A DNA stretch of 64,000 bases from Rubricoccus marinus (GTDB taxonomy: Bacteria > Bacteroidota > Rhodothermia > Rhodothermales > Rubricoccaceae): positions 3,235,119 through 3,299,118 of the forward strand of contig NZ_MQWB01000001.1 in the NCBI RefSeq assembly GCF_002257665.1, read 5' to 3'. Positions 1 through 64,000 of the stretch are shown in pieces. Both the position numbers and the translations under genes were made by a program. The notes under the pieces were generated by a model, which worked only from the letters and a program-made list of their open reading frames with translations, did no database searches and was not told the DNA's origin. Each line of letters starts with the position of its first letter. Positions within the stretch are counted from its first letter, which is position 1.

Positions 1-1
1 C

Positions 2-2371
2 GTCTTGAAGTCGGGCGCGGCGTACGTCCCGCTGGACCCCGGGTACCCGGCCTCGCGCCTCGCGTTCATGCTGGAAGACAGCGGCGCGCGCCTGGTCCTC
101 ACCGCGCACGGCCTCGCGCCTCTGGGAGATGTACCCACGCTCACCCTCGCGCCCGACGGCTCGCCTCTGGCGACGGAGGCTCAGTCCGCCGGGGGTGAAC
201 CGCGGGACGCAGCGCCAGAGGCCGCGTACGTCCTGTACACGTCAGGATCGACAGGTCAGCCCAAGGGGGTGATCGGGCTCCACCGCGGCATCGTCAACCG
301 TATCGGGTGGATGGAGGCGGCGTTCCCGTGGCGCGAGGGCGAGGTGGCGGTGCAAAAGACCGCGCTCTCGTTCGTGGACAGCGTGTGGGAAATCCTGGGG
401 CCTCTGGCGGCAGGCGTTCCCCTCCACGTCGTTCCGCCAGAGGCCGTGCGCGATCCGGCGGCGTTCGTGGACGCTCTGGCGGAAACAGGCGCCACGCGGG
501 TCGTCCTCGTGCCCTCGCTGCTCCGCGCGATCCTGGACCGCGCGCCGGACCTCGGCGAGCGCCTACCGCGCCTCACGCTCTGGACCGCCAGTGGCGAGCC
601 CCTCGCGGCAGACCTCGCCGCGCGCTTTGCCCGTGCGCACCCCACGGCAACGCTGCTCAACCTCTACGGATCGACGGAGGTCTCCGCCGATGTGACGGCG
701 CACGTCCTCGCGCCAGAAGCAGCACCGCCAGAGGCCTCTGGCGCGACGGTCCCCATCGGCCGCGCGATCTCGAACACGCAACTCGTCGTCGTGGACGGGT
801 ACGGCAATCCGGTCCCGGCGGGCGTGCCGGGCGAGCTCTTGGTCGGCGGCGCAGGCGTAGCGGGCGGCTACCACGCGCGGCCCGGCCTCAGCGCAGAGCG
901 CTTCGCGTCCAACCCGATCGCCTCAGGGCCGGTATTCCGCACCGGCGACCGAGTCGTTTCGGACGCCAGCGGCTCGCTGCGTTTCCTCGGCCGCGTGGAC
1001 CGGCAGGTCAAGGTCCGCGGCGTCCGTGTGGACCCGGCGGGGGTCGAGGCCGTTCTCAGTTCGCACCCCGACGTGAGCGCCTGCGCCGTCGTCCCGTTCT
1101 CGCGCGCGGACGCCGCGCCAGAGGCCCACGAGCTTGCGGCTTACGTGGTCCTCTGGCGCGGCGACACAGCTTCCGGCAGTACGACAGCAGGCTTGCGCGA
1201 CTTCCTCGCGTCCCAGCTTCCGTCCGCCGCCGTCCCGACCGCCGTGGTGCTCCTGGACGCGCTGCCGCAGCTTCCCAACGGCAAGCTGGACCGAGGCGCG
1301 CTGCCCGAGCCCCTGGCGGAGGTCACGCCAGAGGCCGCCTACGAAGCACCGCAGGGCGAGATGGAGAAGCGCCTTGCGTCGGTCTGGCAGGCGGCCCTCG
1401 GCGTGGAGCGCGTGGGGCGCCACGACGATTTCTTCGACCTCGGGGGACACTCCCTCCTAGCGGCGCAGATCGCCGTTCGAATTGAGGCCGAGTTGGGCGT
1501 CTCGTTCCCGCTCGTGACGTTTTTCCACGCCCCGACCGTCGCGCAGATCGCCGAGCGGCTGAGTGCCGAGACGGAATGGACGCCCCTCGTGGCTCTCCAA
1601 CCTGAAGGCGAGCGCCCCCCGCTGTTTTGCGTGCATAGCATGGCCGGGCACGTGCTTTCGTTCCGCGAGCTCGCCCATCGCCTCGGACCGGACCAGCCGT
1701 TTTATGGCATCGAGGCACGAGGCATCGACGGGCGCCAGAGGCTCGCGACCACCATTGAGGAGATGGCCGTGGACTACATCCGGGAGATTCGCAGCGTCCA
1801 GCCCGCAGGCCCGTATTACCTCGCGGGCTCCTCGTTTGGGGGCGCCGTCGCGTTCGAGATGGCGCAGCAATTACAGGCCTCTGGCGAGACCGTTGGGCTC
1901 CTCGCCCTACTAGACAGCCGGCCGCCTCTGGCGCAGTCCCGCCTGACCAAAGCGCGGCAGGTGGCGCGGCACGCGGGATGGCGCGCACGCGTCGAATGGC
2001 GGCGAGCGCGATCCGGCCCTGCGGCCTACGTCCGCGCAGGTGCTCAGCGCGCACGGCGCGTGGGAACGCGGGCACCTACCGTCCTCCGCGACACCTCACG
2101 GCCGGACGTGCACCGCCGGCTTATGACGGCCTGCCACGATGCGCTCATGGCGTACCGGGTGCGACCGTATCGCGGCAACACGGTCCTGTTCCGGACCGCG
2201 CCCGCATACGGGGTCCCCCTGGCGACCCAGTGGTCCGACGTGATCCCTGAGGGCCTGCGCATCTACCCGACCCCTGGAACGCACAACGACTTTCTAGAGC
2301 CCCCACACGTAGAGCCTCTGGCGAAGTGCCTGATGGAGGAACTCAAGGCGGCGCAGAACGGCGCGACGTGA
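2..2371 (+). CDS. non-ribosomal peptide synthetase, last module (A-PCP-TE), 5' end outside window
   Basis: The reading frame is open from the window edge, so the start lies upstream. Counting from base 5, an adenylation domain fills about residues 1-430: an AAYVPLDPGYP motif near the edge, the P-loop YTSGSTGQPKG at 78-88, NLYGSTE near 218, FRTGD near 310, and PNGKLDR near 424. A carrier domain follows at about 450-520 with the pantetheine serine in DLGGHSL. A type I thioesterase runs from about 530 to 788 with the nucleophile in GSSFGG near 608. Such a module activates one acid, holds it as a thioester and releases the finished peptide. The A4 region reads FVDSVWE where alpha-amino-acid domains usually have F-D-x-S-V-W-E, so the substrate may be unusual. 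The last bases overlap the transferase that would prime the carrier domain. Confidence 0.93.
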   Translation, partial: VLKSGAAYVPLDPGYPASRLAFMLEDSGARLVLTAHGLAPLGDVPTLTLAPDGSPLATEAQSAGGEPRDAAPEAAYVLYTSGSTGQPKGVIGLHRGIVNRIGWMEAAFPWREGEVAVQKTALSFVDSVWEILGPLAAGVPLHVVPPEAVRDPAAFVDALAETGATRVVLVPSLLRAILDRAPDLGERLPRLTLWTASGEPLAADLAARFARAHPTATLLNLYGSTEVSADVTAHVLAPEAAPPEASGATVPIGRAISNTQLVVVDGYGNPVPAGVPGELLVGGAGVAGGYHARPGLSAERFASNPIASGPVFRTGDRVVSDASGSLRFLGRVDRQVKVRGVRVDPAGVEAVLSSHPDVSACAVVPFSRADAAPEAHELAAYVVLWRGDTASGSTTAGLRDFLASQLPSAAVPTAVVLLDALPQLPNGKLDRGALPEPLAEVTPEAAYEAPQGEMEKRLASVWQAALGVERVGRHDDFFDLGGHSLLAAQIAVRIEAELGVSFPLVTFFHAPTVAQIAERLSAETEWTPLVALQPEGERPPLFCVHSMAGHVLSFRELAHRLGPDQPFYGIEARGIDGRQRLATTIEEMAVDYIREIRSVQPAGPYYLAGSSFGGAVAFEMAQQLQASGETVGLLALLDSRPPLAQSRLTKARQVARHAGWRARVEWRRARSGPAAYVRAGAQRARRVGTRAPTVLRDTSRPDVHRRLMTACHDALMAYRVRPYRGNTVLFRTAPAYGVPLATQWSDVIPEGLRIYPTPGTHNDFLEPPHVEPLAKCLMEELKAAQNGAT

Positions 2372-3036
2372 GCGCGCGGCCGGCCTCTGGCGAGGTTCAC
2401 GTGTGGACCATAGACCTCGCCAGAAGCGCACAAAGCGGCATTCTCAGCGCCGACGAAGAAGAGCAAGCCCGACGCTACCGCTTCGCGGCCGACGGGCGGC
2501 GCTTTACCGCGCGACGTTGTGCGCTCCGCCAGATCCTCGGCGCGGCACTCGGCATTGCGCCAGAGGCCATCGCCTTCCGTACGGATGCCTGGGGAAAGCC
2601 TGCGGTGACTTCTGGCGACGTGGGCTTCAACCTCACGCACGCAGGCGACCACGCGATGATTGCCGTCGCCAGAGGCCAGGCGGTCGGTGTAGACCTAGAG
2701 CGGCGCCGGCCGTGGGAGGAGGTCCGGGTTCTGTTGCCTGTCGTGTGCTCCCCGGCGGAGCAAGAGCTTTTGGCACTAGCTCACGCCCCGGCCGATCTAT
2801 TCGCACAGCTCTGGGTGTGGAAAGAGGCCGCGCTCAAGGCCTCTGGCGATGGGTTCTCGCGCGATCCACGAACCCTCGACGCGCTCGATGCTCGGGACGC
2901 GACCAAGCCGCTGTGGCGCGATGGCAATCGCCTCTGGCGCCTCCATCCTCTCGCGGCGCCAGAAGGGTATCGGGCGGCAGTCGCGGCACCGCCCGATGCG
3001 CACATCGTGCAGCGCGCGTGGCCGCCAGAGGCCTAA
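2368..3036 (+). CDS. Sfp-type 4'-phosphopantetheinyl transferase
   Basis: This enzyme transfers phosphopantetheine from coenzyme A to the carrier-domain serine of peptide or polyketide synthases. The family signatures are present: GVDLE near the middle (Mg2+-binding acidic residues) and W-V-W-K-E-A-A-L-K about 35 residues later. I chose the GTG at 2368 because it overlaps the upstream TGA by four bases and gives 222 residues, the usual length for Sfp. An in-frame ATG at 2326 would add 14 residues inside the upstream gene. Direct coupling to the peptide synthetase suggests a dedicated activator. Its stop overlaps the stop of the convergent DUF1641 gene, and there is no palindrome between them. 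Confidence 0.9.
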   Translation: MSARPASGEVHVWTIDLARSAQSGILSADEEEQARRYRFAADGRRFTARRCALRQILGAALGIAPEAIAFRTDAWGKPAVTSGDVGFNLTHAGDHAMIAVARGQAVGVDLERRRPWEEVRVLLPVVCSPAEQELLALAHAPADLFAQLWVWKEAALKASGDGFSRDPRTLDALDARDATKPLWRDGNRLWRLHPLAAPEGYRAAVAAPPDAHIVQRAWPPEA

Positions 3037-3521
3037 GGCTCGGCGCCGTCCTTGCCGTCGTGGCTGGAGTAGACCGGCGGCTGCGGATCGCTGAGCTGCG
3101 TCCCGAGCGTGCCGAGAAGCGTGAGCGCGGCGTCGAGCCCGCGGCGCACCTCGGGCTGTCGCAGCTTTTTGAGGACCGTCAGCGAGCCGGGCGCGTCGTC
3201 CTTTTCCTCCAGCCGCTCGCCGGCAGCCTCCAGCCCGCGGTCCAGCGCGACGACAAAGCGGTCCAGCCCGTCGGCGTCGATCCGGCCGAGGAGCTTGGCG
3301 AGGACGAGGAGGTTCGCGATCCCGTTGCGGCCCTCGTCGGTGTTGAGGCCGTCCAGCACGACCGCCATGACGTCTTGTAACTGCGCCAGAAGCCCGTTCA
3401 GCGTCCGCAGCGTGCCCGAGGTGTGGAGCGTTTCGAGCAGCCGCGCGAGGTCATCCGCAGCCGTGAACGTCTGCTGGCCGGGCGGCCCGGGCGGGTAGTC
3501 GTAGGTAATCGGGGAGGCCAT
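3033..3521 (-). CDS. DUF1641 protein, formate dehydrogenase partner
   Basis: A 162-residue soluble protein. The C-terminal part (about residues 70-150) has the leucine-rich pattern of DUF1641: a GLD-type segment, then the L-x-K-L-R-Q-P-E-V-R-R-G-L-D motif and a final L-L-x-x-L-G. DUF1641 genes, such as Bacillus yrhD, commonly sit next to a cytosolic formate dehydrogenase alpha subunit, as here. The molecular role is not established; I infer an accessory or assembly subunit. The gene is 244 bases downstream of fdhA on the same strand, and that gap is full of repeats. Its ATG is preceded by a tract of short GTCCC-type units rather than a ribosome binding site. Confidence 0.85.
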   Translation of the reverse strand: MASPITYDYPPGPPGQQTFTAADDLARLLETLHTSGTLRTLNGLLAQLQDVMAVVLDGLNTDEGRNGIANLLVLAKLLGRIDADGLDRFVVALDRGLEAAGERLEEKDDAPGSLTVLKKLRQPEVRRGLDAALTLLGTLGTQLSDPQPPVYSSHDGKDGAEP

Positions 3522-3765
3522 CGCGGGAAGGGACTAGGGACGTGGGGCTGGGGACTTGCGGCGCCTCTGGCGAGAGCGCGGCGCCAGAGGCTACAGCCCT
3601 GAGACGAGTGTCGCTGGACCCCGCAGGGTAGACAGAGGCAGCGCGAGCGAAGCGGTCTGGTGGGTTCAAGCTCGGCGTCGCGAGATCGCCGCGCTTCGCT
3701 CGCGATGACACCGGTTGGGGGAGAGAGGACGGAGCTCAGGCTTCTGGCGCCAGAGGCGCCGCGGG
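3522..3765. repeat. repeat-filled gap between fdhA and the DUF1641 gene
   Basis: No gene is visible. At 3525-3560 lies a quasi-periodic tract that reads, on the minus strand, as repeated AGTCCC/CGTCCC units ending at the DUF1641 ATG. CCTCTGGCG (3564-3572) and CGCCAGAGG (3582-3590) form an inverted pair with a 9-base spacer. From about 3600 to 3720 is a long imperfect inverted element of the GAGCGAAGCG type. A variant palindrome, CTTCTGGCGCCAGAGGC, sits at 3741-3757, just after the fdhA stop. Confidence 0.8.
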
Positions 3766-6700
3766 CTAGGTCTGGCTCTGCGTGTACCCGACGGGCGGGC
3801 GCTGGATGACGGGAAGCTCGTAGTCCGGCCGGTCCCACTTCCGCTGCACCTCCACGCCGTCCTGCGGGGTGGGGGTGCCGTAGCGGTGGTGCGTGAGCTT
3901 GATGGGCCTCTTGCGGCGCTCGCCGGTTGGCGGGCCGTCTAGCTTGACCATCTTGACCGCTAGCTCCTTGTAAGCGGGCGTGTGGCTGTCCGGGTCCACC
4001 ACGCTCGACGTGAGGTAGTTGACGGCGTGCTCGGCCGACGACAGCGGCATGTACAGTTCGTTGTCGCGCACCTGATCGCTTACGAGCACCTGCGCCTTGA
4101 CGGCGCCGCGCCGCGAGATGAGCCGCACCCAATCGCCGGTGTCCAGGCCTCTGGCGCTCGCCAGAGGCTCGGCGACCTCGACGTAGGTGCCGGGCACGAT
4201 GGAGTTGAGCCCGGCCGACTTGTGCGTCTGGTTGCCGACGTGGAAGTGCTCCAGGTTGCGGCCCGTGTTGAGGTGCAGGTCGTACTCGTCGTCGGGCTGG
4301 TCGCTGGGCTCGGTCCATTCCAGCGGGTAGAGCCGCGCCTTGCCTTCGGGGAGGTGGAACTCCTCGGTGTAGAGGAGCGGCGTGTCGGTCCCGTCTTCGG
4401 CGACGGGCCAGCAGAGGCTTTTGTAGCCCGCGAGGCGCGCGTAATTGACGCCCGCGAAAAGAGGCGTCGTGGCGGCGACCTCGTCCATGATGTCGCTCGG
4501 GTGCGTGTAGCCCCAGTCGTGGCCCAGGCGCTTCGCGAGGTCGGTCAGGATCTCCCAGTCGGGACGCGACTCCGCCAGAGGCTCCATCGCGCGGTACAGC
4601 CGCTGGATGCGGCGCTCTGTGTTGACGAATGTGCCGTCTTTCTCCAGGCTGGGCGAGGCGGCGAGGACCACGTCGGCGAACTCGGCGGACTTGGAGAAAA
4701 AGATCTCCTGGACGCAGAAGAAGTCCAGCTTGCTCAGCGCGTCTTGCACGTGGTGCGCGTCGGCGTCCACGAGCGCGATCTCCTCGCCGACGAGGAAGAG
4801 CGCCTTAAGCGAGCCCTCGTGGATGGCGTCGATCATCTCGCGGTTGTCCAGGCCCTTTTTGGCGCTCAGGCTCACGCCCCAGGCGTGCTCGTAGGTCTTG
4901 CGGGCCTCGTCGTCCTCCACCTTCTGGTAGCCGGGGAAGTACGTGTTGATCGACCCAAAGTCCGAGCAGCCTTGCACGTTGTTGTGGCCGCGGAGCGGGT
5001 AGCCGCCGGTCCCCGGCTTGCCGAAGTTGCCGGTCGCGAGGAGCAGGTTGGAGATCGCCGTGCTCGTGTCCGACCCCATCTTATGCTGCGTGACGCCCAT
5101 CGCCCAGAGTGCGCAGACCGTTTCGGCGTGCGAGATCTGGTAGGCCGCGTCGCGCAGGGCCTCTGGCGAGAGGCCGGTCCGCTCGGCCGCGAACTCCAGC
5201 GTGAACGGCTCCAGGCTCTCGCGGTAGACGCTCTCGTGGTTCACCCACTGATCGAGAAAGGCGCGGTCCTCCCAGCCCTGATCAAAGATGTGCCGGGCGA
5301 CGGCGCTGAGCCAGATGAGGTCCGTTCCCGGCTTCGGTTGCAGAAAGAGGTCGGCGCGCTGGGCCGTGAGGTGCGAGCGGATATCGGCGACGATGTGCGT
5401 CTGGCCGCGCTTCTTTTGCGCCGCGCGGAGGTGCGCCGCGAGGACAGGGTGCGATTGGTCCGTGTTGGTCCCCACCATCAGCACCAGATCCGCAGCGCGG
5501 ATGTCGTCCATCGTGCCCGCGTCGCCGCCGTAGCCGACGGTCCGCCAGAGGCCCATCGTGGCGGGCGCCTGGCAGTAGCGGGAGCAGTTGTCCACGTTGT
5601 TCGTCCCGAAGACGGCGCGGGCCATCTTCTGCACGAGGTAGCTCTCCTCGTTGGTGGCCTTGCTGGAGGCGATAAACGCGACGCTGTCCGGCCCGTGCTC
5701 GTCGGCGATCGCGCGCATCCGCCGGGCGACCGTATCGAGCGCCTCGTCCCAGGTGGCCTCGCGGAAGGTCTCGGCCTCTGGCGAGGCGGGTACAGGGTGC
5801 GGGGTACCGGGTACATCGCCAGAGGCCTCTGGCGCCGACCCGTACCCCGTACCTCGTACCCCGTACCCCATTCCGCCAGAGTCACTCCGGATTAGCGGCG
5901 TGCGCAGGCGCTCGGGAGCGTTGACGAAGTCCCAGCCGAACTTGCCCTTGACGCACGTCGAGATGCCGTTGGCGGGGCCGTCGTGCGGCTCGATTTTGAG
6001 GATGCGGCGCTCGCGCGTCCACACGTCGAAGGCGCAGCCGACGCCGCAGTAGGTGCAGACCGTTTTGGTCTTCTGGACCGAGGCCTCGCGCATTTTCGCC
6101 TCGGCGTCGCTGAGCCCGAAGATGGGCTTGTTGCCGATAAACGGCTCGACGGCCTTGACCACGTCCACGGCGGGCTCGAAGACGTCGCGCTTGAGGTTCG
6201 TGAAGTGGCCTGCTTGGCCCATCATGGTCTTTTCCATGAGTGCGTTGCAGGGGCAGACCGTGACGCAGTGCCCGCAGCTCACGCACGAGGACTCGCCGGC
6301 CGGCGCGCCGCCGTCCCAGAGCACGCGCGGCACGTCCAGGTCCCACCCGATGCTGAGCGTTTCGGTCACCTGCACCTCTTGGCAAGCCTCGACGCACTTG
6401 CCGCAGAGGATGCACTGCGTGGGGTCGTACTGGTAGAACGGGTGGCTCGCGTCGATGTCGTACGGCTTGGGCTCGAACTCGTAGCGGAGGTGGTCGATCT
6501 CGACATGCTTGGTCGCGTTGTGGACCTCGCAGTCTCCGTTGTTCCGGTCGCAGACCGTGCAGTAGAGGTTGTGGTGGCCCAGGATGCGGTGCATCCCCTC
6601 CTCTCGGGCGTCGGCGGCCTCTGGCGCGAGGGTGTCGACGGTCATCCCGTTGTAGACTGGGACGGCGCAGGCGCGCGCGAGCTCGCCGTCGGCACGGACC

Positions 6701-6963
6701 CAGCAGGTGTCGCAGGTCTGGATGGGGCCGAGCGCGGGGTCGAAGCAGACGTGCGGCACGCTCACGCCGCCGGGCGCCCCGCTCATCGCCAGAGGCTCGC
6801 CGCGCTCGGCGTCGACCCGGTCGAGCAAGCCCGCCAGCCACTCGCCGTCGCGGCCCTCGACGGTCTGGCCGTTCACGACGAGCGTGACGGGCCGGAGCGT
6901 GGCGCCAGAGGCGTGTCCGTTGTGGGCCTGTGGCCCGGGTCTCTGGATGGGAGGGCGTTGCAT
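3766..6963 (-). CDS. fdhA: formate dehydrogenase alpha subunit, NuoG-like N-terminus, Cys-type
   Basis: The product oxidises formate to CO2 at a molybdenum or tungsten bis-pterin guanine dinucleotide centre. In order it shows a 2Fe-2S ferredoxin-like region (Cys 73, 84, 87, 99), a His/Cys cluster region at about 130-145, two 4Fe-4S motifs (184-194 and 227-237), the catalytic-domain iron-sulfur motif CTYCGVGC (303-310), and N-C-S-R-Y-C-Q-A-P-A-T around Cys464, the likely metal ligand. The ligand is cysteine, so no selenocysteine recoding is needed. At 1065 residues it is longer than usual, partly because of a repeat-encoded insertion at about residues 359-400. No beta or gamma subunit is adjacent, which fits a soluble enzyme like Bacillus YrhE. 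The partner gene is the DUF1641 gene downstream. Confidence 0.93.
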   Translation of the reverse strand: MQRPPIQRPGPQAHNGHASGATLRPVTLVVNGQTVEGRDGEWLAGLLDRVDAERGEPLAMSGAPGGVSVPHVCFDPALGPIQTCDTCWVRADGELARACAVPVYNGMTVDTLAPEAADAREEGMHRILGHHNLYCTVCDRNNGDCEVHNATKHVEIDHLRYEFEPKPYDIDASHPFYQYDPTQCILCGKCVEACQEVQVTETLSIGWDLDVPRVLWDGGAPAGESSCVSCGHCVTVCPCNALMEKTMMGQAGHFTNLKRDVFEPAVDVVKAVEPFIGNKPIFGLSDAEAKMREASVQKTKTVCTYCGVGCAFDVWTRERRILKIEPHDGPANGISTCVKGKFGWDFVNAPERLRTPLIRSDSGGMGYGVRGTGYGSAPEASGDVPGTPHPVPASPEAETFREATWDEALDTVARRMRAIADEHGPDSVAFIASSKATNEESYLVQKMARAVFGTNNVDNCSRYCQAPATMGLWRTVGYGGDAGTMDDIRAADLVLMVGTNTDQSHPVLAAHLRAAQKKRGQTHIVADIRSHLTAQRADLFLQPKPGTDLIWLSAVARHIFDQGWEDRAFLDQWVNHESVYRESLEPFTLEFAAERTGLSPEALRDAAYQISHAETVCALWAMGVTQHKMGSDTSTAISNLLLATGNFGKPGTGGYPLRGHNNVQGCSDFGSINTYFPGYQKVEDDEARKTYEHAWGVSLSAKKGLDNREMIDAIHEGSLKALFLVGEEIALVDADAHHVQDALSKLDFFCVQEIFFSKSAEFADVVLAASPSLEKDGTFVNTERRIQRLYRAMEPLAESRPDWEILTDLAKRLGHDWGYTHPSDIMDEVAATTPLFAGVNYARLAGYKSLCWPVAEDGTDTPLLYTEEFHLPEGKARLYPLEWTEPSDQPDDEYDLHLNTGRNLEHFHVGNQTHKSAGLNSIVPGTYVEVAEPLASARGLDTGDWVRLISRRGAVKAQVLVSDQVRDNELYMPLSSAEHAVNYLTSSVVDPDSHTPAYKELAVKMVKLDGPPTGERRKRPIKLTHHRYGTPTPQDGVEVQRKWDRPDYELPVIQRPPVGYTQSQT
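5764..5889 (-). repeat. repeat-derived insertion inside fdhA
   Basis: About 40 codons are inserted between the conserved R-x-R-T-P-L-I-R segment and E-A-T-W-D-E-A-L-D, which are nearly adjacent in related enzymes. The DNA has units of GTACCCC/GTACC type on both sides (about 5795-5816 and 5840-5872). They flank a head-to-head copy of the motif, CGCCAGAGGCCTCTGGCG, at 5817-5834. The frame stays open through the element, so it is translated as a Gly/Pro/Ser-rich loop. Confidence 0.75.
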
Positions 6964-7028
6964 CGCGCGCGGGATATCGGGGAGGGGTGCACGCTAGCGC
7001 TTCGCGCGCGGTTCATCAAGGCGGCGCG

Positions 7029-7046
7029 GCCTCTGGCGCCAGAGGC
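7029..7046. repeat. 18-base palindrome GCCTCTGGCGCCAGAGGC
   Basis: Perfect palindrome in the divergent gap between fdhA and the DUF1440 gene. Apart from this the 165-base gap (6964-7128) shows nothing I can name. It is one of only three divergent gaps that hold the full palindrome. Confidence 0.95.
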
Positions 7047-7128
7047 GCGATTCAGGGATTCCATGACGGTGGCGCGCGGACCTACACGCGGGGCGGGTCG
7101 TCTCAGGGCTGCACCTCTCCGATTACCC

Positions 7129-7653
7129 ATGTCTGACCGTTCTCTCCTCAAAGGCGCCGTCGCCGGCCTCGTCGCCGGTGCCGTCGGCACGTTCGTCAAA
7201 AGCAAGGCCGAGCCCATCCTCCAGGACCTCGGCGAGAAGTGGTTTCCGCCCACGCACGCCGAGAAGGAGCTCCCGGGCGCCGACGTGCAGGGGCACCCCG
7301 ACCGGATGCCGCCGGCCAAGATGGCGCAAGAGGCCACCGACGTGGTCGGCGTAAAGCTCTCGCGCGACGAGAAGATGAAAGCGCAGGAAGGCATCCACTG
7401 GGCCTTCGGGACAGGTGCGGGGCTGACGTACGGCGTCCTCGCGGAGATCACCGATATCGAGGTCGGCTTCGGCCTCCCCGCCGCGGGCGTCCTCTTCGCG
7501 GGCACGCACGGCTCCACGCTGCCTCTGGCGGGCCTGCAGGCCGACCCCGACGAGCTTCCCGATGCGTGGTGGGTGTGGGAGCTGGGCTCGCACCTCGTCT
7601 ACGGCGCGACGGTGGAGCTCACGCGCCGCGCCGTCCGCCGCGCGCTGGGCTAG
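7129..7653 (+). CDS. DUF1440 (YagU-like) inner membrane protein
   Basis: A 174-residue protein. It opens with a hydrophobic helix (L-L-K-G-A-V-A-G-L-V-A-G-A-V-G-T), then a soluble stretch with a P-P-T-H motif. Two more hydrophobic segments lie in the second half, the second with a F-A-G-T-H-G pattern. This matches the YagU/DUF1440 family, implicated in acid resistance in Escherichia coli; a role here is only inference. The start at 7129 is the first ATG that precedes the hydrophobic helix, although the frame is open far upstream on the strand opposite fdhA. The DinB-like gene follows 15 bases downstream, so the two may be co-transcribed. Confidence 0.72.
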   Translation: MSDRSLLKGAVAGLVAGAVGTFVKSKAEPILQDLGEKWFPPTHAEKELPGADVQGHPDRMPPAKMAQEATDVVGVKLSRDEKMKAQEGIHWAFGTGAGLTYGVLAEITDIEVGFGLPAAGVLFAGTHGSTLPLAGLQADPDELPDAWWVWELGSHLVYGATVELTRRAVRRALG

Positions 7654-7668
7654 CCTCTGGCGCCGCTC

Positions 7669-8169
7669 ATGTCCCAACCTGAAGTCTGGCTCCGCGGCCC
7701 TGTCGATGGTATCCCAGCGCTGCTCCAGCCCGTCGCGCACGCGCTGTTGCAGGCGCGCGAGGACGTGGCGGGGCTCGTGGCCGACCTGCCTGCCGACCGC
7801 CTCTGGCGGCGCCCTGGCGGTGCAGCCTCGGCGGGCTTCCACCTCCAACACCTCGCGGGCGTGCTGGACCGGATGCTGACCTACGCCAGAGGCGAGCCGC
7901 TCTCGGACGCCCAGTTCGCGCACCTTCACGCCGAGGGCGTGGAGGATCCCGCGCTCACGCCAGAGGCTCTATTCGACGCCTTCGCGGAGGGCGTGGACGC
8001 CGCGCTGGCCCAACTCCGCGCGACGGACCCGGCAACGCTCCCCGAGTGGCGCGGCGTCGGACGCGATCAGTTGCCCTCGACAGTCATCGGCACGCTGGTG
8101 CATGCGGCGGAGCACACGCAGCGCCACGTGGGACAGTTGCTGGTGACCGTCCGCGTGGTGAATGCATGA
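7669..8169 (+). CDS. DinB superfamily protein
   Basis: A 166-residue four-helix-bundle protein of the DinB/YfiT superfamily, whose members bind a divalent metal and often act as thiol-dependent transferases or hydrolases. The expected metal-ligand histidines are visible: H-L-Q-H near residue 60 and H-A-A-E-H-T-Q-R-H-V-G-Q near the C-terminus. The substrate cannot be told from sequence. It lies 15 bases after the DUF1440 gene and converges on a small zinc-ribbon gene across a palindrome. An internal R-L-W-R-R is encoded by a motif copy. Confidence 0.82.
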   Translation: MSQPEVWLRGPVDGIPALLQPVAHALLQAREDVAGLVADLPADRLWRRPGGAASAGFHLQHLAGVLDRMLTYARGEPLSDAQFAHLHAEGVEDPALTPEALFDAFAEGVDAALAQLRATDPATLPEWRGVGRDQLPSTVIGTLVHAAEHTQRHVGQLLVTVRVVNA

Positions 8170-8186
8170 GCCTCTGGCGCCAGAGG
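8170..8186. repeat. palindrome at convergent junction, probable bidirectional terminator
   Basis: GCCTCTGGCGCCAGAGG, lacking only the last base of the 18-base form. It fills the whole gap between the two convergent stop codons. A stem of seven pairs with a GCGC loop can form on either transcript. Confidence 0.85.
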
Positions 8187-8187
8187 T

Positions 8188-8445
8188 TCAGAAGTAGTGT
8201 GCATTCATCCGGCCGAGGAAGGCTCCTGTAATCGGATAGCCCGAGGCCGAGCCGATTACGGAATCGATCCCGCACGATGGGCAAAGTGCGGTCTCACCAC
8301 CGTTCCCCTCATCAATCCACTCCGCCACAGCTTCAGGTGGATACACCGCCATACAGTAGAAGCACCCGCACCTCTCGCTACGCTCAATCTCCGCGCGATG
8401 CGACGATGAATGCCTGTGGGCGAGTATGTGAGAGTTTAGATGCAT
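8188..8445 (-). CDS. conserved small zinc-ribbon cytoplasmic protein
   Basis: An 85-residue protein with two CxxC pairs, in R-C-G-C-F-Y-C and A-L-C-P-S-C-G-I-D-S-V-I-G, which should bind one zinc. I recognise this as a widespread family of small cytoplasmic proteins (H-R-x-E-I-E-R-S...C-G-C-F-Y-C...E-W-I-D-E-G...C-P-x-C-G) with no known function. Length and both ends agree with the family. The DNA is less GC-rich than its surroundings and contains no motif copy, which may mark a later arrival. Confidence 0.85.
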   Translation of the reverse strand: MHLNSHILAHRHSSSHRAEIERSERCGCFYCMAVYPPEAVAEWIDEGNGGETALCPSCGIDSVIGSASGYPITGAFLGRMNAHYF

Positions 8446-8469
8446 GGTGATTGCGAGGTGCCTCTGGCG

Positions 8470-10263
8470 CTACGCCTCCCGCTCCACCGGGACCGGCGGC
8501 AGGGGCGGCTCCGAGAGCCCGTCGCCCGGCGGATGCGGCGGCTCGCCGCTCGCGCCCGGCCCCTCGCCTCTGGCGGGACGCCCGCGCAAGAGGCTCGGCA
8601 CGAGATAGCTGACGAGCAGGAGCAGCCCACCGAGGCCCATGAACAGCAGGATGCGCGAGAGCGCCGAAACCTGCGCCAGGTCAATCAGCAGCACCTTCGC
8701 GACCGTCACGAGAACCGTCCCGAGCCCGATGCTCCGCACCAGATCGTCGCCCAGCCGCAGGCCGACGACGACGAGCGCGATGCCGTACACGCCCCACGCC
8801 GCGCTCGTCAGCGACGTGCCGTTCGCCAGAGGCCCGAGCGCGACGCGCAGCCACGCGAGGATGACCAAGTGCGCCGCCGTCAGGTGGAAGCCTCTGGCGG
8901 AGGTGGTGCGGCCGGACGTGAAGCCGGTCCAGCCCAGCGCGCCTGCACCGAGCGCGGCGGCCAACAGGACACGCCAGAACTGCCCCGCCGCGAGGGGCTC
9001 CAGCGCTTGCTCGAACGGGAAGCCGACCGCGAAGGTCAGCAGCACGACGAGCACGAACGCTGCGCTCATCGCGAGCGCATGGCCCACGAGCGCCACGTCG
9101 CGCTGGTGATCGCGGCGTGCCACCCACACGAGCACACAGCCGAGCGCGGTCAGCGTTGCCGCCAGCCGCATGTCGTCGATGCCTAGCGCGCGGCCCGCGG
9201 CCCAGGCCACGAGGCCCGCCGACGCCAGCACCAGAGGCCCCGCCAGAGGCCGCACCGCCCGCGACGCCAGCGCGTAGCCGACGGCGAGCACCAGCGCGAT
9301 GCCGACAAACGCCGGCGTCGTCCACGTCCACGCCGCGTCTACAAGCCCGATCAGCGCCAGAGGTGCCGCGAGGACCGCCAGCGAGACCGGTCGCAGGAGC
9401 GACGGCCATTTCTCGAACACCGGCTCCGCGAGAGCACCGAGCCTCTGGCGCCGGAGGACGGGCAGGATCCCCGTCGCGAGCCAGACCACGACGGCGCCGA
9501 GCGTAAACGCCAACCGGTCCGTGCCCGTCGCCTCGACCATCGCGGGCCAGATGCCCACGATCCACGCGACGAGGACCACGCCCCAGCCTCCGCCAGAGGC
9601 CGCGCCCACGAGCGCTGCCCACCCTTTCCGCCAGTACACCACACCCGCGCCGATCATGACGACGGCGAGGTAGCCCATCAGGAGCGCCATCTGCCCGCCC
9701 TCGCGGTAGAGCAGCAGCGGCGTCATCAGCGCGCCGAGCGTGCCCACGACCGAGAGCGCCGCGTCATCCTCGCGAGAGGCCAGCACTAGCGAAAAGACCG
9801 CCACGCCAGCCATCCCCGCGAGCGCGACCGAAGCCGGGAGCAGCGGGTACAGCGCCGAGGCCGTCCACAGCGCGCCGTAGAGCGTTGCGATGCCGCCGCC
9901 GGTGAGCAGCCGGCCCAAAACCGGCCTCTGGCGCCGCAGCCGGAGCCCCACGGCCACGAGCGCCGCGCCGAGCGCGCCCGCGCCACCAACGCGAACCGCC
10001 GCCGTCAGCCACCCGCGGTCCACGGCTTCCTTGAGCAAGAACAGCACGCCGACGAGGAACAGCGCGATGCCCACTTTGCCGAGCACGTCCTCGCTTTTGG
10101 CCTCGGCCCACTTGACGCGGAGGCCCGGGGGCGCCGCCGGCCTCTGGCGCGCGGGGCGAGCCTCGCCAGAGGCACGGGAGGGGCGGCGCGAGAGGCGCGC
10201 TTCAAGGTCGGCCACGCGCGCTTCGAGCGCGTCGAGGCGGGCCTGGAGGTCGGGATCGGGCAT
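8470..10263 (-). CDS. DUF2339 multi-pass membrane protein
   Basis: A 597-residue protein. A short N-terminal coiled coil (A-R-L-D-A-L-E-A-R-V-A-D-L-E-A-R-L) is followed by a proline-rich linker. The next segment, E-D-V-L-G-K-V-G-I-A-L-F-L-V-G-V-L-F-L-L-K, begins a run of more than a dozen hydrophobic helices. This layout, with a conserved G-G-x-A-T-L-Y-G-A-L-W motif, is typical of DUF2339. Function is unknown; it is probably an integral inner membrane protein. The gene is divergent from the fructosamine kinase gene with only 46 bases between starts, so the two may share a control region. Many motif copies are read in frame as A-S-G, P-E-A and L-W-R. Confidence 0.85.
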   Translation of the reverse strand: MPDPDLQARLDALEARVADLEARLSRRPSRASGEARPARQRPAAPPGLRVKWAEAKSEDVLGKVGIALFLVGVLFLLKEAVDRGWLTAAVRVGGAGALGAALVAVGLRLRRQRPVLGRLLTGGGIATLYGALWTASALYPLLPASVALAGMAGVAVFSLVLASREDDAALSVVGTLGALMTPLLLYREGGQMALLMGYLAVVMIGAGVVYWRKGWAALVGAASGGGWGVVLVAWIVGIWPAMVEATGTDRLAFTLGAVVVWLATGILPVLRRQRLGALAEPVFEKWPSLLRPVSLAVLAAPLALIGLVDAAWTWTTPAFVGIALVLAVGYALASRAVRPLAGPLVLASAGLVAWAAGRALGIDDMRLAATLTALGCVLVWVARRDHQRDVALVGHALAMSAAFVLVVLLTFAVGFPFEQALEPLAAGQFWRVLLAAALGAGALGWTGFTSGRTTSARGFHLTAAHLVILAWLRVALGPLANGTSLTSAAWGVYGIALVVVGLRLGDDLVRSIGLGTVLVTVAKVLLIDLAQVSALSRILLFMGLGGLLLLVSYLVPSLLRGRPARGEGPGASGEPPHPPGDGLSEPPLPPVPVEREA

Positions 10264-10309
10264 GGCGCGAACCTACGGCGCCTCCCGCAGCAGCACTAGG
10301 TTAGGCGCC

Positions 10310-11239
10310 ATGCCCTCCGACTCCCGCTTCCAGAGGCTCGAACCCCTCACCGGCACCATCACACGCACGCGCCCCATCGGCGGGGGCGACACCTCGCAGG
10401 CCGCCCGCATCGAGGCCTCTGGCGGCACCTTTCTCGCGAAGTGGAACGCCGGTCCGGGCGGCGACTCGTTCGAGGCCGAAGCTGAGGGCCTCGCCGCGCT
10501 CCGCGAAGCCGCCCACGCCAGCGGCGCAGAGCTTCTCGTGCCCGAGCCGCTGCTGGCCGTCAACCGCGCGCCAGAGGCCGAGGGCCTGCTGCTGCTCCCC
10601 TGGATCGAACCCGGTGATCCTACACCCGGGGACTGGCGGCGCTTCGGGCGCGCTCTCGCCACGCTCCACCGCGCCGAGCCACCAGAGGCGCAGACCGCCG
10701 GGGCCTCTGGCGCCTACGGGTGGCACGCCGACAACTGGATCGGCAGCAAGCCACAGCACAACGGCTGGCTGAACGACTGGCCCACGTTTTTCGGCGAGCG
10801 CCGCCTGCTCGCCCAGGCCGAGGTCGTCCGCGCCTCCGGATCGGTGTCTGGAGCAGGTGCCGACGCGTGGCAGGCCGAGTGGGACGGGCCCCTGGCGCGC
10901 CTCGTCGCGAGACTACCCGAGATTCTGCCCGCGCGTCCTCACCCCAGCGTGCTCCACGGCGACCTGTGGGCCGGCAACGCCCTCGCGGCCTCTGGCGGAC
11001 GCTTCGCGCTGATCGACCCGGCCGTGTACGTCGGCGACCGCGAGGCCGACCTCGCCATGACCGAGTTGTTCGGCAGCTTCGCACCCGCCTTTTACGAAGG
11101 CTACCGGGAGGCGTGGCCTCTGGCGCCTGGCTACGCGGCACGGCGCGAGGTCTACAACCTCTTCCACCGCATCAACCACCTTACGCACGGGCCTGGCTAC
11201 GCCCAGGGCGTGGCCGCGGTGCTCGCGCAATTCGAGTGA
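10310..11239 (+). CDS. fructosamine kinase family protein
   Basis: The family phosphorylates fructosamines (sugar adducts on lysine or free amines), which destabilises them and repairs glycation. Seen here: T-S-Q-A-A-R-I and F-L-A-K-W in the N-terminal lobe, a long W-I-x-S segment, the catalytic-loop equivalent V-L-H-G-D-L-W-A-G-N, and L-I-D-P-A-V-Y-V-G-D-R-E-A-D-L-A-M as metal-binding motif. The start at 10310 (309 residues) sits just after an AT-richer CACTAGGTTAGG box. Residues around 125-135 carry a PEAQTAGASGA tract from an inverted motif pair, nearly the same as a tract in mnmG. Length and motifs are typical of a functional enzyme. Confidence 0.9.
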   Translation: MPSDSRFQRLEPLTGTITRTRPIGGGDTSQAARIEASGGTFLAKWNAGPGGDSFEAEAEGLAALREAAHASGAELLVPEPLLAVNRAPEAEGLLLLPWIEPGDPTPGDWRRFGRALATLHRAEPPEAQTAGASGAYGWHADNWIGSKPQHNGWLNDWPTFFGERRLLAQAEVVRASGSVSGAGADAWQAEWDGPLARLVARLPEILPARPHPSVLHGDLWAGNALAASGGRFALIDPAVYVGDREADLAMTELFGSFAPAFYEGYREAWPLAPGYAARREVYNLFHRINHLTHGPGYAQGVAAVLAQFE

Positions 11240-11286
11240 GGCCCCGCGCGAAGCGGAGTAGGTTGCGGCTCCCTACCCTGCGAGCC

Positions 11287-11589
11287 ATGAAGCGCTCTCT
11301 CCTCGCTCTCTTCCTCGCGATCTCGTTCGCGGGATGCCAGTTCGAGAACCGCCCCGACGGCGGCAACCCCGACCACACCGGCGCCGACAACGCCGAGCAA
11401 GACGCCTACGAAGCCACCACCGGCTCTCAGGGCGCCGTCCCCGCGCCTCGCGCTGACGACGCGGCCAGCACCGCGCAAGAGGCCCTCGGCGGCGCGCCCG
11501 CTTCTCCGGCGCCTGCTGAGGAGACGCAAGACATGCTGCCACCGCCGACGAGCGGTGCGCCGGCCTCACCTCCTCCTCCCTCGCAGTAG
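11287..11589 (+). CDS. small lipoprotein, Ala/Pro-rich
   Basis: A 100-residue protein. It has a lipoprotein signal (M-K-R-S-L-L-A-L-F-L-A-I-S-F-A-G-C, lipidated Cys17) and then a low-complexity Asp/Ala/Pro-rich tail ending in S-P-P-P-P-S-Q. No domain is recognisable; it is probably an envelope-anchored disordered peptide. It starts 47 bases after the fructosamine kinase gene and its TAG stop shares its G with a perfect 18-base palindrome. Confidence 0.7.
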   Translation: MKRSLLALFLAISFAGCQFENRPDGGNPDHTGADNAEQDAYEATTGSQGAVPAPRADDAASTAQEALGGAPASPAPAEETQDMLPPPTSGAPASPPPPSQ

Positions 11590-11606
11590 CCTCTGGCGCC
11601 AGAGGC
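11589..11606. repeat. 18-base palindrome overlapping a stop codon
   Basis: GCCTCTGGCGCCAGAGGC directly after the lipoprotein gene. The G of the TAG stop is the first base of the palindrome. It could terminate that transcript before argH. Confidence 0.95.
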
Positions 11607-11631
11607 CCTGCCCCCCGATAGGCCGATTCAC

Positions 11632-12960
11632 ATGAGCGAGCCCACGCCCACCGCCCCCGAGTCCCCGTCCCCGCGCGCCATCTGGCACAAAGGCACCGCC
11701 GCCGCGGACTGGGTCACGCGCTTCACCGTCGGCGAGGACTGGCGGTGGGACACGATCCTGCTCCCGTACGACGTGGAGGGCACGCGCGGGCACGCCTACG
11801 GGCTCCGCCTCGCGGGCGTGCTTACAGAAGCCGAGGAGCAGGAGATCGGCGACGCGCTCACGGACATCTATGACGCCTGGGTCGATGGCCAGATCGCGGT
11901 CACGCCCCAGGACGAGGACATGCACACCGTGATCGAGCGCGAGCTGACGGCGCGCGTGGGCGAGGCGGGCAAGAAGATCCACGCCGGACGCTCCCGAAAC
12001 GACCAGGTGCTCGTCGCGCTGCGGCTCTGGCTGCGCGACGCGCTCGGCGCCATCGCCCGCAGCGGGCGCGAGGCCTGCGCCGCGCTGATCGAGCACGCCG
12101 AAGGGGGCGACGCGCTGCTCATGCCGGGCTACACGCACCTTCAGCGCGCCATGCCCACAACGGCCGGCCTCTGGGCCGCCGGCTACGCCGAGCTCCTGCT
12201 CGACGACCTCGCAGGACTCGCCGACGCCGCCTCCCGCGCCGACGCCTCCCCGTGGGGCAGCGCCGCAGGCTACGGCGTGCCCAGCCTGGACCTCCCGCGC
12301 CGAGAGGTCGCTGAGCGCCTGGGCTTCCCGCGCGTGCAGGAAAACGTGACCGCGGTCCAGCTCTCTCGCGGCAAAGCCGAGGCCTCGGTTGTCCACGCGC
12401 TGGTGCAGATGGGCCTGACCGCCAACCGCCTCGCAAGCGACCTCGTGCTGTTCGCCACGTCGGAGTTCGGCTTCGTGACGCTCCCGCACGAGTACACGAC
12501 CGGGTCGTCCATTATGCCGCAAAAGCGGAACCCGGACGTGCTGGAGCTGGCCCGCGCAACGGTCCACCGCCTTACCGCCGAGCTCCACCTGCTGCTCACG
12601 CTCCCGGCCGGTCTCCCCGGCGGCTACCACCGGGACCTTCAGCTCACCAAGGAGGCCACCATGCGCGCCGTCATGGCCGCGCAAGACCTCATGACGGCGC
12701 TCGGCGCTGTCCTGCCCGGCATCGAATGGCAGGAGCGGGCCATGCGCGAGGCGCTCTCCCCCGACCTGTTCGCAACTGCCGAGGCGCTCGACCGCGTCGC
12801 CTCTGGCGAGGCGTTCCGCGACGCCTACCGCGAGGTGGGGACGCACCTCGGCGCGCTCTCCGTTCCGCCAGAGGCCGAGGCGCTGGAGTCCTATCAGACG
12901 CCCGGCACGCCGGGGCGCGTGGACGTGGCCTCGCTCCGCCAGAGGCTCCACGCGCTTTAA
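11632..12960 (+). CDS. argH: argininosuccinate lyase
   Basis: Final step of arginine synthesis: argininosuccinate to arginine plus fumarate. The fumarase/aspartase superfamily signatures are clear, with K-K-I-H-A-G-R-S-R-N-D-Q-V near residue 120, T-H-L-Q-R-A-M-P (active-site His) near 170, and the mobile loop G-S-S-I-M-P-Q-K-R-N-P-D near 295. The 442 residues agree with the family. It is separated from the other arg genes of the window (29479-37490), which run on the other strand. There is a short N-terminal Pro/Ser-rich extension before I-W-H-K-G. The start at 11632 follows the palindrome by 25 bases. Confidence 0.96.
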   Translation: MSEPTPTAPESPSPRAIWHKGTAAADWVTRFTVGEDWRWDTILLPYDVEGTRGHAYGLRLAGVLTEAEEQEIGDALTDIYDAWVDGQIAVTPQDEDMHTVIERELTARVGEAGKKIHAGRSRNDQVLVALRLWLRDALGAIARSGREACAALIEHAEGGDALLMPGYTHLQRAMPTTAGLWAAGYAELLLDDLAGLADAASRADASPWGSAAGYGVPSLDLPRREVAERLGFPRVQENVTAVQLSRGKAEASVVHALVQMGLTANRLASDLVLFATSEFGFVTLPHEYTTGSSIMPQKRNPDVLELARATVHRLTAELHLLLTLPAGLPGGYHRDLQLTKEATMRAVMAAQDLMTALGAVLPGIEWQERAMREALSPDLFATAEALDRVASGEAFRDAYREVGTHLGALSVPPEAEALESYQTPGTPGRVDVASLRQRLHAL

Positions 12961-13009
12961 AGGCGATTGGCTGCCGAACGCAGAGGCGCGAGCGCCTAGC
13001 CGGTCAGCT

Positions 13010-13450
13010 TTAGCCCGTCGGCGCGTGCCGCCTGCGGGTCGCCTCTGGCGACATCCGCATCTTCCGCTTTGCTTGGGGCCGGATGGTGTGCGCCCGCGCC
13101 ACGAGGGAATCGATCTCGGCCGACACGATCTCCTCGCTCCCCAACCGCTCGAACTCCATCGTCCAAGAAGGGAACTGCCGGCGCTCGATCGGGCCTTCGA
13201 AGGGGCGTCCTACGAACGCGTGGCGCGCGTCGCACAGGATGGAGAAGTACAGCAACTCGCGCACGCGCCAGTCCTCCCCCTCAATCCACTGAGCGAACAG
13301 CCCCACCTCGCCTTCTGTGGCGGCGTACACCAGACGGCCTGTAATGCCCCGCTCGGCGTTCTTACGCCGCGAGACAGCCAGTATCTCAGCGAGGTCCTCT
13401 TCGGACATCGGCTGGATCGGGCGGGAGGCGTAAAGCGCGGCGTACACCAC
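13010..13450 (-). CDS. BLUF-domain blue-light sensor, stand-alone
   Basis: A 146-residue protein consisting of one BLUF domain plus a basic tail. The flavin-binding residues can be placed: Tyr7 (A-L-Y-A-S-R), Asn31 in R-R-K-N-A-E-R-G-I-T-G, Gln54 in L-F-A-Q-W-I-E-G, and Trp96/Met98 in F-P-S-W-T-M-E-F. C-D-A-R-H matches the conserved D-x-R-H. BLUF proteins bind FAD and switch by a Tyr-Gln hydrogen-bond change; short ones act on partner proteins. No obvious effector gene is adjacent. It converges on argH without an intervening palindrome. Confidence 0.75.
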   Translation of the reverse strand: MVYAALYASRPIQPMSEEDLAEILAVSRRKNAERGITGRLVYAATEGEVGLFAQWIEGEDWRVRELLYFSILCDARHAFVGRPFEGPIERRQFPSWTMEFERLGSEEIVSAEIDSLVARAHTIRPQAKRKMRMSPEATRRRHAPTG

Positions 13451-13554
13451 TGGTTCATCGGGGAGGATCGTAGGCTCTCACGCCCGCGAGGTCCCCAGGT
13501 TCGCCGGACCCGGCCAGCTTCTGGCGCGTAGCCGGTTCCCGCCGCCGCCCGGTG

Positions 13555-13562
13555 TAGCTTTG
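13555..13562 (+). promoter_or_regulatory. Bacteroidota-type -7 box for mreD
   Basis: TAGCTTTG matches TAnnTTTG exactly and lies 26 bases before the mreD ATG. I see no good TTG element about 20 bases upstream. Confidence 0.5.
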
Positions 13563-13588
13563 CGCCTCCTTTCCCGACCGCCTTTCGA

Positions 13589-14062
13589 ATGCCGACCCTC
13601 GTCCGTCAAGTGCTCATCGGCCTTGGCGTGGTACTCGCCCAGTGGCTCATTTTCAGCCGCCTTCCCATCTGGGGAGTCGTTCCCGACGTTGTCCTGCTCT
13701 ACGTCGCGATCATGGCGTTGCGCTACGGTCGCGTCACGGGGGCCATCGCGGGGTTCGCGGCGGGGCTCGGTGCAGATTTCTTGATTCTCGGCAGTTTCGT
13801 GGGATTGGGAGCGCTGATCAAGACGATCCTCGGCTTCGTGGTCGGCATTTTCCGCTCGGAGCGCGGGGAGATGCTGCGGCTGGACCCGTTCACGGCGTTT
13901 GTCGGCGCGCTCGTCCTCGCGGCCGTGCACAACGGGCTGATGGTCATCCTGATGGCGCTCGACGAGGGCACGCGGACGCTGTTCCTCGTGTTCGGCGTGT
14001 GGCTCGGCGCCGCGCTCTACACGGCCGTCGTGGCGCTCGTCGGCTCGCTATTCAGGCGCTAA
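13589..14062 (+). CDS. mreD: rod shape-determining protein MreD
   Basis: A 157-residue membrane protein with five hydrophobic helices, of the length and pattern of MreD. The V-V-P-D-V-V-L-L-Y-V-A segment after helix 1 and the G-x-x-x-G-F-x-x-G-L-x-x-D-F segment in the middle are typical. MreD is the inner membrane partner of MreC in the elongasome that guides side-wall peptidoglycan synthesis. Here it stands alone, without mreB or mreC next to it, so the assignment rests on topology and weak motifs. It converges on dapD across a perfect palindrome. Confidence 0.7.
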   Translation: MPTLVRQVLIGLGVVLAQWLIFSRLPIWGVVPDVVLLYVAIMALRYGRVTGAIAGFAAGLGADFLILGSFVGLGALIKTILGFVVGIFRSERGEMLRLDPFTAFVGALVLAAVHNGLMVILMALDEGTRTLFLVFGVWLGAALYTAVVALVGSLFRR

Positions 14063-14072
14063 GGGAGGCGCG

Positions 14073-14090
14073 GCCTCTGGCGCCAGAGGC
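14073..14090. repeat. palindrome at convergent junction mreD/dapD
   Basis: GCCTCTGGCGCCAGAGGC, ten bases after the mreD stop and twenty before the dapD stop. Probable bidirectional terminator. Confidence 0.95.
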
Positions 14091-14110
14091 CGCCCCCGCT
14101 CGTTACAGGC

Positions 14111-14941
14111 CTACCGCAGCGCCTCTTCCAGGGTCGTGCTCGCGTCCGTGCTCGCGTCGCGGTACTTGACGATCATCGGCGCCGAGAGCGAGAGGCCGTG
14201 CTCGCGGCCGAAGTCGGAATCGACCGCGCGCGTGCCCGGCACGACGACGGCGCCCGCGGGGATCTCCAGCGGCGCGTCGCCAGAGGCCCGCAGCGTGGTC
14301 TCGTTGGCGAGGTCGTAGACGCGGGAGCTCCGCGTGAGGATGACGCCCGCGGCCAGGACGGCGTTTTCGCGCACGACGGTGCCCTCATAGACGCCGCAGC
14401 CGCCGCCGACGAACACGCCGTCCTCGATCACGACCGGCGCCATGCCGATGGGCTCCAGCACGCCGCCGACCTGGGCAGCGGCCGAGAGGTGCACGTCCTT
14501 ACCGATCTGCGCGCAGCTCCCCACGAGCGCGTGGCTGTCCACCATCGTGCCGCTGTCCACGTAGGCGCCGACGTTGACGTACATCGGCGGCATGCAGACG
14601 ACGCCGGGCGCGAGGTACGACCCGCGGCGGACCGTCGACCCGCCGGGCACGATGCGCACGCCGGCCTGGGGTGAGAACGCCTGGGTGGGGTACGTGTCCT
14701 TGTCGAAAAAGGCGAACGGCCCCACGGACTGATCCACGATCGCGCCGACGCGGAAGCCGAGCAGGATGCCGCGCTTGACCCACCCGTTGGCGCGCCAGAG
14801 GCCGCTGGCGTCGCGTTCGGCGGAGCGGGCCTCGCCCGCTTCCAGCGCGTCGAGCAGGTCCGAGACGGCCGCGCGGGCGTCGTCGCGGTCGGGAGAGTCC
14901 TGGGAAGTGAGAGCGTCGAGGCGGGTCTGGAGGTCGGTCAT
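14111..14941 (-). CDS. dapD: tetrahydrodipicolinate N-succinyltransferase
   Basis: Transfers succinyl from succinyl-CoA to tetrahydrodipicolinate in the succinylase branch of diaminopimelate/lysine synthesis. The C-terminal two thirds form a left-handed beta helix of hexapeptide repeats. The family segments [28 protein letters not shown] and [11 protein letters not shown] are present. I take the ATG at 14941 (276 residues, normal length); its first bases overlap the stop of the upstream membrane-protein gene (ATGA). It belongs with dapA, dapB and thrA further right on the same strand. Confidence 0.95.
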
Positions 14942-15447
14942 GGGGCGGGAGGTGCAGAGGGTGGCCTCTGGCGAAGAAAAGGGAGAAATGCGAGAGCCGA
15001 GAGCAGGAGGCCGTAGCCCCACATCACGGGGTAGAACGCCAGCGCGAGGGGGCGGCTGGCTGCGTACAAGGTGTACTCGGGGCCGCAGAGCGAGTGCTCG
15101 CCCCAGCCCGTTTCCAGCATGTGCGGGACGTAGAACAGAAGCGGCGCGAGGGTGAGAAGCGGGACCATCGCGCGGTGGTTCCTCCACGCCGCGCCAGAAG
15201 CTGCAAGGAGCGGAACCGCGCCGCCCGCGAGGATGGAGCAGAGCCCGAGCGTGACCGCCCAGGAGTCGTCGTCGCCCATCGTGCAGGTCGTCGCCTGTGA
15301 CAGCATGATCCACAACGGCCACGAGCCGAGAACGACGATGGCGGCGCCGGAGAGCCACCCCTGCCTCTTGCGAAATAGCAGCGCGGCGAGAGCGCCGACC
15401 GCGAACGCGGCGCCGAACAGGATCGCGAGGCCACGCAGCAATTCCAT
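14938..15447 (-). CDS. hypothetical membrane protein
   Basis: A 169-residue protein with about five hydrophobic segments (near residues 1-25, 35-52, 66-85, 95-108 and 135-160) and a proline-rich tail. I do not recognise the family. Its stop overlaps the dapD start by four bases, so it is translated from the same transcript as dapD, but nothing in it suggests an enzymatic role in lysine synthesis. Confidence 0.75.
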
Positions 15448-15454
15448 GAGAGCG

Positions 15455-15472
15455 GCCTCTGGCGCCAGAGGC
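15455..15472. repeat. 18-base palindrome overlapping a stop codon
   Basis: GCCTCTGGCGCCAGAGGC between the SnoaL-like gene and the membrane-protein gene, both leftward. On the minus strand the TAG stop at 15474-15472 shares its G with the palindrome. Confidence 0.95.
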
Positions 15473-15855
15473 TAGTTCGCGGAGGGCGTGGGAGCGGGCG
15501 CGTCCACGAAGTGCAGGATGCGCTGAAGGCGGCCGTCCCCCGCGGCATCGGCGATCAGGACGCCGGTGGAGTGCACGTCGTCACCATCAGCTAAGCGCCA
15601 CGGGAGGCGGCAAACGCCGTGGTGCGCGTCGATGTGGCCCGTGGGCTCCATGCGGTGGCCGTGGCGCTCGCGGAAGTACGCGATGTGGGAGGCCACGGCA
15701 GCCCAGCCGTTCAGCGGCCGCTCGGCGTTGGGGTCCAGAAGGACGACATCGGGCGCGCAGCCGGCGAGGAGACGCGCCGAGCAATCGTCGGCGTCGGTCG
15801 CGTTCCAGGCGGCGAGGTAGTTCTCCAGCGACTCGGCAGGGGTAGACGTTTTCAT
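15472..15855 (-). CDS. SnoaL/NTF2-like domain protein
   Basis: A 127-residue protein with the cone-shaped NTF2-like pattern: an N-terminal helix ([14 protein letters not shown]), a D-V-V-L-L-D-P strand, an [10 protein letters not shown] helix, then strands with W-R-L. Such proteins are small hydrolases, isomerases or ligand binders, and the ligand cannot be told. The start overlaps the dapA stop by four bases (ATGA), so it lies in the dap operon. Confidence 0.72.
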
Positions 15856-16790
15856 CGCGCGGCGGGGGTGGTGGCAGGGGGCGCCAAGTGGGAGCGGTAC
15901 GCGTCCATCACGCCGCCTCTTGCGGCGTCCGAGAGCGGCGCCAGAGGCAAGCGGAGGGCGTTCTCCATCAGGCCCATCTCGGCGAGGACGGCTTTGACGG
16001 GCCCGGGGTTGGCCTCGTGGAAGCTCGCGCGCATGGCGTCGAGAAGGTGGAAGTGGAGGACGCGGGCGCCCTCGAATTCGCCCGCGAGGCCCAGCCGGAC
16101 CATCTCGCTGATGGCGCCCGGGACGGCGTTGGCGATCACGCTTACGAGCCCGTCGGCACCGAGCGCGAGCATGGGGACCGTGAGGTCGTCGTCGCCGGAA
16201 TAGACGGCGACGCCCTCGGGCCGGTGCGCGAGGATGTCCGCGACCTGGTTGAGGTTGCCGCTGGCCTCCTTAACGCCGACCACGCTCGGGACCGCCTCCG
16301 CCACCATCAGCGTGGTCTCGGCGGTGAGGTTGGAGCCCGTGCGGCCGGGCACGTTGTACAGCACGATGGGGCAGTCCGTCGCGTCAGCGATGGCGCTCAC
16401 GTGGCCGCGCACGCCCTCTGGCGTCGGCTTGTTGTAGTACGGGCCGACGACGAGCAGGCCGTCCGCGCCGGAGGCCGCCGCCTCTTGCGAGAAAGCCACC
16501 GACTGCGCGGTGTTGTTCGTGCCCGTGCCGACGATGACGGGCACGCGCCCGGCGGTGTGCTCCAGCGCGAGGTCGACGAGCCTCTTGCGCTCGTCGTGCG
16601 TGACCGTCGGGTTCTCGCCCGTCGTGCCCAGCACGACGAGGGCTTCGACGCCGGCGTGGCCGCCGGAGCCGTCGATGGTGAAGTCGATGATGCGGCGGAA
16701 CGCGGCCTCGTCGATCGCGCCCGAGGCGTCGAACGGGGTGACGAGCGCGGGCGCGATGCCGCGGAAGAGCATCTGGCGGGACGGTCCCAT
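15852..16790 (-). CDS. dapA: 4-hydroxy-tetrahydrodipicolinate synthase
   Basis: Condenses pyruvate with aspartate semialdehyde, the entry step of lysine synthesis. Visible are A-L-V-T-P-F near the N-terminus, G-T-T-G-E-N-P-T (substrate-binding threonines), Y-Y-N-K-P, Y-N-V-P-G-R-T (catalytic Tyr), and the Schiff-base lysine in V-V-G-V-K-E-A-S-G. I start at the ATG at 16790 (312 residues); a second ATG six codons later, before L-F-R-G-I-A-P, is an equally good choice. It follows dapB after about 100 bases that hold a triple motif cluster. Confidence 0.95.
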   Translation of the reverse strand: MGPSRQMLFRGIAPALVTPFDASGAIDEAAFRRIIDFTIDGSGGHAGVEALVVLGTTGENPTVTHDERKRLVDLALEHTAGRVPVIVGTGTNNTAQSVAFSQEAAASGADGLLVVGPYYNKPTPEGVRGHVSAIADATDCPIVLYNVPGRTGSNLTAETTLMVAEAVPSVVGVKEASGNLNQVADILAHRPEGVAVYSGDDDLTVPMLALGADGLVSVIANAVPGAISEMVRLGLAGEFEGARVLHFHLLDAMRASFHEANPGPVKAVLAEMGLMENALRLPLAPLSDAARGGVMDAYRSHLAPPATTPAAR

Positions 16791-16851
16791 GGGAGTAGAA
16801 AAGGTGCGGGGCAAGATCGCGCCGTGGACGCGGAGCCGCCGCCGCGGGTTC

Positions 16852-16909
16852 GCCTCTGGCGCCAGAGGCCTCTGGCGCTCTGCCACTCCCTACTGGCGAC
16901 TCCCCACCG
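16852..16909. repeat. triple motif cluster joined to a second repeat
   Basis: Palindrome GCCTCTGGCGCCAGAGGC at 16852-16869, a third motif copy overlapping it (16869-16877), then a 28-base element at 16882-16909. That element matches 38573-38600 in 25 of 28 positions, and in both places it follows a motif palindrome. The element overlaps the dapB stop codon and so encodes the last residues of DapB. Confidence 0.85.
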
Positions 16910-17645
16910 GCCCCCAGTCCTCCAGCATGTCGTCGAGCGTGAACAGGCCGGTCTTGCCACGCACCCACTCGGCCGCGCGCACGGCGCCAGAGGCGAACGC
17001 CCGGCGGTCTTTGGCGCGGTGCGTGACGGTGATCTGGTCCACGGCGCTGTCCAGCCCCACGGTGTGCTCGCCGAAGATGTGCCCCGCGCGCGTGCTGCTG
17101 ACGTGGAGCGCCTCTGGCGAGATCGCCCCGTGCTGCGTCTCGGGCTCGACGCGCGTTTTGCGCGAGAGGCCCGCCAGAAGCGTGTTCGCGAGGTGAAGCG
17201 CGGTCCCGCTCGGGCTGTCCACCTTGCCTGTGTGGTGGAGCTCGTGGACCCACGCGTCGTAGTCGTCCAGCTCGTCTAGAAGCGGGAGCATGCCCTGGAG
17301 CGCGCGGACGACGAGCGCGACGCCGAGCGAGAAATTGGGCGCGTAGAGCACGCCGTTCTGGCCCTCCTCGACCCACTCCTCCACCTTCGGGAGGTCGTCG
17401 TACCAGCCCGTCGTGCCGACGACGGCGTCGGCGCCCCAGAAGGCGTACTGATGCAAGTGGTCGAGCGCGAGATCGGGCGCGGTGAAGTCGATGCAGACCT
17501 CGGCGCCGTGGAGCGTCTCGGGATCGCGCGAGTCCAGAAGGGGGCGCGCCTCGTCGAAGCGCGACACGATCTCGTGGCCGCGCTCCAGCGCGACGGCCTC
17601 GACGGCCTGGCCCATCCGGCCGGTTCCTACCAATGCGAGCTTCAT
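16890..17645 (-). CDS. dapB: 4-hydroxy-tetrahydrodipicolinate reductase
   Basis: NAD(P)H-dependent second step of the diaminopimelate pathway. The Rossmann motif G-T-G-R-M-G-Q-A-V starts at residue 7, D-F-T-A-P and G-T-T-G-W follow, N-F-S-L-G-V marks the hinge, and the catalytic E-L-H-H-T-G-K-V-D-S-P-S-G-T-A is intact. The 251 residues agree with the family. The final seven residues (GPVGSRQ) come from a repeat element found elsewhere in the window. The start lies 36 bases after the thrA stop, with a palindrome between them. Confidence 0.95.
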   Translation of the reverse strand: MKLALVGTGRMGQAVEAVALERGHEIVSRFDEARPLLDSRDPETLHGAEVCIDFTAPDLALDHLHQYAFWGADAVVGTTGWYDDLPKVEEWVEEGQNGVLYAPNFSLGVALVVRALQGMLPLLDELDDYDAWVHELHHTGKVDSPSGTALHLANTLLAGLSRKTRVEPETQHGAISPEALHVSSTRAGHIFGEHTVGLDSAVDQITVTHRAKDRRAFASGAVRAAEWVRGKTGLFTLDDMLEDWGPVGSRQ

Positions 17646-17664
17646 TCTGTTGTTCGGGGTGGGG

Positions 17665-17682
17665 GCCTCTGGCGCCAGAGGC
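17665..17682. repeat. 18-base palindrome overlapping the thrA stop
   Basis: GCCTCTGGCGCCAGAGGC. On the minus strand the G of the thrA TAG stop is the first base of the palindrome. It lies 20 bases before the dapB start, so it may limit read-through within the operon. Confidence 0.95.
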
Positions 17683-20141
17683 TACCGCATGAGTTCGGCG
17701 GCGCGGACGATGTCGGCGAGGAGGACGGCGGCGGTCACGTCGGCGCTGGCGCCGGGGCCCTGGAAAAAGATGGGGTGGTCGCCGGTCCGCTCCGTGTGCA
17801 CCACGATGGCGATCTCGGAGGGGCGGAGCGCGGCGAGAAGGGAGCCGGCTTCGGCGCGGACGGCCTCGGCGCCGGCGCGGATCGCGCCGCCTTCGGCGAG
17901 GCGGCCCACGTACTGCACCTCGCCCCCGCCGACGGCGGCGATCCGCTCGGCCCAGGCGTCGTCGGACTCCGGGAGGCGCTCCCAGAACGTGGCGAGGGGC
18001 ACGCCGCGGAGCGCGTCGGGGACGAGGCTCTCCAGTTGCGCGTCCTCCGGGTTGACGTCCAGCCCGACCTCGCGCGCGAGCAGCGAAAGCTTGAGCGCGA
18101 CGTCGCGGCCCGAGAGGTCCTCGCGGGGGTCCGGCTCGGTGTAGCCCGCCTCGTGGGCCTCGCGCACGGCCTCGGAAAAGCGGGCGCCCGCGCGCATCCG
18201 CGTGAGCACGTAGGAGAGCGTGCCCGAGAGCACGCCCTCGATGGCGAGCACGCGCGCGCCGGTCCGCACCAGATCGCGCAGGCGGGCCACGACGCCGAGG
18301 CCGGCGCCGACGGCGGCTTCGTAGAGGTACGGGACCTCGCCCTCACGGGCGGCAGCGTGCGTCTGCCTCCACGCCTCCAGAGGCATCGCGGTCGCGGCCT
18401 TGTTGGGCGTCACCACGGCTACGCCCGCGCGGAGCAGGTCAGCGTGGCGGGCGGCGACGGCCCCGCTCGGCGTGGCGTCGACCACGACGAGACGCTCGAC
18501 GCGGGCCCCCGCGAGGCGCTCCACCACGGCATCGAGGTCGGCCTCTGGCGCCCCTGCGAGAGCATCCGGTGCGGTGCTGGGCTCCAGCCCGGCCGGGTCG
18601 AGGAGCAGGCGCGAGGAGTTCGCGAGGCCGACGAGGCGGAGGTTGAGGTCACCGGCGAGCAGCGCGTCCTGCCGCTCGCCGAGAAGGCGCAAGAGGCGCC
18701 GCCCCAGCGTGCCCGCCCCGATCACGGCGACGTGGGCGCGGATCCGCCTCAGCGCGAACGCCTCGTGCAAGGCCGTGATGGCCGCCACGGCGTCGGCGTC
18801 CGCGACGGCGCACGAGATGGTGTGCGCGCTGGCGCCCTGCGCGATGGCGCGGACGTTGACGTGGGCGCGCCCGAGCGTGGCGAACAGCCGGCCGGCCAGC
18901 CCCGGCGCGCCTTCGAGGTGCGCCCCGACGGCTGCGACCACGGCGGCCCCGCCCTCTGCCTCCACGCCCAGCACGTCGCCGCGCTCGATCTCTCTCGCGA
19001 GCCTCTGGCGCAGCGTCGCCACGGTGCGTGCGGCGTCGGCCTCGCGGACGGCGAGGCACAGGCTGCCCTCCGCCGACGCCTGCGCGACGAGAAAGACCGG
19101 GATCTCGGACTCCGCCAGAGGCCCGAACACGCGGGCGGCGAGGTCCGGCACCTCCAGAGACGCCGTGCCGGTCACGCGCACGAGCGCCGCGCTGCGCACC
19201 GCCGTGACGGCGTCGATGCGGCCCGGCCCGGCGTCGTCCATCGGCCCGACCGTCGTCCCGGCGTCCTCTGGCGCGAGGGTGTTGGCGATGCGGAGCGGGA
19301 TGCGCGCGTTCGCCAGAGGCCGCATCGTCCGCGGGTGGAGCACCTTGGCACCGAAGTGCGCGAGCTCAGCCGCGGCGCCGTAGCTCAGGCGCGGGAGCGT
19401 AAACGCCTCGGGCACGATGCGCGGGTCGGCGGAGAGCACGCCGCTCACGTCGGTCCAGATCACGACCTCGCGGGCGTCCAGCGCGCCGCCGAGGATGGTC
19501 GCGGTGTAGTCCGAGCCCGAGCGGCCGAGCGTGGTCCGCACGCCGTCCTCGGTGCTCCCCACGAAGCCGGTCACGACCGCGACGGCCTCTGGCGGCACGT
19601 TCTCGAACGCCTCGCGCACCAGCTCGCGCGTCGCCTCCATGTCCACGGTCGCCTCGTCGAAGCGCGCGTCTGTGCGGACGAGGCCGCTGGCGTCCAGGTC
19701 CACGGCCTCAACGCCTGCGGCGCGGAACGCCGAGGCTACGAGCGGCGCGCTGGCACGCTCGCCGGCCGTGATAATGGCCGCGCGGACGCGTGGCGTGCAC
19801 TCGCGCAGGAGCGAGACGCCATCGAGAAGCTCACCAACCTGCGTCCAGATGGCGTCCAGGCGCTCCGCCAGAGGCCCGCGCTCGCCCTCTGGCGTGAGGA
19901 CAGCGAGCGCGTCGGTGTGCCGCTTGCGGATGGATCCCAAGCGGTCCCGGTGCTCGCCCGTGCGGTCCACGGCGTGCTGGATCGCGGCCAGGAGGTCATC
20001 GGTGACGCCCCCAAAGGCGCTGACCACGACCACGCGGCGCTCGGAGCCCGCCTCTGGCGTGAGGCGGACCACGCCGCGCACGCGCTCGGGCGTGCCCACG
20101 GACGTGCCGCCAAACTTGGCGACGGTGAACGGGAGGGGCAT
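17682..20141 (-). CDS. thrA: bifunctional aspartate kinase / homoserine dehydrogenase
   Basis: The 819-residue product catalyses the first and third steps of the aspartate family pathway. The kinase domain (about 1-290) starts with V-A-K-F-G-G-T-S-V-G and contains the G-R-S-G-S-D-Y-T-A-T motif. Two ACT-like regulatory regions (about 305-455) should bind threonine. The dehydrogenase domain follows, with a G-x-G-T-L-G-R-R-L nucleotide motif near 475 and G-V-L-S-G-T-L-S-Y-V-L. Grouping with dapB, dapA and dapD places lysine and threonine control in one leftward block. The start is the ATG at 20141. Confidence 0.96.
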   Translation of the reverse strand: MPLPFTVAKFGGTSVGTPERVRGVVRLTPEAGSERRVVVVSAFGGVTDDLLAAIQHAVDRTGEHRDRLGSIRKRHTDALAVLTPEGERGPLAERLDAIWTQVGELLDGVSLLRECTPRVRAAIITAGERASAPLVASAFRAAGVEAVDLDASGLVRTDARFDEATVDMEATRELVREAFENVPPEAVAVVTGFVGSTEDGVRTTLGRSGSDYTATILGGALDAREVVIWTDVSGVLSADPRIVPEAFTLPRLSYGAAAELAHFGAKVLHPRTMRPLANARIPLRIANTLAPEDAGTTVGPMDDAGPGRIDAVTAVRSAALVRVTGTASLEVPDLAARVFGPLAESEIPVFLVAQASAEGSLCLAVREADAARTVATLRQRLAREIERGDVLGVEAEGGAAVVAAVGAHLEGAPGLAGRLFATLGRAHVNVRAIAQGASAHTISCAVADADAVAAITALHEAFALRRIRAHVAVIGAGTLGRRLLRLLGERQDALLAGDLNLRLVGLANSSRLLLDPAGLEPSTAPDALAGAPEADLDAVVERLAGARVERLVVVDATPSGAVAARHADLLRAGVAVVTPNKAATAMPLEAWRQTHAAAREGEVPYLYEAAVGAGLGVVARLRDLVRTGARVLAIEGVLSGTLSYVLTRMRAGARFSEAVREAHEAGYTEPDPREDLSGRDVALKLSLLAREVGLDVNPEDAQLESLVPDALRGVPLATFWERLPESDDAWAERIAAVGGGEVQYVGRLAEGGAIRAGAEAVRAEAGSLLAALRPSEIAIVVHTERTGDHPIFFQGPGASADVTAAVLLADIVRAAELMR

Positions 20142-20253
20142 GGTGGGATCGGAGAGAGGCGAGGCTCGCGGAATCTACCGGCGCAAGAGGCCGGCCGAAG
20201 CGCGCGCCAGAGGCTCTCCACCCGGGGTCCCGTTCGTCTTCGCGCTGTGTCCA

Positions 20254-20285
20254 TTGACGCGCGCCGCGCCAGAGGCCTACCTTTG
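20254..20285 (+). promoter_or_regulatory. promoter of tRNA-Ala
   Basis: TTG (20254-20256) and TACCTTTG (20278-20285), spaced by 21 bases and ending 10 bases before the tRNA. This fits the Bacteroidota consensus TTG-N19-21-TAnnTTTG and is the best promoter in the window. A motif copy (CGCCAGAGG) lies between the two boxes. Confidence 0.8.
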
Positions 20286-20295
20286 TCGTCCTGCC

Positions 20296-20368
20296 GGGGC
20301 ATTAGCTCAGCTGGTAGAGCGCCTCGCTGGCAGCGAGGAGGTCAGCGGTTCGACTCCGCTATGCTCCA
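20296..20368 (+). tRNA. tRNA-Ala (anticodon GGC)
   Basis: A complete cloverleaf of 73 bases. The acceptor stem GGGGCAT/ATGCTCC contains the G3-T70 pair that identifies alanine tRNA, followed by discriminator A. The D arm is intact. The anticodon stem CCTCG/CGAGG holds the loop CTGGCAG with anticodon GGC. The T arm AGCGG/CCGCT has loop TTCGACT. The full 3' CCA is not encoded (A is followed by CCCC). It decodes GCC and GCU. Confidence 0.97.
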
Positions 20369-20374
20369 CCCCGG

Positions 20375-20411
20375 ACGGCCGCCGCGCTTCGTGCGTGGCG
20401 GCCGTTTTTTT
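20375..20411 (+). terminator. rho-independent terminator of tRNA-Ala
   Basis: A stem of about 13 pairs, ACGGCCGCC...GGCGGCCGT, with a small loop around TTCGT, followed by seven T. It begins seven bases after the tRNA. Confidence 0.92.
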
Positions 20412-20418
20412 GTGCCGC

Positions 20419-20435
20419 CGCCAGAGGCCTCTGGC
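20419..20435. repeat. head-to-head motif pair before the MATE gene
   Basis: CGCCAGAGG followed directly by CCTCTGGC (final G changed to C), the opposite arrangement to the usual palindrome. It ends seven bases before the ATG of the transporter gene. Confidence 0.85.
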
Positions 20436-20441
20436 CTCCTT

Positions 20442-21746
20442 ATGCGCCTGAGCCCCACCGACCGAGAGATCGCCGCGCTCGCCGTCCCCGCGCTCGGCGC
20501 GCTGGCGGCAGACCCGCTGGTGTCGCTTGTCGACACCGCGTTCGTGGGGCAGACCGGCGTCGTGCCTCTGGCGGCGCTCGGGGTCTGCACTGCTGTGTTC
20601 GGGTTCGCGTTCCTGGCGTTCAACTTCCTCGCGTACGGGACCACGCCGCTCGTAGCCGGCGCCCACGCCAGAGGCGAAGGCGACGAAGTGAGCCGGCTGG
20701 TGTGGCATGCGCTGGCGCTCGCGCTCGGCGCCGGGCTTCTCGCGATGGCGGCCCTGGAGGTGTTCGCCGTGCCCGTTCTGCGCGTGATGGGCGCCTCTGG
20801 CGCGCTCTTGGACGAGGCGCTGGTGTACCTCCGGATCCGCGCGCTGGCCGCGCCGGCCGTGCTCGTCATCATGGTGGGCCACGGCGCGTTCCGAGGCGCG
20901 CAGGACACGCGGACGCCGCTGTGGGTCACGCTCGGCCTCAACCTCGTCAACCTCGTTCTCGACCCGCTGCTCATCTTCGGGCTGGGCTGGGGGCTCGCCG
21001 GGGCCGCGTGGGCCACGGTGATCGCCCAGGCCTCTGGCGCGGGCGTGTTCGTGTGGCTCCTCCTGCGCGGCACGCGCACCGCGCCGCCGGTCCGGCGCCA
21101 GAGGCTGCAGTGGGCCGTGATCCGGCCGCTCGTGCAGATCGGGGGAGACCTCGCGCTGCGGGTGGCTCTGTTGGTGGGCACGCTGACGTTCGCGACTGCC
21201 GTCGCCGCGCGGCTGGGCACGCGGGCGGTGGCGGCGCACCAGGTGGCGCGTGAGCTGTGGCTGTTCCTCGCGCTGGTCGTGGACGCCCTCGCGGTCGCCG
21301 GGCAGGCGCTAGTGGCGCGCTACCGCGGCATGGACGAAATGGCGAAGGCCCGCGAGGTCTCCGACCGGCTTCTGGCGTTCGGGCTCGTCACCGGCGCCGC
21401 GCTCGGCATCGCGTTCTGGCTCGGGGGACCGTGGCTGATCGGCCTGTTCACGGACGACCCCGAGGTGGCCTCTGGCGTGGCGATGCTGTTCCCCTTTGTA
21501 GCCGCGATGCAGCCGTTGAACGCGCTCGTGTTCGTGTGGGACGGCGTGTTCATGGGCGCCGAGCGCTTCCGCTTTCTCGCCCTCGCGATGTGCGTGTCCG
21601 CGCTCGTGGGCTGCGCGGTGATCGCGCTGGTCCTCCCGCTGGGCCTCGGGCTGGCGGGCGTGTGGTGGGGCATCACCGCGTTTATGGCTGCCCGGCTGGC
21701 CACGCTCGCGGTTGGCTACCGGGGCCTCTGGCGCGCCGCCGCATGA
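20442..21746 (+). CDS. MATE family efflux transporter (DinF-like)
   Basis: A 434-residue protein with about 12 hydrophobic helices in two similar halves, as in MATE cation/drug antiporters. Typical features are P-A-L-G-A-L-A-A-D-P-L-V-S-L-V-D-T-A-F-V-G in helix 1, a G-A-F-R-G-A-Q-D-T-R-T-P-L segment between helices 4 and 5, and N-L-V-L-D-P-L-L-I-F-G-L-G-W-G. This branch resembles DinF. The frame is open far upstream over the tRNA and the antisense of thrA, but the ATG at 20442 just before the first helix is the sensible start. Six or more motif copies are translated in it. Confidence 0.92.
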   Translation: MRLSPTDREIAALAVPALGALAADPLVSLVDTAFVGQTGVVPLAALGVCTAVFGFAFLAFNFLAYGTTPLVAGAHARGEGDEVSRLVWHALALALGAGLLAMAALEVFAVPVLRVMGASGALLDEALVYLRIRALAAPAVLVIMVGHGAFRGAQDTRTPLWVTLGLNLVNLVLDPLLIFGLGWGLAGAAWATVIAQASGAGVFVWLLLRGTRTAPPVRRQRLQWAVIRPLVQIGGDLALRVALLVGTLTFATAVAARLGTRAVAAHQVARELWLFLALVVDALAVAGQALVARYRGMDEMAKAREVSDRLLAFGLVTGAALGIAFWLGGPWLIGLFTDDPEVASGVAMLFPFVAAMQPLNALVFVWDGVFMGAERFRFLALAMCVSALVGCAVIALVLPLGLGLAGVWWGITAFMAARLATLAVGYRGLWRAAA

Positions 21747-21873
21747 CCTCGCCAGAGGGGACGGCCGACGCGTGCCATAGGGAAAACCCTCGAAGGCGCT
21801 GCGGCGGTGAGATCGAGAAACAGCGCGCGCCCAGGACTGGTGAGAGACACCCCTTCACCAACGCATTTCCGAC

Positions 21874-22122
21874 ATGGCAGACGCCACCGACAAAGTCGAC
21901 ACCCCCATCGGCCACACTGAGACCTGGCCCGAGCTGGCCATTGGCCTCTGGGACAAGCTCACCGGCCGCGGCGCGGTGATCGAGTACACCTTCGAGGACT
22001 TCAACGTCTCCGTCCCCAGCGGCGCAGGCAAGAACGCCACCCACGCGGATTGGAAGATGAGTGGCACGCTCCGCATCCGCACCCGCGACGAGGAGCACGG
22101 CGGCGCGCTCAACTCGAACTAG
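21874..22122 (+). CDS. hypothetical protein, first of a coupled pair
   Basis: An 82-residue acidic protein (G-L-W-D-K-L-T-G-R-G-A-V-I-E-Y-T-F-E-D-F) without signal, helix or known motif. The pattern suggests a small beta-rich domain. Its TAG stop overlaps the GTG of the next gene by one base, so the two are translationally coupled. I do not recognise the family. No motif copy falls within either gene of the pair. Confidence 0.65.
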   Translation: MADATDKVDTPIGHTETWPELAIGLWDKLTGRGAVIEYTFEDFNVSVPSGAGKNATHADWKMSGTLRIRTRDEEHGGALNSN

Positions 22123-22505
22123 TGCGGCGCCCGCTGCACATCGAAGCCGACCTGGACCTGACCGTAGACGGCCACCCCGTCGCGGTCAGGGGCCAGGGAA
22201 AACGCGTCGTCATCGAAGTAGACGAGCCGCAAACGGCGTGGCGCGTGATGCGCGCACACCGCCCGGGCGCAGACCTCGTGCGGACGCTTGCGGGCCTCTT
22301 GCGCGATCACGACGTGGACGTCGAAGTCCAGGTCGGGGGCCGTGCCGTAGGCCGCATCGGCTCCGAAGCCGAACCCGGCCTGATCTCGCGTGCGCTCGGC
22401 GTACCCGTCGAGGTCACGCCGCCGCCGGTCCCACGCAAGGTGCTCTACGGTGCCGCAGTGCTCGCGGCCCTCGGAGGGCTCGCGCTGATCTTGCGCCGCC
22501 GCTAA
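22122..22505 (+). CDS. hypothetical membrane-anchored protein, second of a coupled pair
   Basis: A 127-residue protein with a soluble N-terminal part rich in Val and Asp (L-D-L-T-V-D-G-H-P-V-A-V-R-G-Q-G) and one C-terminal helix (about residues 105-123) ending in R-R-R. It is therefore probably tail-anchored with the soluble part on one side. The GTG at 22122 overlaps the preceding stop (TAGTG); the frame is open further upstream inside the previous gene. Family not recognised. A terminator follows 22 bases after the stop. Confidence 0.65.
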   Translation: MRRPLHIEADLDLTVDGHPVAVRGQGKRVVIEVDEPQTAWRVMRAHRPGADLVRTLAGLLRDHDVDVEVQVGGRAVGRIGSEAEPGLISRALGVPVEVTPPPVPRKVLYGAAVLAALGGLALILRRR

Positions 22506-22527
22506 ACGCTGGCGTCGCCCGTTTCCC

Positions 22528-22558
22528 GCCTCTGGCGTCCGCGCCAGAGGCGCTTTTT
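22528..22558 (+). terminator. motif-based rho-independent terminator
   Basis: GCCTCTGGCG (22528-22537), loop TCCG, CGCCAGAGGC (22542-22551), then GC and five T. This is the clearest case where an inverted motif pair carries a U-tract and so works as an intrinsic terminator. Confidence 0.85.
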
Positions 22559-22609
22559 GTACCCGGAGCCCGCCTCGCGCCAGGGGCGCTCCCCTCCCCT
22601 CGCCGAGAC

Positions 22610-24115
22610 ATGCTGGACTCCCGCCTCACCGTCGCGATTGCGGGGGCCACAGGCTTTGTCGGCGCGGCCCTGCGCGAGTCGCTCGCTGAGGACTACCGCG
22701 TGGTCGGGCTGACGCGTTCGCCCAACAAAGCGGCGCAGCGCGAGCCGGGCGATCCCGTGGAGTGGCGCCACTGCGACCTGTACTCGCTGCTCCAGCTGGA
22801 GCAGGCGCTGGAGGGCGTGGACATCGCGATCTACCTCGTCCACTCCATGCTGCCGTCCTCGCGGCTCACGCAGGGCACGTTCGCGGACCTCGACCTCGTG
22901 CTCGCGGACAACTTCGCGCGAGCCGCCGAGACCGCCGGGCTTCGGCAGATCATCTACCTCGGCGGCCTGTTGCCGCCCGAGACGGACGACCTCTCGCGCC
23001 ACCTCCGCAGCCGCTGGGAAGTGGAGCGGACGCTCGGTGCGCACGCCACGCCGGTTACGACGCTCCGCGCCGGGCTCGTGATCGGGCCGGGGGGCTCGTC
23101 GCTCGGCATCCTCGTCAACCTCGTCCGCCGCCTGCCCGCGATGGTCCTCCCCTCGTGGACTGATTCTGACACGCAGCCCATCGCGCTGCGCGACGTGATC
23201 CGCGCGATCCGGCTCGTGCTCGACGCGCCACAGGCGTGCACGGGGCACTTCGACATCGGCGGGCCCAGCCCGATGTCGTACCGCGAGATGATGCAGCGTG
23301 CCGCCGACGTGATGGGCTTCGAGCGTCCCATGGTGGGCGTGCCCGTGATCACGCCCAAGCTGTCCACGCTGTGGATCAGCCTTATCACCGGAAGCCCGCG
23401 CGCCCTCGCCGGGCCGCTCGTGGCCAGCCTCCGGCACGACATGGTGGTCACGGACAACCCCGTGCAGCAGGCCATCGCGCCAGAGGCGCTCTCGTTCGAG
23501 GAGGCCCTGGACGGCGCTCTGGACGAGGACAGCCGCCTCCTTCCCGATCCGCGGCGCTCGCACCGCAAGTCCGACGACCGCGCCATCAAGAGCGCCCAAC
23601 TGGTCCGATCGGTTCAGCGCTTCGACCTCCCGCCCGGGCGGACGGCGCAGTGGGCAGGCATGGAGTACATGCGCTGGCTCGACGACTTCGCGGGCCCCAT
23701 CATCCGCGTCCGCGTCAAAGCCTCTGGCGAGAGCCCGCACCGCGCCCGAGGTGACACCAGCCTCGAAGCCGACGCCACCTCTGGCGAGGTCACGGCCCGG
23801 TTCTACGCCACGCCGCTGCCCAAGCCCGTGTTGGAGCTGACGTACTCGCCGGACCGGAGCCACCCGGACCGCGCGCTGTTCTACGTCACGGGCGGCCTGC
23901 TCTACGACGCCGAGGCGGGATCGCGCGCGCGCCTGGAGTTCCGCTCGGTCCTGGACGGCCGGTGCCTGATCGCGGCGATCCACGACTTCGCGCCGAGGCT
24001 CCCGTGGGGACTGTACCGGCTGACGCAGGCCGTGGCGCACCTGTTCGTGATGCGGCAGTTCGGCCGGCACCTCTCGCGGCTGCGCGCACGAGCGCGCGAG
24101 GAAAGCGAGGGCTAG
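22610..24115 (+). CDS. atypical SDR / NAD(P)H-binding protein with C-terminal DUF2867-like domain
   Basis: A 501-residue protein. Residues 1-300 form a Rossmann domain starting V-A-I-A-G-A-T-G-F-V-G-A-A-L, with W-R-H-C-D-L, I-Y-L-V-H-S-M and I-Y-L-G-G-L as in YbjT/complex I NDUFA9-like atypical SDRs. The C-terminal part (about 350-500) has the F-Y-V-T-G-G-L-L and P-R-L-P-W-G-L-Y-R-L-T-Q segments of the extension seen in such two-domain proteins, which suggests lipid- or quinone-like ligands. The ATG at 22610 directly precedes the nucleotide-binding strand. The substrate is unknown. Confidence 0.8.
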   Translation: MLDSRLTVAIAGATGFVGAALRESLAEDYRVVGLTRSPNKAAQREPGDPVEWRHCDLYSLLQLEQALEGVDIAIYLVHSMLPSSRLTQGTFADLDLVLADNFARAAETAGLRQIIYLGGLLPPETDDLSRHLRSRWEVERTLGAHATPVTTLRAGLVIGPGGSSLGILVNLVRRLPAMVLPSWTDSDTQPIALRDVIRAIRLVLDAPQACTGHFDIGGPSPMSYREMMQRAADVMGFERPMVGVPVITPKLSTLWISLITGSPRALAGPLVASLRHDMVVTDNPVQQAIAPEALSFEEALDGALDEDSRLLPDPRRSHRKSDDRAIKSAQLVRSVQRFDLPPGRTAQWAGMEYMRWLDDFAGPIIRVRVKASGESPHRARGDTSLEADATSGEVTARFYATPLPKPVLELTYSPDRSHPDRALFYVTGGLLYDAEAGSRARLEFRSVLDGRCLIAAIHDFAPRLPWGLYRLTQAVAHLFVMRQFGRHLSRLRARAREESEG

Positions 24116-24157
24116 GCCTCTGGCGCGGGGGCACGCCCGGGCGCATCTTGCGTGCAC

Positions 24158-25588
24158 ATGACCCGACCGCTCCGCTCGCTCCGGCTCCCGTTCCTGTTCG
24201 CGGTCCTTTTGGGTATCGCGTACGCCGCGTATTACGCGCTCACGCCAGAGGCCGTCTTCGCCTCGGCCGACCACGGCCTGACGGCTACGGCGGCGCAGCG
24301 GTGGCTTCTGGCCGCGTTCCTGACCGCCGCGGGCGTGCTGGGCGTGCAGGCAGTCCGGTTTTTCGTGCTGGACGCGCTGTTTATCCGCTCACAGGGGCAC
24401 CGTGCGCCCGCGCTGCTTCACGCCGTCGTGGCGATGGTGCTGTACTTCGTGCTGGGGCTCCTCATCGCGGGCGGCGTGTTTGGGCAGAGCCTGACGGGGG
24501 CCATCGCGACGAGCGCCGTCGCGTCGGTCGTGCTCGGCCTCGCGCTGCAGGAGACGCTGGGCAACTTCTTCGCGGGCATCTCGCTTCAGATCGAGCAGCC
24601 GTTCCGCCTGGGCGACGTGCTAGAGGCCAACGGGCAGACAGGCCGCGTAGAGGCCTTCAACTGGCGAGCGACGACGCTAAAAACCGTCAACGACTCGCGC
24701 GTCGTGATCCCTAACGCGCTGATCGCGCGAGAGCCCGTGGAGGTCTTCGGACGCAGCCAGACCGTCCGACGACTGCTGCCTCTTTCCGGGCCGTACGGCA
24801 CGCCCCCGCAGACGATCGGGCGCGTCGTCCTGAGCGCCATTGTGGGCGTTCCCGGGATCTCGGAGCGCCCCGCGCCACAGGTGCGCCTCGCCTCGTTCGA
24901 CGACTCCTCCATCACGTACGACCTCCTCTACTGGGTGGACGACTACTTCCGGGTCGCGAGCGTGGACGCGCTTGTGCGCGAGCGCGTGTGGTACGCCTTT
25001 GCGCGCGAGGACATCTCCATCCCCTTCCCCCACGAGGTGCAGGTGCCGTACGTGCCAGCAGCGCCGGCGGAGGAGGACCCCGTGGAGGAGCGCGCCCGCT
25101 GGCTGGGCGAGATACCGCTCTTGGCGCCTCTGGCGGCGGAGGAGCGCCAGAGGCTCGCCCGCGGCGCGCGAACGCTGCTGTACGGCCCTGGCGAGACGAT
25201 CCTCCGCGCCGGCAGCGAGGGCGGGAGCATGTTCGTGGTCCTGCGCGGCCGCGTCGAGATCCGCCTGCCGCAAGAGGACGGCCGCCGCGTGCGCGTGGCC
25301 GAGGTGGCCTCTGGCGAGGTCATCGGCGAGATGTCGCTCCTGACCGGGGACCCGCGCTCGGCCGACGCCCGCGCCATCGGCGAGGTGGAGCTCATCGAGG
25401 TGCGGCGCGCGGAGATGAAGCTGCTCCTGGCCGAGAACGAGGCGCTCGCCGACGCCCTCGCCGCCGAGGCCAGCCTCCGCCTGGACCAGCGCGCCGACGC
25501 CCTCGCGCGCGCCGATGCCGAGACCGAGGGGCCGACCACGCAGGCCTCGCTCTTGCAGCGCATCCGGCGCTTTTTCGAGCTGGGCTAG
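24158..25588 (+). CDS. MscS-type mechanosensitive channel fused to a cyclic-nucleotide-binding domain
   Basis: A 476-residue inner membrane protein. Four hydrophobic helices fill residues 1-150. The pore-lining helix and the MscS beta domain follow (A-S-V-V-L-G-L-A-L-Q-E-T-L-G-N-F-F-A-G-I then P-F-R-L-G-D-V-L-E). From about 320 comes a cNMP-binding fold with the phosphate-binding cassette G-E-V-I-G-E-M-S-L-L-T-G-D-P-R-S-A-D-A. The canonical cassette arginine is present as R-S-A, so ligand binding is plausible. A GTG two codons earlier (24152) is an alternative start. A GCATCTTG box lies just upstream. It converges on the permease gene across a palindrome. Confidence 0.92.
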   Translation: MTRPLRSLRLPFLFAVLLGIAYAAYYALTPEAVFASADHGLTATAAQRWLLAAFLTAAGVLGVQAVRFFVLDALFIRSQGHRAPALLHAVVAMVLYFVLGLLIAGGVFGQSLTGAIATSAVASVVLGLALQETLGNFFAGISLQIEQPFRLGDVLEANGQTGRVEAFNWRATTLKTVNDSRVVIPNALIAREPVEVFGRSQTVRRLLPLSGPYGTPPQTIGRVVLSAIVGVPGISERPAPQVRLASFDDSSITYDLLYWVDDYFRVASVDALVRERVWYAFAREDISIPFPHEVQVPYVPAAPAEEDPVEERARWLGEIPLLAPLAAEERQRLARGARTLLYGPGETILRAGSEGGSMFVVLRGRVEIRLPQEDGRRVRVAEVASGEVIGEMSLLTGDPRSADARAIGEVELIEVRRAEMKLLLAENEALADALAAEASLRLDQRADALARADAETEGPTTQASLLQRIRRFFELG

Positions 25589-25606
25589 GCCTCTGGCGCC
25601 AGAGGC
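25589..25606. repeat. palindrome at convergent junction MscS/permease
   Basis: GCCTCTGGCGCCAGAGGC immediately after the TAG of the channel gene. Probable bidirectional terminator. A further single copy follows at 25627-25635, next to the permease stop. Confidence 0.95.
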
Positions 25607-25635
25607 TCGACCGCCGAAAGCTTGCTCGCCAGAGG

Positions 25636-26817
25636 CTAGTCGCGCCGGATGGCCTCTACCGGGCTCAGGCGCGAGGCGCGCCACGCCGGGTACGTGCCGA
25701 ACACGAGTCCGACGAGGACCGCGACCGCCGCGACGACGAGCAGGCTGCCTAGCGAGAACCCAGCGCGGAACGGCATGTCGTCCGCGAGGCTGCGGATAAT
25801 GGGCACGGCCGTGAACACGATCCCGAGCCCCGCCAGAAGACCGACCGCGCTCCCCGCCGCCGAGACCATGACGGCCTCGGCGAGGAACTGCGCCACGATG
25901 TCGCGCCGGCGCGCGCCTGTCGCCTTGCGGATGCCGATCTCCTGCGTGCGCTCCGTCACGGTCATCAGCAGCACATTCATCACGCCCACGCCGCCGACGA
26001 CGACCGAGATGCCGGTAATGAACCCCATTACGAGCTTGAAGATGAGCATCCCCTTGGCGAGTTGCTCGGTCCGCATTTCGTCCGTCGCGATGGTGAAGCC
26101 CTCGGCGCCCTGCGGGAACTGCTCGTCCAGCCATGCGCGCACGCGGTCCGTGGTCTCGCTCACGTTCTCGGCCTGCGCCACGTGCAGGACCAGCGTAGAC
26201 GCCTCTGGCGCCGCGAGCGCCCACGCCCCGTACACCGCCGGCGTCTCTTCATCCCTCACGCCGACGATCTCGGCCTCCTGTCCACCGACCGAGAAGCGTT
26301 GCCCGAGCGCCGCCTCCGCGCCGCCCAATCGCTCCGCCAGAGGCGCGCTCACGACGACGGCGTTGGAGTCCTCCGCCGTCAGCGACCGGCCCGCTGCGAG
26401 CTCTACCTCTGCCAACTCCCAGATCAGCGGCTGAGCCACGTGGAGCCGGGCCGCGGTGCGGAGCGTGTCCTGCTCCACGAGGACCGACCGGCTCTGGCGC
26501 AACCCGCCGCGCACATCGGGCCCGAGGTGCGCCACGAGCGCGGCCACCTCGGCGTCACCGAACACGACGGCGCTGTCGCGGCGGATCGCGACGCCGTCTA
26601 CCATCTCGTACTCCCGCGCGTCCACGTACATGCTTTGGAGGTCCGTCGTGGACGAGATCTGCTCGCGCGCGAACTCCTCCAGGCCGTCCGCGAGCGAGAG
26701 GATCGCCACGAGGGACGCCACGCCGATCACGAGCCCGAGCGTGGACAGAAACGTTTGGAGCGGGTGCTGGAGCAGCGTGCGCCACGCGAGCGCGGTCAGC
26801 GAGAGCAGTCGGGACAT
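25636..26817 (-). CDS. MacB-like ABC transporter permease
   Basis: A 393-residue protein with the MacB/FtsX topology: one N-terminal helix (F-L-S-T-L-G-L-V-I-G-V-A-S-L-V-A-I-L-S-L), a periplasmic domain of about 200 residues, and three C-terminal helices. The conserved cytosolic loop V-T-E-R-T-Q-E-I-G-I-R-K-A-T-G-A and the ending A-W-R-A-S-R-L-S-P-V-E-A-I-R are diagnostic. Such permeases act with a MacB-type ATPase in mechanotransmission or export, but no ATPase gene is adjacent. The ATG at 26817 precedes the first helix; the open frame extends upstream antisense to the peptidase gene. Confidence 0.9.
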   Translation of the reverse strand: MSRLLSLTALAWRTLLQHPLQTFLSTLGLVIGVASLVAILSLADGLEEFAREQISSTTDLQSMYVDAREYEMVDGVAIRRDSAVVFGDAEVAALVAHLGPDVRGGLRQSRSVLVEQDTLRTAARLHVAQPLIWELAEVELAAGRSLTAEDSNAVVVSAPLAERLGGAEAALGQRFSVGGQEAEIVGVRDEETPAVYGAWALAAPEASTLVLHVAQAENVSETTDRVRAWLDEQFPQGAEGFTIATDEMRTEQLAKGMLIFKLVMGFITGISVVVGGVGVMNVLLMTVTERTQEIGIRKATGARRRDIVAQFLAEAVMVSAAGSAVGLLAGLGIVFTAVPIIRSLADDMPFRAGFSLGSLLVVAAVAVLVGLVFGTYPAWRASRLSPVEAIRRD

Positions 26818-26865
26818 GGGCCTCTGGCGGGGGGAACGGCGGCTACGCGAGCGGCTCTGGAGAGT

Positions 26866-26873
26866 TACCCTTG
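26866..26873 (+). promoter_or_regulatory. possible -7 box of the M24 peptidase gene
   Basis: TACCCTTG differs from TAnnTTTG at one position and lies 13 bases before the ATG, which would give an almost leaderless transcript. Confidence 0.35.
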
Positions 26874-26886
26874 GCGCGAACTCGCC

Positions 26887-28257
26887 ATGCCGCTCGTGAT
26901 CCGCTTTCTCCTTGTTCTCCTCCTGCTCGCGCCTCTGGCGCCAGAGGCCTTCGCACAGGCCACCCCGCCAGAGGCGGCCCCGTCCGTGCTGCCCATGCGC
27001 GAGCGCGCCGCCGTGATGGACCGGTGGCTGGACGCTCGGCTGGAGGCCATCGTGCCCGCACTGATGCGGCGCGAGGGGATCGACATGTGGATCATCGCGG
27101 CGCGGGAGTACAACGAGGACCCGGTGATCTCCACGATGCTGCCCGCCACGTGGCTGGCCGCGCGGCGCCGCACGGTTCTGGTCTTCCACGACGACGGCGA
27201 GCGCGTAGAGCGCTTGGCCGTCGCGCGGTACGACGTGGGGCCGTTCCCACGCGCCTGGGACCCGGAAGCGCAGCCCGACCAGTGGGCGCGCGTGGCCGAG
27301 ATCGTCGCCGAGCGCGATCCGCAACGCATCGGGATCAACACGTCGGAGACGTTCGCGCTGGCGGACGGCCTGAGCGCGTCCGAGGAGCGGGCCTTGCGGG
27401 CGGCGCTGTCAGATCCGTTCCGCCAGAGGCTCGTCGGTGCGGAGAACCTCGCGGTGGGCTGGCTGGAGACGCGCACGCCGGAGGAGATGGCGACGTACCC
27501 GCACATCGTCGGCCTCGCGCGGCACATCATCCACGCCGGCCTCTCGCGCGAGGCCATCACGCCCGGCGTGACCACGACCGACGACCTCGCATGGTGGTAC
27601 CGCGACCGCGTCCGCGCGCTCGGGCTGACAACGTGGTTCCACCCCGGCGTGAGCGTGCAGCGTGCGCCAGAGGCGGCCGGGGCCTCTGGCGACCGTGCCC
27701 GCGCCGAGGGCGACTTCTCCGCCCGCCCCGACGCCAACGTGATCCAGCCCGGCGACTTGGTGTGGGTGGACTTCGGGATCTCGTACCTCGGGCTCATGAC
27801 CGATACGCAGCAGATGGCCTACGTCCTCCGCCCCGGCGAGACTGAGGCGCCCGCAGGGCTGGTTTCGGGCCTCCGCGCCGCCAACCGCGTGCAGGACCTG
27901 CTGACCGGCGCCTTCGCCAGAGGCAAGACCGGCAACGAGATCCTGGCCGACGCGCTCCAAGCCTCTGGCGCCGAGAACCTGGACGCGACGATCTACACGC
28001 ACCCTATCGGCCTCCACGGCCACGCCGCCGGGCCGACGATCGGCCTGTGGGACCAGCAGGGCGGCGTGCCCGGAAACGGCGATTACCCGCTCTATGCCAA
28101 CACGGCGCACTCCATCGAGCTCAACGTTGCGATGGCGGTCCCGGAGTGGGGCGGCCAGCGCGTCCGGTTCATGCTGGAAGAGGACGCGTTCTTCGACGGC
28201 GAGACCGTCCGCTACATCGACGGGCGGCAGGAGGCGCTGCTGCTCATCCCGCGCTAG
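26887..28257 (+). CDS. exported M24 metallopeptidase (Xaa-Pro aminopeptidase-like)
   Basis: A 456-residue protein with a signal peptide (residues 1-22, cleavage after A-F-A). An N-terminal creatinase-like domain is followed by the pita-bread catalytic domain from about 210. The five metal ligands can be placed: Asp in W-V-D-F-G, Asp in M-T-D-T-Q, His in H-P-I-G-L-H-G-H, Glu in S-I-E-L-N, and Glu near the end in F-M-L-E-E-D. It is probably a periplasmic prolidase/aminopeptidase. The perfect motif palindrome lies inside the signal peptide, where it is read as APLAPEA. The TAG stop shares its G with another palindrome. Confidence 0.92.
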   Translation: MPLVIRFLLVLLLLAPLAPEAFAQATPPEAAPSVLPMRERAAVMDRWLDARLEAIVPALMRREGIDMWIIAAREYNEDPVISTMLPATWLAARRRTVLVFHDDGERVERLAVARYDVGPFPRAWDPEAQPDQWARVAEIVAERDPQRIGINTSETFALADGLSASEERALRAALSDPFRQRLVGAENLAVGWLETRTPEEMATYPHIVGLARHIIHAGLSREAITPGVTTTDDLAWWYRDRVRALGLTTWFHPGVSVQRAPEAAGASGDRARAEGDFSARPDANVIQPGDLVWVDFGISYLGLMTDTQQMAYVLRPGETEAPAGLVSGLRAANRVQDLLTGAFARGKTGNEILADALQASGAENLDATIYTHPIGLHGHAAGPTIGLWDQQGGVPGNGDYPLYANTAHSIELNVAMAVPEWGGQRVRFMLEEDAFFDGETVRYIDGRQEALLLIPR

Positions 28258-28274
28258 CCTCTGGCGCCAGAGGC
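28257..28274. repeat. palindrome at convergent junction, overlapping a stop codon
   Basis: GCCTCTGGCGCCAGAGGC. Its first G completes the TAG stop of the peptidase gene, and its end lies one base from the stop of the convergent copper chaperone gene. Confidence 0.95.
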
Positions 28275-28275
28275 G

Positions 28276-28779
28276 CTACATCGCCTCGCGCACGCGGTCC
28301 AGCGTAACGACGGGCACGCGGACCTGCACGGCGCCGGCGCGGGCGAAGACCGCCTCCATCTCCAGCGTATCGCCCACGGCGAGCTCGTCCGCGAGGCCGA
28401 GCAACATCACGTGGTAGCCGCCGGGCGCGAGACGCACGGTTTCCCCGACGCCGACCGGAATGCCGCTCTCGACGAGGCGCATCCCGCGCAGGCCGTCCCC
28501 GGCGTCGTACGTCTCGTGGACCTCCACACGCTCGGCGATGGTGGAGCGCGCATCGACAAGCGTATCGGGCATGGCGCCTCCTGTGAGCGTCATGAACACA
28601 CCTCCGGTCCCGCCGGCAGGCGTGGCGGTCACAAAGGGGTCCGAGACCGAGACGGACCCGGAGGCCACGGCGCCAGAGGCCTCTGGCGTCGCATCAGTGG
28701 ACGGGGCGGGCTCGGGCGTCTCGGTCTGGCAGGCGCTCAGCGCGAGGGCGAGCGTGAGCGCGAAAAGTGAGCGGGTCAT
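28276..28779 (-). CDS. PCu(A)C periplasmic copper chaperone lipoprotein
   Basis: A 167-residue lipoprotein (L-A-L-S-A-C, Cys17) with an acidic Pro/Ala linker and one DUF461/PCuAC domain. The copper ligands fit the family pattern: V-E-V-H-E-T, then M-R-L-V-E about a dozen residues later, and G-G-Y-H-V-M-L-L-G-L. Such proteins carry Cu(I) to the CuA site of cytochrome c oxidase. It is 19 bases downstream of the SCO gene on the same strand, which supports that role. I chose the ATG at 28779 that opens the signal peptide. Confidence 0.9.
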   Translation of the reverse strand: MTRSLFALTLALALSACQTETPEPAPSTDATPEASGAVASGSVSVSDPFVTATPAGGTGGVFMTLTGGAMPDTLVDARSTIAERVEVHETYDAGDGLRGMRLVESGIPVGVGETVRLAPGGYHVMLLGLADELAVGDTLEMEAVFARAGAVQVRVPVVTLDRVREAM

Positions 28780-28798
28780 GTTGGCGGGGATCGGGGGG

Positions 28799-29398
28799 TT
28801 ATGCGCCAGCGGCCAGGAGCGCGCGGGCGTCCTCGGCAACCATTTCTGGCAGGGCGGCGCTGCCGCCGTACGTCTCCACCACGCGGCCTCTGGCGTCGAG
28901 CAGGAGCGCCTTGTCGGTGTGGCTGATGGAGTAGGTCGCCTCGCCAGAGGCGAGGGTGTCGCGGCGCGAGATTTCGTAGCGGACGCCGATGCGCTCCATC
29001 AGACTCGCGATTTCGGCCTCGCTGCCGGTGAGCAGCTTCCAGTCCGGCCCGGTGTTCCACGAGCGCGCATAGGCGTTCAGCGCCGCGGGCGTATCGCGCG
29101 AGGGGTCGAACGTGACGGTCGCGAAGCGCACGCGCGAGGTGTCGGGGCCGAGCGCCTTGCGGATGTTGTTCATGTTCGCCATCGTCATCAGGCACACGTC
29201 CGGGCAGTGCGTGTAGACGGCGGTGAGCACGACGGGCCGGCCGGCGAGATCGGCCGGGAACGCGACCGCCGAAGAGTCCTGATCGAGCAGGGCCCACGAG
29301 GCGTCGGTCAGGTCGTCCTCTGGCGCGAGGTGCTCGGGAAGCGGGTCGCCGCAGGCGGCGAGCAGGAGCGCGAGAAAGCAGAGCGCGAGGCGGTGCAT
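28799..29398 (-). CDS. SCO1/SenC family copper-dependent thioredoxin-fold lipoprotein
   Basis: A 199-residue lipoprotein (L-L-L-A-A-C, Cys16) with a thioredoxin fold. The copper site is complete: C-P-D-V-C near residue 65 and a distal histidine in S-I-S-H-T-D-K-A-L-L-L-D. SCO proteins help build the CuA centre of cytochrome c oxidase, and pairing with the PCu(A)C gene points to the same task. It follows argE by 80 bases on the same strand, probably as a separate unit. Confidence 0.93.
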   Translation of the reverse strand: MHRLALCFLALLLAACGDPLPEHLAPEDDLTDASWALLDQDSSAVAFPADLAGRPVVLTAVYTHCPDVCLMTMANMNNIRKALGPDTSRVRFATVTFDPSRDTPAALNAYARSWNTGPDWKLLTGSEAEIASLMERIGVRYEISRRDTLASGEATYSISHTDKALLLDARGRVVETYGGSAALPEMVAEDARALLAAGA

Positions 29399-29478
29399 GG
29401 GGACCGGAAGAGGGGTTGCGGGACAACCGCGGCGCCAGAGGTGAGTTTCGCGCGGAGACACAGGGCGGACCTCTGGCG

Positions 29479-30570
29479 TCACGAGAAGTAGGACTCGGCG
29501 ATCGCGCGGTAGACGGCGACAGCGCGGACGATCTCGGCCTGCGGCACGTGCTCCTGCGGCGTGTGCGAGAGGCGGCTGTCGCCCGGCCCGATCTTGACCG
29601 CGGGCACGTCGGCGAGGAACACCCAGTCCGAGGCGGTCGGGCTGCCGAAAGGCTCGGCGTCCATGCCGAGTGCGCGTAGCGCGTCGCCAGAGGCGCGGGC
29701 AATCCTGGCCTCTGGCGAGGTGGCACACGGCACGAGGCGCGCGGAGTGGATCGCGACCTCGCTTTCGAGGTGCTCGGCGATCTCCTCGGCCATCTGCGGG
29801 TGCGAGGCGCCGGGCGTGGAGCGGACGTCGAGCCAGAACGTGGCCTCGTCCGGGACGACGTTGCGGGGGCCTCCGCCAGAGGCCACGGTCGCGGTCACGG
29901 TCGGGCGGCCAAGGAACGGGTCGTCGGCGCCGATCTCCATCTCGCTTACGCGCAAGAGGTCGCGCGCCATGACCGTCAGGGCATTGACGCCGAGGTGCGC
30001 GCGCGCGGCGTGGGCCGTCCGGCCTCTGGCGGTGCAGCGGAGCACGAGCAGGCCCTTTTGCGCCAAGCACGGCCGCAGGTCGGTCGGCTCGCCGACGAGC
30101 GCGGCGCTGGGCGTCGGGAACGTGGGCGCCTCGCGGCGGAGGTAGTCCAGCCCGTTCTCATCGGAGCCGACTTCCTCGCACGCGGTCAGGGCGACGACGA
30201 GCCGTCCTGCCTCTGGCGTCCAGCCGCTCGCGGCGAGATCCAAGAGCGCGGCGAGCATCGCGGCGCCAGAGGCCTTCGCGTCGACCGCGCCTCTGGCGTA
30301 GACGTTTCCGCCGCGGACGGTCGGCGTGAACGGGTCGAACGGGTGGCCGTCGCTCGGCGGGACCACGTCGAGGTGCGAGGCGAGGATGAGCACATCGTCA
30401 CCGTCTCCCAGCGTGAACCAGACGTTGTGCTCGCTGCGCTCGACGCACACGCCAGAGGCCGCGCCGTGCTCTCTCGCGAAGGCCTCGACGAAGTCGGCGG
30501 CGTCGCCCTCGTCGCGGCTGATGGACGGGATGGCGACGAGGTCGTGGTGGAGCCTTAGAACGTCGGTCAT
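29479..30570 (-). CDS. argE: M20 deacylase of the arginine operon (acetylornithine/acetylcitrulline deacetylase)
   Basis: A 363-residue zinc hydrolase of the M20 family. Metal ligands are seen in S-H-L-D-V-V-P, G-A-V-D-A-K-A-S-G-A, A-C-E-E-V-G-S and the distal G-D-S-R-L-S-H-T-P-Q-E-H. Since the operon encodes an acylornithine-type carbamoyltransferase, the likely substrate is an N-acylcitrulline rather than N-acetylornithine, as in Xanthomonas. The ATG overlaps the argB stop by four bases. It is the last arg gene of the operon. Confidence 0.9.
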   Translation of the reverse strand: MTDVLRLHHDLVAIPSISRDEGDAADFVEAFAREHGAASGVCVERSEHNVWFTLGDGDDVLILASHLDVVPPSDGHPFDPFTPTVRGGNVYARGAVDAKASGAAMLAALLDLAASGWTPEAGRLVVALTACEEVGSDENGLDYLRREAPTFPTPSAALVGEPTDLRPCLAQKGLLVLRCTARGRTAHAARAHLGVNALTVMARDLLRVSEMEIGADDPFLGRPTVTATVASGGGPRNVVPDEATFWLDVRSTPGASHPQMAEEIAEHLESEVAIHSARLVPCATSPEARIARASGDALRALGMDAEPFGSPTASDWVFLADVPAVKIGPGDSRLSHTPQEHVPQAEIVRAVAVYRAIAESYFS

Positions 30571-31361
30571 GCCTCTGGCGCGATGGTGGTGCCACGGGTG
30601 GCGTCCGAGACCGCATCGGGCGATGTCACGCGGACTTCAGGCACGCCCCGGCTGAGCGCCTCGCGCGCGACTTCGAGCTTGGGCCGCATCCCGCCCGCGA
30701 TCCAGCCCGCTTCTACACCTGCCGCGATGGCCTCTGGCGTGAGGCGCGAGATCAGCGTGGACGGATCGGCCGCGTCGCGGCGGACGCCAGAGGCCTCGGC
30801 GACGAGGATCAGGCGCGCGGCGCCGAGCGCGACGGCGAGTTCGAGCGCGACGGTGTCGGCGTTGACGTTGTACAGGTCGCCCTCGCGGTCGGCGCACACG
30901 CTCGCGACGACGGGCGTAAAGCCAGCGCCGAGCAACGCCCCTAGCAGCGCAGGGTCCACGCCGACCACGTCACCGACGTGCCCGAAGTCGACGGTCTCGC
31001 CGTCGATCACGCGCGGCGGCCTCCGCACGACGCCGACCAGCCCGCCATCGGCGCCGCTGACGCCTACGGCGTTTACGCCAGAGGCCTTCGCCGAGCCCAC
31101 CAGCCGCGCGTTGACGCTCCCGCGCATGACGTACAGCGCCACGTCGAGGTCGAGGTCACTCGTCACGCGCCGCCCGGCGACGATGCGCGGCTCGTGCCCC
31201 AGCCGCCGCGCCAGGTCGGTGGCCTGTGGCCCGCCGCCGTGGACGACCACGACCGGCCCGCCGATCGTCGCGACCTCGCGCCAGAGGCTCGCGCAGGCCT
31301 CTGGCGAGGCTGCGACGGCGCCGCCGAGCTTGATGATCGTGGTTCCGAGTTCCGGGTTCAC
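30567..31361 (-). CDS. argB: acetylglutamate kinase
   Basis: A 264-residue amino-acid kinase that phosphorylates the gamma-carboxyl of N-acylglutamate. Visible are I-I-K-L-G-G near the start, V-V-V-H-G-G-G-P-Q, the G-R-R-V-T-S-D segment, N-V-N-A-D and I-A-G-G-M-R-P-K-L near the C-terminus. The start is GTG at 31361; its first codons lie inside a tract of repeated AACTCGGAAC units, so the true start may be slightly downstream. It overlaps argE by four bases. A motif pair near the start is read as SPEACASLWRE. Confidence 0.93.
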   Translation of the reverse strand: MNPELGTTIIKLGGAVAASPEACASLWREVATIGGPVVVVHGGGPQATDLARRLGHEPRIVAGRRVTSDLDLDVALYVMRGSVNARLVGSAKASGVNAVGVSGADGGLVGVVRRPPRVIDGETVDFGHVGDVVGVDPALLGALLGAGFTPVVASVCADREGDLYNVNADTVALELAVALGAARLILVAEASGVRRDAADPSTLISRLTPEAIAAGVEAGWIAGGMRPKLEVAREALSRGVPEVRVTSPDAVSDATRGTTIAPEA

Positions 31362-31376
31362 AGTTCCGAGTTGGGG
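31340..31376 (-). repeat. AACTCGGAAC tract over the argB start
   Basis: On the minus strand, units AACTCGGAAC and AACCCGGAAC recur three times across the GTG start of argB. A similar tract covers the argD start at 33717-33743. Both genes therefore begin with nearly the same residues (M-N-P-E-L-G-T and M-N-S-E-L-G-T). Confidence 0.75.
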
Positions 31377-31453
31377 CCGTAGGGGAGAGAGCCTTCAGGC
31401 GAGGCCTCTGGCGAAAAACGAGAGCGCCAGAGGCGACTCGGAAGAAGGGGCGA

Positions 31454-32467
31454 TCAGGACTCGGAACCCATCCCCCAGACCCACTCCAGAATCGCTTTCT
31501 GGGCGTGGAGGCGGTACTCGGCTTGGAGCAAGTGGATGGCGTCCTCGGACTCCAGCACCTCGGCGTCTACGACCACGCCGCGGCGGACGGGGAGGCAGTG
31601 CATAAAGTGGCCGCGGTCGGTCTGCATCATGAGGCGGTTCGTGATGCGCCAGTCGTCCATGCGCGCGAGGCGGCGGGACTCCTCCTCCTCTGGGTTGTCG
31701 TAGACGAGCGCGCCGCTCCACGCTTTGGCGTACACGATGTCGGCGCCCGCGAATGCGATGTCCTGATCGGCCGATTCGGTCACGCTGCCGCCCGAGAGCG
31801 AGGCGGTCTTTTTGGCGAGGTCCATCACGTCCGTTCCCAGCGAGAAGCCCTCGGGGCGGGCGACGACGACCTCCATCCCGAGCCTCGCCGCCATGAGCAG
31901 CGCCGAGTTGGGGACCGCCTGCGGGAGCGCCTTCGGATGCGGCGCCCACGAGAGGACGAGCTTTTTGCCACGCGGGTCGCCCAGCGTCTCCGTGATCGCC
32001 GCCGCATCGGCCAGTTCCTGGCACGGGTGCCACTTGGCCGATTCCAGGTTGACCACCGGCACGCCAGAGGCCTCCACGATCGCGCCGAGCGCGGCGTCGG
32101 ACTGGTCGGCGTCGTAGTCGGTGAGCGACGCAAACGTGCGCACGCCGATAGCATCCGCATAGCGCGCAAGGACGCCGATGGCCTCGTGTACGTGCTCCGC
32201 GGCGTCGCCGGTCATCGCGTCCTCGCCCCACGCGAGGCCCCACGTGCCCTGCCCCGGTGTGATCACGACGGGCGCGGCGCCCAAATGATGCGCGGCCAAC
32301 TCCATGCTCGCGCGGGTCCGCAGGCTCGGGTTGAGGAACAGCAGCGCGATGGATTTGCCCTTCGCGCCAGAGGTCCACTCGCGGGTGTCGCGGAAGTGGC
32401 GGGCGCGGCCGAGGCAGTGCTGCCAGACGTCGTCAGGGAGGTCGGACCAGGAGGTGAGGTTGGGCAT
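31454..32467 (-). CDS. argF': N-acyl-L-ornithine carbamoyltransferase
   Basis: A 337-residue transcarbamylase. The carbamoyl-phosphate loop is F-L-N-P-S-L-R-T-R-A-S (instead of S-T-R-T), followed by G-T-W-G-L, W-H-P-C-Q-E-L-A-D-A and H-C-L-P-V-R-R-G. These features and the extended 80s loop identify the acetyl/succinyl-ornithine class of Xanthomonas and Bacteroides rather than OTCase. The position that separates the acetyl (Glu92) from the succinyl (Pro90) type, just before E-H in that loop, is Ala here (G-D-A-A-E-H), so the acyl group cannot be decided from this residue. It lies mid-operon between argD and argB. Confidence 0.92.
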   Translation of the reverse strand: MPNLTSWSDLPDDVWQHCLGRARHFRDTREWTSGAKGKSIALLFLNPSLRTRASMELAAHHLGAAPVVITPGQGTWGLAWGEDAMTGDAAEHVHEAIGVLARYADAIGVRTFASLTDYDADQSDAALGAIVEASGVPVVNLESAKWHPCQELADAAAITETLGDPRGKKLVLSWAPHPKALPQAVPNSALLMAARLGMEVVVARPEGFSLGTDVMDLAKKTASLSGGSVTESADQDIAFAGADIVYAKAWSGALVYDNPEEEESRRLARMDDWRITNRLMMQTDRGHFMHCLPVRRGVVVDAEVLESEDAIHLLQAEYRLHAQKAILEWVWGMGSES

Positions 32468-32495
32468 GATGCGGGATTCGGGATGCGTGAGGTCG
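32468..32495 (-). repeat. short-unit tract upstream of argF'
   Basis: On the minus strand, units ACGCATCCC, GAATCCC and GCATC run into the ATG of argF'. It belongs to the class of quasi-periodic tracts seen before several starts in this operon. Confidence 0.55.
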
Positions 32496-32550
32496 GTCGG
32501 TTGAGTCGGCGGTGGCCTCTGGCGCTAGGCGCGGTCCGAGGCATCGCGCA

Positions 32551-33741
32551 TCACGACTCGTTCAGCACGGCGTCCAGCGCGTCGGCGAACGCGGCGGCGG
32601 CCGCCAGAGGCGTGGTCAGCGGCGGCATGAGGCGGAGCGTGTGGGGGTGCTTGGAGGTGCCGACCATAATGCTGTGTTCGTCGCGCAGGGCGGCGGCCAC
32701 AGGCTTCGCGGCGCGGTCGAGTTCGACGCCGAGCAGGCAGCCGCGGCCTCGGACTTCGACGACGCCAGAGGCCCCTTCGAGCCTCTTGCGGAAGGCCGCT
32801 TCGAGTTCGAGCGCGCGGTCCATCAGGTTCTCGTCGGCGATCTGGCCGAGCGCGGCGTGGACGGCTGCCATCGCGAGCATTCCACCGCCGAACGTCGTGC
32901 CCTGGTCGCCAGACTTGACCGTATCGGCCACGCGGCTGTTGACCAGCGCGGCGCCGACGGGGACGCCCGCGCCGAGGCTCTTGGCCAGCGTCACGATGTC
33001 CGGCGTCACGTCTATGTGCTCGCCGTAGGTGAACGTGCCCGTCCGCCCGACGCCGGTCTGGACCTCGTCGAATACCAGCAGCGTGCCGTGGCGGTCGCAG
33101 ATCTCGCGGAGCGCGCGGTAGTAGGCCGGGGGCGCCTCGGTGATGCCCGCCATGCTCTGGATGGGCTCCAGGATGACAGCCGCCACGTCGCCAGAGGCGA
33201 GGGCCTCGTCGACGGCGCCTTCCCAGCCGAAGGGGACGAAGGTCGTCTCGGGCAGGATCGCGCGATAGGGCTCGTGGTAGGCGTCGCCCCAGGTCGTGGC
33301 GAGCGCGCCGAGCGTGCGGCCGTGGAAGGCCTCGGTCATGGCCACGATGCGTGAGCGGCCCGTGACCGTCCGCGCGAGCTTGAGCGCGGCCTCGTTGGCC
33401 TCGGTCCCCGAGTTGCACCAGAAGACGTGCGTGAGGGCTGGGGGTGCCATGTCCACGAGCCGCTTCGACGCCTCGGCGCGGATGGGGCTGTAGACGGCGT
33501 TGGAGTAAAACAGCAGCTCGCCGGCCTGGTGGCGGATGGCCTCGACGACGCGCGGCGGGCAGTGGCCGAGCAGCGCCACGCAGTGGCCGCCATACAGGTC
33601 GAGCAGTTCGCGGCCGTCGTGCGTCCAGACGGTCGCGTTCTCGCCGCGCACGAGCGCCAGAGGCGGCTTGGCGTAGGTCGGCAGCGTGGTCGCGTCTTCG
33701 AGCGCGAGGGGGTCAAGTGCAGTTCCGAGTTCCGAGTTCAT
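32551..33741 (-). CDS. argD: acetylornithine aminotransferase
   Basis: A 396-residue class III PLP aminotransferase that makes N-acylornithine. Seen are F-W-C-N-S-G-T-E-A-N-E-A-A-L-K-L-A-R, A-F-H-G-R-T-L-G, I-L-E-P-I-Q-S, L-V-F-D-E-V-Q-T-G-V-G-R-T-G and the PLP lysine in T-L-A-K-S-L-G-A-G-V-P-V-G-A. Length is normal. The first residues come from a repeat tract over the start codon. It sits between argC and argF' in the leftward arginine operon. Confidence 0.95.
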   Translation of the reverse strand: MNSELGTALDPLALEDATTLPTYAKPPLALVRGENATVWTHDGRELLDLYGGHCVALLGHCPPRVVEAIRHQAGELLFYSNAVYSPIRAEASKRLVDMAPPALTHVFWCNSGTEANEAALKLARTVTGRSRIVAMTEAFHGRTLGALATTWGDAYHEPYRAILPETTFVPFGWEGAVDEALASGDVAAVILEPIQSMAGITEAPPAYYRALREICDRHGTLLVFDEVQTGVGRTGTFTYGEHIDVTPDIVTLAKSLGAGVPVGAALVNSRVADTVKSGDQGTTFGGGMLAMAAVHAALGQIADENLMDRALELEAAFRKRLEGASGVVEVRGRGCLLGVELDRAAKPVAAALRDEHSIMVGTSKHPHTLRLMPPLTTPLAAAAAFADALDAVLNES

Positions 33742-33743
33742 GG
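33717..33743 (-). repeat. AACTCGGAACT tract over the argD start
   Basis: On the minus strand, the ATG of argD is embedded in GAACTCGGAACTCGGAACT. It resembles the tract at the argB start (31340-31376). Confidence 0.75.
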
Positions 33744-33817
33744 TGCGTTTCGCGGGCCTTGCGGCTCCGAGTTGAGATCAGCCGAGACGCCGAGGAGCAA
33801 ACAGGATTCGATCGTAG

Positions 33818-33836
33818 GGGCGTATCGCATACGCCC
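33818..33836. repeat. palindrome GGGCGTATCGCATACGCCC
   Basis: An 8-base stem with loop CGC in the argC-argD gap. Relatives occur at 34934-34991 and, with other arms, at 43686-43704. The flank ATCGTAGGGG is also partly shared with the second copy at about 34966-34975. Confidence 0.9.
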
Positions 33837-33881
33837 GCGCTGGTGACGCCCCCGCTGGTGGACCCGTGCTGGTGGGCCCGC

Positions 33882-33907
33882 GCCTCTGGCGCCAGAGGCC
33901 TCTGGCG
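33882..33907. repeat. triple motif cluster after argC
   Basis: Palindrome GCCTCTGGCGCCAGAGGC (33882-33899) plus a third overlapping copy (33899-33907) that ends at the argC stop. Possible partial terminator within the arginine operon. Confidence 0.95.
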
Positions 33908-34912
33908 TCACGGCAGGAGCCCCGCCGTCTCGGGGAGCCCGAGCGCGAGGTTGAGGTTCTGGACGGCTTGGGAGGCCGCGCCCTTGAGGAGGTTGTCGAG
34001 CGCGAAGCCGACGACCAGCGCGTCGCCGTCCGATACCCAGCCGATGTCGCAGAACGGCGTGCCGACGACCGGCAAGAGCTCCGGGAGCCCCTCTGGCGAG
34101 AGCCGGACGAAGCGCGCGCCACTGTACGCCTCCTGGTACAGAGTAGCGACGGCATCTGGCGCCAGAGGCGCGTCTAGCGCGACGTGCGCCGTGCCCCAGA
34201 TGCCGCGCGTCCACGGCGCCGAGACGGGCACGAACTGGATCTGCATCGCGTCGCCCACGACCTGCTCCACCTCGGGCTGGTGCCGGTGCGCAAAGGGGCG
34301 GTAGGCGCGGGCGTTGCCGTCGCGCGTGGGGAAGTGCGTGGTGGGCGAAGGCCGCGCGCCCGAGCCGCTGGCGCCCGTGAACGCGGTGATGTGCGCGGTC
34401 CCCGCGCGTCCCGCCAGAGGCCAGAGCGCGAGCGCCATCGCGGTCGCGAAGCAGCCGGGGTTGGCGACGAGCGTGGCGCCGGGGATCGCGTCGCGGTTGA
34501 CCTCCGCGAGGCCGTAAACAGCATCGGCGATCTGCTCCGGGTGCGGGTGCGGCGCTGGATACGTCGCGTCGTATGCCTCTTGCGCCAGGCGGTGGTCCGC
34601 CGAGAGATCGACGATGAGGCCCTCGAAGCCCGCTTCGCGCAGCGCGTGGACGGCCGCTGCGCCTTTGCCGTGCTCGGCGCAGACGACGACGGCGTCGACG
34701 CCCGAAGGGTCGAGCGCCTCTGGCGCGGTAAACGTCAGGTCGGTCGTGCCGCGCAGCCGGGCATGCGCTTTCGCCAGAGGCTCGCCCGCGTGGCTGCGGC
34801 TGGTGACGGCGGCGATCTCGACGTGCGGATGCCGAAGCAGCAGCGCCGCGAGTTCGCCGCCCGCGTAGCCCGCGCCGTGCAGGATGGCGATGCATTTAAG
34901 GTCGTGGGTCAT
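33908..34912 (-). CDS. argC: N-acetyl-gamma-glutamyl-phosphate reductase
   Basis: A 334-residue NADPH-dependent reductase of the arginine pathway. The N-terminal Rossmann segment reads H-G-A-G-Y-A-G-G-E-L, the catalytic cysteine lies in V-A-N-P-G-C-F-A-T-A near residue 155, and the C-terminal H-R-H-Q-P-E-V-E-Q motif contains the active-site His. It follows the P-loop gene after a gap of 147 bases rich in repeats and precedes argD. The order argG-X-argC-argD-argF'-argB-argE is the operon type found in Bacteroidota. Confidence 0.95.
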   Translation of the reverse strand: MTHDLKCIAILHGAGYAGGELAALLLRHPHVEIAAVTSRSHAGEPLAKAHARLRGTTDLTFTAPEALDPSGVDAVVVCAEHGKGAAAVHALREAGFEGLIVDLSADHRLAQEAYDATYPAPHPHPEQIADAVYGLAEVNRDAIPGATLVANPGCFATAMALALWPLAGRAGTAHITAFTGASGSGARPSPTTHFPTRDGNARAYRPFAHRHQPEVEQVVGDAMQIQFVPVSAPWTRGIWGTAHVALDAPLAPDAVATLYQEAYSGARFVRLSPEGLPELLPVVGTPFCDIGWVSDGDALVVGFALDNLLKGAASQAVQNLNLALGLPETAGLLP

Positions 34913-34933
34913 GCGGCGGTCGGCTGGGAGGAG

Positions 34934-34991
34934 GGGCGTATGCGATACGCCCGGACGGGGTCAAAATCGTCGGGGCGTATCGCATACACCC
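34934..34991. repeat. two GGGCGTAT-type palindromes
   Basis: A perfect copy GGGCGTATGCGATACGCCC (34934-34952) and an imperfect copy (34973-34991), separated by about 20 bases that include TCAAAATCGTC. They lie just upstream of argC. Same family as 33818-33836. Confidence 0.85.
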
Positions 34992-35031
34992 CCTGTTTGC
35001 GCACGCCTGCGTTTACACGCTTGCGCGGTAG

Positions 35032-35057
35032 CGCCAGAGGCCTCTGGCGCCAGAGGC
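35032..35057. repeat. triple motif cluster after the P-loop gene
   Basis: CGCCAGAGG (35032-35040) directly joined to CCTCTGGCGCCAGAGGC (35041-35057), two bases from the stop of the P-loop gene. Confidence 0.95.
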
Positions 35058-35059
35058 GG

Positions 35060-36175
35060 TCAGTCCGCGAGCGCGGTGCCCAAGCCGGGGACGGCGCGGC
35101 GCAGGCCGCCAGCGGCCTGGGCGTGCGGGGTGCGCTGCCACGCGGCCATGTCGCGCACGGCGTCGGCCACGAGCGCAGCGAGGTGGTCGGGCTCCGACCG
35201 GGCGTTGACGGCGGGCACGCCGAGGGCGGTCTGGATGTGACGGCGGCCCACCTCCGTGTCGGTCGTGGGGCCGACGACGACGGCGAGTTCCGAGCGGTAC
35301 TGGTTGCGGAAGATCTGGTCCGCGGCCCAGACGCCCGCGAGGTCGGCGCCTGCCAGGACGTGCGCGGCGGTGAGCCGCTGAAGCTCCATGTCGCGCAGGA
35401 TGCCGTCCACGCCGTAGGGGCCGATGATGCCGTCGCCGAGTTCGAGGACGAGCACATCGGGTGAGCAGCCGTTGAGGTGCGCGATGATGCCCTTGGCTGT
35501 CGCGATGACCTCGCGCCCGGTCGTCGCCACGCGCCCGGCCTCGATAAACGACGCGGAGCAGACGGCGCCAGCGGCCGTCATCGCGCGGACATCGCGCTGG
35601 AGCGCAGCGCCCGTCAGCTTGGCCGCGGCCACTCGGAAGCCTCTGGCGGTGAGGCCCTCCACGAGCGCGGCGGCAGCGAAGGTCTTGCCCGTGTTCATCG
35701 CCGTACCGCTCACGAAGACGAGCGGGGCCGACTCCGAGAGGTGCTCGCGCGCTTCGAGCGCGTGCTCCTGGATCCGCGCGTGCCGCGCAGGCTCACCGTG
35801 GACAACCGCACCGAGCACCTCGACCGGGAGCGCCGGACCGAGGTCGGGGTGATCCGCCGGGCAGAGCCCGAGGATGCCGCCCATGTTGAGCACGTGGAGC
35901 GTGTCGCCGGGCGTGATCTGGCGCGGGATGCGCCCGCTGTAGCCCTTCAGCGCCTGCCGCTCGCCCAGCGCCCCGAGCAGGATCTCGCCCTTCTTGATCG
36001 TGCGGAACACGCCATCGGCGCCCTCGATCTGGTTGTACACCTCTTTGTCCGCGAGCGCGCGGACGGCGAGGCAGTACCCCTCCTCGGCCACGACGTACGG
36101 CGAGACGCGCGCCGATGCGGAGAGCGCGCACGGCCCGGTGGAGGAGGCGACGTGGTCGGCGGTGACGGTGGTCAT
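35060..36175 (-). CDS. P-loop protein of the arginine operon, dethiobiotin-synthetase/DUF1611-like fold
   Basis: A 371-residue soluble protein with no assigned function that I can name with certainty. The N-terminal part (about 25-130) is a beta-rich domain with G-Y-S-G-R-I-P and L-N-M-G-G-I-L-G-L. A P-loop domain begins near 150 with V-S-G-T-A-M-N-T-G-K-T (156-164), then A-A-A-K-L-T-G-A, S-F-I-E-A-G-R, L-V-L-E-L-G-D-G-I and V-V-G-P-T-T-D-T-E-V-G. The architecture resembles DUF1611 proteins, one of which (DgcN) N-acetylates D-glutamate. It stands between argG and argC, where related operons carry an N-acetylglutamate synthase; no such enzyme is otherwise visible here. I therefore suggest, as inference only, a role in making N-acylglutamate. 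Confidence 0.6.
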   Translation of the reverse strand: MTTVTADHVASSTGPCALSASARVSPYVVAEEGYCLAVRALADKEVYNQIEGADGVFRTIKKGEILLGALGERQALKGYSGRIPRQITPGDTLHVLNMGGILGLCPADHPDLGPALPVEVLGAVVHGEPARHARIQEHALEAREHLSESAPLVFVSGTAMNTGKTFAAAALVEGLTARGFRVAAAKLTGAALQRDVRAMTAAGAVCSASFIEAGRVATTGREVIATAKGIIAHLNGCSPDVLVLELGDGIIGPYGVDGILRDMELQRLTAAHVLAGADLAGVWAADQIFRNQYRSELAVVVGPTTDTEVGRRHIQTALGVPAVNARSEPDHLAALVADAVRDMAAWQRTPHAQAAGGLRRAVPGLGTALAD

Positions 36176-36181
36176 GGTCGT

Positions 36182-36296
36182 GTACTGCGTGATGCGGAAT
36201 GCGTAAGGGTGCCCGGTCGTGGCACGCGAAATCGGCTCGGGGATGCGCGCTGCTGCGGAGCCGCCAGAGGCGCCCTTACGCAGTACGTATTTCGGT
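36182..36296. repeat. repeat-filled gap between argG and the P-loop gene
   Basis: Short units related to ACGCATTCCGCATCACGC (minus strand, 36183-36209) are followed by an inverted partner CCCTTACGCAGTAC at 36273-36286. A single CGCCAGAGG lies between the arms. No gene is visible. Confidence 0.65.
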
Positions 36297-37490
36297 TTAC
36301 TCCTCGCCAGAGGCGCGGGCGGCGAGGCGAGCCTGGATGCCGTAGATGCGGGCGAAGCCCTCGGCGTCTCGGCCGTCCCAGAGGCCGCTGTCCTCGCCGT
36401 AGCGGGCGCCGGCGTCGAAGAGGCTGTAGGGGCTGCTGGCGCCGAGGACGCGGGCGGTGCCCTTGTAGAGGCTCGTGTGCGTCGTCCCCGTCACGCGCTG
36501 CTGCGTGGAGTCCAGAAAGGCTTCCAAGTCGCGCGCCAGAGGGTCGAAAAAGAGGCCTTCGTGGACGAGGCGGCCGTAGAGATCGCCCAGCCCGGCCTTG
36601 TGCGTGAGTTGGAGGTGCGTGAGGACCACCTTCTCCAGTTCGAGGTGCGCGTCCAGCAGGATCGCCGCGGCTGGCGCCTCGAACGCCACGCGGCCCTTGA
36701 TGCCGAGGATCGTGTCGCCGACGTGGACGCCGCGCCCCACGCCGTGCTCGGCGCCGATGCGGTTGAGCGTCTCGACGAGGGCCACAGGCTCCATCGCCTC
36801 GCCGTCGAGCGAGACCGGAACGCCCTGCTCCCAGCCGATCGCCAGAGGCCGGGCCGTGTCGGGTGCCGCCTCTGGCGCGACCGTATCGACCCACGCCTCC
36901 TCGGGGAGGACGCCGTCGGGCCGGTGCGTCTCCTTGCCACCGATGGTCGTGCCCCAGAGCCCGGCGTTGACCGAGTAGTCCGTCGTCTTGGCCTCGACGG
37001 CGAAGCCGCGCTCTTGGAGGTAGGCCGTGGAAGCCTCTCGCGAGAGGTGGAGCGACCGGATGGGCGTCATGACCTCCAGGCCGTCCGCCAGGAGGCGGAG
37101 CGCGCCGTCAAAGCGGATCTGGTCGTTGCCTGCGCCCGTCGAGCCGTGGGCGACGGCGTTCGCGCCCAGGTCTTTGGCCGCGTTCACGAGCGCCTCGGCC
37201 TGCACCACGCGCTCCGGCCCGACGCACAGCGGGTACACGCCGCCACGCCGCACGTTGCCCTTGACGAGGTACTGAAGCACGCGGCTCCACAGTTCGCCTC
37301 TGGCGTCGATGATCGTGTGGCTCGCGGCGCCGAGACTGTTCGCGCGCGCGTCGATCTGGCGCTTCTCCTCGCCGGAGAAGCCGCCGGTGTCGACGGTGAC
37401 GGTGTGGACCTCCTGGCCCGTCTCCTCTTTGAGGTACGGGACGCAGAAGGAGGTGTCGAGGCCTCCGGAGAAGGCGAGAGCGATGGACAT
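36297..37490 (-). CDS. argG: argininosuccinate synthase
   Basis: A 397-residue ATP-dependent ligase joining citrulline and aspartate. The ATP pyrophosphatase motif A-F-S-G-G-L-D-T-S opens the protein at residue 6, with V-A-H-G-S-T-G-A-G-N-D-Q-I-R-F at about 114 and the P-I-R-S-L segment after it. It is the first structural gene of the leftward arginine operon. The ATG at 37490 follows a strong hairpin with a T-rich tail by only 13 bases and has no Shine-Dalgarno sequence. Upstream lies a small Arg-rich open frame, so attenuation is possible. Confidence 0.95.
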   Translation of the reverse strand: MSIALAFSGGLDTSFCVPYLKEETGQEVHTVTVDTGGFSGEEKRQIDARANSLGAASHTIIDARGELWSRVLQYLVKGNVRRGGVYPLCVGPERVVQAEALVNAAKDLGANAVAHGSTGAGNDQIRFDGALRLLADGLEVMTPIRSLHLSREASTAYLQERGFAVEAKTTDYSVNAGLWGTTIGGKETHRPDGVLPEEAWVDTVAPEAAPDTARPLAIGWEQGVPVSLDGEAMEPVALVETLNRIGAEHGVGRGVHVGDTILGIKGRVAFEAPAAAILLDAHLELEKVVLTHLQLTHKAGLGDLYGRLVHEGLFFDPLARDLEAFLDSTQQRVTGTTHTSLYKGTARVLGASSPYSLFDAGARYGEDSGLWDGRDAEGFARIYGIQARLAARASGEE

Positions 37491-37493
37491 GGC

Positions 37494-37531
37494 AGAAACA
37501 GAAAACGCCGGCCCGGGAACGGGTCGGCGTT
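37494..37531 (-). promoter_or_regulatory. terminator-like hairpin in the argG leader, possible attenuator
   Basis: On the minus strand, AACGCCGACCCG and CGGGCCGGCGTT pair around TTCC (37531-37504) and are followed by TTCTGTTT. It ends just before argG. The arm segment ACGCCGACC also occurs in the Arg codons of the small frame upstream. GAACGGG (37591-37585) can pair with CCCGTTC in the hairpin, which gives an alternative structure. Confidence 0.5.
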
Positions 37532-37557
37532 GAGATCAGAGGGCGGCTGGCGTGTGC

Positions 37558-37647
37558 TCAGCAGGCTCCAACGTGCATGCGCGTCCCGTTCGACCGGCCA
37601 GTCGGTCGGCGTCGAGGGCGTCGGATGCGGGAGGAGACAAGCGTCAT
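37558..37647 (-). CDS. possible Arg-rich leader peptide of the arginine operon
   Basis: A 29-codon frame, ATG to TGA, with eight arginines, six of them in the eight codons 7-14 (R-I-R-R-P-R-R-R). It stops 26 bases before the terminator-like hairpin in front of argG. The layout is that of a ribosome-stalling leader: scarcity of arginyl-tRNA would hold the ribosome on the Arg run and change the downstream folding. A CATCTTG box lies about 25 bases upstream (37678-37672). Caution: antisense frames in GC-rich DNA are often Arg-rich, so this may be chance. Confidence 0.4.
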   Translation of the reverse strand: MTLVSSRIRRPRRRPTGRSNGTRMHVGAC

Positions 37648-37810
37648 GAGCGAGCCGCGGATGCGGGGCGCCAAGATGCGCGCCCCTGGCGGCGAAGTCA
37701 ACCGGCGGGCTTTTTGGAAGCGCTACCGGAACAGAACCTTCGCGCGATGGCCTCTGGCGCCAGAGGCTCAGACGGGAGCAACGATCCCGCTCGCGCCCGG
37801 TCTCCGGTGC
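37648..37810. repeat. divergent gap between the argG leader and the next gene, with palindrome at 37750-37767
   Basis: The gap between argG and the next rightward gene is 320 bases. Apart from the leader and hairpin it holds one perfect palindrome GCCTCTGGCGCCAGAGGC at 37750-37767, 43 bases before the rightward ATG. I see no further gene. Confidence 0.8.
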
Positions 37811-38476
37811 ATGAACAGCTCGCGTCGCACGACTCTCCTGCTCTCGGCTCTTACCTCGGCTGCGTTCTGGTTGCTGGTGGATACGCCGTCCCGGCTCGCG
37901 TCTCGGCGCTTCCAACTCGACGGGTATGACCCGTGGCCAAGCGACCTCGCCGTGGTCCCAGCTTGGAAGCTCCTCGTGCTCCTCGGCGTGACCGTGCTCG
38001 TGTTCTACGCCCTCGCGCGGACCGTTCGCGCGTTCGGCCGCACGCCTCGCCAGAGGCGCCTGCTCTGGCCTCTGGCGCTCGTGATGCTCTGGGGCGGGTG
38101 GCACTATGGGAGCCTTGAGGTCTGGGAGCGGGCGGACCCATTCGCGAACGATGCCTATCAACCTATCCGGTTTGAGCGCTCGCAACTCGCCGGAAGTGCG
38201 TGGGTCAACCTCGTCAGCACGTCGTGCGGCTACTTCAACAAGGAGGTCATCGTCTTTGAAAGCGACACCCGAGCGATACGGCGCTCCTACGGAGGATTTG
38301 TGTTCGACCCACTTGTCACGGTGTACCTCCTCCTCGACGTGTGGCCGCATGGAGAGTGGACGGCCTCTGGCGAGGTCCACGACGGCGTCATCACGTGGCG
38401 CGACGACAACGGCTACGTGTCCCGCGAGAGGCTCCGCCTCGCAGACGGGGAGCTGACGCTGACCTGGATCGACTGA
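37811..38476 (+). CDS. hypothetical membrane protein
   Basis: A 221-residue protein with three hydrophobic segments (about 8-24, 47-70 and 85-98) and a soluble C-terminal domain rich in Trp and Tyr (V-W-P-H-G-E-W-T-A-S-G-E-V). The C-terminal part looks beta-rich and may face the periplasm. No family recognised. I take the ATG at 37811 rather than earlier in-frame starts that would run through the divergent control region. An A-S-G-E tract comes from a motif copy. Confidence 0.65.
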   Translation: MNSSRRTTLLLSALTSAAFWLLVDTPSRLASRRFQLDGYDPWPSDLAVVPAWKLLVLLGVTVLVFYALARTVRAFGRTPRQRRLLWPLALVMLWGGWHYGSLEVWERADPFANDAYQPIRFERSQLAGSAWVNLVSTSCGYFNKEVIVFESDTRAIRRSYGGFVFDPLVTVYLLLDVWPHGEWTASGEVHDGVITWRDDNGYVSRERLRLADGELTLTWID

Positions 38477-38483
38477 CGAGCCT

Positions 38484-38600
38484 CTGGCGCTCGGTTTGCG
38501 GACACACCGGCGGTGTGTCCCTACGCAGGGACCGGGCCTCTGGCGCCAGAAGCGGACCGCCCTCTGCAACTGGCCACTCCATACTGGCTACTCCCGACCG
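38484..38600. repeat. composite intergenic element upstream of msrB
   Basis: In order: a motif copy (about 38481-38489), a hairpin GGACACACC-GGC-GGTGTGTCC (38500-38520) followed by CTACG, a near-perfect palindrome ending AAGC (38536-38553), and the 28-base element shared with the dapB end (38573-38600). The hairpin-plus-palindrome combination recurs at 43782-43837 and, degenerate, inside mnmG. Confidence 0.85.
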
Positions 38601-38658
38601 CCGCGAACCCGCCCAATCCCCTCGTCGTTGGAGGACCGAACAACCACCTTACACAACG

Positions 38659-39141
38659 ATGGAGACCACCACCAAAACCTCCGCCAGCGGCTTCGACCTC
38701 ACGCCTCTTCGCGGCGACGCCCGCGAGCGCGCCGTCGAAGCCGCCGGGCTGAACGCCGAGGAGCGCCGCATCCTCTTGGACCACGGGACCGAGCGCCCCG
38801 GCTGCGGCCTTCTGCTGGACAACAAGGAGACCGGCATCTACGCCTGCAACCTGTGCGGCCTGCCGCTTTTCGAGAGCGGCAGCAAGTTCGAGTCCGGGAC
38901 GGGATGGCCCAGCTTTTTCCAGCCCGTCGACCCCGAACACGTCCGCGAGATCGTGGACACGTCGATGTTCATGCGCCGCATCGAGACGCGGTGCGCGCGG
39001 TGCGACGGCCACCTCGGCCACGTCTTCCCGGACGGCCCCCGCCCCACGGGCCAGCGCTACTGCATGAACAGCGCCGCGCTGGAATTCTTCCCCGAAGGCC
39101 AGTCGCCCACGCAGCGGACGGCCGACGATCCGACCAACTAA
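38659..39141 (+). CDS. msrB: methionine-R-sulfoxide reductase
   Basis: A 160-residue enzyme that reduces methionine-R-sulfoxide in damaged proteins. Two zinc CxxC pairs are present (Y-A-C-N-L-C-G and R-C-A-R-C-D-G), as are G-T-G-W-P-S-F and the catalytic cysteine in G-Q-R-Y-C-M-N-S-A-A-L. The N-terminal Thr/Ser-rich start is variable in the family. There is no adjacent msrA. It converges on the kinase gene across a palindrome core. Confidence 0.95.
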   Translation: METTTKTSASGFDLTPLRGDARERAVEAAGLNAEERRILLDHGTERPGCGLLLDNKETGIYACNLCGLPLFESGSKFESGTGWPSFFQPVDPEHVREIVDTSMFMRRIETRCARCDGHLGHVFPDGPRPTGQRYCMNSAALEFFPEGQSPTQRTADDPTN

Positions 39142-39174
39142 GACGCCTCCTATCAGGCCTCTGGCGAGACGGCC

Positions 39175-39190
39175 CCTCTGGCGCCAGAGG
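39175..39190. repeat. palindrome core at convergent junction msrB/kinase
   Basis: CCTCTGGCGCCAGAGG, the 16-base core (the outer G is C on the left). It ends next to the TAA of the kinase gene. A further single copy lies at about 39158-39166. Confidence 0.9.
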
Positions 39191-39191
39191 C

Positions 39192-41903
39192 TTACCGTAG
39201 CCCCATCACCCGGCTGCGTTCGGCCGTAGCGATGGCGAGGCGGGCAAACTCGCCGTCGCCGCTCCGCATCCGACGCTCGGCGGCTTGAAGGAGTGCCCGC
39301 GCAACCTCGCGCTGGTTCAGGCGCCAGAGGCACTCCGCGAGCGCGCTCTGCGCCTCGGCGATGCGCCAGTGGCCGGGCGTCGCCTGCTCCCGGATGGAGA
39401 GCGCCTCGCGAAGAGGCGCCTCCGCCTCGGCGACCTGCCCGCGCAAGAGGAGCGATTCGCCGAGGCCCGTTAGCGGGTACGGGCGTGCGGTGTGGAGTGC
39501 GGGCGTCGCGGCGCGGTCGTGGGTGGCGAGCGACTGACGGAACCACCGCTCGGCCTCGCGGCCGTGGCCTCTGGCGAGGTGCAGCATCCCGATGTGGGCT
39601 TCGGTGTGCCCTACGCGGAGGTGGTCGTCGCCGTGTAGGTCCCGGTAGATGGCGAGAGAGCGGATCAGAAGAGGCTCGGCCTCCGCCAGAAGTGCCTCGT
39701 CGCCGCCGAGCAGGACGGCGCGGTCCTTGATTAGAAGCCCCAGGTTGCTCAGCGCGAGGGCGTACTCCGGGTGGCGCTCGCCGTAGGCGGCCTTAAAGAT
39801 GCTGAGCGCCTGACGGTAGAACGGTTCGGCTCCCTCGTAATCGCCGCCGTTCTTGCGGATCACGCCGATCTCGTTGAGCGCGCTCCCCAGCCGCGGGTTG
39901 TCCGGCCCGAAAAGTGCGCGGTAGCGGTCGGCGGCGAGCCGATACGTGGTCTCCGCTTCTTCCAGGCGCCCCTGGCGGCGCCAGAGGCTTCCCAACGCCG
40001 CGGTCGTGTGCGCAACGGCGGCGGCGGTGTCGCCGAGCGCGCGCTGACGGACCGCGAGGGCAGTAATAAGGTGCGGCTCCGCTTCGGTAAACCGGCCCTC
40101 TTGCGTCAGGTTGACTCCCATCGCGTGGTGGAGCGACGCCACGGCCGGATGCTCGGGGCCCAGGGCGCGCTCGCCGTCCCCGATCGCGCCGGCGAGAAGT
40201 GCCTCGGCCTCCCCGTACCGCGACTGGCTGGAAAAGAGGAGCGCGAGGTCGGCCTGGCTCTGCAGCACGTCGGGGTGGGCGGGCGCGAAGAGCCTCTGGC
40301 GCGTGGCGAGCGCCGACCGCTGGAGTGCTTCGGCGCGCTCGAACTCGCCCAGGTGCCCGTACATCTTGCCGATGGACGCTTCGACAGACGCCCGCGTGCG
40401 GTCGTCGCCCCGGAGGCCCGTGCGGAGGCGTTCGGCGGTGCGGTCCAGGAGCGCGAGGGCCGAGACCTCGCGGCCTCCCGTCTGGTCCGGGTCCACATCG
40501 CCCAGCAAGTCCAACAGCATCTGACTGCTCGCCAGCGCCCGGTCCCGCTCCTGCGCCGCCTCGCCAGCGGCCCACGTCGCCGCGCTCGCAACCGCGAGGA
40601 TGGACGCCAGGACCACGGCCGCGGCCGCCGCGCCCACGCGGTGCCGGCCGGCGAACTTCCGCACGCGGTAGCCCAGCGTGTCCGGCCGCGCCTCCACCGG
40701 CAGGCCTTGGAGGTGCCGCTCGATGTCGCGCGCGAGGTCGCCCGCGCTGAGGTAGCGCCGCCCCGGCTCCTTGCGGAGCGCCTTGAGAACGATGCGGTCC
40801 AGGTCGCCGCGCAACCGCCGCCGCAGCCTCTCCGGCGTGGCCTGCCTCTGGCGCGCGATGGCTCGCTGGGGGCTCTCGCCAGAGGCCGGTTTCCCGGGAC
40901 CCCGTTCGCCAGGGGTCCGCTCTGGCCGCGACTCGTGGGCGCGGCTGGGGGGTGCCGGGATCGTCTCCACGATGGCCCGCTCGATCTCGGCCGGCGACCG
41001 GTGCCCGACTTCGATGGGCCGGTGGCCGGCCAGGAGTTCGTAGAGCAGCACGCCCAGCCCGTACACGTCGGTCGCGGTGGTGATGGCGCCGCCCGAGACC
41101 TGCTCGGGCGCGGCGTAGGCGGGCGTGAGCACCCAGGCGCCGGTCCGCGTCTGGTCGGTTTCCGGCGTGTCCAACAGCTTCGCGATGCCGAAGTCAAGCA
41201 GCTTGGGCTGCGGCGGGCCGCTGGCGCCAGAGGCCTCGCGGGGGGCGGTCACGAGCACGTTGGACGGCTTCAGATCGCGGTGCACCACGAGGTTCTGGTG
41301 CGCGTACGCCACGGCGCGCGCCACCTGCACGAAAAGCGTGAGCCGCGCCTCAACACCGAGGCCTCTGGCGTCGCAGAAGTCCGTGATGGGCTCGCCCTCG
41401 ACGTACTCCAGCGCGAGGTACGGGCGGCCGTCGTCGGTCACGCCTCCATCGAGCAGGCGGCTAATGTGCGGGTGCGAGAGGCCTGCGAGGATGCGCCGCT
41501 CGGCGCAGAACCGCTCGATCACCTCAGCGCTGCGGCCGGGGTGCACCAGCTTGATCGCCGCGGTCTGCTGGAAGTCGCCCTCGGCGCGCTCGGCGAGCCA
41601 TACCGCCCCCATCCCGCCATGCCCCACCTCGCGCACCAGCCGCCAGGGGCCGACGCGTTGCCCGCGCTCCGCCGCCGACGCCTCTGGCGCCACAACCCGC
41701 GCGATGCCCGCGCCGAAAAACGCGGTCGCCTCGTCGTCCAGGCTCAGCAACGCCAACACCTCGTCGCGGAGCGCGACGTCGGGGACGCCGTGGGTGTCCA
41801 GGCAGGCGCGGTCGAGAAAGGAGCGGCGCTCGGGGGGCGGCATCTCGGCGGCGTCCGCGAAGACGGCCTCGATGCGCGCCCACCGGTCGGGGTCGAGTTC
41901 CAC
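39192..41903 (-). CDS. transmembrane Ser/Thr protein kinase with TPR repeats
   Basis: A 903-residue protein. After an N-terminal segment typical of these kinases (W-A-R-I-E-A-V-F-A-D-A), the kinase domain begins near 85 with G-H-G-G-M-G-A-V-W. The catalytic loop H-R-D-L-K-P-S-N is near 206 and D-F-G near 237, and a P-A-Y-A-A-P-E-Q substrate segment follows. One hydrophobic helix (about 421-440) precedes ten or so TPR repeats to the C-terminus. The GTG at 41903 is chosen because the frame upstream crosses the previous gene and has no better start. It may phosphorylate cytosolic targets in response to TPR-bound partners. No ECF sigma gene is adjacent. Confidence 0.92.
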   Translation of the reverse strand: MELDPDRWARIEAVFADAAEMPPPERRSFLDRACLDTHGVPDVALRDEVLALLSLDDEATAFFGAGIARVVAPEASAAERGQRVGPWRLVREVGHGGMGAVWLAERAEGDFQQTAAIKLVHPGRSAEVIERFCAERRILAGLSHPHISRLLDGGVTDDGRPYLALEYVEGEPITDFCDARGLGVEARLTLFVQVARAVAYAHQNLVVHRDLKPSNVLVTAPREASGASGPPQPKLLDFGIAKLLDTPETDQTRTGAWVLTPAYAAPEQVSGGAITTATDVYGLGVLLYELLAGHRPIEVGHRSPAEIERAIVETIPAPPSRAHESRPERTPGERGPGKPASGESPQRAIARQRQATPERLRRRLRGDLDRIVLKALRKEPGRRYLSAGDLARDIERHLQGLPVEARPDTLGYRVRKFAGRHRVGAAAAAVVLASILAVASAATWAAGEAAQERDRALASSQMLLDLLGDVDPDQTGGREVSALALLDRTAERLRTGLRGDDRTRASVEASIGKMYGHLGEFERAEALQRSALATRQRLFAPAHPDVLQSQADLALLFSSQSRYGEAEALLAGAIGDGERALGPEHPAVASLHHAMGVNLTQEGRFTEAEPHLITALAVRQRALGDTAAAVAHTTAALGSLWRRQGRLEEAETTYRLAADRYRALFGPDNPRLGSALNEIGVIRKNGGDYEGAEPFYRQALSIFKAAYGERHPEYALALSNLGLLIKDRAVLLGGDEALLAEAEPLLIRSLAIYRDLHGDDHLRVGHTEAHIGMLHLARGHGREAERWFRQSLATHDRAATPALHTARPYPLTGLGESLLLRGQVAEAEAPLREALSIREQATPGHWRIAEAQSALAECLWRLNQREVARALLQAAERRMRSGDGEFARLAIATAERSRVMGLR

Positions 41904-41953
41904 GGCGGTGGGCGTGTGGGGCCTCGGAACGTACGGCTCTGTGTTTACACGCG

Positions 41954-42430
41954 CTAGCCTCTGGCGCCAGAGGCTCTGCGGATGATCATGCCGATAACGG
42001 CGCCAGCCCCCGCGCTCGCGATAAGGGCGATAACGACGAGCGCGAGACCAAATGCGAGCATCGCTGTGGGGTCCCCCACCGTCATGCACTCAAAGTCATC
42101 TGGCGCGCACGGCTCGGGTCTGGAGATGGCCCAGAGCAGCGCGCCCGCGGTCCCGCTGCTTGCCACGAGTCCCTGCACGGCTTTCCAGAACGGCGTCGGT
42201 AGCCTCTGCCGCCGCGACGGCGGGGCGGGGATCTCGCGCCGCCAACGGTTGAGCGCCACGAGTCCTGGAGCCGCGAGGAACACCACAAAGGCCGCCCCCC
42301 CTATCGGGTATGGGAAGACGCTGTTTTCTGCGCCCCATGATGCCACCGCGAGAACGGCCCACGCGGCCAAGCCCGTCCCAAAAAAGAGCACGAAAGAATT
42401 GCTCAGACCCGATCGGTAGTCGCGATGCAT
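41954..42430 (-). CDS. hypothetical membrane protein
   Basis: A 158-residue protein with about four hydrophobic segments (near 10-30, 41-58, 85-103 and 124-148). No family recognised. Its last residues, A-S-G-A-R-G, are encoded by the perfect palindrome at 41957-41974 and the stop TAG follows directly. This suggests that the element captured or replaced the original end of the gene. The kinase gene starts 50 bases downstream. Confidence 0.7.
   Translation of the reverse strand: MHRDYRSGLSNSFVLFFGTGLAAWAVLAVASWGAENSVFPYPIGGAAFVVFLAAPGLVALNRWRREIPAPPSRRQRLPTPFWKAVQGLVASSGTAGALLWAISRPEPCAPDDFECMTVGDPTAMLAFGLALVVIALIASAGAGAVIGMIIRRASGARG
41957..41974. repeat. palindrome translated as a C-terminus
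   Basis: GCCTCTGGCGCCAGAGGC inside the 3' end of the membrane-protein gene, read on the minus strand as A-S-G-A-R-G before TAG. Confidence 0.95.
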
Positions 42431-42478
42431 CGGCTGAAGGTAGGAGCACTCCCCTTGCGCTCGCCCTTGCGCCAGAGG

Positions 42479-43234
42479 CTACCGGCGGCGCTCGTAGTCG
42501 TCCCGGGAGCGGGCGTAGTCGCGGCGGAGGCGGTCGGTCACGCGCTGCGCGGCGAAGTCGGCGAGGCGGTCCAGCCCCGTTGCCATCTCGGCCGAGGACA
42601 GGCCGGCAAGCGCTCGCGCGGTGATGACGTTGCCCGCGGCGGCGGGGAGCCCGAAGAGCGAGCCGGTCAGCACCTCGCGCTCTTGGATGCGGCCGTCCCA
42701 GAGTTCGCGGCCCGTGGCGGCTTCGAGGAGGAGCAGGTCGCCTTCGATGACGAAAAACGTGGCGCCCTCGAAGGAGTCCGCCACGAGCGCGTAGTCCCGG
42801 ATACGGAGGTCGAGGATAAAGTCGGCGCCAGAGGGACGGGCGGCGGGAGAGAAGCGGAGCGTCTCGGCGCTCTGCGCGAGGACCTGCCGCGCGATGCGGT
42901 CGGCGACATCCACGCGCGCTACCGCGCTATCGAGCCGCGCCTGGGCACGCTGCACCTGCCGGTACTTCTCGGCGGCGGTGCCGACGCGCGCCATGCTGCC
43001 GAGCGGATCGCGCAGGCGGATCGCGCCCTCCTCCGGGCTCCCGGCCTGCACGCGCGGGTGCGGCGGAATCGCGGCGACGATCGCGATGCGGGACTGGTCC
43101 AGCGAGACCTCGCGCAGGCGGTTGGACGGCCCGCACGCGGCGAGAGCGGGCAACAGGCCGAGAAGGAGGACCGCCATCGCCAGAGGCCGGGCCTGGAGAG
43201 CGGAGGGCAGACGGGAAGCGGGGGTGCGGAACAC
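42479..43234 (-). CDS. hypothetical lipoprotein
   Basis: A 251-residue protein with a lipoprotein signal (M-A-V-L-L-L-G-L-L-P-A-L-A-A-C-G). The ATG at 43234 gives a long n-region, and an ATG 19 codons later (43177) would give a standard signal. The body is helical and charged with a central beta part (F-I-L-D-L-R-I-R-D-Y). It resembles envelope lipoproteins of the ABC-type-assisted or DUF799 kind but I cannot name the family. It is divergent from the ferredoxin gene with 88 bases between. Confidence 0.65.
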   Translation of the reverse strand: MFRTPASRLPSALQARPLAMAVLLLGLLPALAACGPSNRLREVSLDQSRIAIVAAIPPHPRVQAGSPEEGAIRLRDPLGSMARVGTAAEKYRQVQRAQARLDSAVARVDVADRIARQVLAQSAETLRFSPAARPSGADFILDLRIRDYALVADSFEGATFFVIEGDLLLLEAATGRELWDGRIQEREVLTGSLFGLPAAAGNVITARALAGLSSAEMATGLDRLADFAAQRVTDRLRRDYARSRDDYERRR

Positions 43235-43322
43235 AGATGTGCGTCGGAGGGTGCGCTAGTTTAGCCGCCCCGCTCCCGCTTCCGGTAACGGCGCCTCTGG
43301 CGCCCGCCTCCCGCCTCCTGCT

Positions 43323-43685
43323 ATGCCGTACGTCGTCGCCCAGCCCTGCATCAACTGCAAGCACACCGACTGCGTCGAGGTCTGCCCCGTGGACTGCTTC
43401 TACGAGGGCCCCAACTTCCTCGTCATCAACCCTGACGAGTGCATCGACTGCAACGCCTGCGTGCCGGTCTGCCCCGTGGAGGCCATCTACGCCGATGACG
43501 AGTTGCCCGAGGAGTGGACGCACTACGCGGAGTGGAACACCTACCTCGCCAACCAATGGCAGGCGCTCGGCTACAACATCACGGAGAAGAAGCCCGAGCT
43601 GCCGCAAGCCGAAGAGTGGGCCTCACCGCCGCAGTCCGAGACCAAGAACGAGGAGGACATCCTGACCTGGGAGGGCGCGGAGTAG
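43323..43685 (+). CDS. fdxA: seven-iron ferredoxin
   Basis: A 120-residue 7Fe ferredoxin. The first cluster region reads [17 protein letters not shown] with the extra spacing of a 3Fe-4S site, and the second [12 protein letters not shown] is a 4Fe-4S site. The C-terminal extension is acidic. It transfers single electrons in the cytosol. A TAGTTTAG box lies about 66 bases upstream. The coding region has no motif copy. Confidence 0.95.
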
Positions 43686-43704
43686 AGGCGTACCGGATAC
43701 GCCT
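43686..43704 (+). repeat. hairpin directly after fdxA
   Basis: AGGCGTA-CCGGA-TACGCCT, a seven-base stem starting right after the TAG. It is related in sequence to the GGGCGTAT palindromes. No U-tract follows, so termination is uncertain. Confidence 0.6.
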
Positions 43705-43781
43705 ACCGCTCAGGCCGCTCTACGCCAGAGGCCTCTGTGGCGCGCTGGGCGTCGGGCGTTCTAAAGGCCCGACAGTAGGTC

Positions 43782-43837
43782 GGACACACCAGCGGTGTGT
43801 CCCTACGGGGGGGCACACGGCCTCTGGCGCCAGAGGC
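43782..43837. repeat. composite hairpin plus palindrome at convergent junction
   Basis: GGACACACC-AGC-GGTGTGTCC (43782-43802), CTACG, then GCCTCTGGCGCCAGAGGC (43820-43837). The same order occurs at 38500-38553. It lies between fdxA and a convergent zinc-ribbon gene. Confidence 0.9.
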
Positions 43838-43839
43838 GG

Positions 43840-44202
43840 CTACCAATCGCGGAACAGACTGCCCCCGGTGATCGCGAGCCAGGCGCCAACCCCAATCGCC
43901 ATCCACCCGAGCACCCGCATCGCGAACACGGCCTCTGGCGTGCGGAACAGCGGACCGCTCAGGAACAGCGGCATCAGCGCGACGAGAAAGAGGCCGGCCG
44001 CGAGCAGCGCCAGAGGCACCACGCGGAAGCGCTGAGCGAGGAAAACGTGCGGGCGGGCCGCTGGCGACTCAGCGGGCGCCTCGCTTTCAAACGGGAGGCC
44101 ACAGGCCGCGCAGACCGGCGCCTCTGGCGAGGCATCTGCGCCGCAGCGGTAGCACGCCTGGAGGCGAGCGAGCTTCGACGGGAATCCAGGTGCGGGCGCC
44201 AT
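43840..44202 (-). CDS. zinc-ribbon protein with two membrane helices
   Basis: A 120-residue protein. An N-terminal zinc ribbon has two CxxC pairs (C-Y-R-C and C-A-A-C), followed by a Pro/Ala linker and two hydrophobic helices (about 60-80 and 90-112). Function unknown; such zinc_ribbon_2-type proteins are often membrane-anchored. I chose the ATG at 44202, because the earlier in-frame ATG at 44241 overlaps the divergent mnmG start. Confidence 0.65.
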   Translation of the reverse strand: MAPAPGFPSKLARLQACYRCGADASPEAPVCAACGLPFESEAPAESPAARPHVFLAQRFRVVPLALLAAGLFLVALMPLFLSGPLFRTPEAVFAMRVLGWMAIGVGAWLAITGGSLFRDW

Positions 44203-44239
44203 AGAGCGCTGTATCCTGAGAAAAACGAAACCTACACCC

Positions 44240-46284
<2,045 letters not shown>

Positions 46285-46288
<4 letters not shown>

Positions 46289-46941
46289 CCGACCCCATCG
46301 CCGCGCTCAGCGCCGACCAGAACGCCAAGCTCGACCGGTTCGCCGCCGAGCTGGTGCGCATGAACAAGCACGTCAACCTCGTCGCGCCGACCACGCTACG
46401 CGAGGGCGAGCTAGAACGCGTGCACCTCAAGCACAGCCTCGCGCTCTCGACAAAGGCGTTCCCGCCCGAAGCCGTGGTCGTGGACTGGGGCGCCGGCGGA
46501 GGCCTCCCCACCATTCCTCTGGCGATCGCGTTTCCCGAGACGCAGTTCGTCGCCGTGGACGCCGTGGGCAAGAAGATGGAGGCCGTGCGGACGTTCGCGC
46601 GCCGCCTCGGGCTCCCCAACCTCGGCGTCTGGATCGGCCGCGCCGAGGCCTACGACGGCCCCGCGCCGCACTACTGCGTAAGCCGCGCAACGGCGCCTCT
46701 GGCGGACCTGTGGGCGTGGACCGAGCGGGTGCTCACGCCTCTGGCGGAGCCGCCCTCGCCAGAGGCCGAGGATGTCTGGCAACCCGGTCTGCTGACGCTG
46801 AAAGGCGGCAACCTGGACGAGGAGGTCGCGGCCATGCACGAGGCGCATCCCGGCCTCACCACCAGCCGGACGTATCTCAAAGCGCTTCTCGGGCCGGGCT
46901 ACCCCAGCAAGATGATTCTCGAAGTGCGCCCCGAGGCGTAG
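46285..46941 (+). CDS. rsmG: 16S rRNA (guanine-527-N7)-methyltransferase
   Basis: A 218-residue SAM-dependent methyltransferase that modifies G527 of 16S rRNA. The SAM motif is D-W-G-A-G-G-G-L-P-T-I-P-L-A, preceded by L-V-A-P-T-T and H-L-K-H-S-L. The C-terminal L-T-L-K-G-G-N-L-D-E-E segment is typical. The ATG overlaps the mnmG stop (ATGA), the classic gidA-gidB order. A palindrome and a U-tract terminator follow. Confidence 0.95.
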
Positions 46942-46953
46942 CGCGAGAACCCA

Positions 46954-46971
46954 GCCTCTGGCGCCAGAGGC
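46954..46971. repeat. palindrome at convergent junction rsmG/OMP
   Basis: GCCTCTGGCGCCAGAGGC, 13 bases after the rsmG stop and just before a conventional terminator. Confidence 0.95.
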
Positions 46972-46980
46972 TGACATGAG

Positions 46981-47017
46981 AAGAGGCCCCCGGCATCGCG
47001 CCAGGGGCCTCTTTTTT
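46981..47017 (+). terminator. rho-independent terminator after mnmG-rsmG
   Basis: AGAGGCCCC and GGGGCCTCT form a nine-pair stem around a 13-base loop, followed by six T (47012-47017 including the last stem base). It reads rightward. Confidence 0.92.
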
Positions 47018-47037
47018 CGATTCTTTGCCGATTCGGG

Positions 47038-47724
47038 TTACCGGCCGAAGCGGTAGATCGCTGCAATGGAGAACACGCCGTTCTTGACGGAGTCGTCCTC
47101 TTCAAGCTCCTCCTCGTCTACGACGTTGAGGAGGCCCAGAGTGTACCGGGCGTCAACCGCGAAAGGGCCTGCGCCGACCGTCAGGCCAAGCGCGCCGCCG
47201 AGGTCGAACGACTTGAACTGCGAGTCGAACTCCTCGCGCGCGGCGTCGCCTTCGGGCTCGCAGAACTGGTCGTCGTCGGCCTCACCACCGCAGTTCAGCG
47301 CTGCGCGGAGCTTGAACGCCGGGACGGCGCCGGCCTGAACACCGACCTCCAAACCGTTCTGCATCGGGATCATCACGTTGAGCAGAACCGGACCCTCCAG
47401 GTAGTCCAATTGGATGGTCTGGCTGGCGTCGAAATCACCGGCCTCGTCCGTTCCTTCGAAGTTGAAGCTCGTCTTGAAGCCCTTCTGAGCGTACAGGACT
47501 TCCGTACGGAGGCCGAGCGATGGCGTGAACGGCACGTCGGCCGTGACGCCGCCTACAAAGCCCAACCGTGCCTGCTTCTCGATGCCGTCCTCGTCAAAGG
47601 CGCCGTCATCGTCGAAGAAGAGAGTGGCGGTGTTGAGTCCGGCCTTGAGACCGAACGAGGGGGACTGTGCCTGCGCGGTGGCGGCAAACGCCACGAGCGT
47701 GAAGGCGAGAAGAGAGAAGCGCAT
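47038..47724 (-). CDS. outer membrane beta-barrel protein (PorT-like), paralogue 1
   Basis: A 228-residue protein with signal peptide (cleavage after A-Q-A). Alternating strands start S-F-G-L-K-A-G-L-N-T-A-T, then G-L-R-T-E-V-L-Y-A-Q-K-G and a C-terminal strand ending Y-R-F-G-R, as in the outer membrane beta-barrel family of Bacteroidota. It is followed on the same strand by a paralogue sharing G-L-K-x-G-L-N-T and L-Y-x-Q-K-G. It has long acidic loops. There is no motif copy in the gene. I chose the ATG at 47724 that begins the signal peptide. Confidence 0.88.
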   Translation of the reverse strand: MRFSLLAFTLVAFAATAQAQSPSFGLKAGLNTATLFFDDDGAFDEDGIEKQARLGFVGGVTADVPFTPSLGLRTEVLYAQKGFKTSFNFEGTDEAGDFDASQTIQLDYLEGPVLLNVMIPMQNGLEVGVQAGAVPAFKLRAALNCGGEADDDQFCEPEGDAAREEFDSQFKSFDLGGALGLTVGAGPFAVDARYTLGLLNVVDEEELEEDDSVKNGVFSIAAIYRFGR

Positions 47725-47866
47725 AGAAATAGAGGCCTCAGGCCAGGGGGGATAAAGAGACTCCCGCAAAGCGGGGCGCCCGTGTACGCTAGGCCTCTGG
47801 CGAGTTCCACCAGAGACCCTGAACGCGTGGTTCCTTGACAAAGCAACGCCAGAGGCCACATGGAGG

Positions 47867-47884
47867 GCCTCTGGCGCCAGAGGC
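47867..47884. repeat. 18-base palindrome overlapping a stop codon
   Basis: GCCTCTGGCGCCAGAGGC between the two barrel genes. On the minus strand its first G completes the TAG of the upstream barrel gene. Another single copy lies at about 47847-47855. Confidence 0.95.
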
Positions 47885-48501
47885 TAGTAGCGGCTGCCGC
47901 CAAAGCGGACGCCAAAGGTGAGGGAAACCGTCTGGTTCTTCAGGTCCGGCAGCTCGTTGGCGGGGAGGTCCAGGAAGAACGTGTCATCGTCGCTCACCTG
48001 CGCCAGGCCGAGCGAGTAGCGGCCCTCCACGTAGTAGGGACCCGAGCCGACGTCGAGGCCGATCAGGGCGCCGTAGTCGGTGTTGGCCTCCAGGTCGAAG
48101 TCGCCGTCAATGTCGTTGCCGCCGGTCTTGATGGGAATGCCGGCGTAGCCGCCGAGTGTCACGCCACCGTCGAGCGTTTGCCCGATGGGCACGGACAGGC
48201 GGACGTACGCGGGAATCTCGATGTAGTCGAAGGCATAGGTCTCATCGAACTCCGAGTTGACCGGGTCGACGTACTTCGCGCCTTTCTGAGAGTACAGGGC
48301 TTCCAACCCGATGCCGAAGCCGGGGTTGACGTCAAAGCGCACGACGGCACCGCCGACGGCGCCGAGCTTGGGATCCAAGCCATCCGAGCTGGGGCCGGAG
48401 TAGAACGAGGTGTTGAGACCGCCTTTGAGGCCGAAGGTGACCTGAGCCGAGGCGAAGGGCGTAGCCACGAAGACGAGCGCGGCGAGAAGAAGGGAACGCA
48501 T
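47884..48501 (-). CDS. outer membrane beta-barrel protein (PorT-like), paralogue 2
   Basis: A 205-residue protein with signal peptide (cleavage after A-S-A) and beta-barrel pattern: V-T-F-G-L-K-G-G-L-N-T-S-F, G-I-G-L-E-A-L-Y-S-Q-K-G-A-K, and a final strand T-F-G-V-R-F-G-G-S-R-Y. It is a paralogue of the gene at 47038. It is probably a small outer membrane channel or structural barrel; the substrate is unknown. Confidence 0.88.
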   Translation of the reverse strand: MRSLLLAALVFVATPFASAQVTFGLKGGLNTSFYSGPSSDGLDPKLGAVGGAVVRFDVNPGFGIGLEALYSQKGAKYVDPVNSEFDETYAFDYIEIPAYVRLSVPIGQTLDGGVTLGGYAGIPIKTGGNDIDGDFDLEANTDYGALIGLDVGSGPYYVEGRYSLGLAQVSDDDTFFLDLPANELPDLKNQTVSLTFGVRFGGSRY

Positions 48502-48750
48502 GAGGGTGCAGTGGTGAGTGGTCTAAAACGGGTGCCGCCCGGAACGGGTGCGGCATACAAGCCGCGCGCCACGCGTGCCAGGTGACGCCAGAGGCGGCCG
48601 CTGGCGTGAACAAACGCGGCAGACGCGAACGAGATGCACATTGAGGCGTTGACATCCGGCTGTCACCCCCTCTGCGTATCGTCGCCTCTGGCAGACGCGC
48701 GCGACCATTCGCGCGGTCGTCCGCTCCCTGGCTCACCCGCTCCCTCCCCC

Positions 48751-49734
48751 ATGGCCCGCTCCGACCGATCGCTCAACAAGACCGAGCGCCTGTTCGCCCT
48801 CGTGCTGCTGTTGCAGAACCGGCCCAACATGACCTCGCGTGATCTCGCCGATCACTTCGCGGTCAGCCGCCGCACCATCTTCCGCGACCTGCGGACGCTG
48901 GGCGAGAGCGGCGTGCCGCTGACCTACGCCGAGGCGGGCGGGTACGAGATCCTGGAGGGCTACCAGCTCCCCCCGCTCATGTTCAGCGCGCGAGAGGCCG
49001 CCACGCTCCTCGTCGGCACGGCGTTTACCAAGCTCCAGCCCGACGCCAGCCTCCGCACCGACGCCGACGCCGTGGCGATGAAGATCCGATCGGTCCTCCC
49101 CGACTCCGTCCGGGACTACATCGACCGGTTGCAGGAGCGGACCGTGCTCTCGCCGTTCAACGAGGTGCAAGACCAACGCGCGGCCTCTGGCGACGAGCAG
49201 GGGCTCTGGTTCGAGCTTTCCGAGGCCGTCGCGCGCCAGAGGCGCGTCAAGATGACCTACTACGTGGCCTCTCGCGACGAGGAGACCGTGCGCCTGGTGG
49301 ACCCGCTGGGACTCGTGTACTACTCCGACCACTGGAACCTGATCGGCTACGACCACCTGCGCGAGGACATCCGCAACTTCCGGCTGGACCAGATCAAAAA
49401 GCTCCGCACGCGCTTTGAGACGTTCCAGGCGCCCGAGGGCTTCGACCTCAAATCGCACCTCCGGGAGCGCGGCGAGAGCCCGCAAAACGTGCGCATGACC
49501 GTCCGCTTCCGCTCACGCGCGTGGCGCTGGGCCCGCCGCCAGGTGCCCGCCGACGTGGAACAGGAGTTGCGCGAGGAAGGCGGCTGGGTGCGCGCCACGT
49601 TCGAGTTCGAGAACGCGAACTACGTGGCCCGGTGGCTGCTCCGCTACGGGACCGATGCCGAGGTGATCGAGCCGGAGTCGCTGCGCGAGGCCGTGCGCGA
49701 CCAAGCCCAGGCCATCGCGAAGCAGTACGCCTGA
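48751..49734 (+). CDS. WYL-domain transcriptional regulator (YafY-like)
   Basis: A 327-residue regulator. An N-terminal winged helix (residues 5-60, T-S-R-D-L-A-D-H-F-A-V-S-R-R-T-I-F-R-D-L) is followed by a WYL domain (about 145-225) with the motif H-W-N-L-I-G-Y-D-H in place of W-Y-L, and a C-terminal WCX-like region. WYL domains sense nucleotides or nucleic acid ends, and many such regulators control DNA damage or defence genes. I take the ATG at 48751, before the winged helix. The gap upstream (48502-48750) holds a single motif copy and one variant but no gene. Confidence 0.9.
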   Translation: MARSDRSLNKTERLFALVLLLQNRPNMTSRDLADHFAVSRRTIFRDLRTLGESGVPLTYAEAGGYEILEGYQLPPLMFSAREAATLLVGTAFTKLQPDASLRTDADAVAMKIRSVLPDSVRDYIDRLQERTVLSPFNEVQDQRAASGDEQGLWFELSEAVARQRRVKMTYYVASRDEETVRLVDPLGLVYYSDHWNLIGYDHLREDIRNFRLDQIKKLRTRFETFQAPEGFDLKSHLRERGESPQNVRMTVRFRSRAWRWARRQVPADVEQELREEGGWVRATFEFENANYVARWLLRYGTDAEVIEPESLREAVRDQAQAIAKQYA

Positions 49735-49806
49735 GCCGGCCTCTGGCGCTCAAAACCGGCAAGCGCCCGTGTCGCATATTTTGACGTTCCCCGACGCCCC
49801 AGCCCG

Positions 49807-50256
49807 ATGGACCGAAAGTCTGCCGAAGAGTTTGTCTTGCTGCACAACCAGTTGTGCTTCGCGCTCTACTCCTCCTCCAAAATGATCGTCGACGCCTACG
49901 AGCCCATTCTGGCGCCGCTGGGCCTGACGTATCAGGAGTACCTCGCGATGATGGTGCTGTGGGAGGAGGGGACCATCCTGGAGCACGACCTCGCGGACAG
50001 GCTCAGGGCGGACATCTCCGAGATCGCGGCGTGGACGGACGAGTTGCAGGCGAAAGGCTTTATCCGCCGCACCGAAACGGCCGACGGCGCGCTGATGGAG
50101 CCGACCGAGCCGGGCCGCGCGCTCAGGGCGCAGGCCATCGAGGCGGTCCCGGACGCCATCCGGTGCCGGCTTCTCCTGCCCGAGGACGACATCTCGATGC
50201 TCCGCGAGGGGCTCTACCGCATGATGGACAACATCGAGGACACGCAGGCTGGCTGA
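49807..50256 (+). CDS. MarR-family regulator, OhrR-like
   Basis: A 149-residue winged-helix regulator. The N-terminal N-Q-L-C-F-A-L-Y-S-S-S-K places Cys17 at the position of the peroxide-sensing cysteine of OhrR, followed by L-A-P-L-G-L-T-Y-Q-E-Y-L-A-M-M-V-L-W-E-E as in that family. It probably represses an organic hydroperoxide resistance gene and is released on Cys oxidation; no ohr gene is adjacent. The wing (R-R-T-E-T-A-D-G-A) is shorter than usual. A near-consensus TATTTTG box lies about 25 bases upstream. Confidence 0.85.
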   Translation: MDRKSAEEFVLLHNQLCFALYSSSKMIVDAYEPILAPLGLTYQEYLAMMVLWEEGTILEHDLADRLRADISEIAAWTDELQAKGFIRRTETADGALMEPTEPGRALRAQAIEAVPDAIRCRLLLPEDDISMLREGLYRMMDNIEDTQAG

Positions 50257-50274
50257 GCCTCTGGCGCCAGAGGC
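50257..50274. repeat. palindrome at convergent junction OhrR/FKBP
   Basis: GCCTCTGGCGCCAGAGGC immediately after the TGA of the OhrR-like gene. Probable bidirectional terminator. Confidence 0.95.
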
Positions 50275-50353
50275 CAAGAAGCGGCGCCAGCACCGCGCCC
50301 CGGTCTGACCGAGGCCGGCGTTTCGCGCTGCGGCAGCGCCAGAGACCGCCGGG

Positions 50354-50791
50354 TCAGCCCAGGATCTCGTAGACGGTGACCTCGAACGTGAGCGTCGCGT
50401 TGGGTGGGACCGCTCCGGGAATGCCCATCGCGCCGTAGCCATTTTCGGGTGGAATGCTGAACGTCTTGGTTTCGCCCTCGCGCATCCCGACGACCTCCTC
50501 TCGGAAGCCGTCGATCATCTCCGGGAGTCGGAAGGTGACGCCCTCGCCGGAATCGAAAACGGTGCCGTCTTCCAGCCGCCCTTCGTAATCGAGCAGGAGC
50601 GTGCTTTGGTCGGTCGCGACGGCCGCCGTCGTGGCGGTCTCGGTGGGTTCGCCGGGCGCAGGCGCCGCGTCGGCTCCCGTGGTCTCTGCCTCGGAGACCT
50701 CCACCGCGGAAACGGCGTCCGCCTCAGCGGCGGGCTCGGGGTCACACGCGGCGAGCGTACACGCCAGGACGAGAAGAGCGAGGCGAGACAT
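50354..50791 (-). CDS. FKBP-type peptidyl-prolyl isomerase lipoprotein
   Basis: A 145-residue lipoprotein (L-A-C-T-L-A-A-C, Cys16) with an acidic Thr/Ala linker and an FKBP domain (about 60-145). The fold is marked by L-L-D-Y-E-G-R-L-E-D-G-T-V-F-D-S and G-F-R-E-E-V-V-G-M-R-E-G-E, then I-P-P-E-N-G-Y-G and L-T-F-E-V-T-V. It is probably an envelope folding catalyst. The ATG at 50791 opens the signal peptide. It is divergent from the EamA gene with a 60-base gap. Confidence 0.92.
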   Translation of the reverse strand: MSRLALLVLACTLAACDPEPAAEADAVSAVEVSEAETTGADAAPAPGEPTETATTAAVATDQSTLLLDYEGRLEDGTVFDSGEGVTFRLPEMIDGFREEVVGMREGETKTFSIPPENGYGAMGIPGAVPPNATLTFEVTVYEILG

Positions 50792-50851
50792 ACGCTGAGC
50801 GGCAGGCAAGGGCGCGCAGAATACGACCGCCGAGTGCGGCGATCTTGCGCG

Positions 50852-51712
50852 ATGCCGACGCTCTCCCGCCCCGCCGTTCTCGCGCTGACCACGCTCACGA
50901 TGGTCGCTTTTGCGGCCAACTCCGTGCTCGCGCGGCTGGCCCTCGCCACGACCGAAACCGGCGCGGCATCGTTTACCGCGATCCGCCTCGGCGCCGGCGC
51001 CTTCGCTCTCGCACTGCTCGCACGCCAGAGGCTGCGCGGGACCGGGAGTTGGGCCTCTGGCGCCGCGCTGTTCGTGTACGCCGCGGCCTTTTCCTACGCC
51101 TACCTCTCGCTCTCCACCGGCACGGGGGCGCTCCTGCTCTTCGGCGCCGTGCAGATCACGATGATTGGCTGGGGCCTCGCCAGAGGCGAGCGGTTCGGCG
51201 TGGTGCAAACCGTGGGATTGATCCTCGCGATGGGCGGCCTCGTCGTGCTCTTGGCGCCGGGCGTGACGGCGCCGCCGCTGGGGGCGGCGTTGCTCATGGC
51301 CGCCTCTGGCGCGGCGTGGGGCGTGTACTCGTTGCGCGGGCGAGGAGCGGGAGATCCCATCGCACTCACGGCCGGCAACTTCTGGCGCGCGGCGCTGATG
51401 GGCGGGGCGCTGCTCGCCGTGGCGTGGCTGTGGCCCCTGCACGTCTGGCCGCACGGCGGCGTGTTCGTAGACGCCAGAGGCGCGGGTTTGGCGCTGGCCT
51501 CTGGCGGGCTCACGTCGGGCCTGGGCTACGCGCTGTGGTACCGCGTGCTGCCGTCGCTGCGGGCGTCCTCGGCGGCGACGGTCCAGCTCAGCGTGCCGGT
51601 GATCGCGGCGCTGGGCGGGCTCGCGCTTGTGGGCGAGGCGCTCACGCTACGGCTCGCGCTCGCGAGCGTGGTGACACTGGGCGGGATCGCGCTCGTGGTG
51701 CGCGGGAGGTAG
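50852..51712 (+). CDS. EamA/DMT family transporter
   Basis: A 286-residue membrane protein with ten hydrophobic helices in two EamA repeats (about 8-135 and 145-284). F-A-A-N-S-V-L-A-R-L-A-L and I-R-L-G-A-G-A are typical of the first repeat, and S-L-R-A-S-S-A-A-T-V-Q-L-S-V-P-V-I-A and G-E-A-L-T of the second. The substrate is unknown (amino acid or metabolite export is common). A GATCTTG box lies nine bases before the ATG. It converges on the hydrolase gene across a palindrome. Confidence 0.92.
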   Translation: MPTLSRPAVLALTTLTMVAFAANSVLARLALATTETGAASFTAIRLGAGAFALALLARQRLRGTGSWASGAALFVYAAAFSYAYLSLSTGTGALLLFGAVQITMIGWGLARGERFGVVQTVGLILAMGGLVVLLAPGVTAPPLGAALLMAASGAAWGVYSLRGRGAGDPIALTAGNFWRAALMGGALLAVAWLWPLHVWPHGGVFVDARGAGLALASGGLTSGLGYALWYRVLPSLRASSAATVQLSVPVIAALGGLALVGEALTLRLALASVVTLGGIALVVRGR

Positions 51713-51730
51713 AGTTGGGCGGCCACTGAG

Positions 51731-51748
51731 GCCTCTGGCGCCAGAGGC
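51731..51748. repeat. palindrome at convergent junction EamA/hydrolase
   Basis: GCCTCTGGCGCCAGAGGC, adjacent to the TGA stop of the hydrolase gene. Probable bidirectional terminator. Confidence 0.95.
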
Positions 51749-52780
51749 TCAGGTCCAGTCCCGCACCTGTCGGAGCGCGAAGGCGCCGCAGGCCTCGCCG
51801 AACGTCGGCGCGTCAGCGGGGCGCGCGCCGGGGTACCAGCCGTGGCCAAGCGCCGGGAGCACCTCCACGGTGCTCCTTGGATAGGCCGATGCGGCGTCCC
51901 GGATGGCCTCTGGCGTCGCGACCGGATCGCGCTCGCCAGCGAGGAACGCAACAGGGCGGCTCTCGCCAGAAGCGAACCCCAGCGGGTCCAGGCCGTCCAG
52001 CGCGCGCCCGCCGCGGCCCAGCCGCGAGAGCAGCCGCGCAAACCGCAGCGCGCCGACCGCGGGCTCGCCGCCCATCCGCCGCGCCGCGGTCTCCGCCAGA
52101 GGCCCCAGGCGAAGACCGCCCGTGACCACCGCCGCGGGGATGCCGGAGAACTGCGCGAACGTGTCCACCAACCCGCGCGCCATACCGGGAAGCCCCGGGT
52201 GTCCGATGGCGCCGATCAGACGGTCGCCCAACCCGTCGCGGCCAAAGGCGAAGCTGGAAAGCAGGCACCCGAAGCTGGCGCCGAACAGAGCACGCCGGCC
52301 TCTGGCGCCGATGCCGTGCGCGTCGGCGCCGAGCGCGAACGCCGCCGCGAGGTCGGCCGCGACGCCATCGAACATGCGCGCCACGAGCGGCACGTCGAGC
52401 GCGACACCGCGGCGCGCGATCTCGGCCACGGCCGCACCGGGATTGCCGCCCCCGCCCGGACGCCGCACGCCTCCCAGCGGCGTGTCTATCAAAATGGCCC
52501 CGGCGCCGCCTCTGGCGAGCTCAAGCGCGGCGGGAATGCTGTGCGCCAGAGGCTTCGTGATGCCGTTGAGCAGCGTGACCGCCGCAGCGCCTTCGCGCCC
52601 ATCAGCGGGCGGAATCACGAGAGCGTCGAACGTCGAAAACGCGAGGTCCAGGTCGGCGTCGCCGGTGTACGGGTGATCGCGGCGGAGGCGGTAGCGCGTG
52701 GCGCCGAGGCCTTCGACGCGCACCGCGCGGGCGCTGAGAACCTGAAGCGGAGACGAAGCCGGAACGGAGAGAGCGGACAC
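51749..52780 (-). CDS. alpha/beta hydrolase fold protein
   Basis: A 343-residue protein. The nucleophile elbow is G-A-S-F-G (Ser near 170). The acid is likely Asp in F-L-A-G-E-R-D-P-V-A, and the catalytic histidine lies in L-G-H-G-W-Y-P-G near the end. An N-terminal strand region (V-T-L-L-N-G-I-T-K-P) resembles the oxyanion turn. Substrate unknown; it could be an esterase or acyl-transferring enzyme. No signal peptide, so cytosolic. The protein is unusually Gly/Ala-rich, with several motif-encoded tracts. Confidence 0.75.
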   Translation of the reverse strand: MSALSVPASSPLQVLSARAVRVEGLGATRYRLRRDHPYTGDADLDLAFSTFDALVIPPADGREGAAAVTLLNGITKPLAHSIPAALELARGGAGAILIDTPLGGVRRPGGGGNPGAAVAEIARRGVALDVPLVARMFDGVAADLAAAFALGADAHGIGARGRRALFGASFGCLLSSFAFGRDGLGDRLIGAIGHPGLPGMARGLVDTFAQFSGIPAAVVTGGLRLGPLAETAARRMGGEPAVGALRFARLLSRLGRGGRALDGLDPLGFASGESRPVAFLAGERDPVATPEAIRDAASAYPRSTVEVLPALGHGWYPGARPADAPTFGEACGAFALRQVRDWT

Positions 52781-52858
52781 GAGAGCGTTGTGTTTCGCGC
52801 TCTCACGTCGCCTCTGGCGCAGAGTTCGGCCGACGCGCCGTCCTCCGCGCTTCTTCGA

Positions 52859-52876
52859 CGCCAGAGGCCTCTGGCG
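52859..52876. repeat. head-to-head motif pair
   Basis: CGCCAGAGGCCTCTGGCG, eight bases after the stop of the SDR gene, in the gap between two leftward genes. It is palindromic but with the arms in the opposite order. Confidence 0.9.
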
Positions 52877-52883
52877 CGAGAGG

Positions 52884-53627
52884 CTACCGCACCTGGTCCG
52901 TTGGCATCACGAGGACCTCGGCGACGGTCGCGCCAGAGGGCGCGGAGACGGCGTAGCGGATCGATTCGGCGATGTCCTCGGGCGCGATCGGCGTGGCCTT
53001 GAACTCCGGCGCCGCCTCCTTGAACGCCGGGTCCTCGATGGCCTGGAACAGCTCGGTCGAGACCGCGCCGGGCTCGATGCACGTCACGCGGATGCCGTGC
53101 CGCGGGCCAAGCTCCATGCGCAGCCCTTCGGAAAAGGCCGTGATGGCGTGCTTGGTCGCGCAGTAGACGGAGCCGCCGAAAAAGAGCCGCCGCCCCGCGA
53201 CCGAAGACACGTTGACGATGTGCCCGGCCTCTTGCGAGATCATGTGCGGGATCGCCGCACCGGTGCAGTAGAGCACACCGTTGATGTTCACGTCCACCAT
53301 CTGCATCCACTCCTCCATGCGGACGCTCTCGGCGAGCGAGAGCGGCATCACGCCTGCGTTGTTGATGAGCACGTCGATCCGCCCGTAGGCGTCCATCGCG
53401 GCCTGGATCAGCGCCTCGCACTGCGCGCGGTCCGTTACGTCGGTCTCGACCACGAGCGCCGTTCCGCCAGAGGCTTCGATGTCGGCCTTGAGCGCTTCCA
53501 GCCGGTCGGCGCGGCGCGCGGCCAGCACGACGCGGGCGCCCTCTTTCGCGAGAAGCCGAGCGGTGGCATCGCCGATGCCAGACGAGGCGCCGGTGATGAC
53601 GACGGAGAGGTCCTGAAGGGAGGTCAT
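52884..53627 (-). CDS. classical short-chain dehydrogenase/reductase
   Basis: A 247-residue classical SDR. The nucleotide motif is [12 protein letters not shown] is present, and the catalytic Ser-Tyr-Lys triad lies in S-S-V-A-G and S-V-Y-C-A-T-K-H. The closest general type is the YdfG/clavulanate-dehydrogenase-like NADP enzymes that reduce 3-hydroxy acids or semialdehydes. The substrate cannot be told. The start at 53627 is the ATG before the first beta strand. Confidence 0.93.
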
Positions 53628-53693
53628 AGCAGAAGCGGAAAGAGGGGGAGGAAGCGGCCGCCCCAACCGCCCACGCCTGCCGGGGTTTCCTAA

Positions 53694-53711
53694 GCCTCTG
53701 GCGCCAGAGGC
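53694..53711. repeat. 18-base palindrome in the divergent SDR/CsbD gap
   Basis: GCCTCTGGCGCCAGAGGC. The rest of the gap (53628-53855) holds no gene; I see no clear promoter. Confidence 0.95.
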
Positions 53712-53855
53712 GAGGAGCAGCCCGAACAACGCCGGATCCGCGCTCCCACATCGGGGAAATCCTCAAGTTGGCAAGGGGTGGATCCATCCGACCTGCACAC
53801 GGTCTACACATCCGCGCGGCCGTCGGCCTCGCCTCCCTCTCTTCCCCCCATTCTG

Positions 53856-54101
53856 ATGAGCGACATGAAAGACCGCGTCGAGGACCGCCTCGACCACGAG
53901 CAGGCCGAAGGCCGCAAGGATCAAGCCTCTGGCGCCCTGGACCAGGCGGCAGGCAACATCAAGAAAAACGTCGGTGACCTGATCGGCAATGAGAGCATGG
54001 AGGCCGAGGGCCGCATGCAGGAGGCCGGCGGCAAGCTGAAGCGCGAGGCGGGCAACGCTCGCTCCGAGGCTGCCGACGCGGCCGAAGACGCCATCGACTG
54101 A
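53856..54101 (+). CDS. CsbD-like stress protein
   Basis: An 81-residue, highly charged helical protein with the CsbD pattern: two similar segments around A-S-G-A-L-D-Q-A-A-G-N-I-K-K-N-V-G-D and A-G-G-K-L-K-R-E-A-G-N. CsbD proteins are induced in general stress and desiccation; the molecular role is unknown. The ATG at 53856 gives M-S-D-M-K. A strong terminator follows 19 bases after the stop. Confidence 0.85.
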   Translation: MSDMKDRVEDRLDHEQAEGRKDQASGALDQAAGNIKKNVGDLIGNESMEAEGRMQEAGGKLKREAGNARSEAADAAEDAID

Positions 54102-54120
54102 GCCCCTCGGCTTCCCGTTC

Positions 54121-54159
54121 CGCGCCCCGGCTTCGCAAGAGGCCGGGGCGCGTTGGGTT
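54121..54159 (+). terminator. probable terminator after csbD
   Basis: CGCGCCCCGG and CCGGGGCGCG form a ten-pair stem around a 12-base loop, followed by TTGGGTT. The loop holds the variant word CGCAAGAGG, which has an inverted partner (CCTCTTGCG) at about 54164-54172. Confidence 0.7.
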
Positions 54160-54353
54160 CAGGCCTCTTGCGAAGCCCCGCGGCGTACAGGCCCAGGCCC
54201 GGAGTACGAGTCTGCAACAATCCACAGCGCTGAACAGGCCACTCGCCAAGCGGCCGATGGTTCGCCATGGGGCCAGCCGCTACGGACCCGCTCGTCCTCC
54301 CGCACTGCGCCCCTGTAGCGATGTTGTTCCTCCTAGCCTTCTCTCGGACCTCT

Positions 54354-54731
54354 ATGCTCCGCTTCCCACTTCTCGCGCTTGCCCTCCTTCTCGCCAGCGG
54401 CTGCGATGGCCCCGTCGGCGCCATCGACCGCGAGCGCGGCGTTACGGCAGAGCTGACCGCAGACGGCATCCGGGTAACCAACGAGTTCGAGGAGGCGATC
54501 TACGTCGCGGCCTATGGCGAGGAGGCCCTCGCCACCGCGTTTATTCCTCCCCAGACGGTAGAGGCGCCGGGCCGGGCTCTCCCTCTCGGCGAAACCGTTC
54601 TGTTGCGCTTCTCTGAGGAGGACTTTATCCGCTCCGATGACGGCTTCTACTCGGTCACGTGGATCACCGTCAAGGGCAGCGCGGAGCGGCCGGTGATCGG
54701 GCCGCGGGGGAGCCTGGAGCTGAGGCGCTAG
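54354..54731 (+). CDS. small lipoprotein, paralogue A
   Basis: A 125-residue lipoprotein (L-L-L-A-S-G-C-D-G, Cys17). The mature part contains T-N-E-F-E-E-A-I-Y-V-A-A-Y-G-E and Y-S-V-T-W-I-T-V-K. The same signature (A-S-G-C-D-G, A-N-E-R-A-E-P-I-Y-I-A-T-F-G-E, Y-S-V-S-W-I-T-V-E) appears in the gene at 56443, so the two are paralogues flanking pnuC-nadR. Function unknown. The open frame extends upstream, but the ATG at 54354 opens the signal peptide. The gap 54160-54353 holds a variant motif copy and nothing else I can name. Confidence 0.7.
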   Translation: MLRFPLLALALLLASGCDGPVGAIDRERGVTAELTADGIRVTNEFEEAIYVAAYGEEALATAFIPPQTVEAPGRALPLGETVLLRFSEEDFIRSDDGFYSVTWITVKGSAERPVIGPRGSLELRR

Positions 54732-54783
54732 GCTCGGCGCGCCAGAGGCGGGCGCGGGCCTCTGGCGCCGGTAGTTTCGCGGG

Positions 54784-55398
54784 ATGGAAGTCCCCTCCCC
54801 GCTCGAAGCGTCCGCCAACGTCGCCATTCTGGCGTCCGTGTACCTCGCGCGGCGCAACAGCGTCCACACGTGGTGGACGGGCATGGCAGCCGTCGTGCTG
54901 TTCGCGCTCTTCTTCTACGACCTCAAGCTCTACGCCGACGTCGTCTTGCAGGTGTTCTTTTTCGGCACGTGCGTCTACGGGTGGTGGGCGTGGACGCGCG
55001 GGGGCGCCGGCGGCGAAGAGCTTCCAATCTCCACGCTCTCGCCGCGCCAGAGGCTGGCCGCGCTGGGCGCCATCGCCGCGGCGGTGCTGTTCTTCGGGAC
55101 CGTGTTCTCGCGCTTCACCGATGCTGCGCTGCCCTACCCCGACTCGTTCATCCTCGGCGGCAGCGTGGTCGCGCAGTTGCTGATGATGCGCCGCATCCGG
55201 GACCACTGGCCGATCTGGATCGCGGTGGATGTCGTCGCGGTGATCGTGTACGCTACGAAAGGGGCGTTCCTGACCGCGGGCGTCTACGCAGTGCTTCTCG
55301 CGCTGTGCGTCCAGGGCATTCTGGAATGGCGGCGCCTGTACGCCGCGCAGGGCGTCGCGCCGGCGGAGCTCGTTTCCACACCGTCGGGCGCGGCATGA
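54784..55398 (+). CDS. pnuC: nicotinamide riboside/mononucleotide transporter PnuC
   Basis: A 204-residue membrane protein with seven hydrophobic helices. The PnuC pattern is clear: L-Q-V-F-F-F-G-T-C-V-Y-G-W-W-A-W at helix 3, and W-P-I-W-I-A-V-D-V-V-A-V at helix 6. It takes up nicotinamide riboside, which the next gene product phosphorylates and adenylates to NAD. Its stop overlaps the nadR start by four bases (ATGA), so the pair is translationally coupled. A TAGTTTCG box lies 11 bases before the ATG. Confidence 0.95.
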   Translation: MEVPSPLEASANVAILASVYLARRNSVHTWWTGMAAVVLFALFFYDLKLYADVVLQVFFFGTCVYGWWAWTRGGAGGEELPISTLSPRQRLAALGAIAAAVLFFGTVFSRFTDAALPYPDSFILGGSVVAQLLMMRRIRDHWPIWIAVDVVAVIVYATKGAFLTAGVYAVLLALCVQGILEWRRLYAAQGVAPAELVSTPSGAA

Positions 55399-56366
55399 AG
55401 CGGTTCGCGAGTGGCCTCGTCGTGGGCAAGTTTGCGCCGCTGCACCGCGGGCACCAGCGGCTGATCGAGGCGGCGCAAGAGGCCTGTGGCCGCGTTGTGG
55501 TCATGCTGTGGTCGGAGCCGGACTTCCCGGACATGCCAACCGACGTGCGCGCGGGTTGGGTGCAGGCGCTGTACCCCGGCGTGACGGTTCTGCCGTTCGC
55601 CTCTGGCGCGGCACCCGTGCCGCCGCCGAACGCGGCGCCGGGCGAGGTGCACCGCGCGTTCGTGCGCGAGCACCTGCCGTTCCCCGTTGATGCGGTATTT
55701 ACGGGCGGCGAGGCCTACGGCGAGCCTCTGGCGGAAACGCTGGGAGCCGAGCATGTGGTCGTGGACCGCCGGATCGAGGGCCTTTCGGGGACCGCGGCGC
55801 GCGTGGACCCTCTGTCGCCAGAGGCCGAGTTGCACCCGCTCGTGCGCGGTCACTTCGTGCAGAAGGTGGCGTTCCTGGGCGCCGAGTCCACGGGCAAAAG
55901 CACGCTCGCGCAGGCGCTCGCCGAGGCTACGGGCGAGCCGTACGTCGAGGAAGTCGGCCGGACGCTGTGGGTGGAGGCCGACGGTGATCTGCCTCTGGCG
56001 GAGTACGAGACGATCTGCCGAGAGCACGTCGCGCTGGAGGACCAAGCCGTGCAACGCGCCCGGCGCTTCGTGTTCGTGGACACCAACGCCATCACGACGC
56101 AGGAGTACGCCTTCTTCTTTTTCGGCACGTGCCCGCCCGAAGTCCAGGCCTACGCCGCGCGGTGCCGCGAGCGCTACGCGCACACGTTCGTCTGCGCCGC
56201 GGACATCCCGTTCGACCAGGACGGCACGCGCGTGCACCCGCAGGTGCAGCAATACATGGACGGCGCCATCCGCAACGACCTCACCATCCGCGGGATTCCC
56301 TATACCGTTGTCGGTGGGCCTCTGGCGGCGCGCGTGGCGCAGGTGCGGGCAGCGCTCGGCGTGTAG
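55395..56366 (+). CDS. nadR: bifunctional NMN adenylyltransferase / ribosylnicotinamide kinase
   Basis: A 323-residue enzyme. The adenylyltransferase domain (1-150) has the nucleotidyl-transfer motif G-K-F-A-P-L-H-R-G-H-Q. The kinase domain (about 155-323) has the P-loop G-A-E-S-T-G-K-S-T-L and the L-x-D-T-N-A-I-T-T family segment. No DNA-binding domain is present, so unlike the enterobacterial NadR it is not a repressor. Together with PnuC it forms a riboside salvage route to NAD. A head-to-head motif pair begins two bases after the stop. Confidence 0.95.
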   Translation: MKRFASGLVVGKFAPLHRGHQRLIEAAQEACGRVVVMLWSEPDFPDMPTDVRAGWVQALYPGVTVLPFASGAAPVPPPNAAPGEVHRAFVREHLPFPVDAVFTGGEAYGEPLAETLGAEHVVVDRRIEGLSGTAARVDPLSPEAELHPLVRGHFVQKVAFLGAESTGKSTLAQALAEATGEPYVEEVGRTLWVEADGDLPLAEYETICREHVALEDQAVQRARRFVFVDTNAITTQEYAFFFFGTCPPEVQAYAARCRERYAHTFVCAADIPFDQDGTRVHPQVQQYMDGAIRNDLTIRGIPYTVVGGPLAARVAQVRAALGV

Positions 56367-56367
56367 C

Positions 56368-56385
56368 GCCAGAGGCCTCTGGCGC
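56368..56385. repeat. head-to-head motif pair after nadR
   Basis: CGCCAGAGGCCTCTGGCG directly after the TAG of nadR (one base between). Confidence 0.9.
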
Positions 56386-56442
56386 GGCGCAGCGGTTGGG
56401 GCGCGGCCTCCGTATGCGCTCCTGAACCCCTTCCCCAGTTGT

Positions 56443-56796
56443 ATGCGCCGCCTCTTTCTCTTCGCCCTTCTCGTCGCCGCCAGCGGCTGCGACGGTGCCC
56501 TTGTCAGCGACGACGGCGTGAGCGTGCAGGTCGCATCCGATGGCCTCGTGATCGCGAACGAGCGCGCTGAGCCGATCTACATCGCGACGTTTGGAGAGTG
56601 GGCGTTGATCTTTGTAGATCCCATGCCGCAGACGGCCGAGAACCCCGGGCTCGAAGTTGCCGCCAGCGGACAGGTGGAGGTCCCCTTTGAGGAGGACGGC
56701 ATGGTCCGCAGGGACGACGACCGTTACTCCGTCAGTTGGATCACCGTCGAGAACGGCGAGATCGGTGCCAGCGGCTTTCTAGACGTGCACCGGTAG
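56443..56796 (+). CDS. small lipoprotein, paralogue B
   Basis: A 117-residue lipoprotein (L-V-A-A-S-G-C-D-G, Cys16) with the same layout and key segments as the gene at 54354: A-S-D-G-L-V-I-A-N-E, P-I-Y-I-A-T-F-G-E-W-A-L and Y-S-V-S-W-I-T-V-E. Function unknown; the repeat of the gene on both sides of the NAD salvage pair suggests local duplication. Its TAG shares its G with a palindrome. Confidence 0.7.
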   Translation: MRRLFLFALLVAASGCDGALVSDDGVSVQVASDGLVIANERAEPIYIATFGEWALIFVDPMPQTAENPGLEVAASGQVEVPFEEDGMVRRDDDRYSVSWITVENGEIGASGFLDVHR

Positions 56797-56813
56797 CCTC
56801 TGGCGCCAGAGGC
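56796..56813. repeat. palindrome at convergent junction, overlapping a stop codon
   Basis: GCCTCTGGCGCCAGAGGC. The first G completes the TAG of lipoprotein B, and the stop of the convergent propeller gene is four bases further on. Confidence 0.95.
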
Positions 56814-56817
56814 GTCG

Positions 56818-58077
56818 CTATTTAATGCTGACCGAAAAAATCGTGGTGCAGGACCGGAGCGGGCACGCAAGAACGTAGGCTGCTCCTCGCTCGACCCACA
56901 CTTGATGGTCTTGTGGTGTTGGCAGCGAAATCTCCGTGCGGCCCTGCTTCTCCAGCCCTCGGTAGCTACTGACACCGCTGGACCCCGCGACATAGACGAG
57001 ATCGCTGGCTGGATCCACCGCAGGGATGCCTTCGTCTATCATACCGACGACCTCAAGAGTCTTCGAGTCTAAAACTTGACCGCCCCAATAGTGCAGGCGC
57101 GAGCCGTCCGTGCTCAGGCTATAGTCCCTAATCCAGAGGCCCGGATGTCGAATCTTCCGGCTGAACGCAGGAGTATCTCCGAGCGTAAATACGAACATCG
57201 CTGTCAGATAATCACTCACGTAGAATCGAGTGCGGTCGGGCGAAAGCTGGAGCTTGGGGTTGAATCGGATCATCTCCAAGGGCGCGAGCCGTACGCCTGT
57301 CACAGGCGTCGTGGAGAAATCCACCAGCCCGACATACGATGACCCTTCGCTTCTCGGATTGGCGGTGACCGCGATACGGTCCTGCGCCACCTCTACCACG
57401 TCGTAAGTACGCTCATCGCCCGTCCACGACTGCACGGAGACGCTATGGAGTTGAACAAGCGTCTCGGCATCGAAAACGCGCACCGTGCCGTCACGGACTC
57501 CTACGTACAGGCGCTCGCCAGTAGCGTTGAGGTGCACCCTGCCCGCAGGATTGGGTAGCGAGATCCGCCGCACAACCGTGCCGTCTTCGGCCGAGATCAC
57601 TACGAGCTCATTCACGTGCGTCAGAGTCGCGTAGAGCAAACCGCGCTCCCGGTCGAGTTCGAGACTTCCAATCTCGGCTCTCAACTTGACGAGGATGTCT
57701 GAGGGAACGCGAGCGGTGAGCAAAAACGTGACATCTGCGCCTGGCAGCACACTCGTCGTGGCACGCACCGTGATCTCGCCAACGTCTGACCCAGCGCGTA
57801 GCAACGCGACCGCATGGCCGTCTAGATCTGTCATCACAGTCTCTTGCAGCATCTCGGCGTCGCCGCTCGTCACTTGGAACGAGACCGCCACGCCCTCGAC
57901 TCCCGCACCTAACTCTGACACAACGCGAGCGGTCAGCGACGTCTGCCTCAGAGTCTCGACGATTAGGGACTGGTAGTCGCTGGAAATCGGCTCCAGCCTA
58001 CTCGGTGTCGGTGGATCCGAAGCTGTATCACAGCCTACGAGGACAACGAGAGCGAGCATATACAAACGCAACTTCAT
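56818..58077 (-). CDS. propeller lipoprotein with N-terminal Ig-like domain, atypical composition
   Basis: A 419-residue lipoprotein (L-V-V-L-V-G-C-D-T, Cys16). Residues about 40-125 resemble a bacterial Ig-like (Big_1) domain (V-S-E-L-G-A-G-V-E-G-V-A-V-S-F-Q-V-T-S-G). The rest has propeller blades of the YncE kind (L-L-Y-A-T-L-T-H-V-N-E-L-V-V-I-S-A-E-D-G-T-V-V). It is probably an outer membrane or surface binding protein. Its DNA is clearly less GC-rich, uses different codons and contains no copy of the window-wide motif, which suggests recent acquisition. A TATATTTTC box ends a few bases before the ATG. Confidence 0.82.
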   Translation of the reverse strand: MKLRLYMLALVVLVGCDTASDPPTPSRLEPISSDYQSLIVETLRQTSLTARVVSELGAGVEGVAVSFQVTSGDAEMLQETVMTDLDGHAVALLRAGSDVGEITVRATTSVLPGADVTFLLTARVPSDILVKLRAEIGSLELDRERGLLYATLTHVNELVVISAEDGTVVRRISLPNPAGRVHLNATGERLYVGVRDGTVRVFDAETLVQLHSVSVQSWTGDERTYDVVEVAQDRIAVTANPRSEGSSYVGLVDFSTTPVTGVRLAPLEMIRFNPKLQLSPDRTRFYVSDYLTAMFVFTLGDTPAFSRKIRHPGLWIRDYSLSTDGSRLHYWGGQVLDSKTLEVVGMIDEGIPAVDPASDLVYVAGSSGVSSYRGLEKQGRTEISLPTPQDHQVWVERGAAYVLACPLRSCTTIFSVSIK

Positions 58078-58161
58078 CCCGAAAATATAGCATCAGAGGC
58101 TACAGCCCTGGCCACAGCGCTGGGTTCGTGTGGTTGAGGTGGATGAACCGCATCATCGCGC

Positions 58162-58179
58162 GCCTCTGGCGCCAGAGGC
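58162..58179. repeat. 18-base palindrome after the MgtC-like gene
   Basis: GCCTCTGGCGCCAGAGGC, four bases from the stop of the MgtC-like gene and about 85 bases before the propeller lipoprotein start. Confidence 0.95.
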
Positions 58180-58183
58180 GCGT

Positions 58184-59491
58184 CTAGAACAGGAAGCCGA
58201 CGACGAGCATCGCGGCGAGGATGGCGGCGACGCCGGGCAAGATGGCCTTTTTCATCGCGCCCGCGCCGATGGAGAGCACGATGCCGCCCTTGACGACGGT
58301 GTTGCTCGCGGCGGCGAGGACGACGGCGCGAGAGGCCGTCTCGACGGAGAGGCTCCCGCCCGGCCTGCTCAGCTCCGCCATCGTGAGCGTGACCGCGTCC
58401 ACGTCGGCTAGGCCGCTGGCGATGGCGGAGGCGTAGATGCCCGCCGTCCCGAGGTACATCTCGGCGGCCTTGGAGCCGACGAGGATGAGCGCATAGAGGG
58501 CGCCAAAGGCGAGGGCGCTCTTGAGCTCGAAGGGGTTGGTGAACTGCCGCTCGCCTTCCTCTGGCGTCTCGCTATCGCCACGGGAGCGCCACCAGAGCAC
58601 GCCCGCGTACAGCAGGCCTGCCGCGCCGCCGGCCACGATCGCGGGCCAGACCACCGCCAGAAGCGCCGGGTTGACTGCGCCGGCCTCTACGAGGACTCGC
58701 GCGAACATCACCGTCCACGCGAGCACGATGCCGAGGGCCAGCGCCGCCGCCAGCTTTGCCTGGTTCTGGCTCCTCTCTGCGAACGAGAGCGTCACCGCCG
58801 TGCTGGACGCCAGCCCGCCTACGATGCCCGTGATCCCGACGCCGCGCTTAGGCCCCACCACCTGGACCAGGACGTAGCCCAGGAACGAGATCCCGGAGAT
58901 GAACACGACCATGAGCCACACCTTGAACGGACTCACGACGTTGAACGGTGCCGGCCCATACGTCTCGTCGGGTAGGATGGGGAGGATGAGGGCACTGACG
59001 GCGGCGAACTTGAGTGCGGCCGAGATGTCCTCATCGTCCAGTGCGCGCACAAAGCGGCGCGCCTCGGGCTTCAACTCCAGCAAGACCGCCATCGCGACGC
59101 CCGCGCCGGCGGCCACCGCCAGAGGCCCGGCCACGCACAACGCGCCCGCCAGGGCCGTCACCACGAGCGCGACCTCGGTCGTCAGCCCCAGGTCGCCTCT
59201 GGCGCTCCCCGCGCGGTACGCCACGACCGCCATCGCGCCAACGATCAGGACCACGATGCCGACCAAGAGCGGGCTGTTGAACAAGCCGCCGAGCACCGCC
59301 GCGAGCCCCCCGGCCAGCGCCACGAGCGGGAACGTCCGGATCCCCGCGATGGGCCCGCCTCTGGCGCCAGGGGCCTCGGAGCCGTCGTCGGCTTCGTTGC
59401 GGTGCTGGAACTCGCGCTGCGTGCCCACGAGCAGGCCGATGGCGAGCGCGGCGCCGAGGCGGCCGAACAGGGCGAGGGGATCTTCGAGCAT
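58184..59491 (-). CDS. MgtC/SapB family membrane protein with DUF4010
   Basis: A 435-residue membrane protein. The N-terminal MgtC-like part has L-G-A-A-L-A-I-G-L-L-V-G-T-Q-R-E and G-I-R-T-F-P-L-V-A-L-A-G-G; the C-terminal half is the DUF4010 domain with G-G-L-A-S-S-T-A-V-T-L-S-F-A-E-R-S and I-A-S-G-L-A-D-V-D-A-V-T-L-T-M-A. About 12 helices. MgtC proteins affect magnesium and phosphate homeostasis; this long form is functionally uncharacterised. Start ATG at 59491. Confidence 0.9.
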   Translation of the reverse strand: MLEDPLALFGRLGAALAIGLLVGTQREFQHRNEADDGSEAPGARGGPIAGIRTFPLVALAGGLAAVLGGLFNSPLLVGIVVLIVGAMAVVAYRAGSARGDLGLTTEVALVVTALAGALCVAGPLAVAAGAGVAMAVLLELKPEARRFVRALDDEDISAALKFAAVSALILPILPDETYGPAPFNVVSPFKVWLMVVFISGISFLGYVLVQVVGPKRGVGITGIVGGLASSTAVTLSFAERSQNQAKLAAALALGIVLAWTVMFARVLVEAGAVNPALLAVVWPAIVAGGAAGLLYAGVLWWRSRGDSETPEEGERQFTNPFELKSALAFGALYALILVGSKAAEMYLGTAGIYASAIASGLADVDAVTLTMAELSRPGGSLSVETASRAVVLAAASNTVVKGGIVLSIGAGAMKKAILPGVAAILAAMLVVGFLF

Positions 59492-59578
59492 GGCGTGTTA
59501 CGGGACTGTTACGCCACCAACATCGCACCCGCCCGGAGGGTCCCGCCCCTGCCCGGGAGAAGCCCCTGGCGCCAGAGG

Positions 59579-60118
59579 CTACTCCGGCAGGTACGGCGCG
59601 GGAATGGGCGTCGCGGGCGACTCTTGCTCCCACGTGATGGCCAGCACCCACCAGCGGGCACCATCGTGGACGAGTTGGAAGCTGTTGATGCCTCGGGCAA
59701 ACGGCTCCTCATCTGGGTCCAGACGGCTTTCGTAGGTGCTCCAAGCGTGCGCGAGGTGCGCGTAGCGCTCGATGCGGCGCGCGGACTCCACCTCGTAAAA
59801 CCCCTTTCCCTGGAAGAGAGGCGCGTTCGCGAAGGCGTTGGAGCCATAGGCCACGTAGTCCTCCACGCTCCAGATCACCGCCGGCGCCCACGAGGAATCC
59901 GGACGCTGGCCGAGCGGAATCAGCCGCGCCTCGGGGTGCAGAAGGGAGCGAAACCGATCCCAGTCTCGCGCCTCCGTCGCGGGTCCGGAAATGACGTCGT
60001 AGACCGCATCGAGGATCGCGCTAATCGTGCCGACGTCGGCCGGGTCCGCCTCTGGCGCCTGGGCGCGGGCGGGCAGCGCGAGCGCGGCGAGCGAGAGGAG
60101 AAGAAGGAGCCGTCTCAT
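59579..60118 (-). CDS. exported NTF2/SnoaL-like protein
   Basis: A 179-residue protein with a signal peptide (cleavage after A-R-A) and an NTF2-like domain: an N-terminal helix I-S-A-I-L-D-A-V-Y-D-V-I-S-G-P, D-W-D-R-F-R-S-L-L-H-P-E-A-R-L, and C-terminal strands with G-I-N-S-F-Q-L-V-H-D-G-A-R-W-W-V. This is the common DUF4440-like secreted type; ligand unknown. I chose the ATG at 60118 (signal peptide) over the one at 60154. Confidence 0.78.
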   Translation of the reverse strand: MRRLLLLLSLAALALPARAQAPEADPADVGTISAILDAVYDVISGPATEARDWDRFRSLLHPEARLIPLGQRPDSSWAPAVIWSVEDYVAYGSNAFANAPLFQGKGFYEVESARRIERYAHLAHAWSTYESRLDPDEEPFARGINSFQLVHDGARWWVLAITWEQESPATPIPAPYLPE

Positions 60119-60156
60119 GGTCACAAGTAGAAGGTGCGCCTGAGGATAGGACAAAA

Positions 60157-60174
60157 GCCTCTGGCGCCAGAGGC
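60157..60174. repeat. 18-base palindrome between mnmE and the NTF2-like gene
   Basis: GCCTCTGGCGCCAGAGGC, 41 bases after the mnmE stop on the leftward strand. It is followed by CTCCGGCG, a near copy of the word. Confidence 0.95.
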
Positions 60175-60214
60175 CTCCGGCGCTGCTCGGCCCGGCGGGG
60201 TCGGCGCCTGCGCG

Positions 60215-61630
60215 CTACTTCCCGATGCAGAAGCGCCCAAACACGGCGCCCAGCACGTCGTCGGCTGTGACCGCGCCGGTGATGCGTCCCAGCGCGTCCA
60301 GCGCCGCGCGTAGGTCCAGCGCGAGGAGGTCGCCGCTGGCGCCCGCTTCGAGTTGCGATTGCGCCCGCCCGACGGCCTCGTGCGCCTGCGCGAGCAGTTG
60401 CCGGTGCCGCTCGTTCGTCACAATCACGCTGCTCTCCGCCTCGGACTCCCCCGCGCGTACGATGCTGAGAAGCCTCTGGCGTAGGCCATCGAGCGCGGCG
60501 GGATCGGTCAGAGCGCGATGTGCCGAAAGAGCGAGGGCCTCTGGCGCACCAACGTTCTGTGGGGACGCGCTGCCAGCCTGCCCGTTCGGCGCCCCACCAG
60601 AGGCCAAGAGGTCCGCTTTGTTGGCGACGTGCACGATGGGCAGGTCCGGGCGCCGCGCGGTCAGATCTGCTAGGAACGCGGCCTCTTGCGCGTCCAGGCC
60701 CGTTCGCGCGTCTGCGACGTAGACGAGCACATCGGCGCCCCCGGCGGCTTCTCGCGAGCGGCGCACGCCCTCGGCCTCGATCGCGTCCTCGGTCTCGCGT
60801 AGCCCCGCCGTATCCACGAAGCGGAACAGGAGCCCGTCGATCTCGCGCTCGGCCTCCACGGAATCGCGCGTGGTCCCCGCCACCTCGCTCACGATCGCGC
60901 GGTCGCGTTCCACGAGCGCGTTGAGCAGCGTGCTCTTGCCGGCGTTCGGGCGTCCGCCCAGGACGACGCGCACGCCGTCGCGCACGAACGCTCCCAGTCG
61001 TGCCGTCGAGAGCAGCGCTGCGATCTCGCCAGAGGCCTCCCCTAGCAGGCGCACCAGCGTCTCGCGGTCCGCGAACTCCACGTCCTCGTCGGAAAAGTCC
61101 AGTTCTAGCTCGACGAGCGCGGCGGTTTCGACGAGCCGGTCCTTGATCGTCGCCAGCGCGCCCGACGTGCGACCCTCGATGCCTCTAGCGGCCGAGCGCG
61201 CCGCGGCGGTACTACGGGCGTGGATGAGGTCGGCGATGGCCTCGGCCTGCGCGAGGTCCAGCTTGCCCGCGAGAAAAGCGCGCTGGGTGAACTCGCCGGG
61301 CTCCGCTAGCCGCACCCCCGCGTCCAGAAGGGCCCGGAGAACCGCCTGCGGCGCCGCGGTCCCTCCGTGCGTGGTCAGCTCCACCACGTCCTCGCCCGTC
61401 GCGCTTGTCGGGCCCCGAAAGACCGTGGCGACGGCCTGATCCACGCGCTCGCCTCTGGCGTTGGTCACCCAGCCGACGTGCGCGGTGTGGCTCGGCGCAT
61501 CGGCCAGCTTCGCGTTCGTAAACCGGCTGGACGCCACCTCCAGCGCCAGAGGCCCGCTAACGCGGACAACCGCGAGAGCGCTCTCGCCTCTGGCGGTCGC
61601 GAGCGCGGCGATGGTGTCGGGGTGGTGCAT
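60215..61630 (-). CDS. mnmE: tRNA uridine-5-carboxymethylaminomethyl synthesis GTPase MnmE
   Basis: A 471-residue GTPase that works with MnmG on tRNA U34. The N-terminal formyl-THF-binding domain begins D-T-I-A-A-L-A-T-A-R-G-E-S-A. The G domain shows G-R-P-N-A-G-K-S-T-L-L-N, D-T-A-G-L-R-E-T (G3) and N-K-A-D (G4). The C-terminus F-C-I-G-K with its cysteine is the family hallmark. A motif-derived low-complexity insert (A-S-G-G-A-P-N-G-Q-A-G-S-A-S) lies after N-K-A-D-L-L. The yidC-mnmE order is usual near the replication origin. Confidence 0.96.
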   Translation of the reverse strand: MHHPDTIAALATARGESALAVVRVSGPLALEVASSRFTNAKLADAPSHTAHVGWVTNARGERVDQAVATVFRGPTSATGEDVVELTTHGGTAAPQAVLRALLDAGVRLAEPGEFTQRAFLAGKLDLAQAEAIADLIHARSTAAARSAARGIEGRTSGALATIKDRLVETAALVELELDFSDEDVEFADRETLVRLLGEASGEIAALLSTARLGAFVRDGVRVVLGGRPNAGKSTLLNALVERDRAIVSEVAGTTRDSVEAEREIDGLLFRFVDTAGLRETEDAIEAEGVRRSREAAGGADVLVYVADARTGLDAQEAAFLADLTARRPDLPIVHVANKADLLASGGAPNGQAGSASPQNVGAPEALALSAHRALTDPAALDGLRQRLLSIVRAGESEAESSVIVTNERHRQLLAQAHEAVGRAQSQLEAGASGDLLALDLRAALDALGRITGAVTADDVLGAVFGRFCIGK

Positions 61631-61682
61631 GCGGTGTCGTTGCCCTCTCACGGCTTCAGGTGAACGCACGCCCCTTCCTGCA

Positions 61683-61803
61683 GTCATCCCGAAGGAAGCG
61701 GAGCGACGAGGGATCTACGGGCCAGAGGCTCCGTGGCCTGAAGCGAGCACGGAGTCGCTTGCGGCTAGACCCCTCGCGTTCGTTCGGGGGACACGTCTGG
61801 GGC
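61683..61803. repeat. imperfect long inverted element between yidC and mnmE
   Basis: The sequence starts GTCATCCCGAAGGAAGCGGA, contains GAGGGATCTACG, and ends with CCCCTCGCGTTCGTTCGGGG. It is a long hairpin of a type scattered in many GC-rich genomes. A related element (GTCATCGCGAGCGAAGCG on the minus strand) is at about 3640-3715. No gene lies in 61631-61868. Confidence 0.6.
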
Positions 61804-61848
61804 TTGAGAAGTGGAAGTCAGCGGCCTTGCTTCTTCGGAAAGAACGCG

Positions 61849-61866
61849 GCCTCTGGCGCCAGAGGC
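61849..61866. repeat. 18-base palindrome after yidC
   Basis: GCCTCTGGCGCCAGAGGC, two bases after the yidC stop on the leftward strand. Confidence 0.95.
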
Positions 61867-61868
61867 GG

Positions 61869-63773
61869 CTACTTCTTGTTCTTCCGGTCGCGCGCGCGCT
61901 TGGCGTCGGCGATGACGGACGACGTGAACGAGCCGCTGTTCTTTTTCCGCTTCTTGCCTGCCATGGACGGCTTGCCGGCTTTGGCCTTCCCGTTCGAGGA
62001 CGCCTTGCCGTTCGTCTTCGGCTCCGCCGTGCCGTTGACCGCAGCGTCGTGAACCTGCTTGTTCACCAGGCGCTGCTGGATGATGGACAGGAAGTTGAAC
62101 CCGAGGTAGTACAGGCTCAGGCCGGACGGGAAGCGGTTGAAGAAGACGAAGAACATCAGCGGCATCATGTACATGATGACCTTCTGCTGCCCGCCCATCG
62201 CGGTGCTGCCGCTCATGGACACCTTCATCTGCACGATCATGGAGAGCCCCATGAGCAGCGTGAAGCCTGCCACGAAGTCGCCGTAGAACGGGATCGTAAA
62301 CGGCAGGTGCAGGATGGGGTCTGGGGCCGAGAGGTCGGCCGCCCAGAGGAAGCCCTGTTGCCGGAGGACGAGCGTGCTCTGGAAGTAGCGCCAGAGGCTG
62401 ATGAGGATGGGGTACTGAAGGAGCATCGGGAGACACCCGCCGAGCGGGTTCACCTTCTCCTCCTTGTACATCTTCATCGTCGCCTCCTGCTGCTTCTGCG
62501 GGTCGTCCCCGTACTTCTCCTTGATGGCGGCCATCTTGGGCTGCAGCTCGCGCATCTTCGCCGCGTTCTTGTAGCTCGCGGCCGTCAGCGGCCACAGGAG
62601 GAGCTTGACCAGAAGCGCGAAGACGAGGATCGCAAGCCCGAAGCTAGAGATGATCCCCGTCAGGAAGTTGATCGTCGGCGCGATGAGGTAGCGCGCGATG
62701 GGCCGCGTGATGGTCTCGCCGAAGCCGAAGTCCACGACGTCGTACAGGTCCAGCGCCGCCAGCCGCCGGAGCTCGACGGGTCCCATGTAGAGCGTGAACT
62801 CCGCCTTCTGGTTCGCCCCGAGGGCGGGCATCTCCATCGTGGCGGTGTAGTCCTGCGCGAACTCGCCGCCGTCAGCCTCGCCGATCTGTGCCGCCGTGAG
62901 GCGGGCGCCAGAGGTCTCCGTCCCCTCGCCGGGGAGGATGGAGGCGAGGAAGAACTTGGTCTTGACCGCCACCCACTGGATCTGGCCGGTCGCGTCGAGC
63001 GGCTCCAGCGTGCCCTCTTCGCTCAGGCGCAGCACGCTCGTATCGCCGCCGTAGCGCATGTAAGCGCCGGCCTGCGTGGTCTCCTGCTGAGCGTCGCCCT
63101 CCGCCAGAGGCAGCGCGCCGTCCCACGTCACGTCGTAGCCGTTGCCCTGCTGGAGGATGTCCGTCCCGGGCGTTTCGACGCGGAAGCCGACCTCGTACTC
63201 GTCGGGCGAGAAGGTGTAGACGAGGCGGAGCGCGCCTGTCCCGATGGGTGCCTCAAACGCGATCTCGCGCGGCGCGTCGGTCACGCGCAACGTGTCGCCC
63301 TCGAACACGCCGCCGTCCACGACGGGCTGGAAGTTCAGCGTCCGCGTGTCCACGTACGCGCCCTGCGGCGGGTTGAAGCCGAGGGCGAACGCGCCCACGG
63401 AGTCCGCGATCAACTCGACCGGCTCGCCTGTGACGGCGTTGCTGTACCGCAGGAGCTGGAGCGAGCGGAACGTGCCGCCGCGCGTGGAGAACGTCGCCCT
63501 CTGGCGATCCGAGAGCACGACGACCTCGCGCGTGGTGCCGCCGGTGGCACCTGCGAAGAGGGAGTCCGTCGGCGCGCGGAGCGCGATGGACTCGTCGGCC
63601 TCTGGCGCCGGCCCGATGGACGGCTCGCCGGCGGCTTCGACCGCCTCCGCGGTTTGGTCCACGGTCGCCTCGTCCTCCGGGCGGGGCGTCTGGGTGAGCA
63701 TCCAGACGAGGAGGAGGAGCGAGATCAGCAGGATGCCGAATACGGCACTGCGGTCGAGGCCCTGAGATTCCAC
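61869..63773 (-). CDS. yidC: membrane protein insertase YidC
   Basis: A 634-residue inner membrane insertase. One N-terminal helix (A-V-F-G-I-L-L-I-S-L-L-L-L-V-W-M-L) precedes a large periplasmic beta-supersandwich domain (about 55-360) as in Gram-negative YidC. Then come five helices with Y-K-N-A-A-K-M-R-E-L-Q-P-K-M and N-P-L-G-G-C-L-P-M-L-L-Q-Y-P-I-L-I-S-L-W-R-Y. The C-terminal tail is strongly basic (K-K-R-K-K and R-D-R-K-N-K-K), which fits ribosome binding. It inserts membrane proteins alone or with SecYEG. Start ATG at 63773. Confidence 0.96.
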   Translation of the reverse strand: MESQGLDRSAVFGILLISLLLLVWMLTQTPRPEDEATVDQTAEAVEAAGEPSIGPAPEADESIALRAPTDSLFAGATGGTTREVVVLSDRQRATFSTRGGTFRSLQLLRYSNAVTGEPVELIADSVGAFALGFNPPQGAYVDTRTLNFQPVVDGGVFEGDTLRVTDAPREIAFEAPIGTGALRLVYTFSPDEYEVGFRVETPGTDILQQGNGYDVTWDGALPLAEGDAQQETTQAGAYMRYGGDTSVLRLSEEGTLEPLDATGQIQWVAVKTKFFLASILPGEGTETSGARLTAAQIGEADGGEFAQDYTATMEMPALGANQKAEFTLYMGPVELRRLAALDLYDVVDFGFGETITRPIARYLIAPTINFLTGIISSFGLAILVFALLVKLLLWPLTAASYKNAAKMRELQPKMAAIKEKYGDDPQKQQEATMKMYKEEKVNPLGGCLPMLLQYPILISLWRYFQSTLVLRQQGFLWAADLSAPDPILHLPFTIPFYGDFVAGFTLLMGLSMIVQMKVSMSGSTAMGGQQKVIMYMMPLMFFVFFNRFPSGLSLYYLGFNFLSIIQQRLVNKQVHDAAVNGTAEPKTNGKASSNGKAKAGKPSMAGKKRKKNSGSFTSSVIADAKRARDRKNKK

Positions 63774-63804
63774 GGAAAGCGGGGGTAGGGAGCGGGAGCC
63801 GTCG

Positions 63805-64000
63805 CTACGGCGCGGCGGCGTCCGGGGTGCGCTCGGTCTCGCCAGAGGCGGGACGGGCGGCCTCTGGCGCGCGCCGGCCGCCAGAGGCGAGGCGCCGCGC
63901 GAGGCGGTCGAGCGCGAGAGGAAGGTCGCGGCGGAGGTCGGCGGAGGCGGTGGCCTCGTTGCCCCGGAAGAGCAGCATCAGCGTGAGCGCCTGCCCGGGG
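63805..64000 (-). CDS. rnpA: C-terminal part of probable RNase P protein component, 5' end outside window
   Basis: The last 64 codons of a frame that enters from the right edge. The segment A-L-T-L-M-L-L-F-R-G-N-E-A-T followed by L-P-L-A-L-D-R-L-A-R-R-L fits the last strand and helix of RnpA, and the position directly before yidC is where rnpA is expected. An Ala/Pro/Arg-rich tail follows that contains three motif copies in sequence, read as A-S-G-G, P-E-A-A and A-S-G-E. The core lies outside the window, so the call rests on context. Confidence 0.5.
   Translation of the reverse strand, partial: PGQALTLMLLFRGNEATASADLRRDLPLALDRLARRLASGGRRAPEAARPASGETERTPDAAAP

Follow-up and report, generated by a model that had tools for sequence, protein, structure and literature searches.

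How does a conserved enzyme come to carry a stretch of repetitive DNA within its coding sequence while its fold stays unchanged? The question is raised by an fdhA-like gene in a 64-kb window of the Rubricoccus marinus genome (64,000 nucleotides, the whole stretch of DNA analysed). The gene (3766..6963, minus strand; identified by its ORF, phmmer and Foldseek) encodes a 1065-aa FdhA homologue composed of an N-terminal 2Fe-2S/4Fe-4S ferredoxin-like part and a Mo-bisPGD formate dehydrogenase part. The nearest solved protein found by phmmer is B. subtilis YjgC (ForC1/ForCE1), and Foldseek aligns an AlphaFold2 model of the product with ForCE1 at a TM-score of 0.97 by target length.

An in-frame insertion in FdhA

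The ORF reads without a stop codon through positions 5764-5889, the span to which the original prediction had assigned a repeat-derived insertion, and here encodes 40 residues, SDSGGMGYGVRGTGYGSAPEASGDVPGTPHPVPASPEAET, between the conserved segments ‘RTPLIR’ and ‘FREATWDEA’. Comparison with homologues places the added DNA slightly inside that span, at 5777..5881 on the minus strand (~105 nt, residues ~361-395, limits ± a few nt). The residues are rich in Gly, Pro and Ser as predicted (9, 6 and 5, respectively) and not in Tyr, of which there are only 2. In the phmmer alignment, residue 339 of the YjgC chain pairs with both query residues 360 and 396, the signature of a clean insertion; because the join 360|396 falls over a single YjgC residue, ~35 residues were gained and none lost. 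That an extra segment splits conserved FdhA motifs in frame is borne out by this join and by the alignment of homologues, in which the interval between the two motifs is 4 aa in genomes G017 and G003, 9 aa in G004, G006 and G008, and 19 aa in the family relative G007; it measures 4-9 aa in every homologue of at least 52% identity where it is measurable. The ~105-nt segment is thus, as judged from these alignments, an in-frame insertion in fdhA. A close fdhA orthologue was not found in G001, the sole same-genus genome, and the nearest empty site is therefore that of another genus. Against the empty site of G017, from another genus, no target-site duplication is visible in fdhA, nor did the copies reveal a mobile unit of constant ends.

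Structural modelling agrees with the original prediction of an added loop. AlphaFold2 (26 homologues) places the insert between two confident strands, residues 357-359 and 400-402, and gives pLDDT values of 25-47 in blocks over residues 361-400, with values below 50 at 362-397. The insert in FdhA is accordingly modelled as a disordered loop of ~35 aa, and its effect on the enzyme is probably neutral. At the same site, more distant FdhAs (~35% identity) carry loops that are unrelated in sequence and 11-78 aa long, so that the linker ranges from 4 to 78 aa over all homologues compared, and no homologue has the same loop encoded by unrelated DNA. The long loops of these distant enzymes would be expected if the segment had been selected as a peptide, for example for contact with a partner subunit. 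We regard such a protein role as very improbable: the insert is predicted to be disordered, it is unrelated to the other loops, its composition follows from reading the repeat in frame, and peptides of the same type (GTGYEVQGTG, VPGT) are common to the unrelated products of hisF, trpG and a permease (see below).

Anatomy and folding of the insert

The inserted DNA is one quasi-palindrome, in which outer decamers enclose two inverted arms of heptads and a central decamer pair. On the plus strand, an outer decamer GCCTCTGGCG (5774..5783, plus), located by motif position and forming the 3′ side of the outer stem on the gene strand, precedes a heptad arm of four units, GGTACAG-GGTGCGG-GGTACCG-GGTAC (5789..5814, plus; motif matches), which is the C-rich arm of the gene strand. 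The apex is an inverted decamer pair, CGCCAGAGG|CCTCTGGCG (5817..5834, assigned to neither strand; motif positions), which encodes APEASG; its presence between the arms confirms the predicted arrangement of inverted units around a head-to-head motif pair. There follow a second arm, GTACCCC-GTACCTC-GTACCCC-GTACCCC (5842..5869, plus; motif matches), which is the G-rich arm of the gene strand, and an imperfect decamer copy recognised from its sequence, CTCTGGCG on the gene strand (5874..5881, minus), which completes the outer stem. All five features also have their place in the predicted fold. Read along the gene, the order is imperfect decamer CTCTGGCGG, G-rich arm GGGGTAC-GGGGTAC-GAGGTAC-GGGGTAC, central pair, C-rich arm GTACCCG-GTACCCC-GCACCCT-GTACCCG and decamer CGCCAGAGGC. 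The two arms have the GGTAC core in common and differ at the NN positions.

The insert strand is predicted to form a single extended hairpin, with a folding energy of -73.7 kcal/mol and a z-score of -5.2 relative to dinucleotide shuffles; it ranks ninth in stability among the 1,065 windows of this size (126 nt) taken across the 64 kb. All seven matches to the heptad unit GTACCCCGTACC at up to two mismatches in the 64-kb window lie within 5789-5874, with 3.0 ± 1.7 expected window-wide, and three perfect decamer cores occur in 126 nt of fdhA, against eight in the other 3,072 nt of the gene.

The decamer is a separate genome-wide word

The two components of the insert have different distributions. 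The decamer GCCTCTGGCG is present in 14,176 copies in the genome (control 61), about 3 per kb, and is not enriched in the same-genus G001 (99 against a control of 101). Variants with one mismatch are scarce, each occurring 1-99 times in 304 kb that contain 1,064 exact copies, and the density of the decamer is 2.6 times higher outside genes. Head-to-head pairs, CCTCTGGCGCCAGAGG, lie between genes, for instance at 8171-8186, 14074-14089 and 25590-25605; 21 of 86 such pairs are located between convergent genes, as against 2.6% of random positions, and 40 of the 86 fall within 40 nt of a predicted stop codon. Relatives over-represent other words, GCTGGCGG in G001 and G007 and GCCGAGGCGG in G004 and G006. 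The decamers do not appear to be relics of those words, which are carried by 12-14% of the R. marinus sites against 2-3% of random positions; because the share is this low, most decamer sites are new. A ComEC-type protein (PF03772) is present in each of five family genomes tested; proteins of this type are common in bacteria.

Of 74 decamers alignable with G001, 53 are ungapped, from which we infer that the word is mostly created by substitution. As an inserting unit it is therefore mostly rejected, despite the 28% of decamers that touch a gap (9% of all positions do so) and an approximately fourfold enrichment beside insertions of R. marinus's own lineage. In mnmG, an extra in-frame segment relative to G001 (~45452-45540) contains three decamers and no heptads. 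The claim that the repeat unit of fdhA differs from that of mnmG consequently stands for the heptads, which only fdhA has, and fails for the decamers, which both genes contain. The broader suggestion that genes here receive insertions from more than one element family is not supported in that form: most decamers arise by substitution, and neither a target-site duplication nor a fixed-end unit was seen. The decamer is a separate, genome-wide iterated word that forms part of the fdhA insert and is not the inserted family.

Heptad arrays are enriched near start codons

The heptads are a dispersed repeat of R. marinus and its family, as the predicted repeat origin of the insert implied. The genome contains 38 exact copies of GTACCCCGTACC (reversed control 1), and arrays, defined as at least three GGTACNN/GTACCNN-type units with one transition allowed, occur at 29 places; statements about the whole genome rely on pattern searches, the loci of the arrays and a sample of 304 kb. 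Within that sample, the fdhA insert is the sole heptad array found. By our gene calls, which derive from our own codon-usage model and leave starts uncertain, 11 of the 29 places have a predicted start codon no more than 20 nt away (expectation 2.3%, p 2e-11). Only three are inside genes, where 77% would be expected, namely in fdhA, hisF and a gene for an FtsX-type permease, and one further array forms the end of trpG, so that the known intragenic copies number only 3-4.

The usual leader layout is a stop codon, (GGTACNN)n, a loop, (GTACCNN)n, 2 to 11 nt and ATG. Leader arrays are often inverted pairs of uniform polarity, in which the G-rich arm precedes the C-rich one and the latter lies beside the ATG, likewise in G004 and G006, and the fdhA copy has this same polarity. 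Six other elements were folded: five of them (four leaders and the permease insert) reach z -4.1 to -6.3, and one leader, L071, folds at only z -1.1. De novo scans of four relatives found heptad arrays abutting start codons in each, built from different units (GGGGAGT, GAGGCGT, CCCCGCT, GGGGTTC and GGGGACT).

The shared architecture and polarity, the very stable predicted hairpin and its placement at a domain boundary could indicate a working RNA element in fdhA, one that makes ribosomes pause between domains or governs the level of expression, a role also conceivable for the leader copies. We consider this quite unlikely. The hairpin is missing from all close homologues, the role of the leader copies is itself only putative, and the first ATG in fdhA lies ~65 nt downstream of the C-rich arm; with no start codon close behind that arm, internal initiation of the kind seen in leaders is not expected. 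The same distance, together with the continuous gene of the relatives, led us to reject a fusion of two former genes with a leader between them.

Several other identities for the heptads were considered. An Rfam search of 18 array loci returned a single TPP riboswitch, ~1 kb from an array, and a known structured RNA was rejected. By sequence, GGGGTAC arrays qualify as candidate G-quadruplexes and GTACTCG and GTACCTC arrays do not; because the GTAC core is kept while the G-runs are not, a quadruplex is not the general denominator. A phylum-wide trait was likewise rejected, the three-unit pattern (GTACCNC units only) being found in 7 of 394 genomes. GTACCAC heptads are abundant in G048 (30 matches) and G052 (23), which belong to other families of the same phylum, a sporadic spread.

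Approximately six arrays (L075, L064, L065, L067, L068 and L070) have a longer leader in common, GAATCCTCTGGCGCCAGAGGCG...GACAGCTTTACCCAGTACCC / ...GAATCCTCTGGCGCCAGAGGCGAGCGCGGGACAGCTTTACCCAGTACCC..., with homogeneous GTACCCA or GTACTCG units. This longer repeat is separate, dispersed and intergenic, and has no Rfam match.

Intragenic copies vary between lineages

The permease insert is a full hairpin (z -6.3). At the orthologous site in relatives (L271-L276), the heptad cores differ: GGTAC in R. marinus, GGTTC (GTTCCG heptads) in G001, GGTCC in G007 and GGCAC in G006, with an unrelated stretch in G004 and nearly nothing in G008. Different cores at one site in four related genomes suggest that heptads grow and turn over locally rather than arriving with a jumping element. 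The segments of G001, G006 and G007 fold no better than shuffles (z -1.3, -0.8 and +1.3), so that an old, maintained hairpin at this site is not proven. In hisF, a single G-rich arm occupies a loop that aligns 138|170 to 132|139 of a solved HisF; a long loop is already present in the G001 orthologue, without heptads and 6-7 residues shorter, and the heptads were added in the lineage of R. marinus. The end of trpG likewise consists of heptad-coded residues.

Most known palindromes that encode protein segments come from Rickettsia and Wolbachia and have been interpreted as selfish mobile DNA. On that model, a mobile palindrome of the MITE type or like the Rickettsia palindromic elements (RPEs), with the decamer as its terminal inverted repeat, might have transposed whole into fdhA, hisF and the permease gene. 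Its expected features are in part present, in that a segment of ~105 nt with a long stem-loop lies in frame in conserved proteins, copies occur in spacers too, and the fdhA insert ends in inverted decamer copies. Those ends are weak evidence, however, because decamers occur throughout the genome at about 3 per kb. The copies, moreover, have only the heptad core and period in common and differ in their ends and element sequence, hisF has one arm only, the orthologous permease sites have different cores, and target duplication is not visible against G017. On balance, transposition of such an element seems unlikely.

Proposed origin of the insert

We favor, as a reasonably likely account, an intragenic copy of the family's paired heptad repeat that grew locally and is tolerated as a floppy loop. 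What is directly supported is that fdhA contains an insertion with this unit structure and a predicted hairpin, that copies are dispersed in leaders, and that the permease heptads are lineage-specific. Heptad hairpins usually occupy the gap immediately ahead of a start codon, and the fdhA copy would be of the same kind, with its polarity kept. It lies in a turn that connects the Fe4S4 and molybdopterin parts, at a position of widely differing length among FdhAs. The seed may have been a short palindrome already present in this tolerant turn, enlarged locally by replication slippage of heptads, and template switching from arm to arm could have copied one arm into the other. In all frames GTACNNN units are free of stop codons, save where NNN itself creates one, so a copy of a length divisible by three would be translated as a floppy, tolerated loop. 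In G007, the fdhA loop at the same site is a short inverted repeat, CCGCCGCTGGCG/CGCCAGCGGCGG, built from that genome's own frequent word; together with the permease site cores, this repeat points to local growth.

A bolder extension, which we hold to be possible but doubtful, is that each species of this family keeps its own iterated word genome-wide, as a dialect in the manner of uptake sequences, and that short palindromes of this word at tolerant loops seed hairpins that grow lineage-specific heptads. Conserved enzymes might then keep acquiring in-frame segments by slippage and template switching, without a transposase.

Comparison with known repeat systems

The density of the decamer recalls HIP1 of cyanobacteria (PMC4390886), and its replacement by other words among relatives recalls the uptake-sequence dialects of Neisseriaceae (PMC3630211); by analogy with both, it is very abundant and its point variants are rare. 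Inverted pairs near gene ends also resemble uptake-sequence terminators. Unlike HIP1, the decamer is not a palindrome, and its 14,176 copies far exceed the quoted uptake-sequence counts of 943-4,265.

RPE-like coding palindromes (PMC2229807) and the inserts described here are both 105-146 bp long, form a long stem-loop, lie in frame in conserved proteins and are apparently tolerated. A long in-frame palindrome in a conserved protein is found in fdhA and in the permease gene, and one arm in hisF. An RPE can be recognised by its element sequence and has terminal repeats of 12 bp, whereas the copies here show neither one conserved sequence nor constant inverted repeats at their ends and share only the heptad core and period. 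Target-site duplication is marked as unknown for RPEs in the review (PMC2229807).

The closest parallels to the heptads are the G-rich heptameric repeats GGGAATC of Xanthomonas and GGGGA(C/T)T of Nostoc (Rehm et al. 2015, PMC4692102). They share the heptad period, the position just upstream of ORFs, a C-rich sense strand and depletion in coding regions. Xanthomonas genomes hold 70-75 inverted heptad pairs each, with stem-loops possible (PMC4692102), and the inverted pairs here are likewise able to form stem-loops, as predicted by folding; the relative G004 even has GGGGACT arrays at a start codon, like the Nostoc unit. In contrast to those repeats, the heptads of R. marinus have a GGTAC core with a variable NN, so that in many GGTACNN arrays the four runs of G needed for a quadruplex are missing. 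The TAACTGA direct repeats of Beggiatoaceae, Cyanobacteria and some Bacteroidetes (MacGregor 2015, PMC4679880) are also heptads located within several nt upstream of start codons and rarely within ORFs. Their unit is unrelated, however, and forward TAACTGA repeats place stops in all three frames, whereas GTACNNN is nearly always open; inverted pairing, frequent in the GGTACNN arrays, is rare among them (one indirect repeat reported, PMC4679880).

Paired heptameric repeats upstream of genes are thus known, and what is new here, relative to Xanthomonas and Nostoc, is the in-frame intragenic hairpin copies in conserved enzymes and a core that varies between lineages at an orthologous site. A slippage-prone heptad repeat has entered conserved enzymes in frame, with one orthologous site bearing different cores in four genomes, and a comparison of strains could test whether new protein segments grow in place from short hairpins without transposition.
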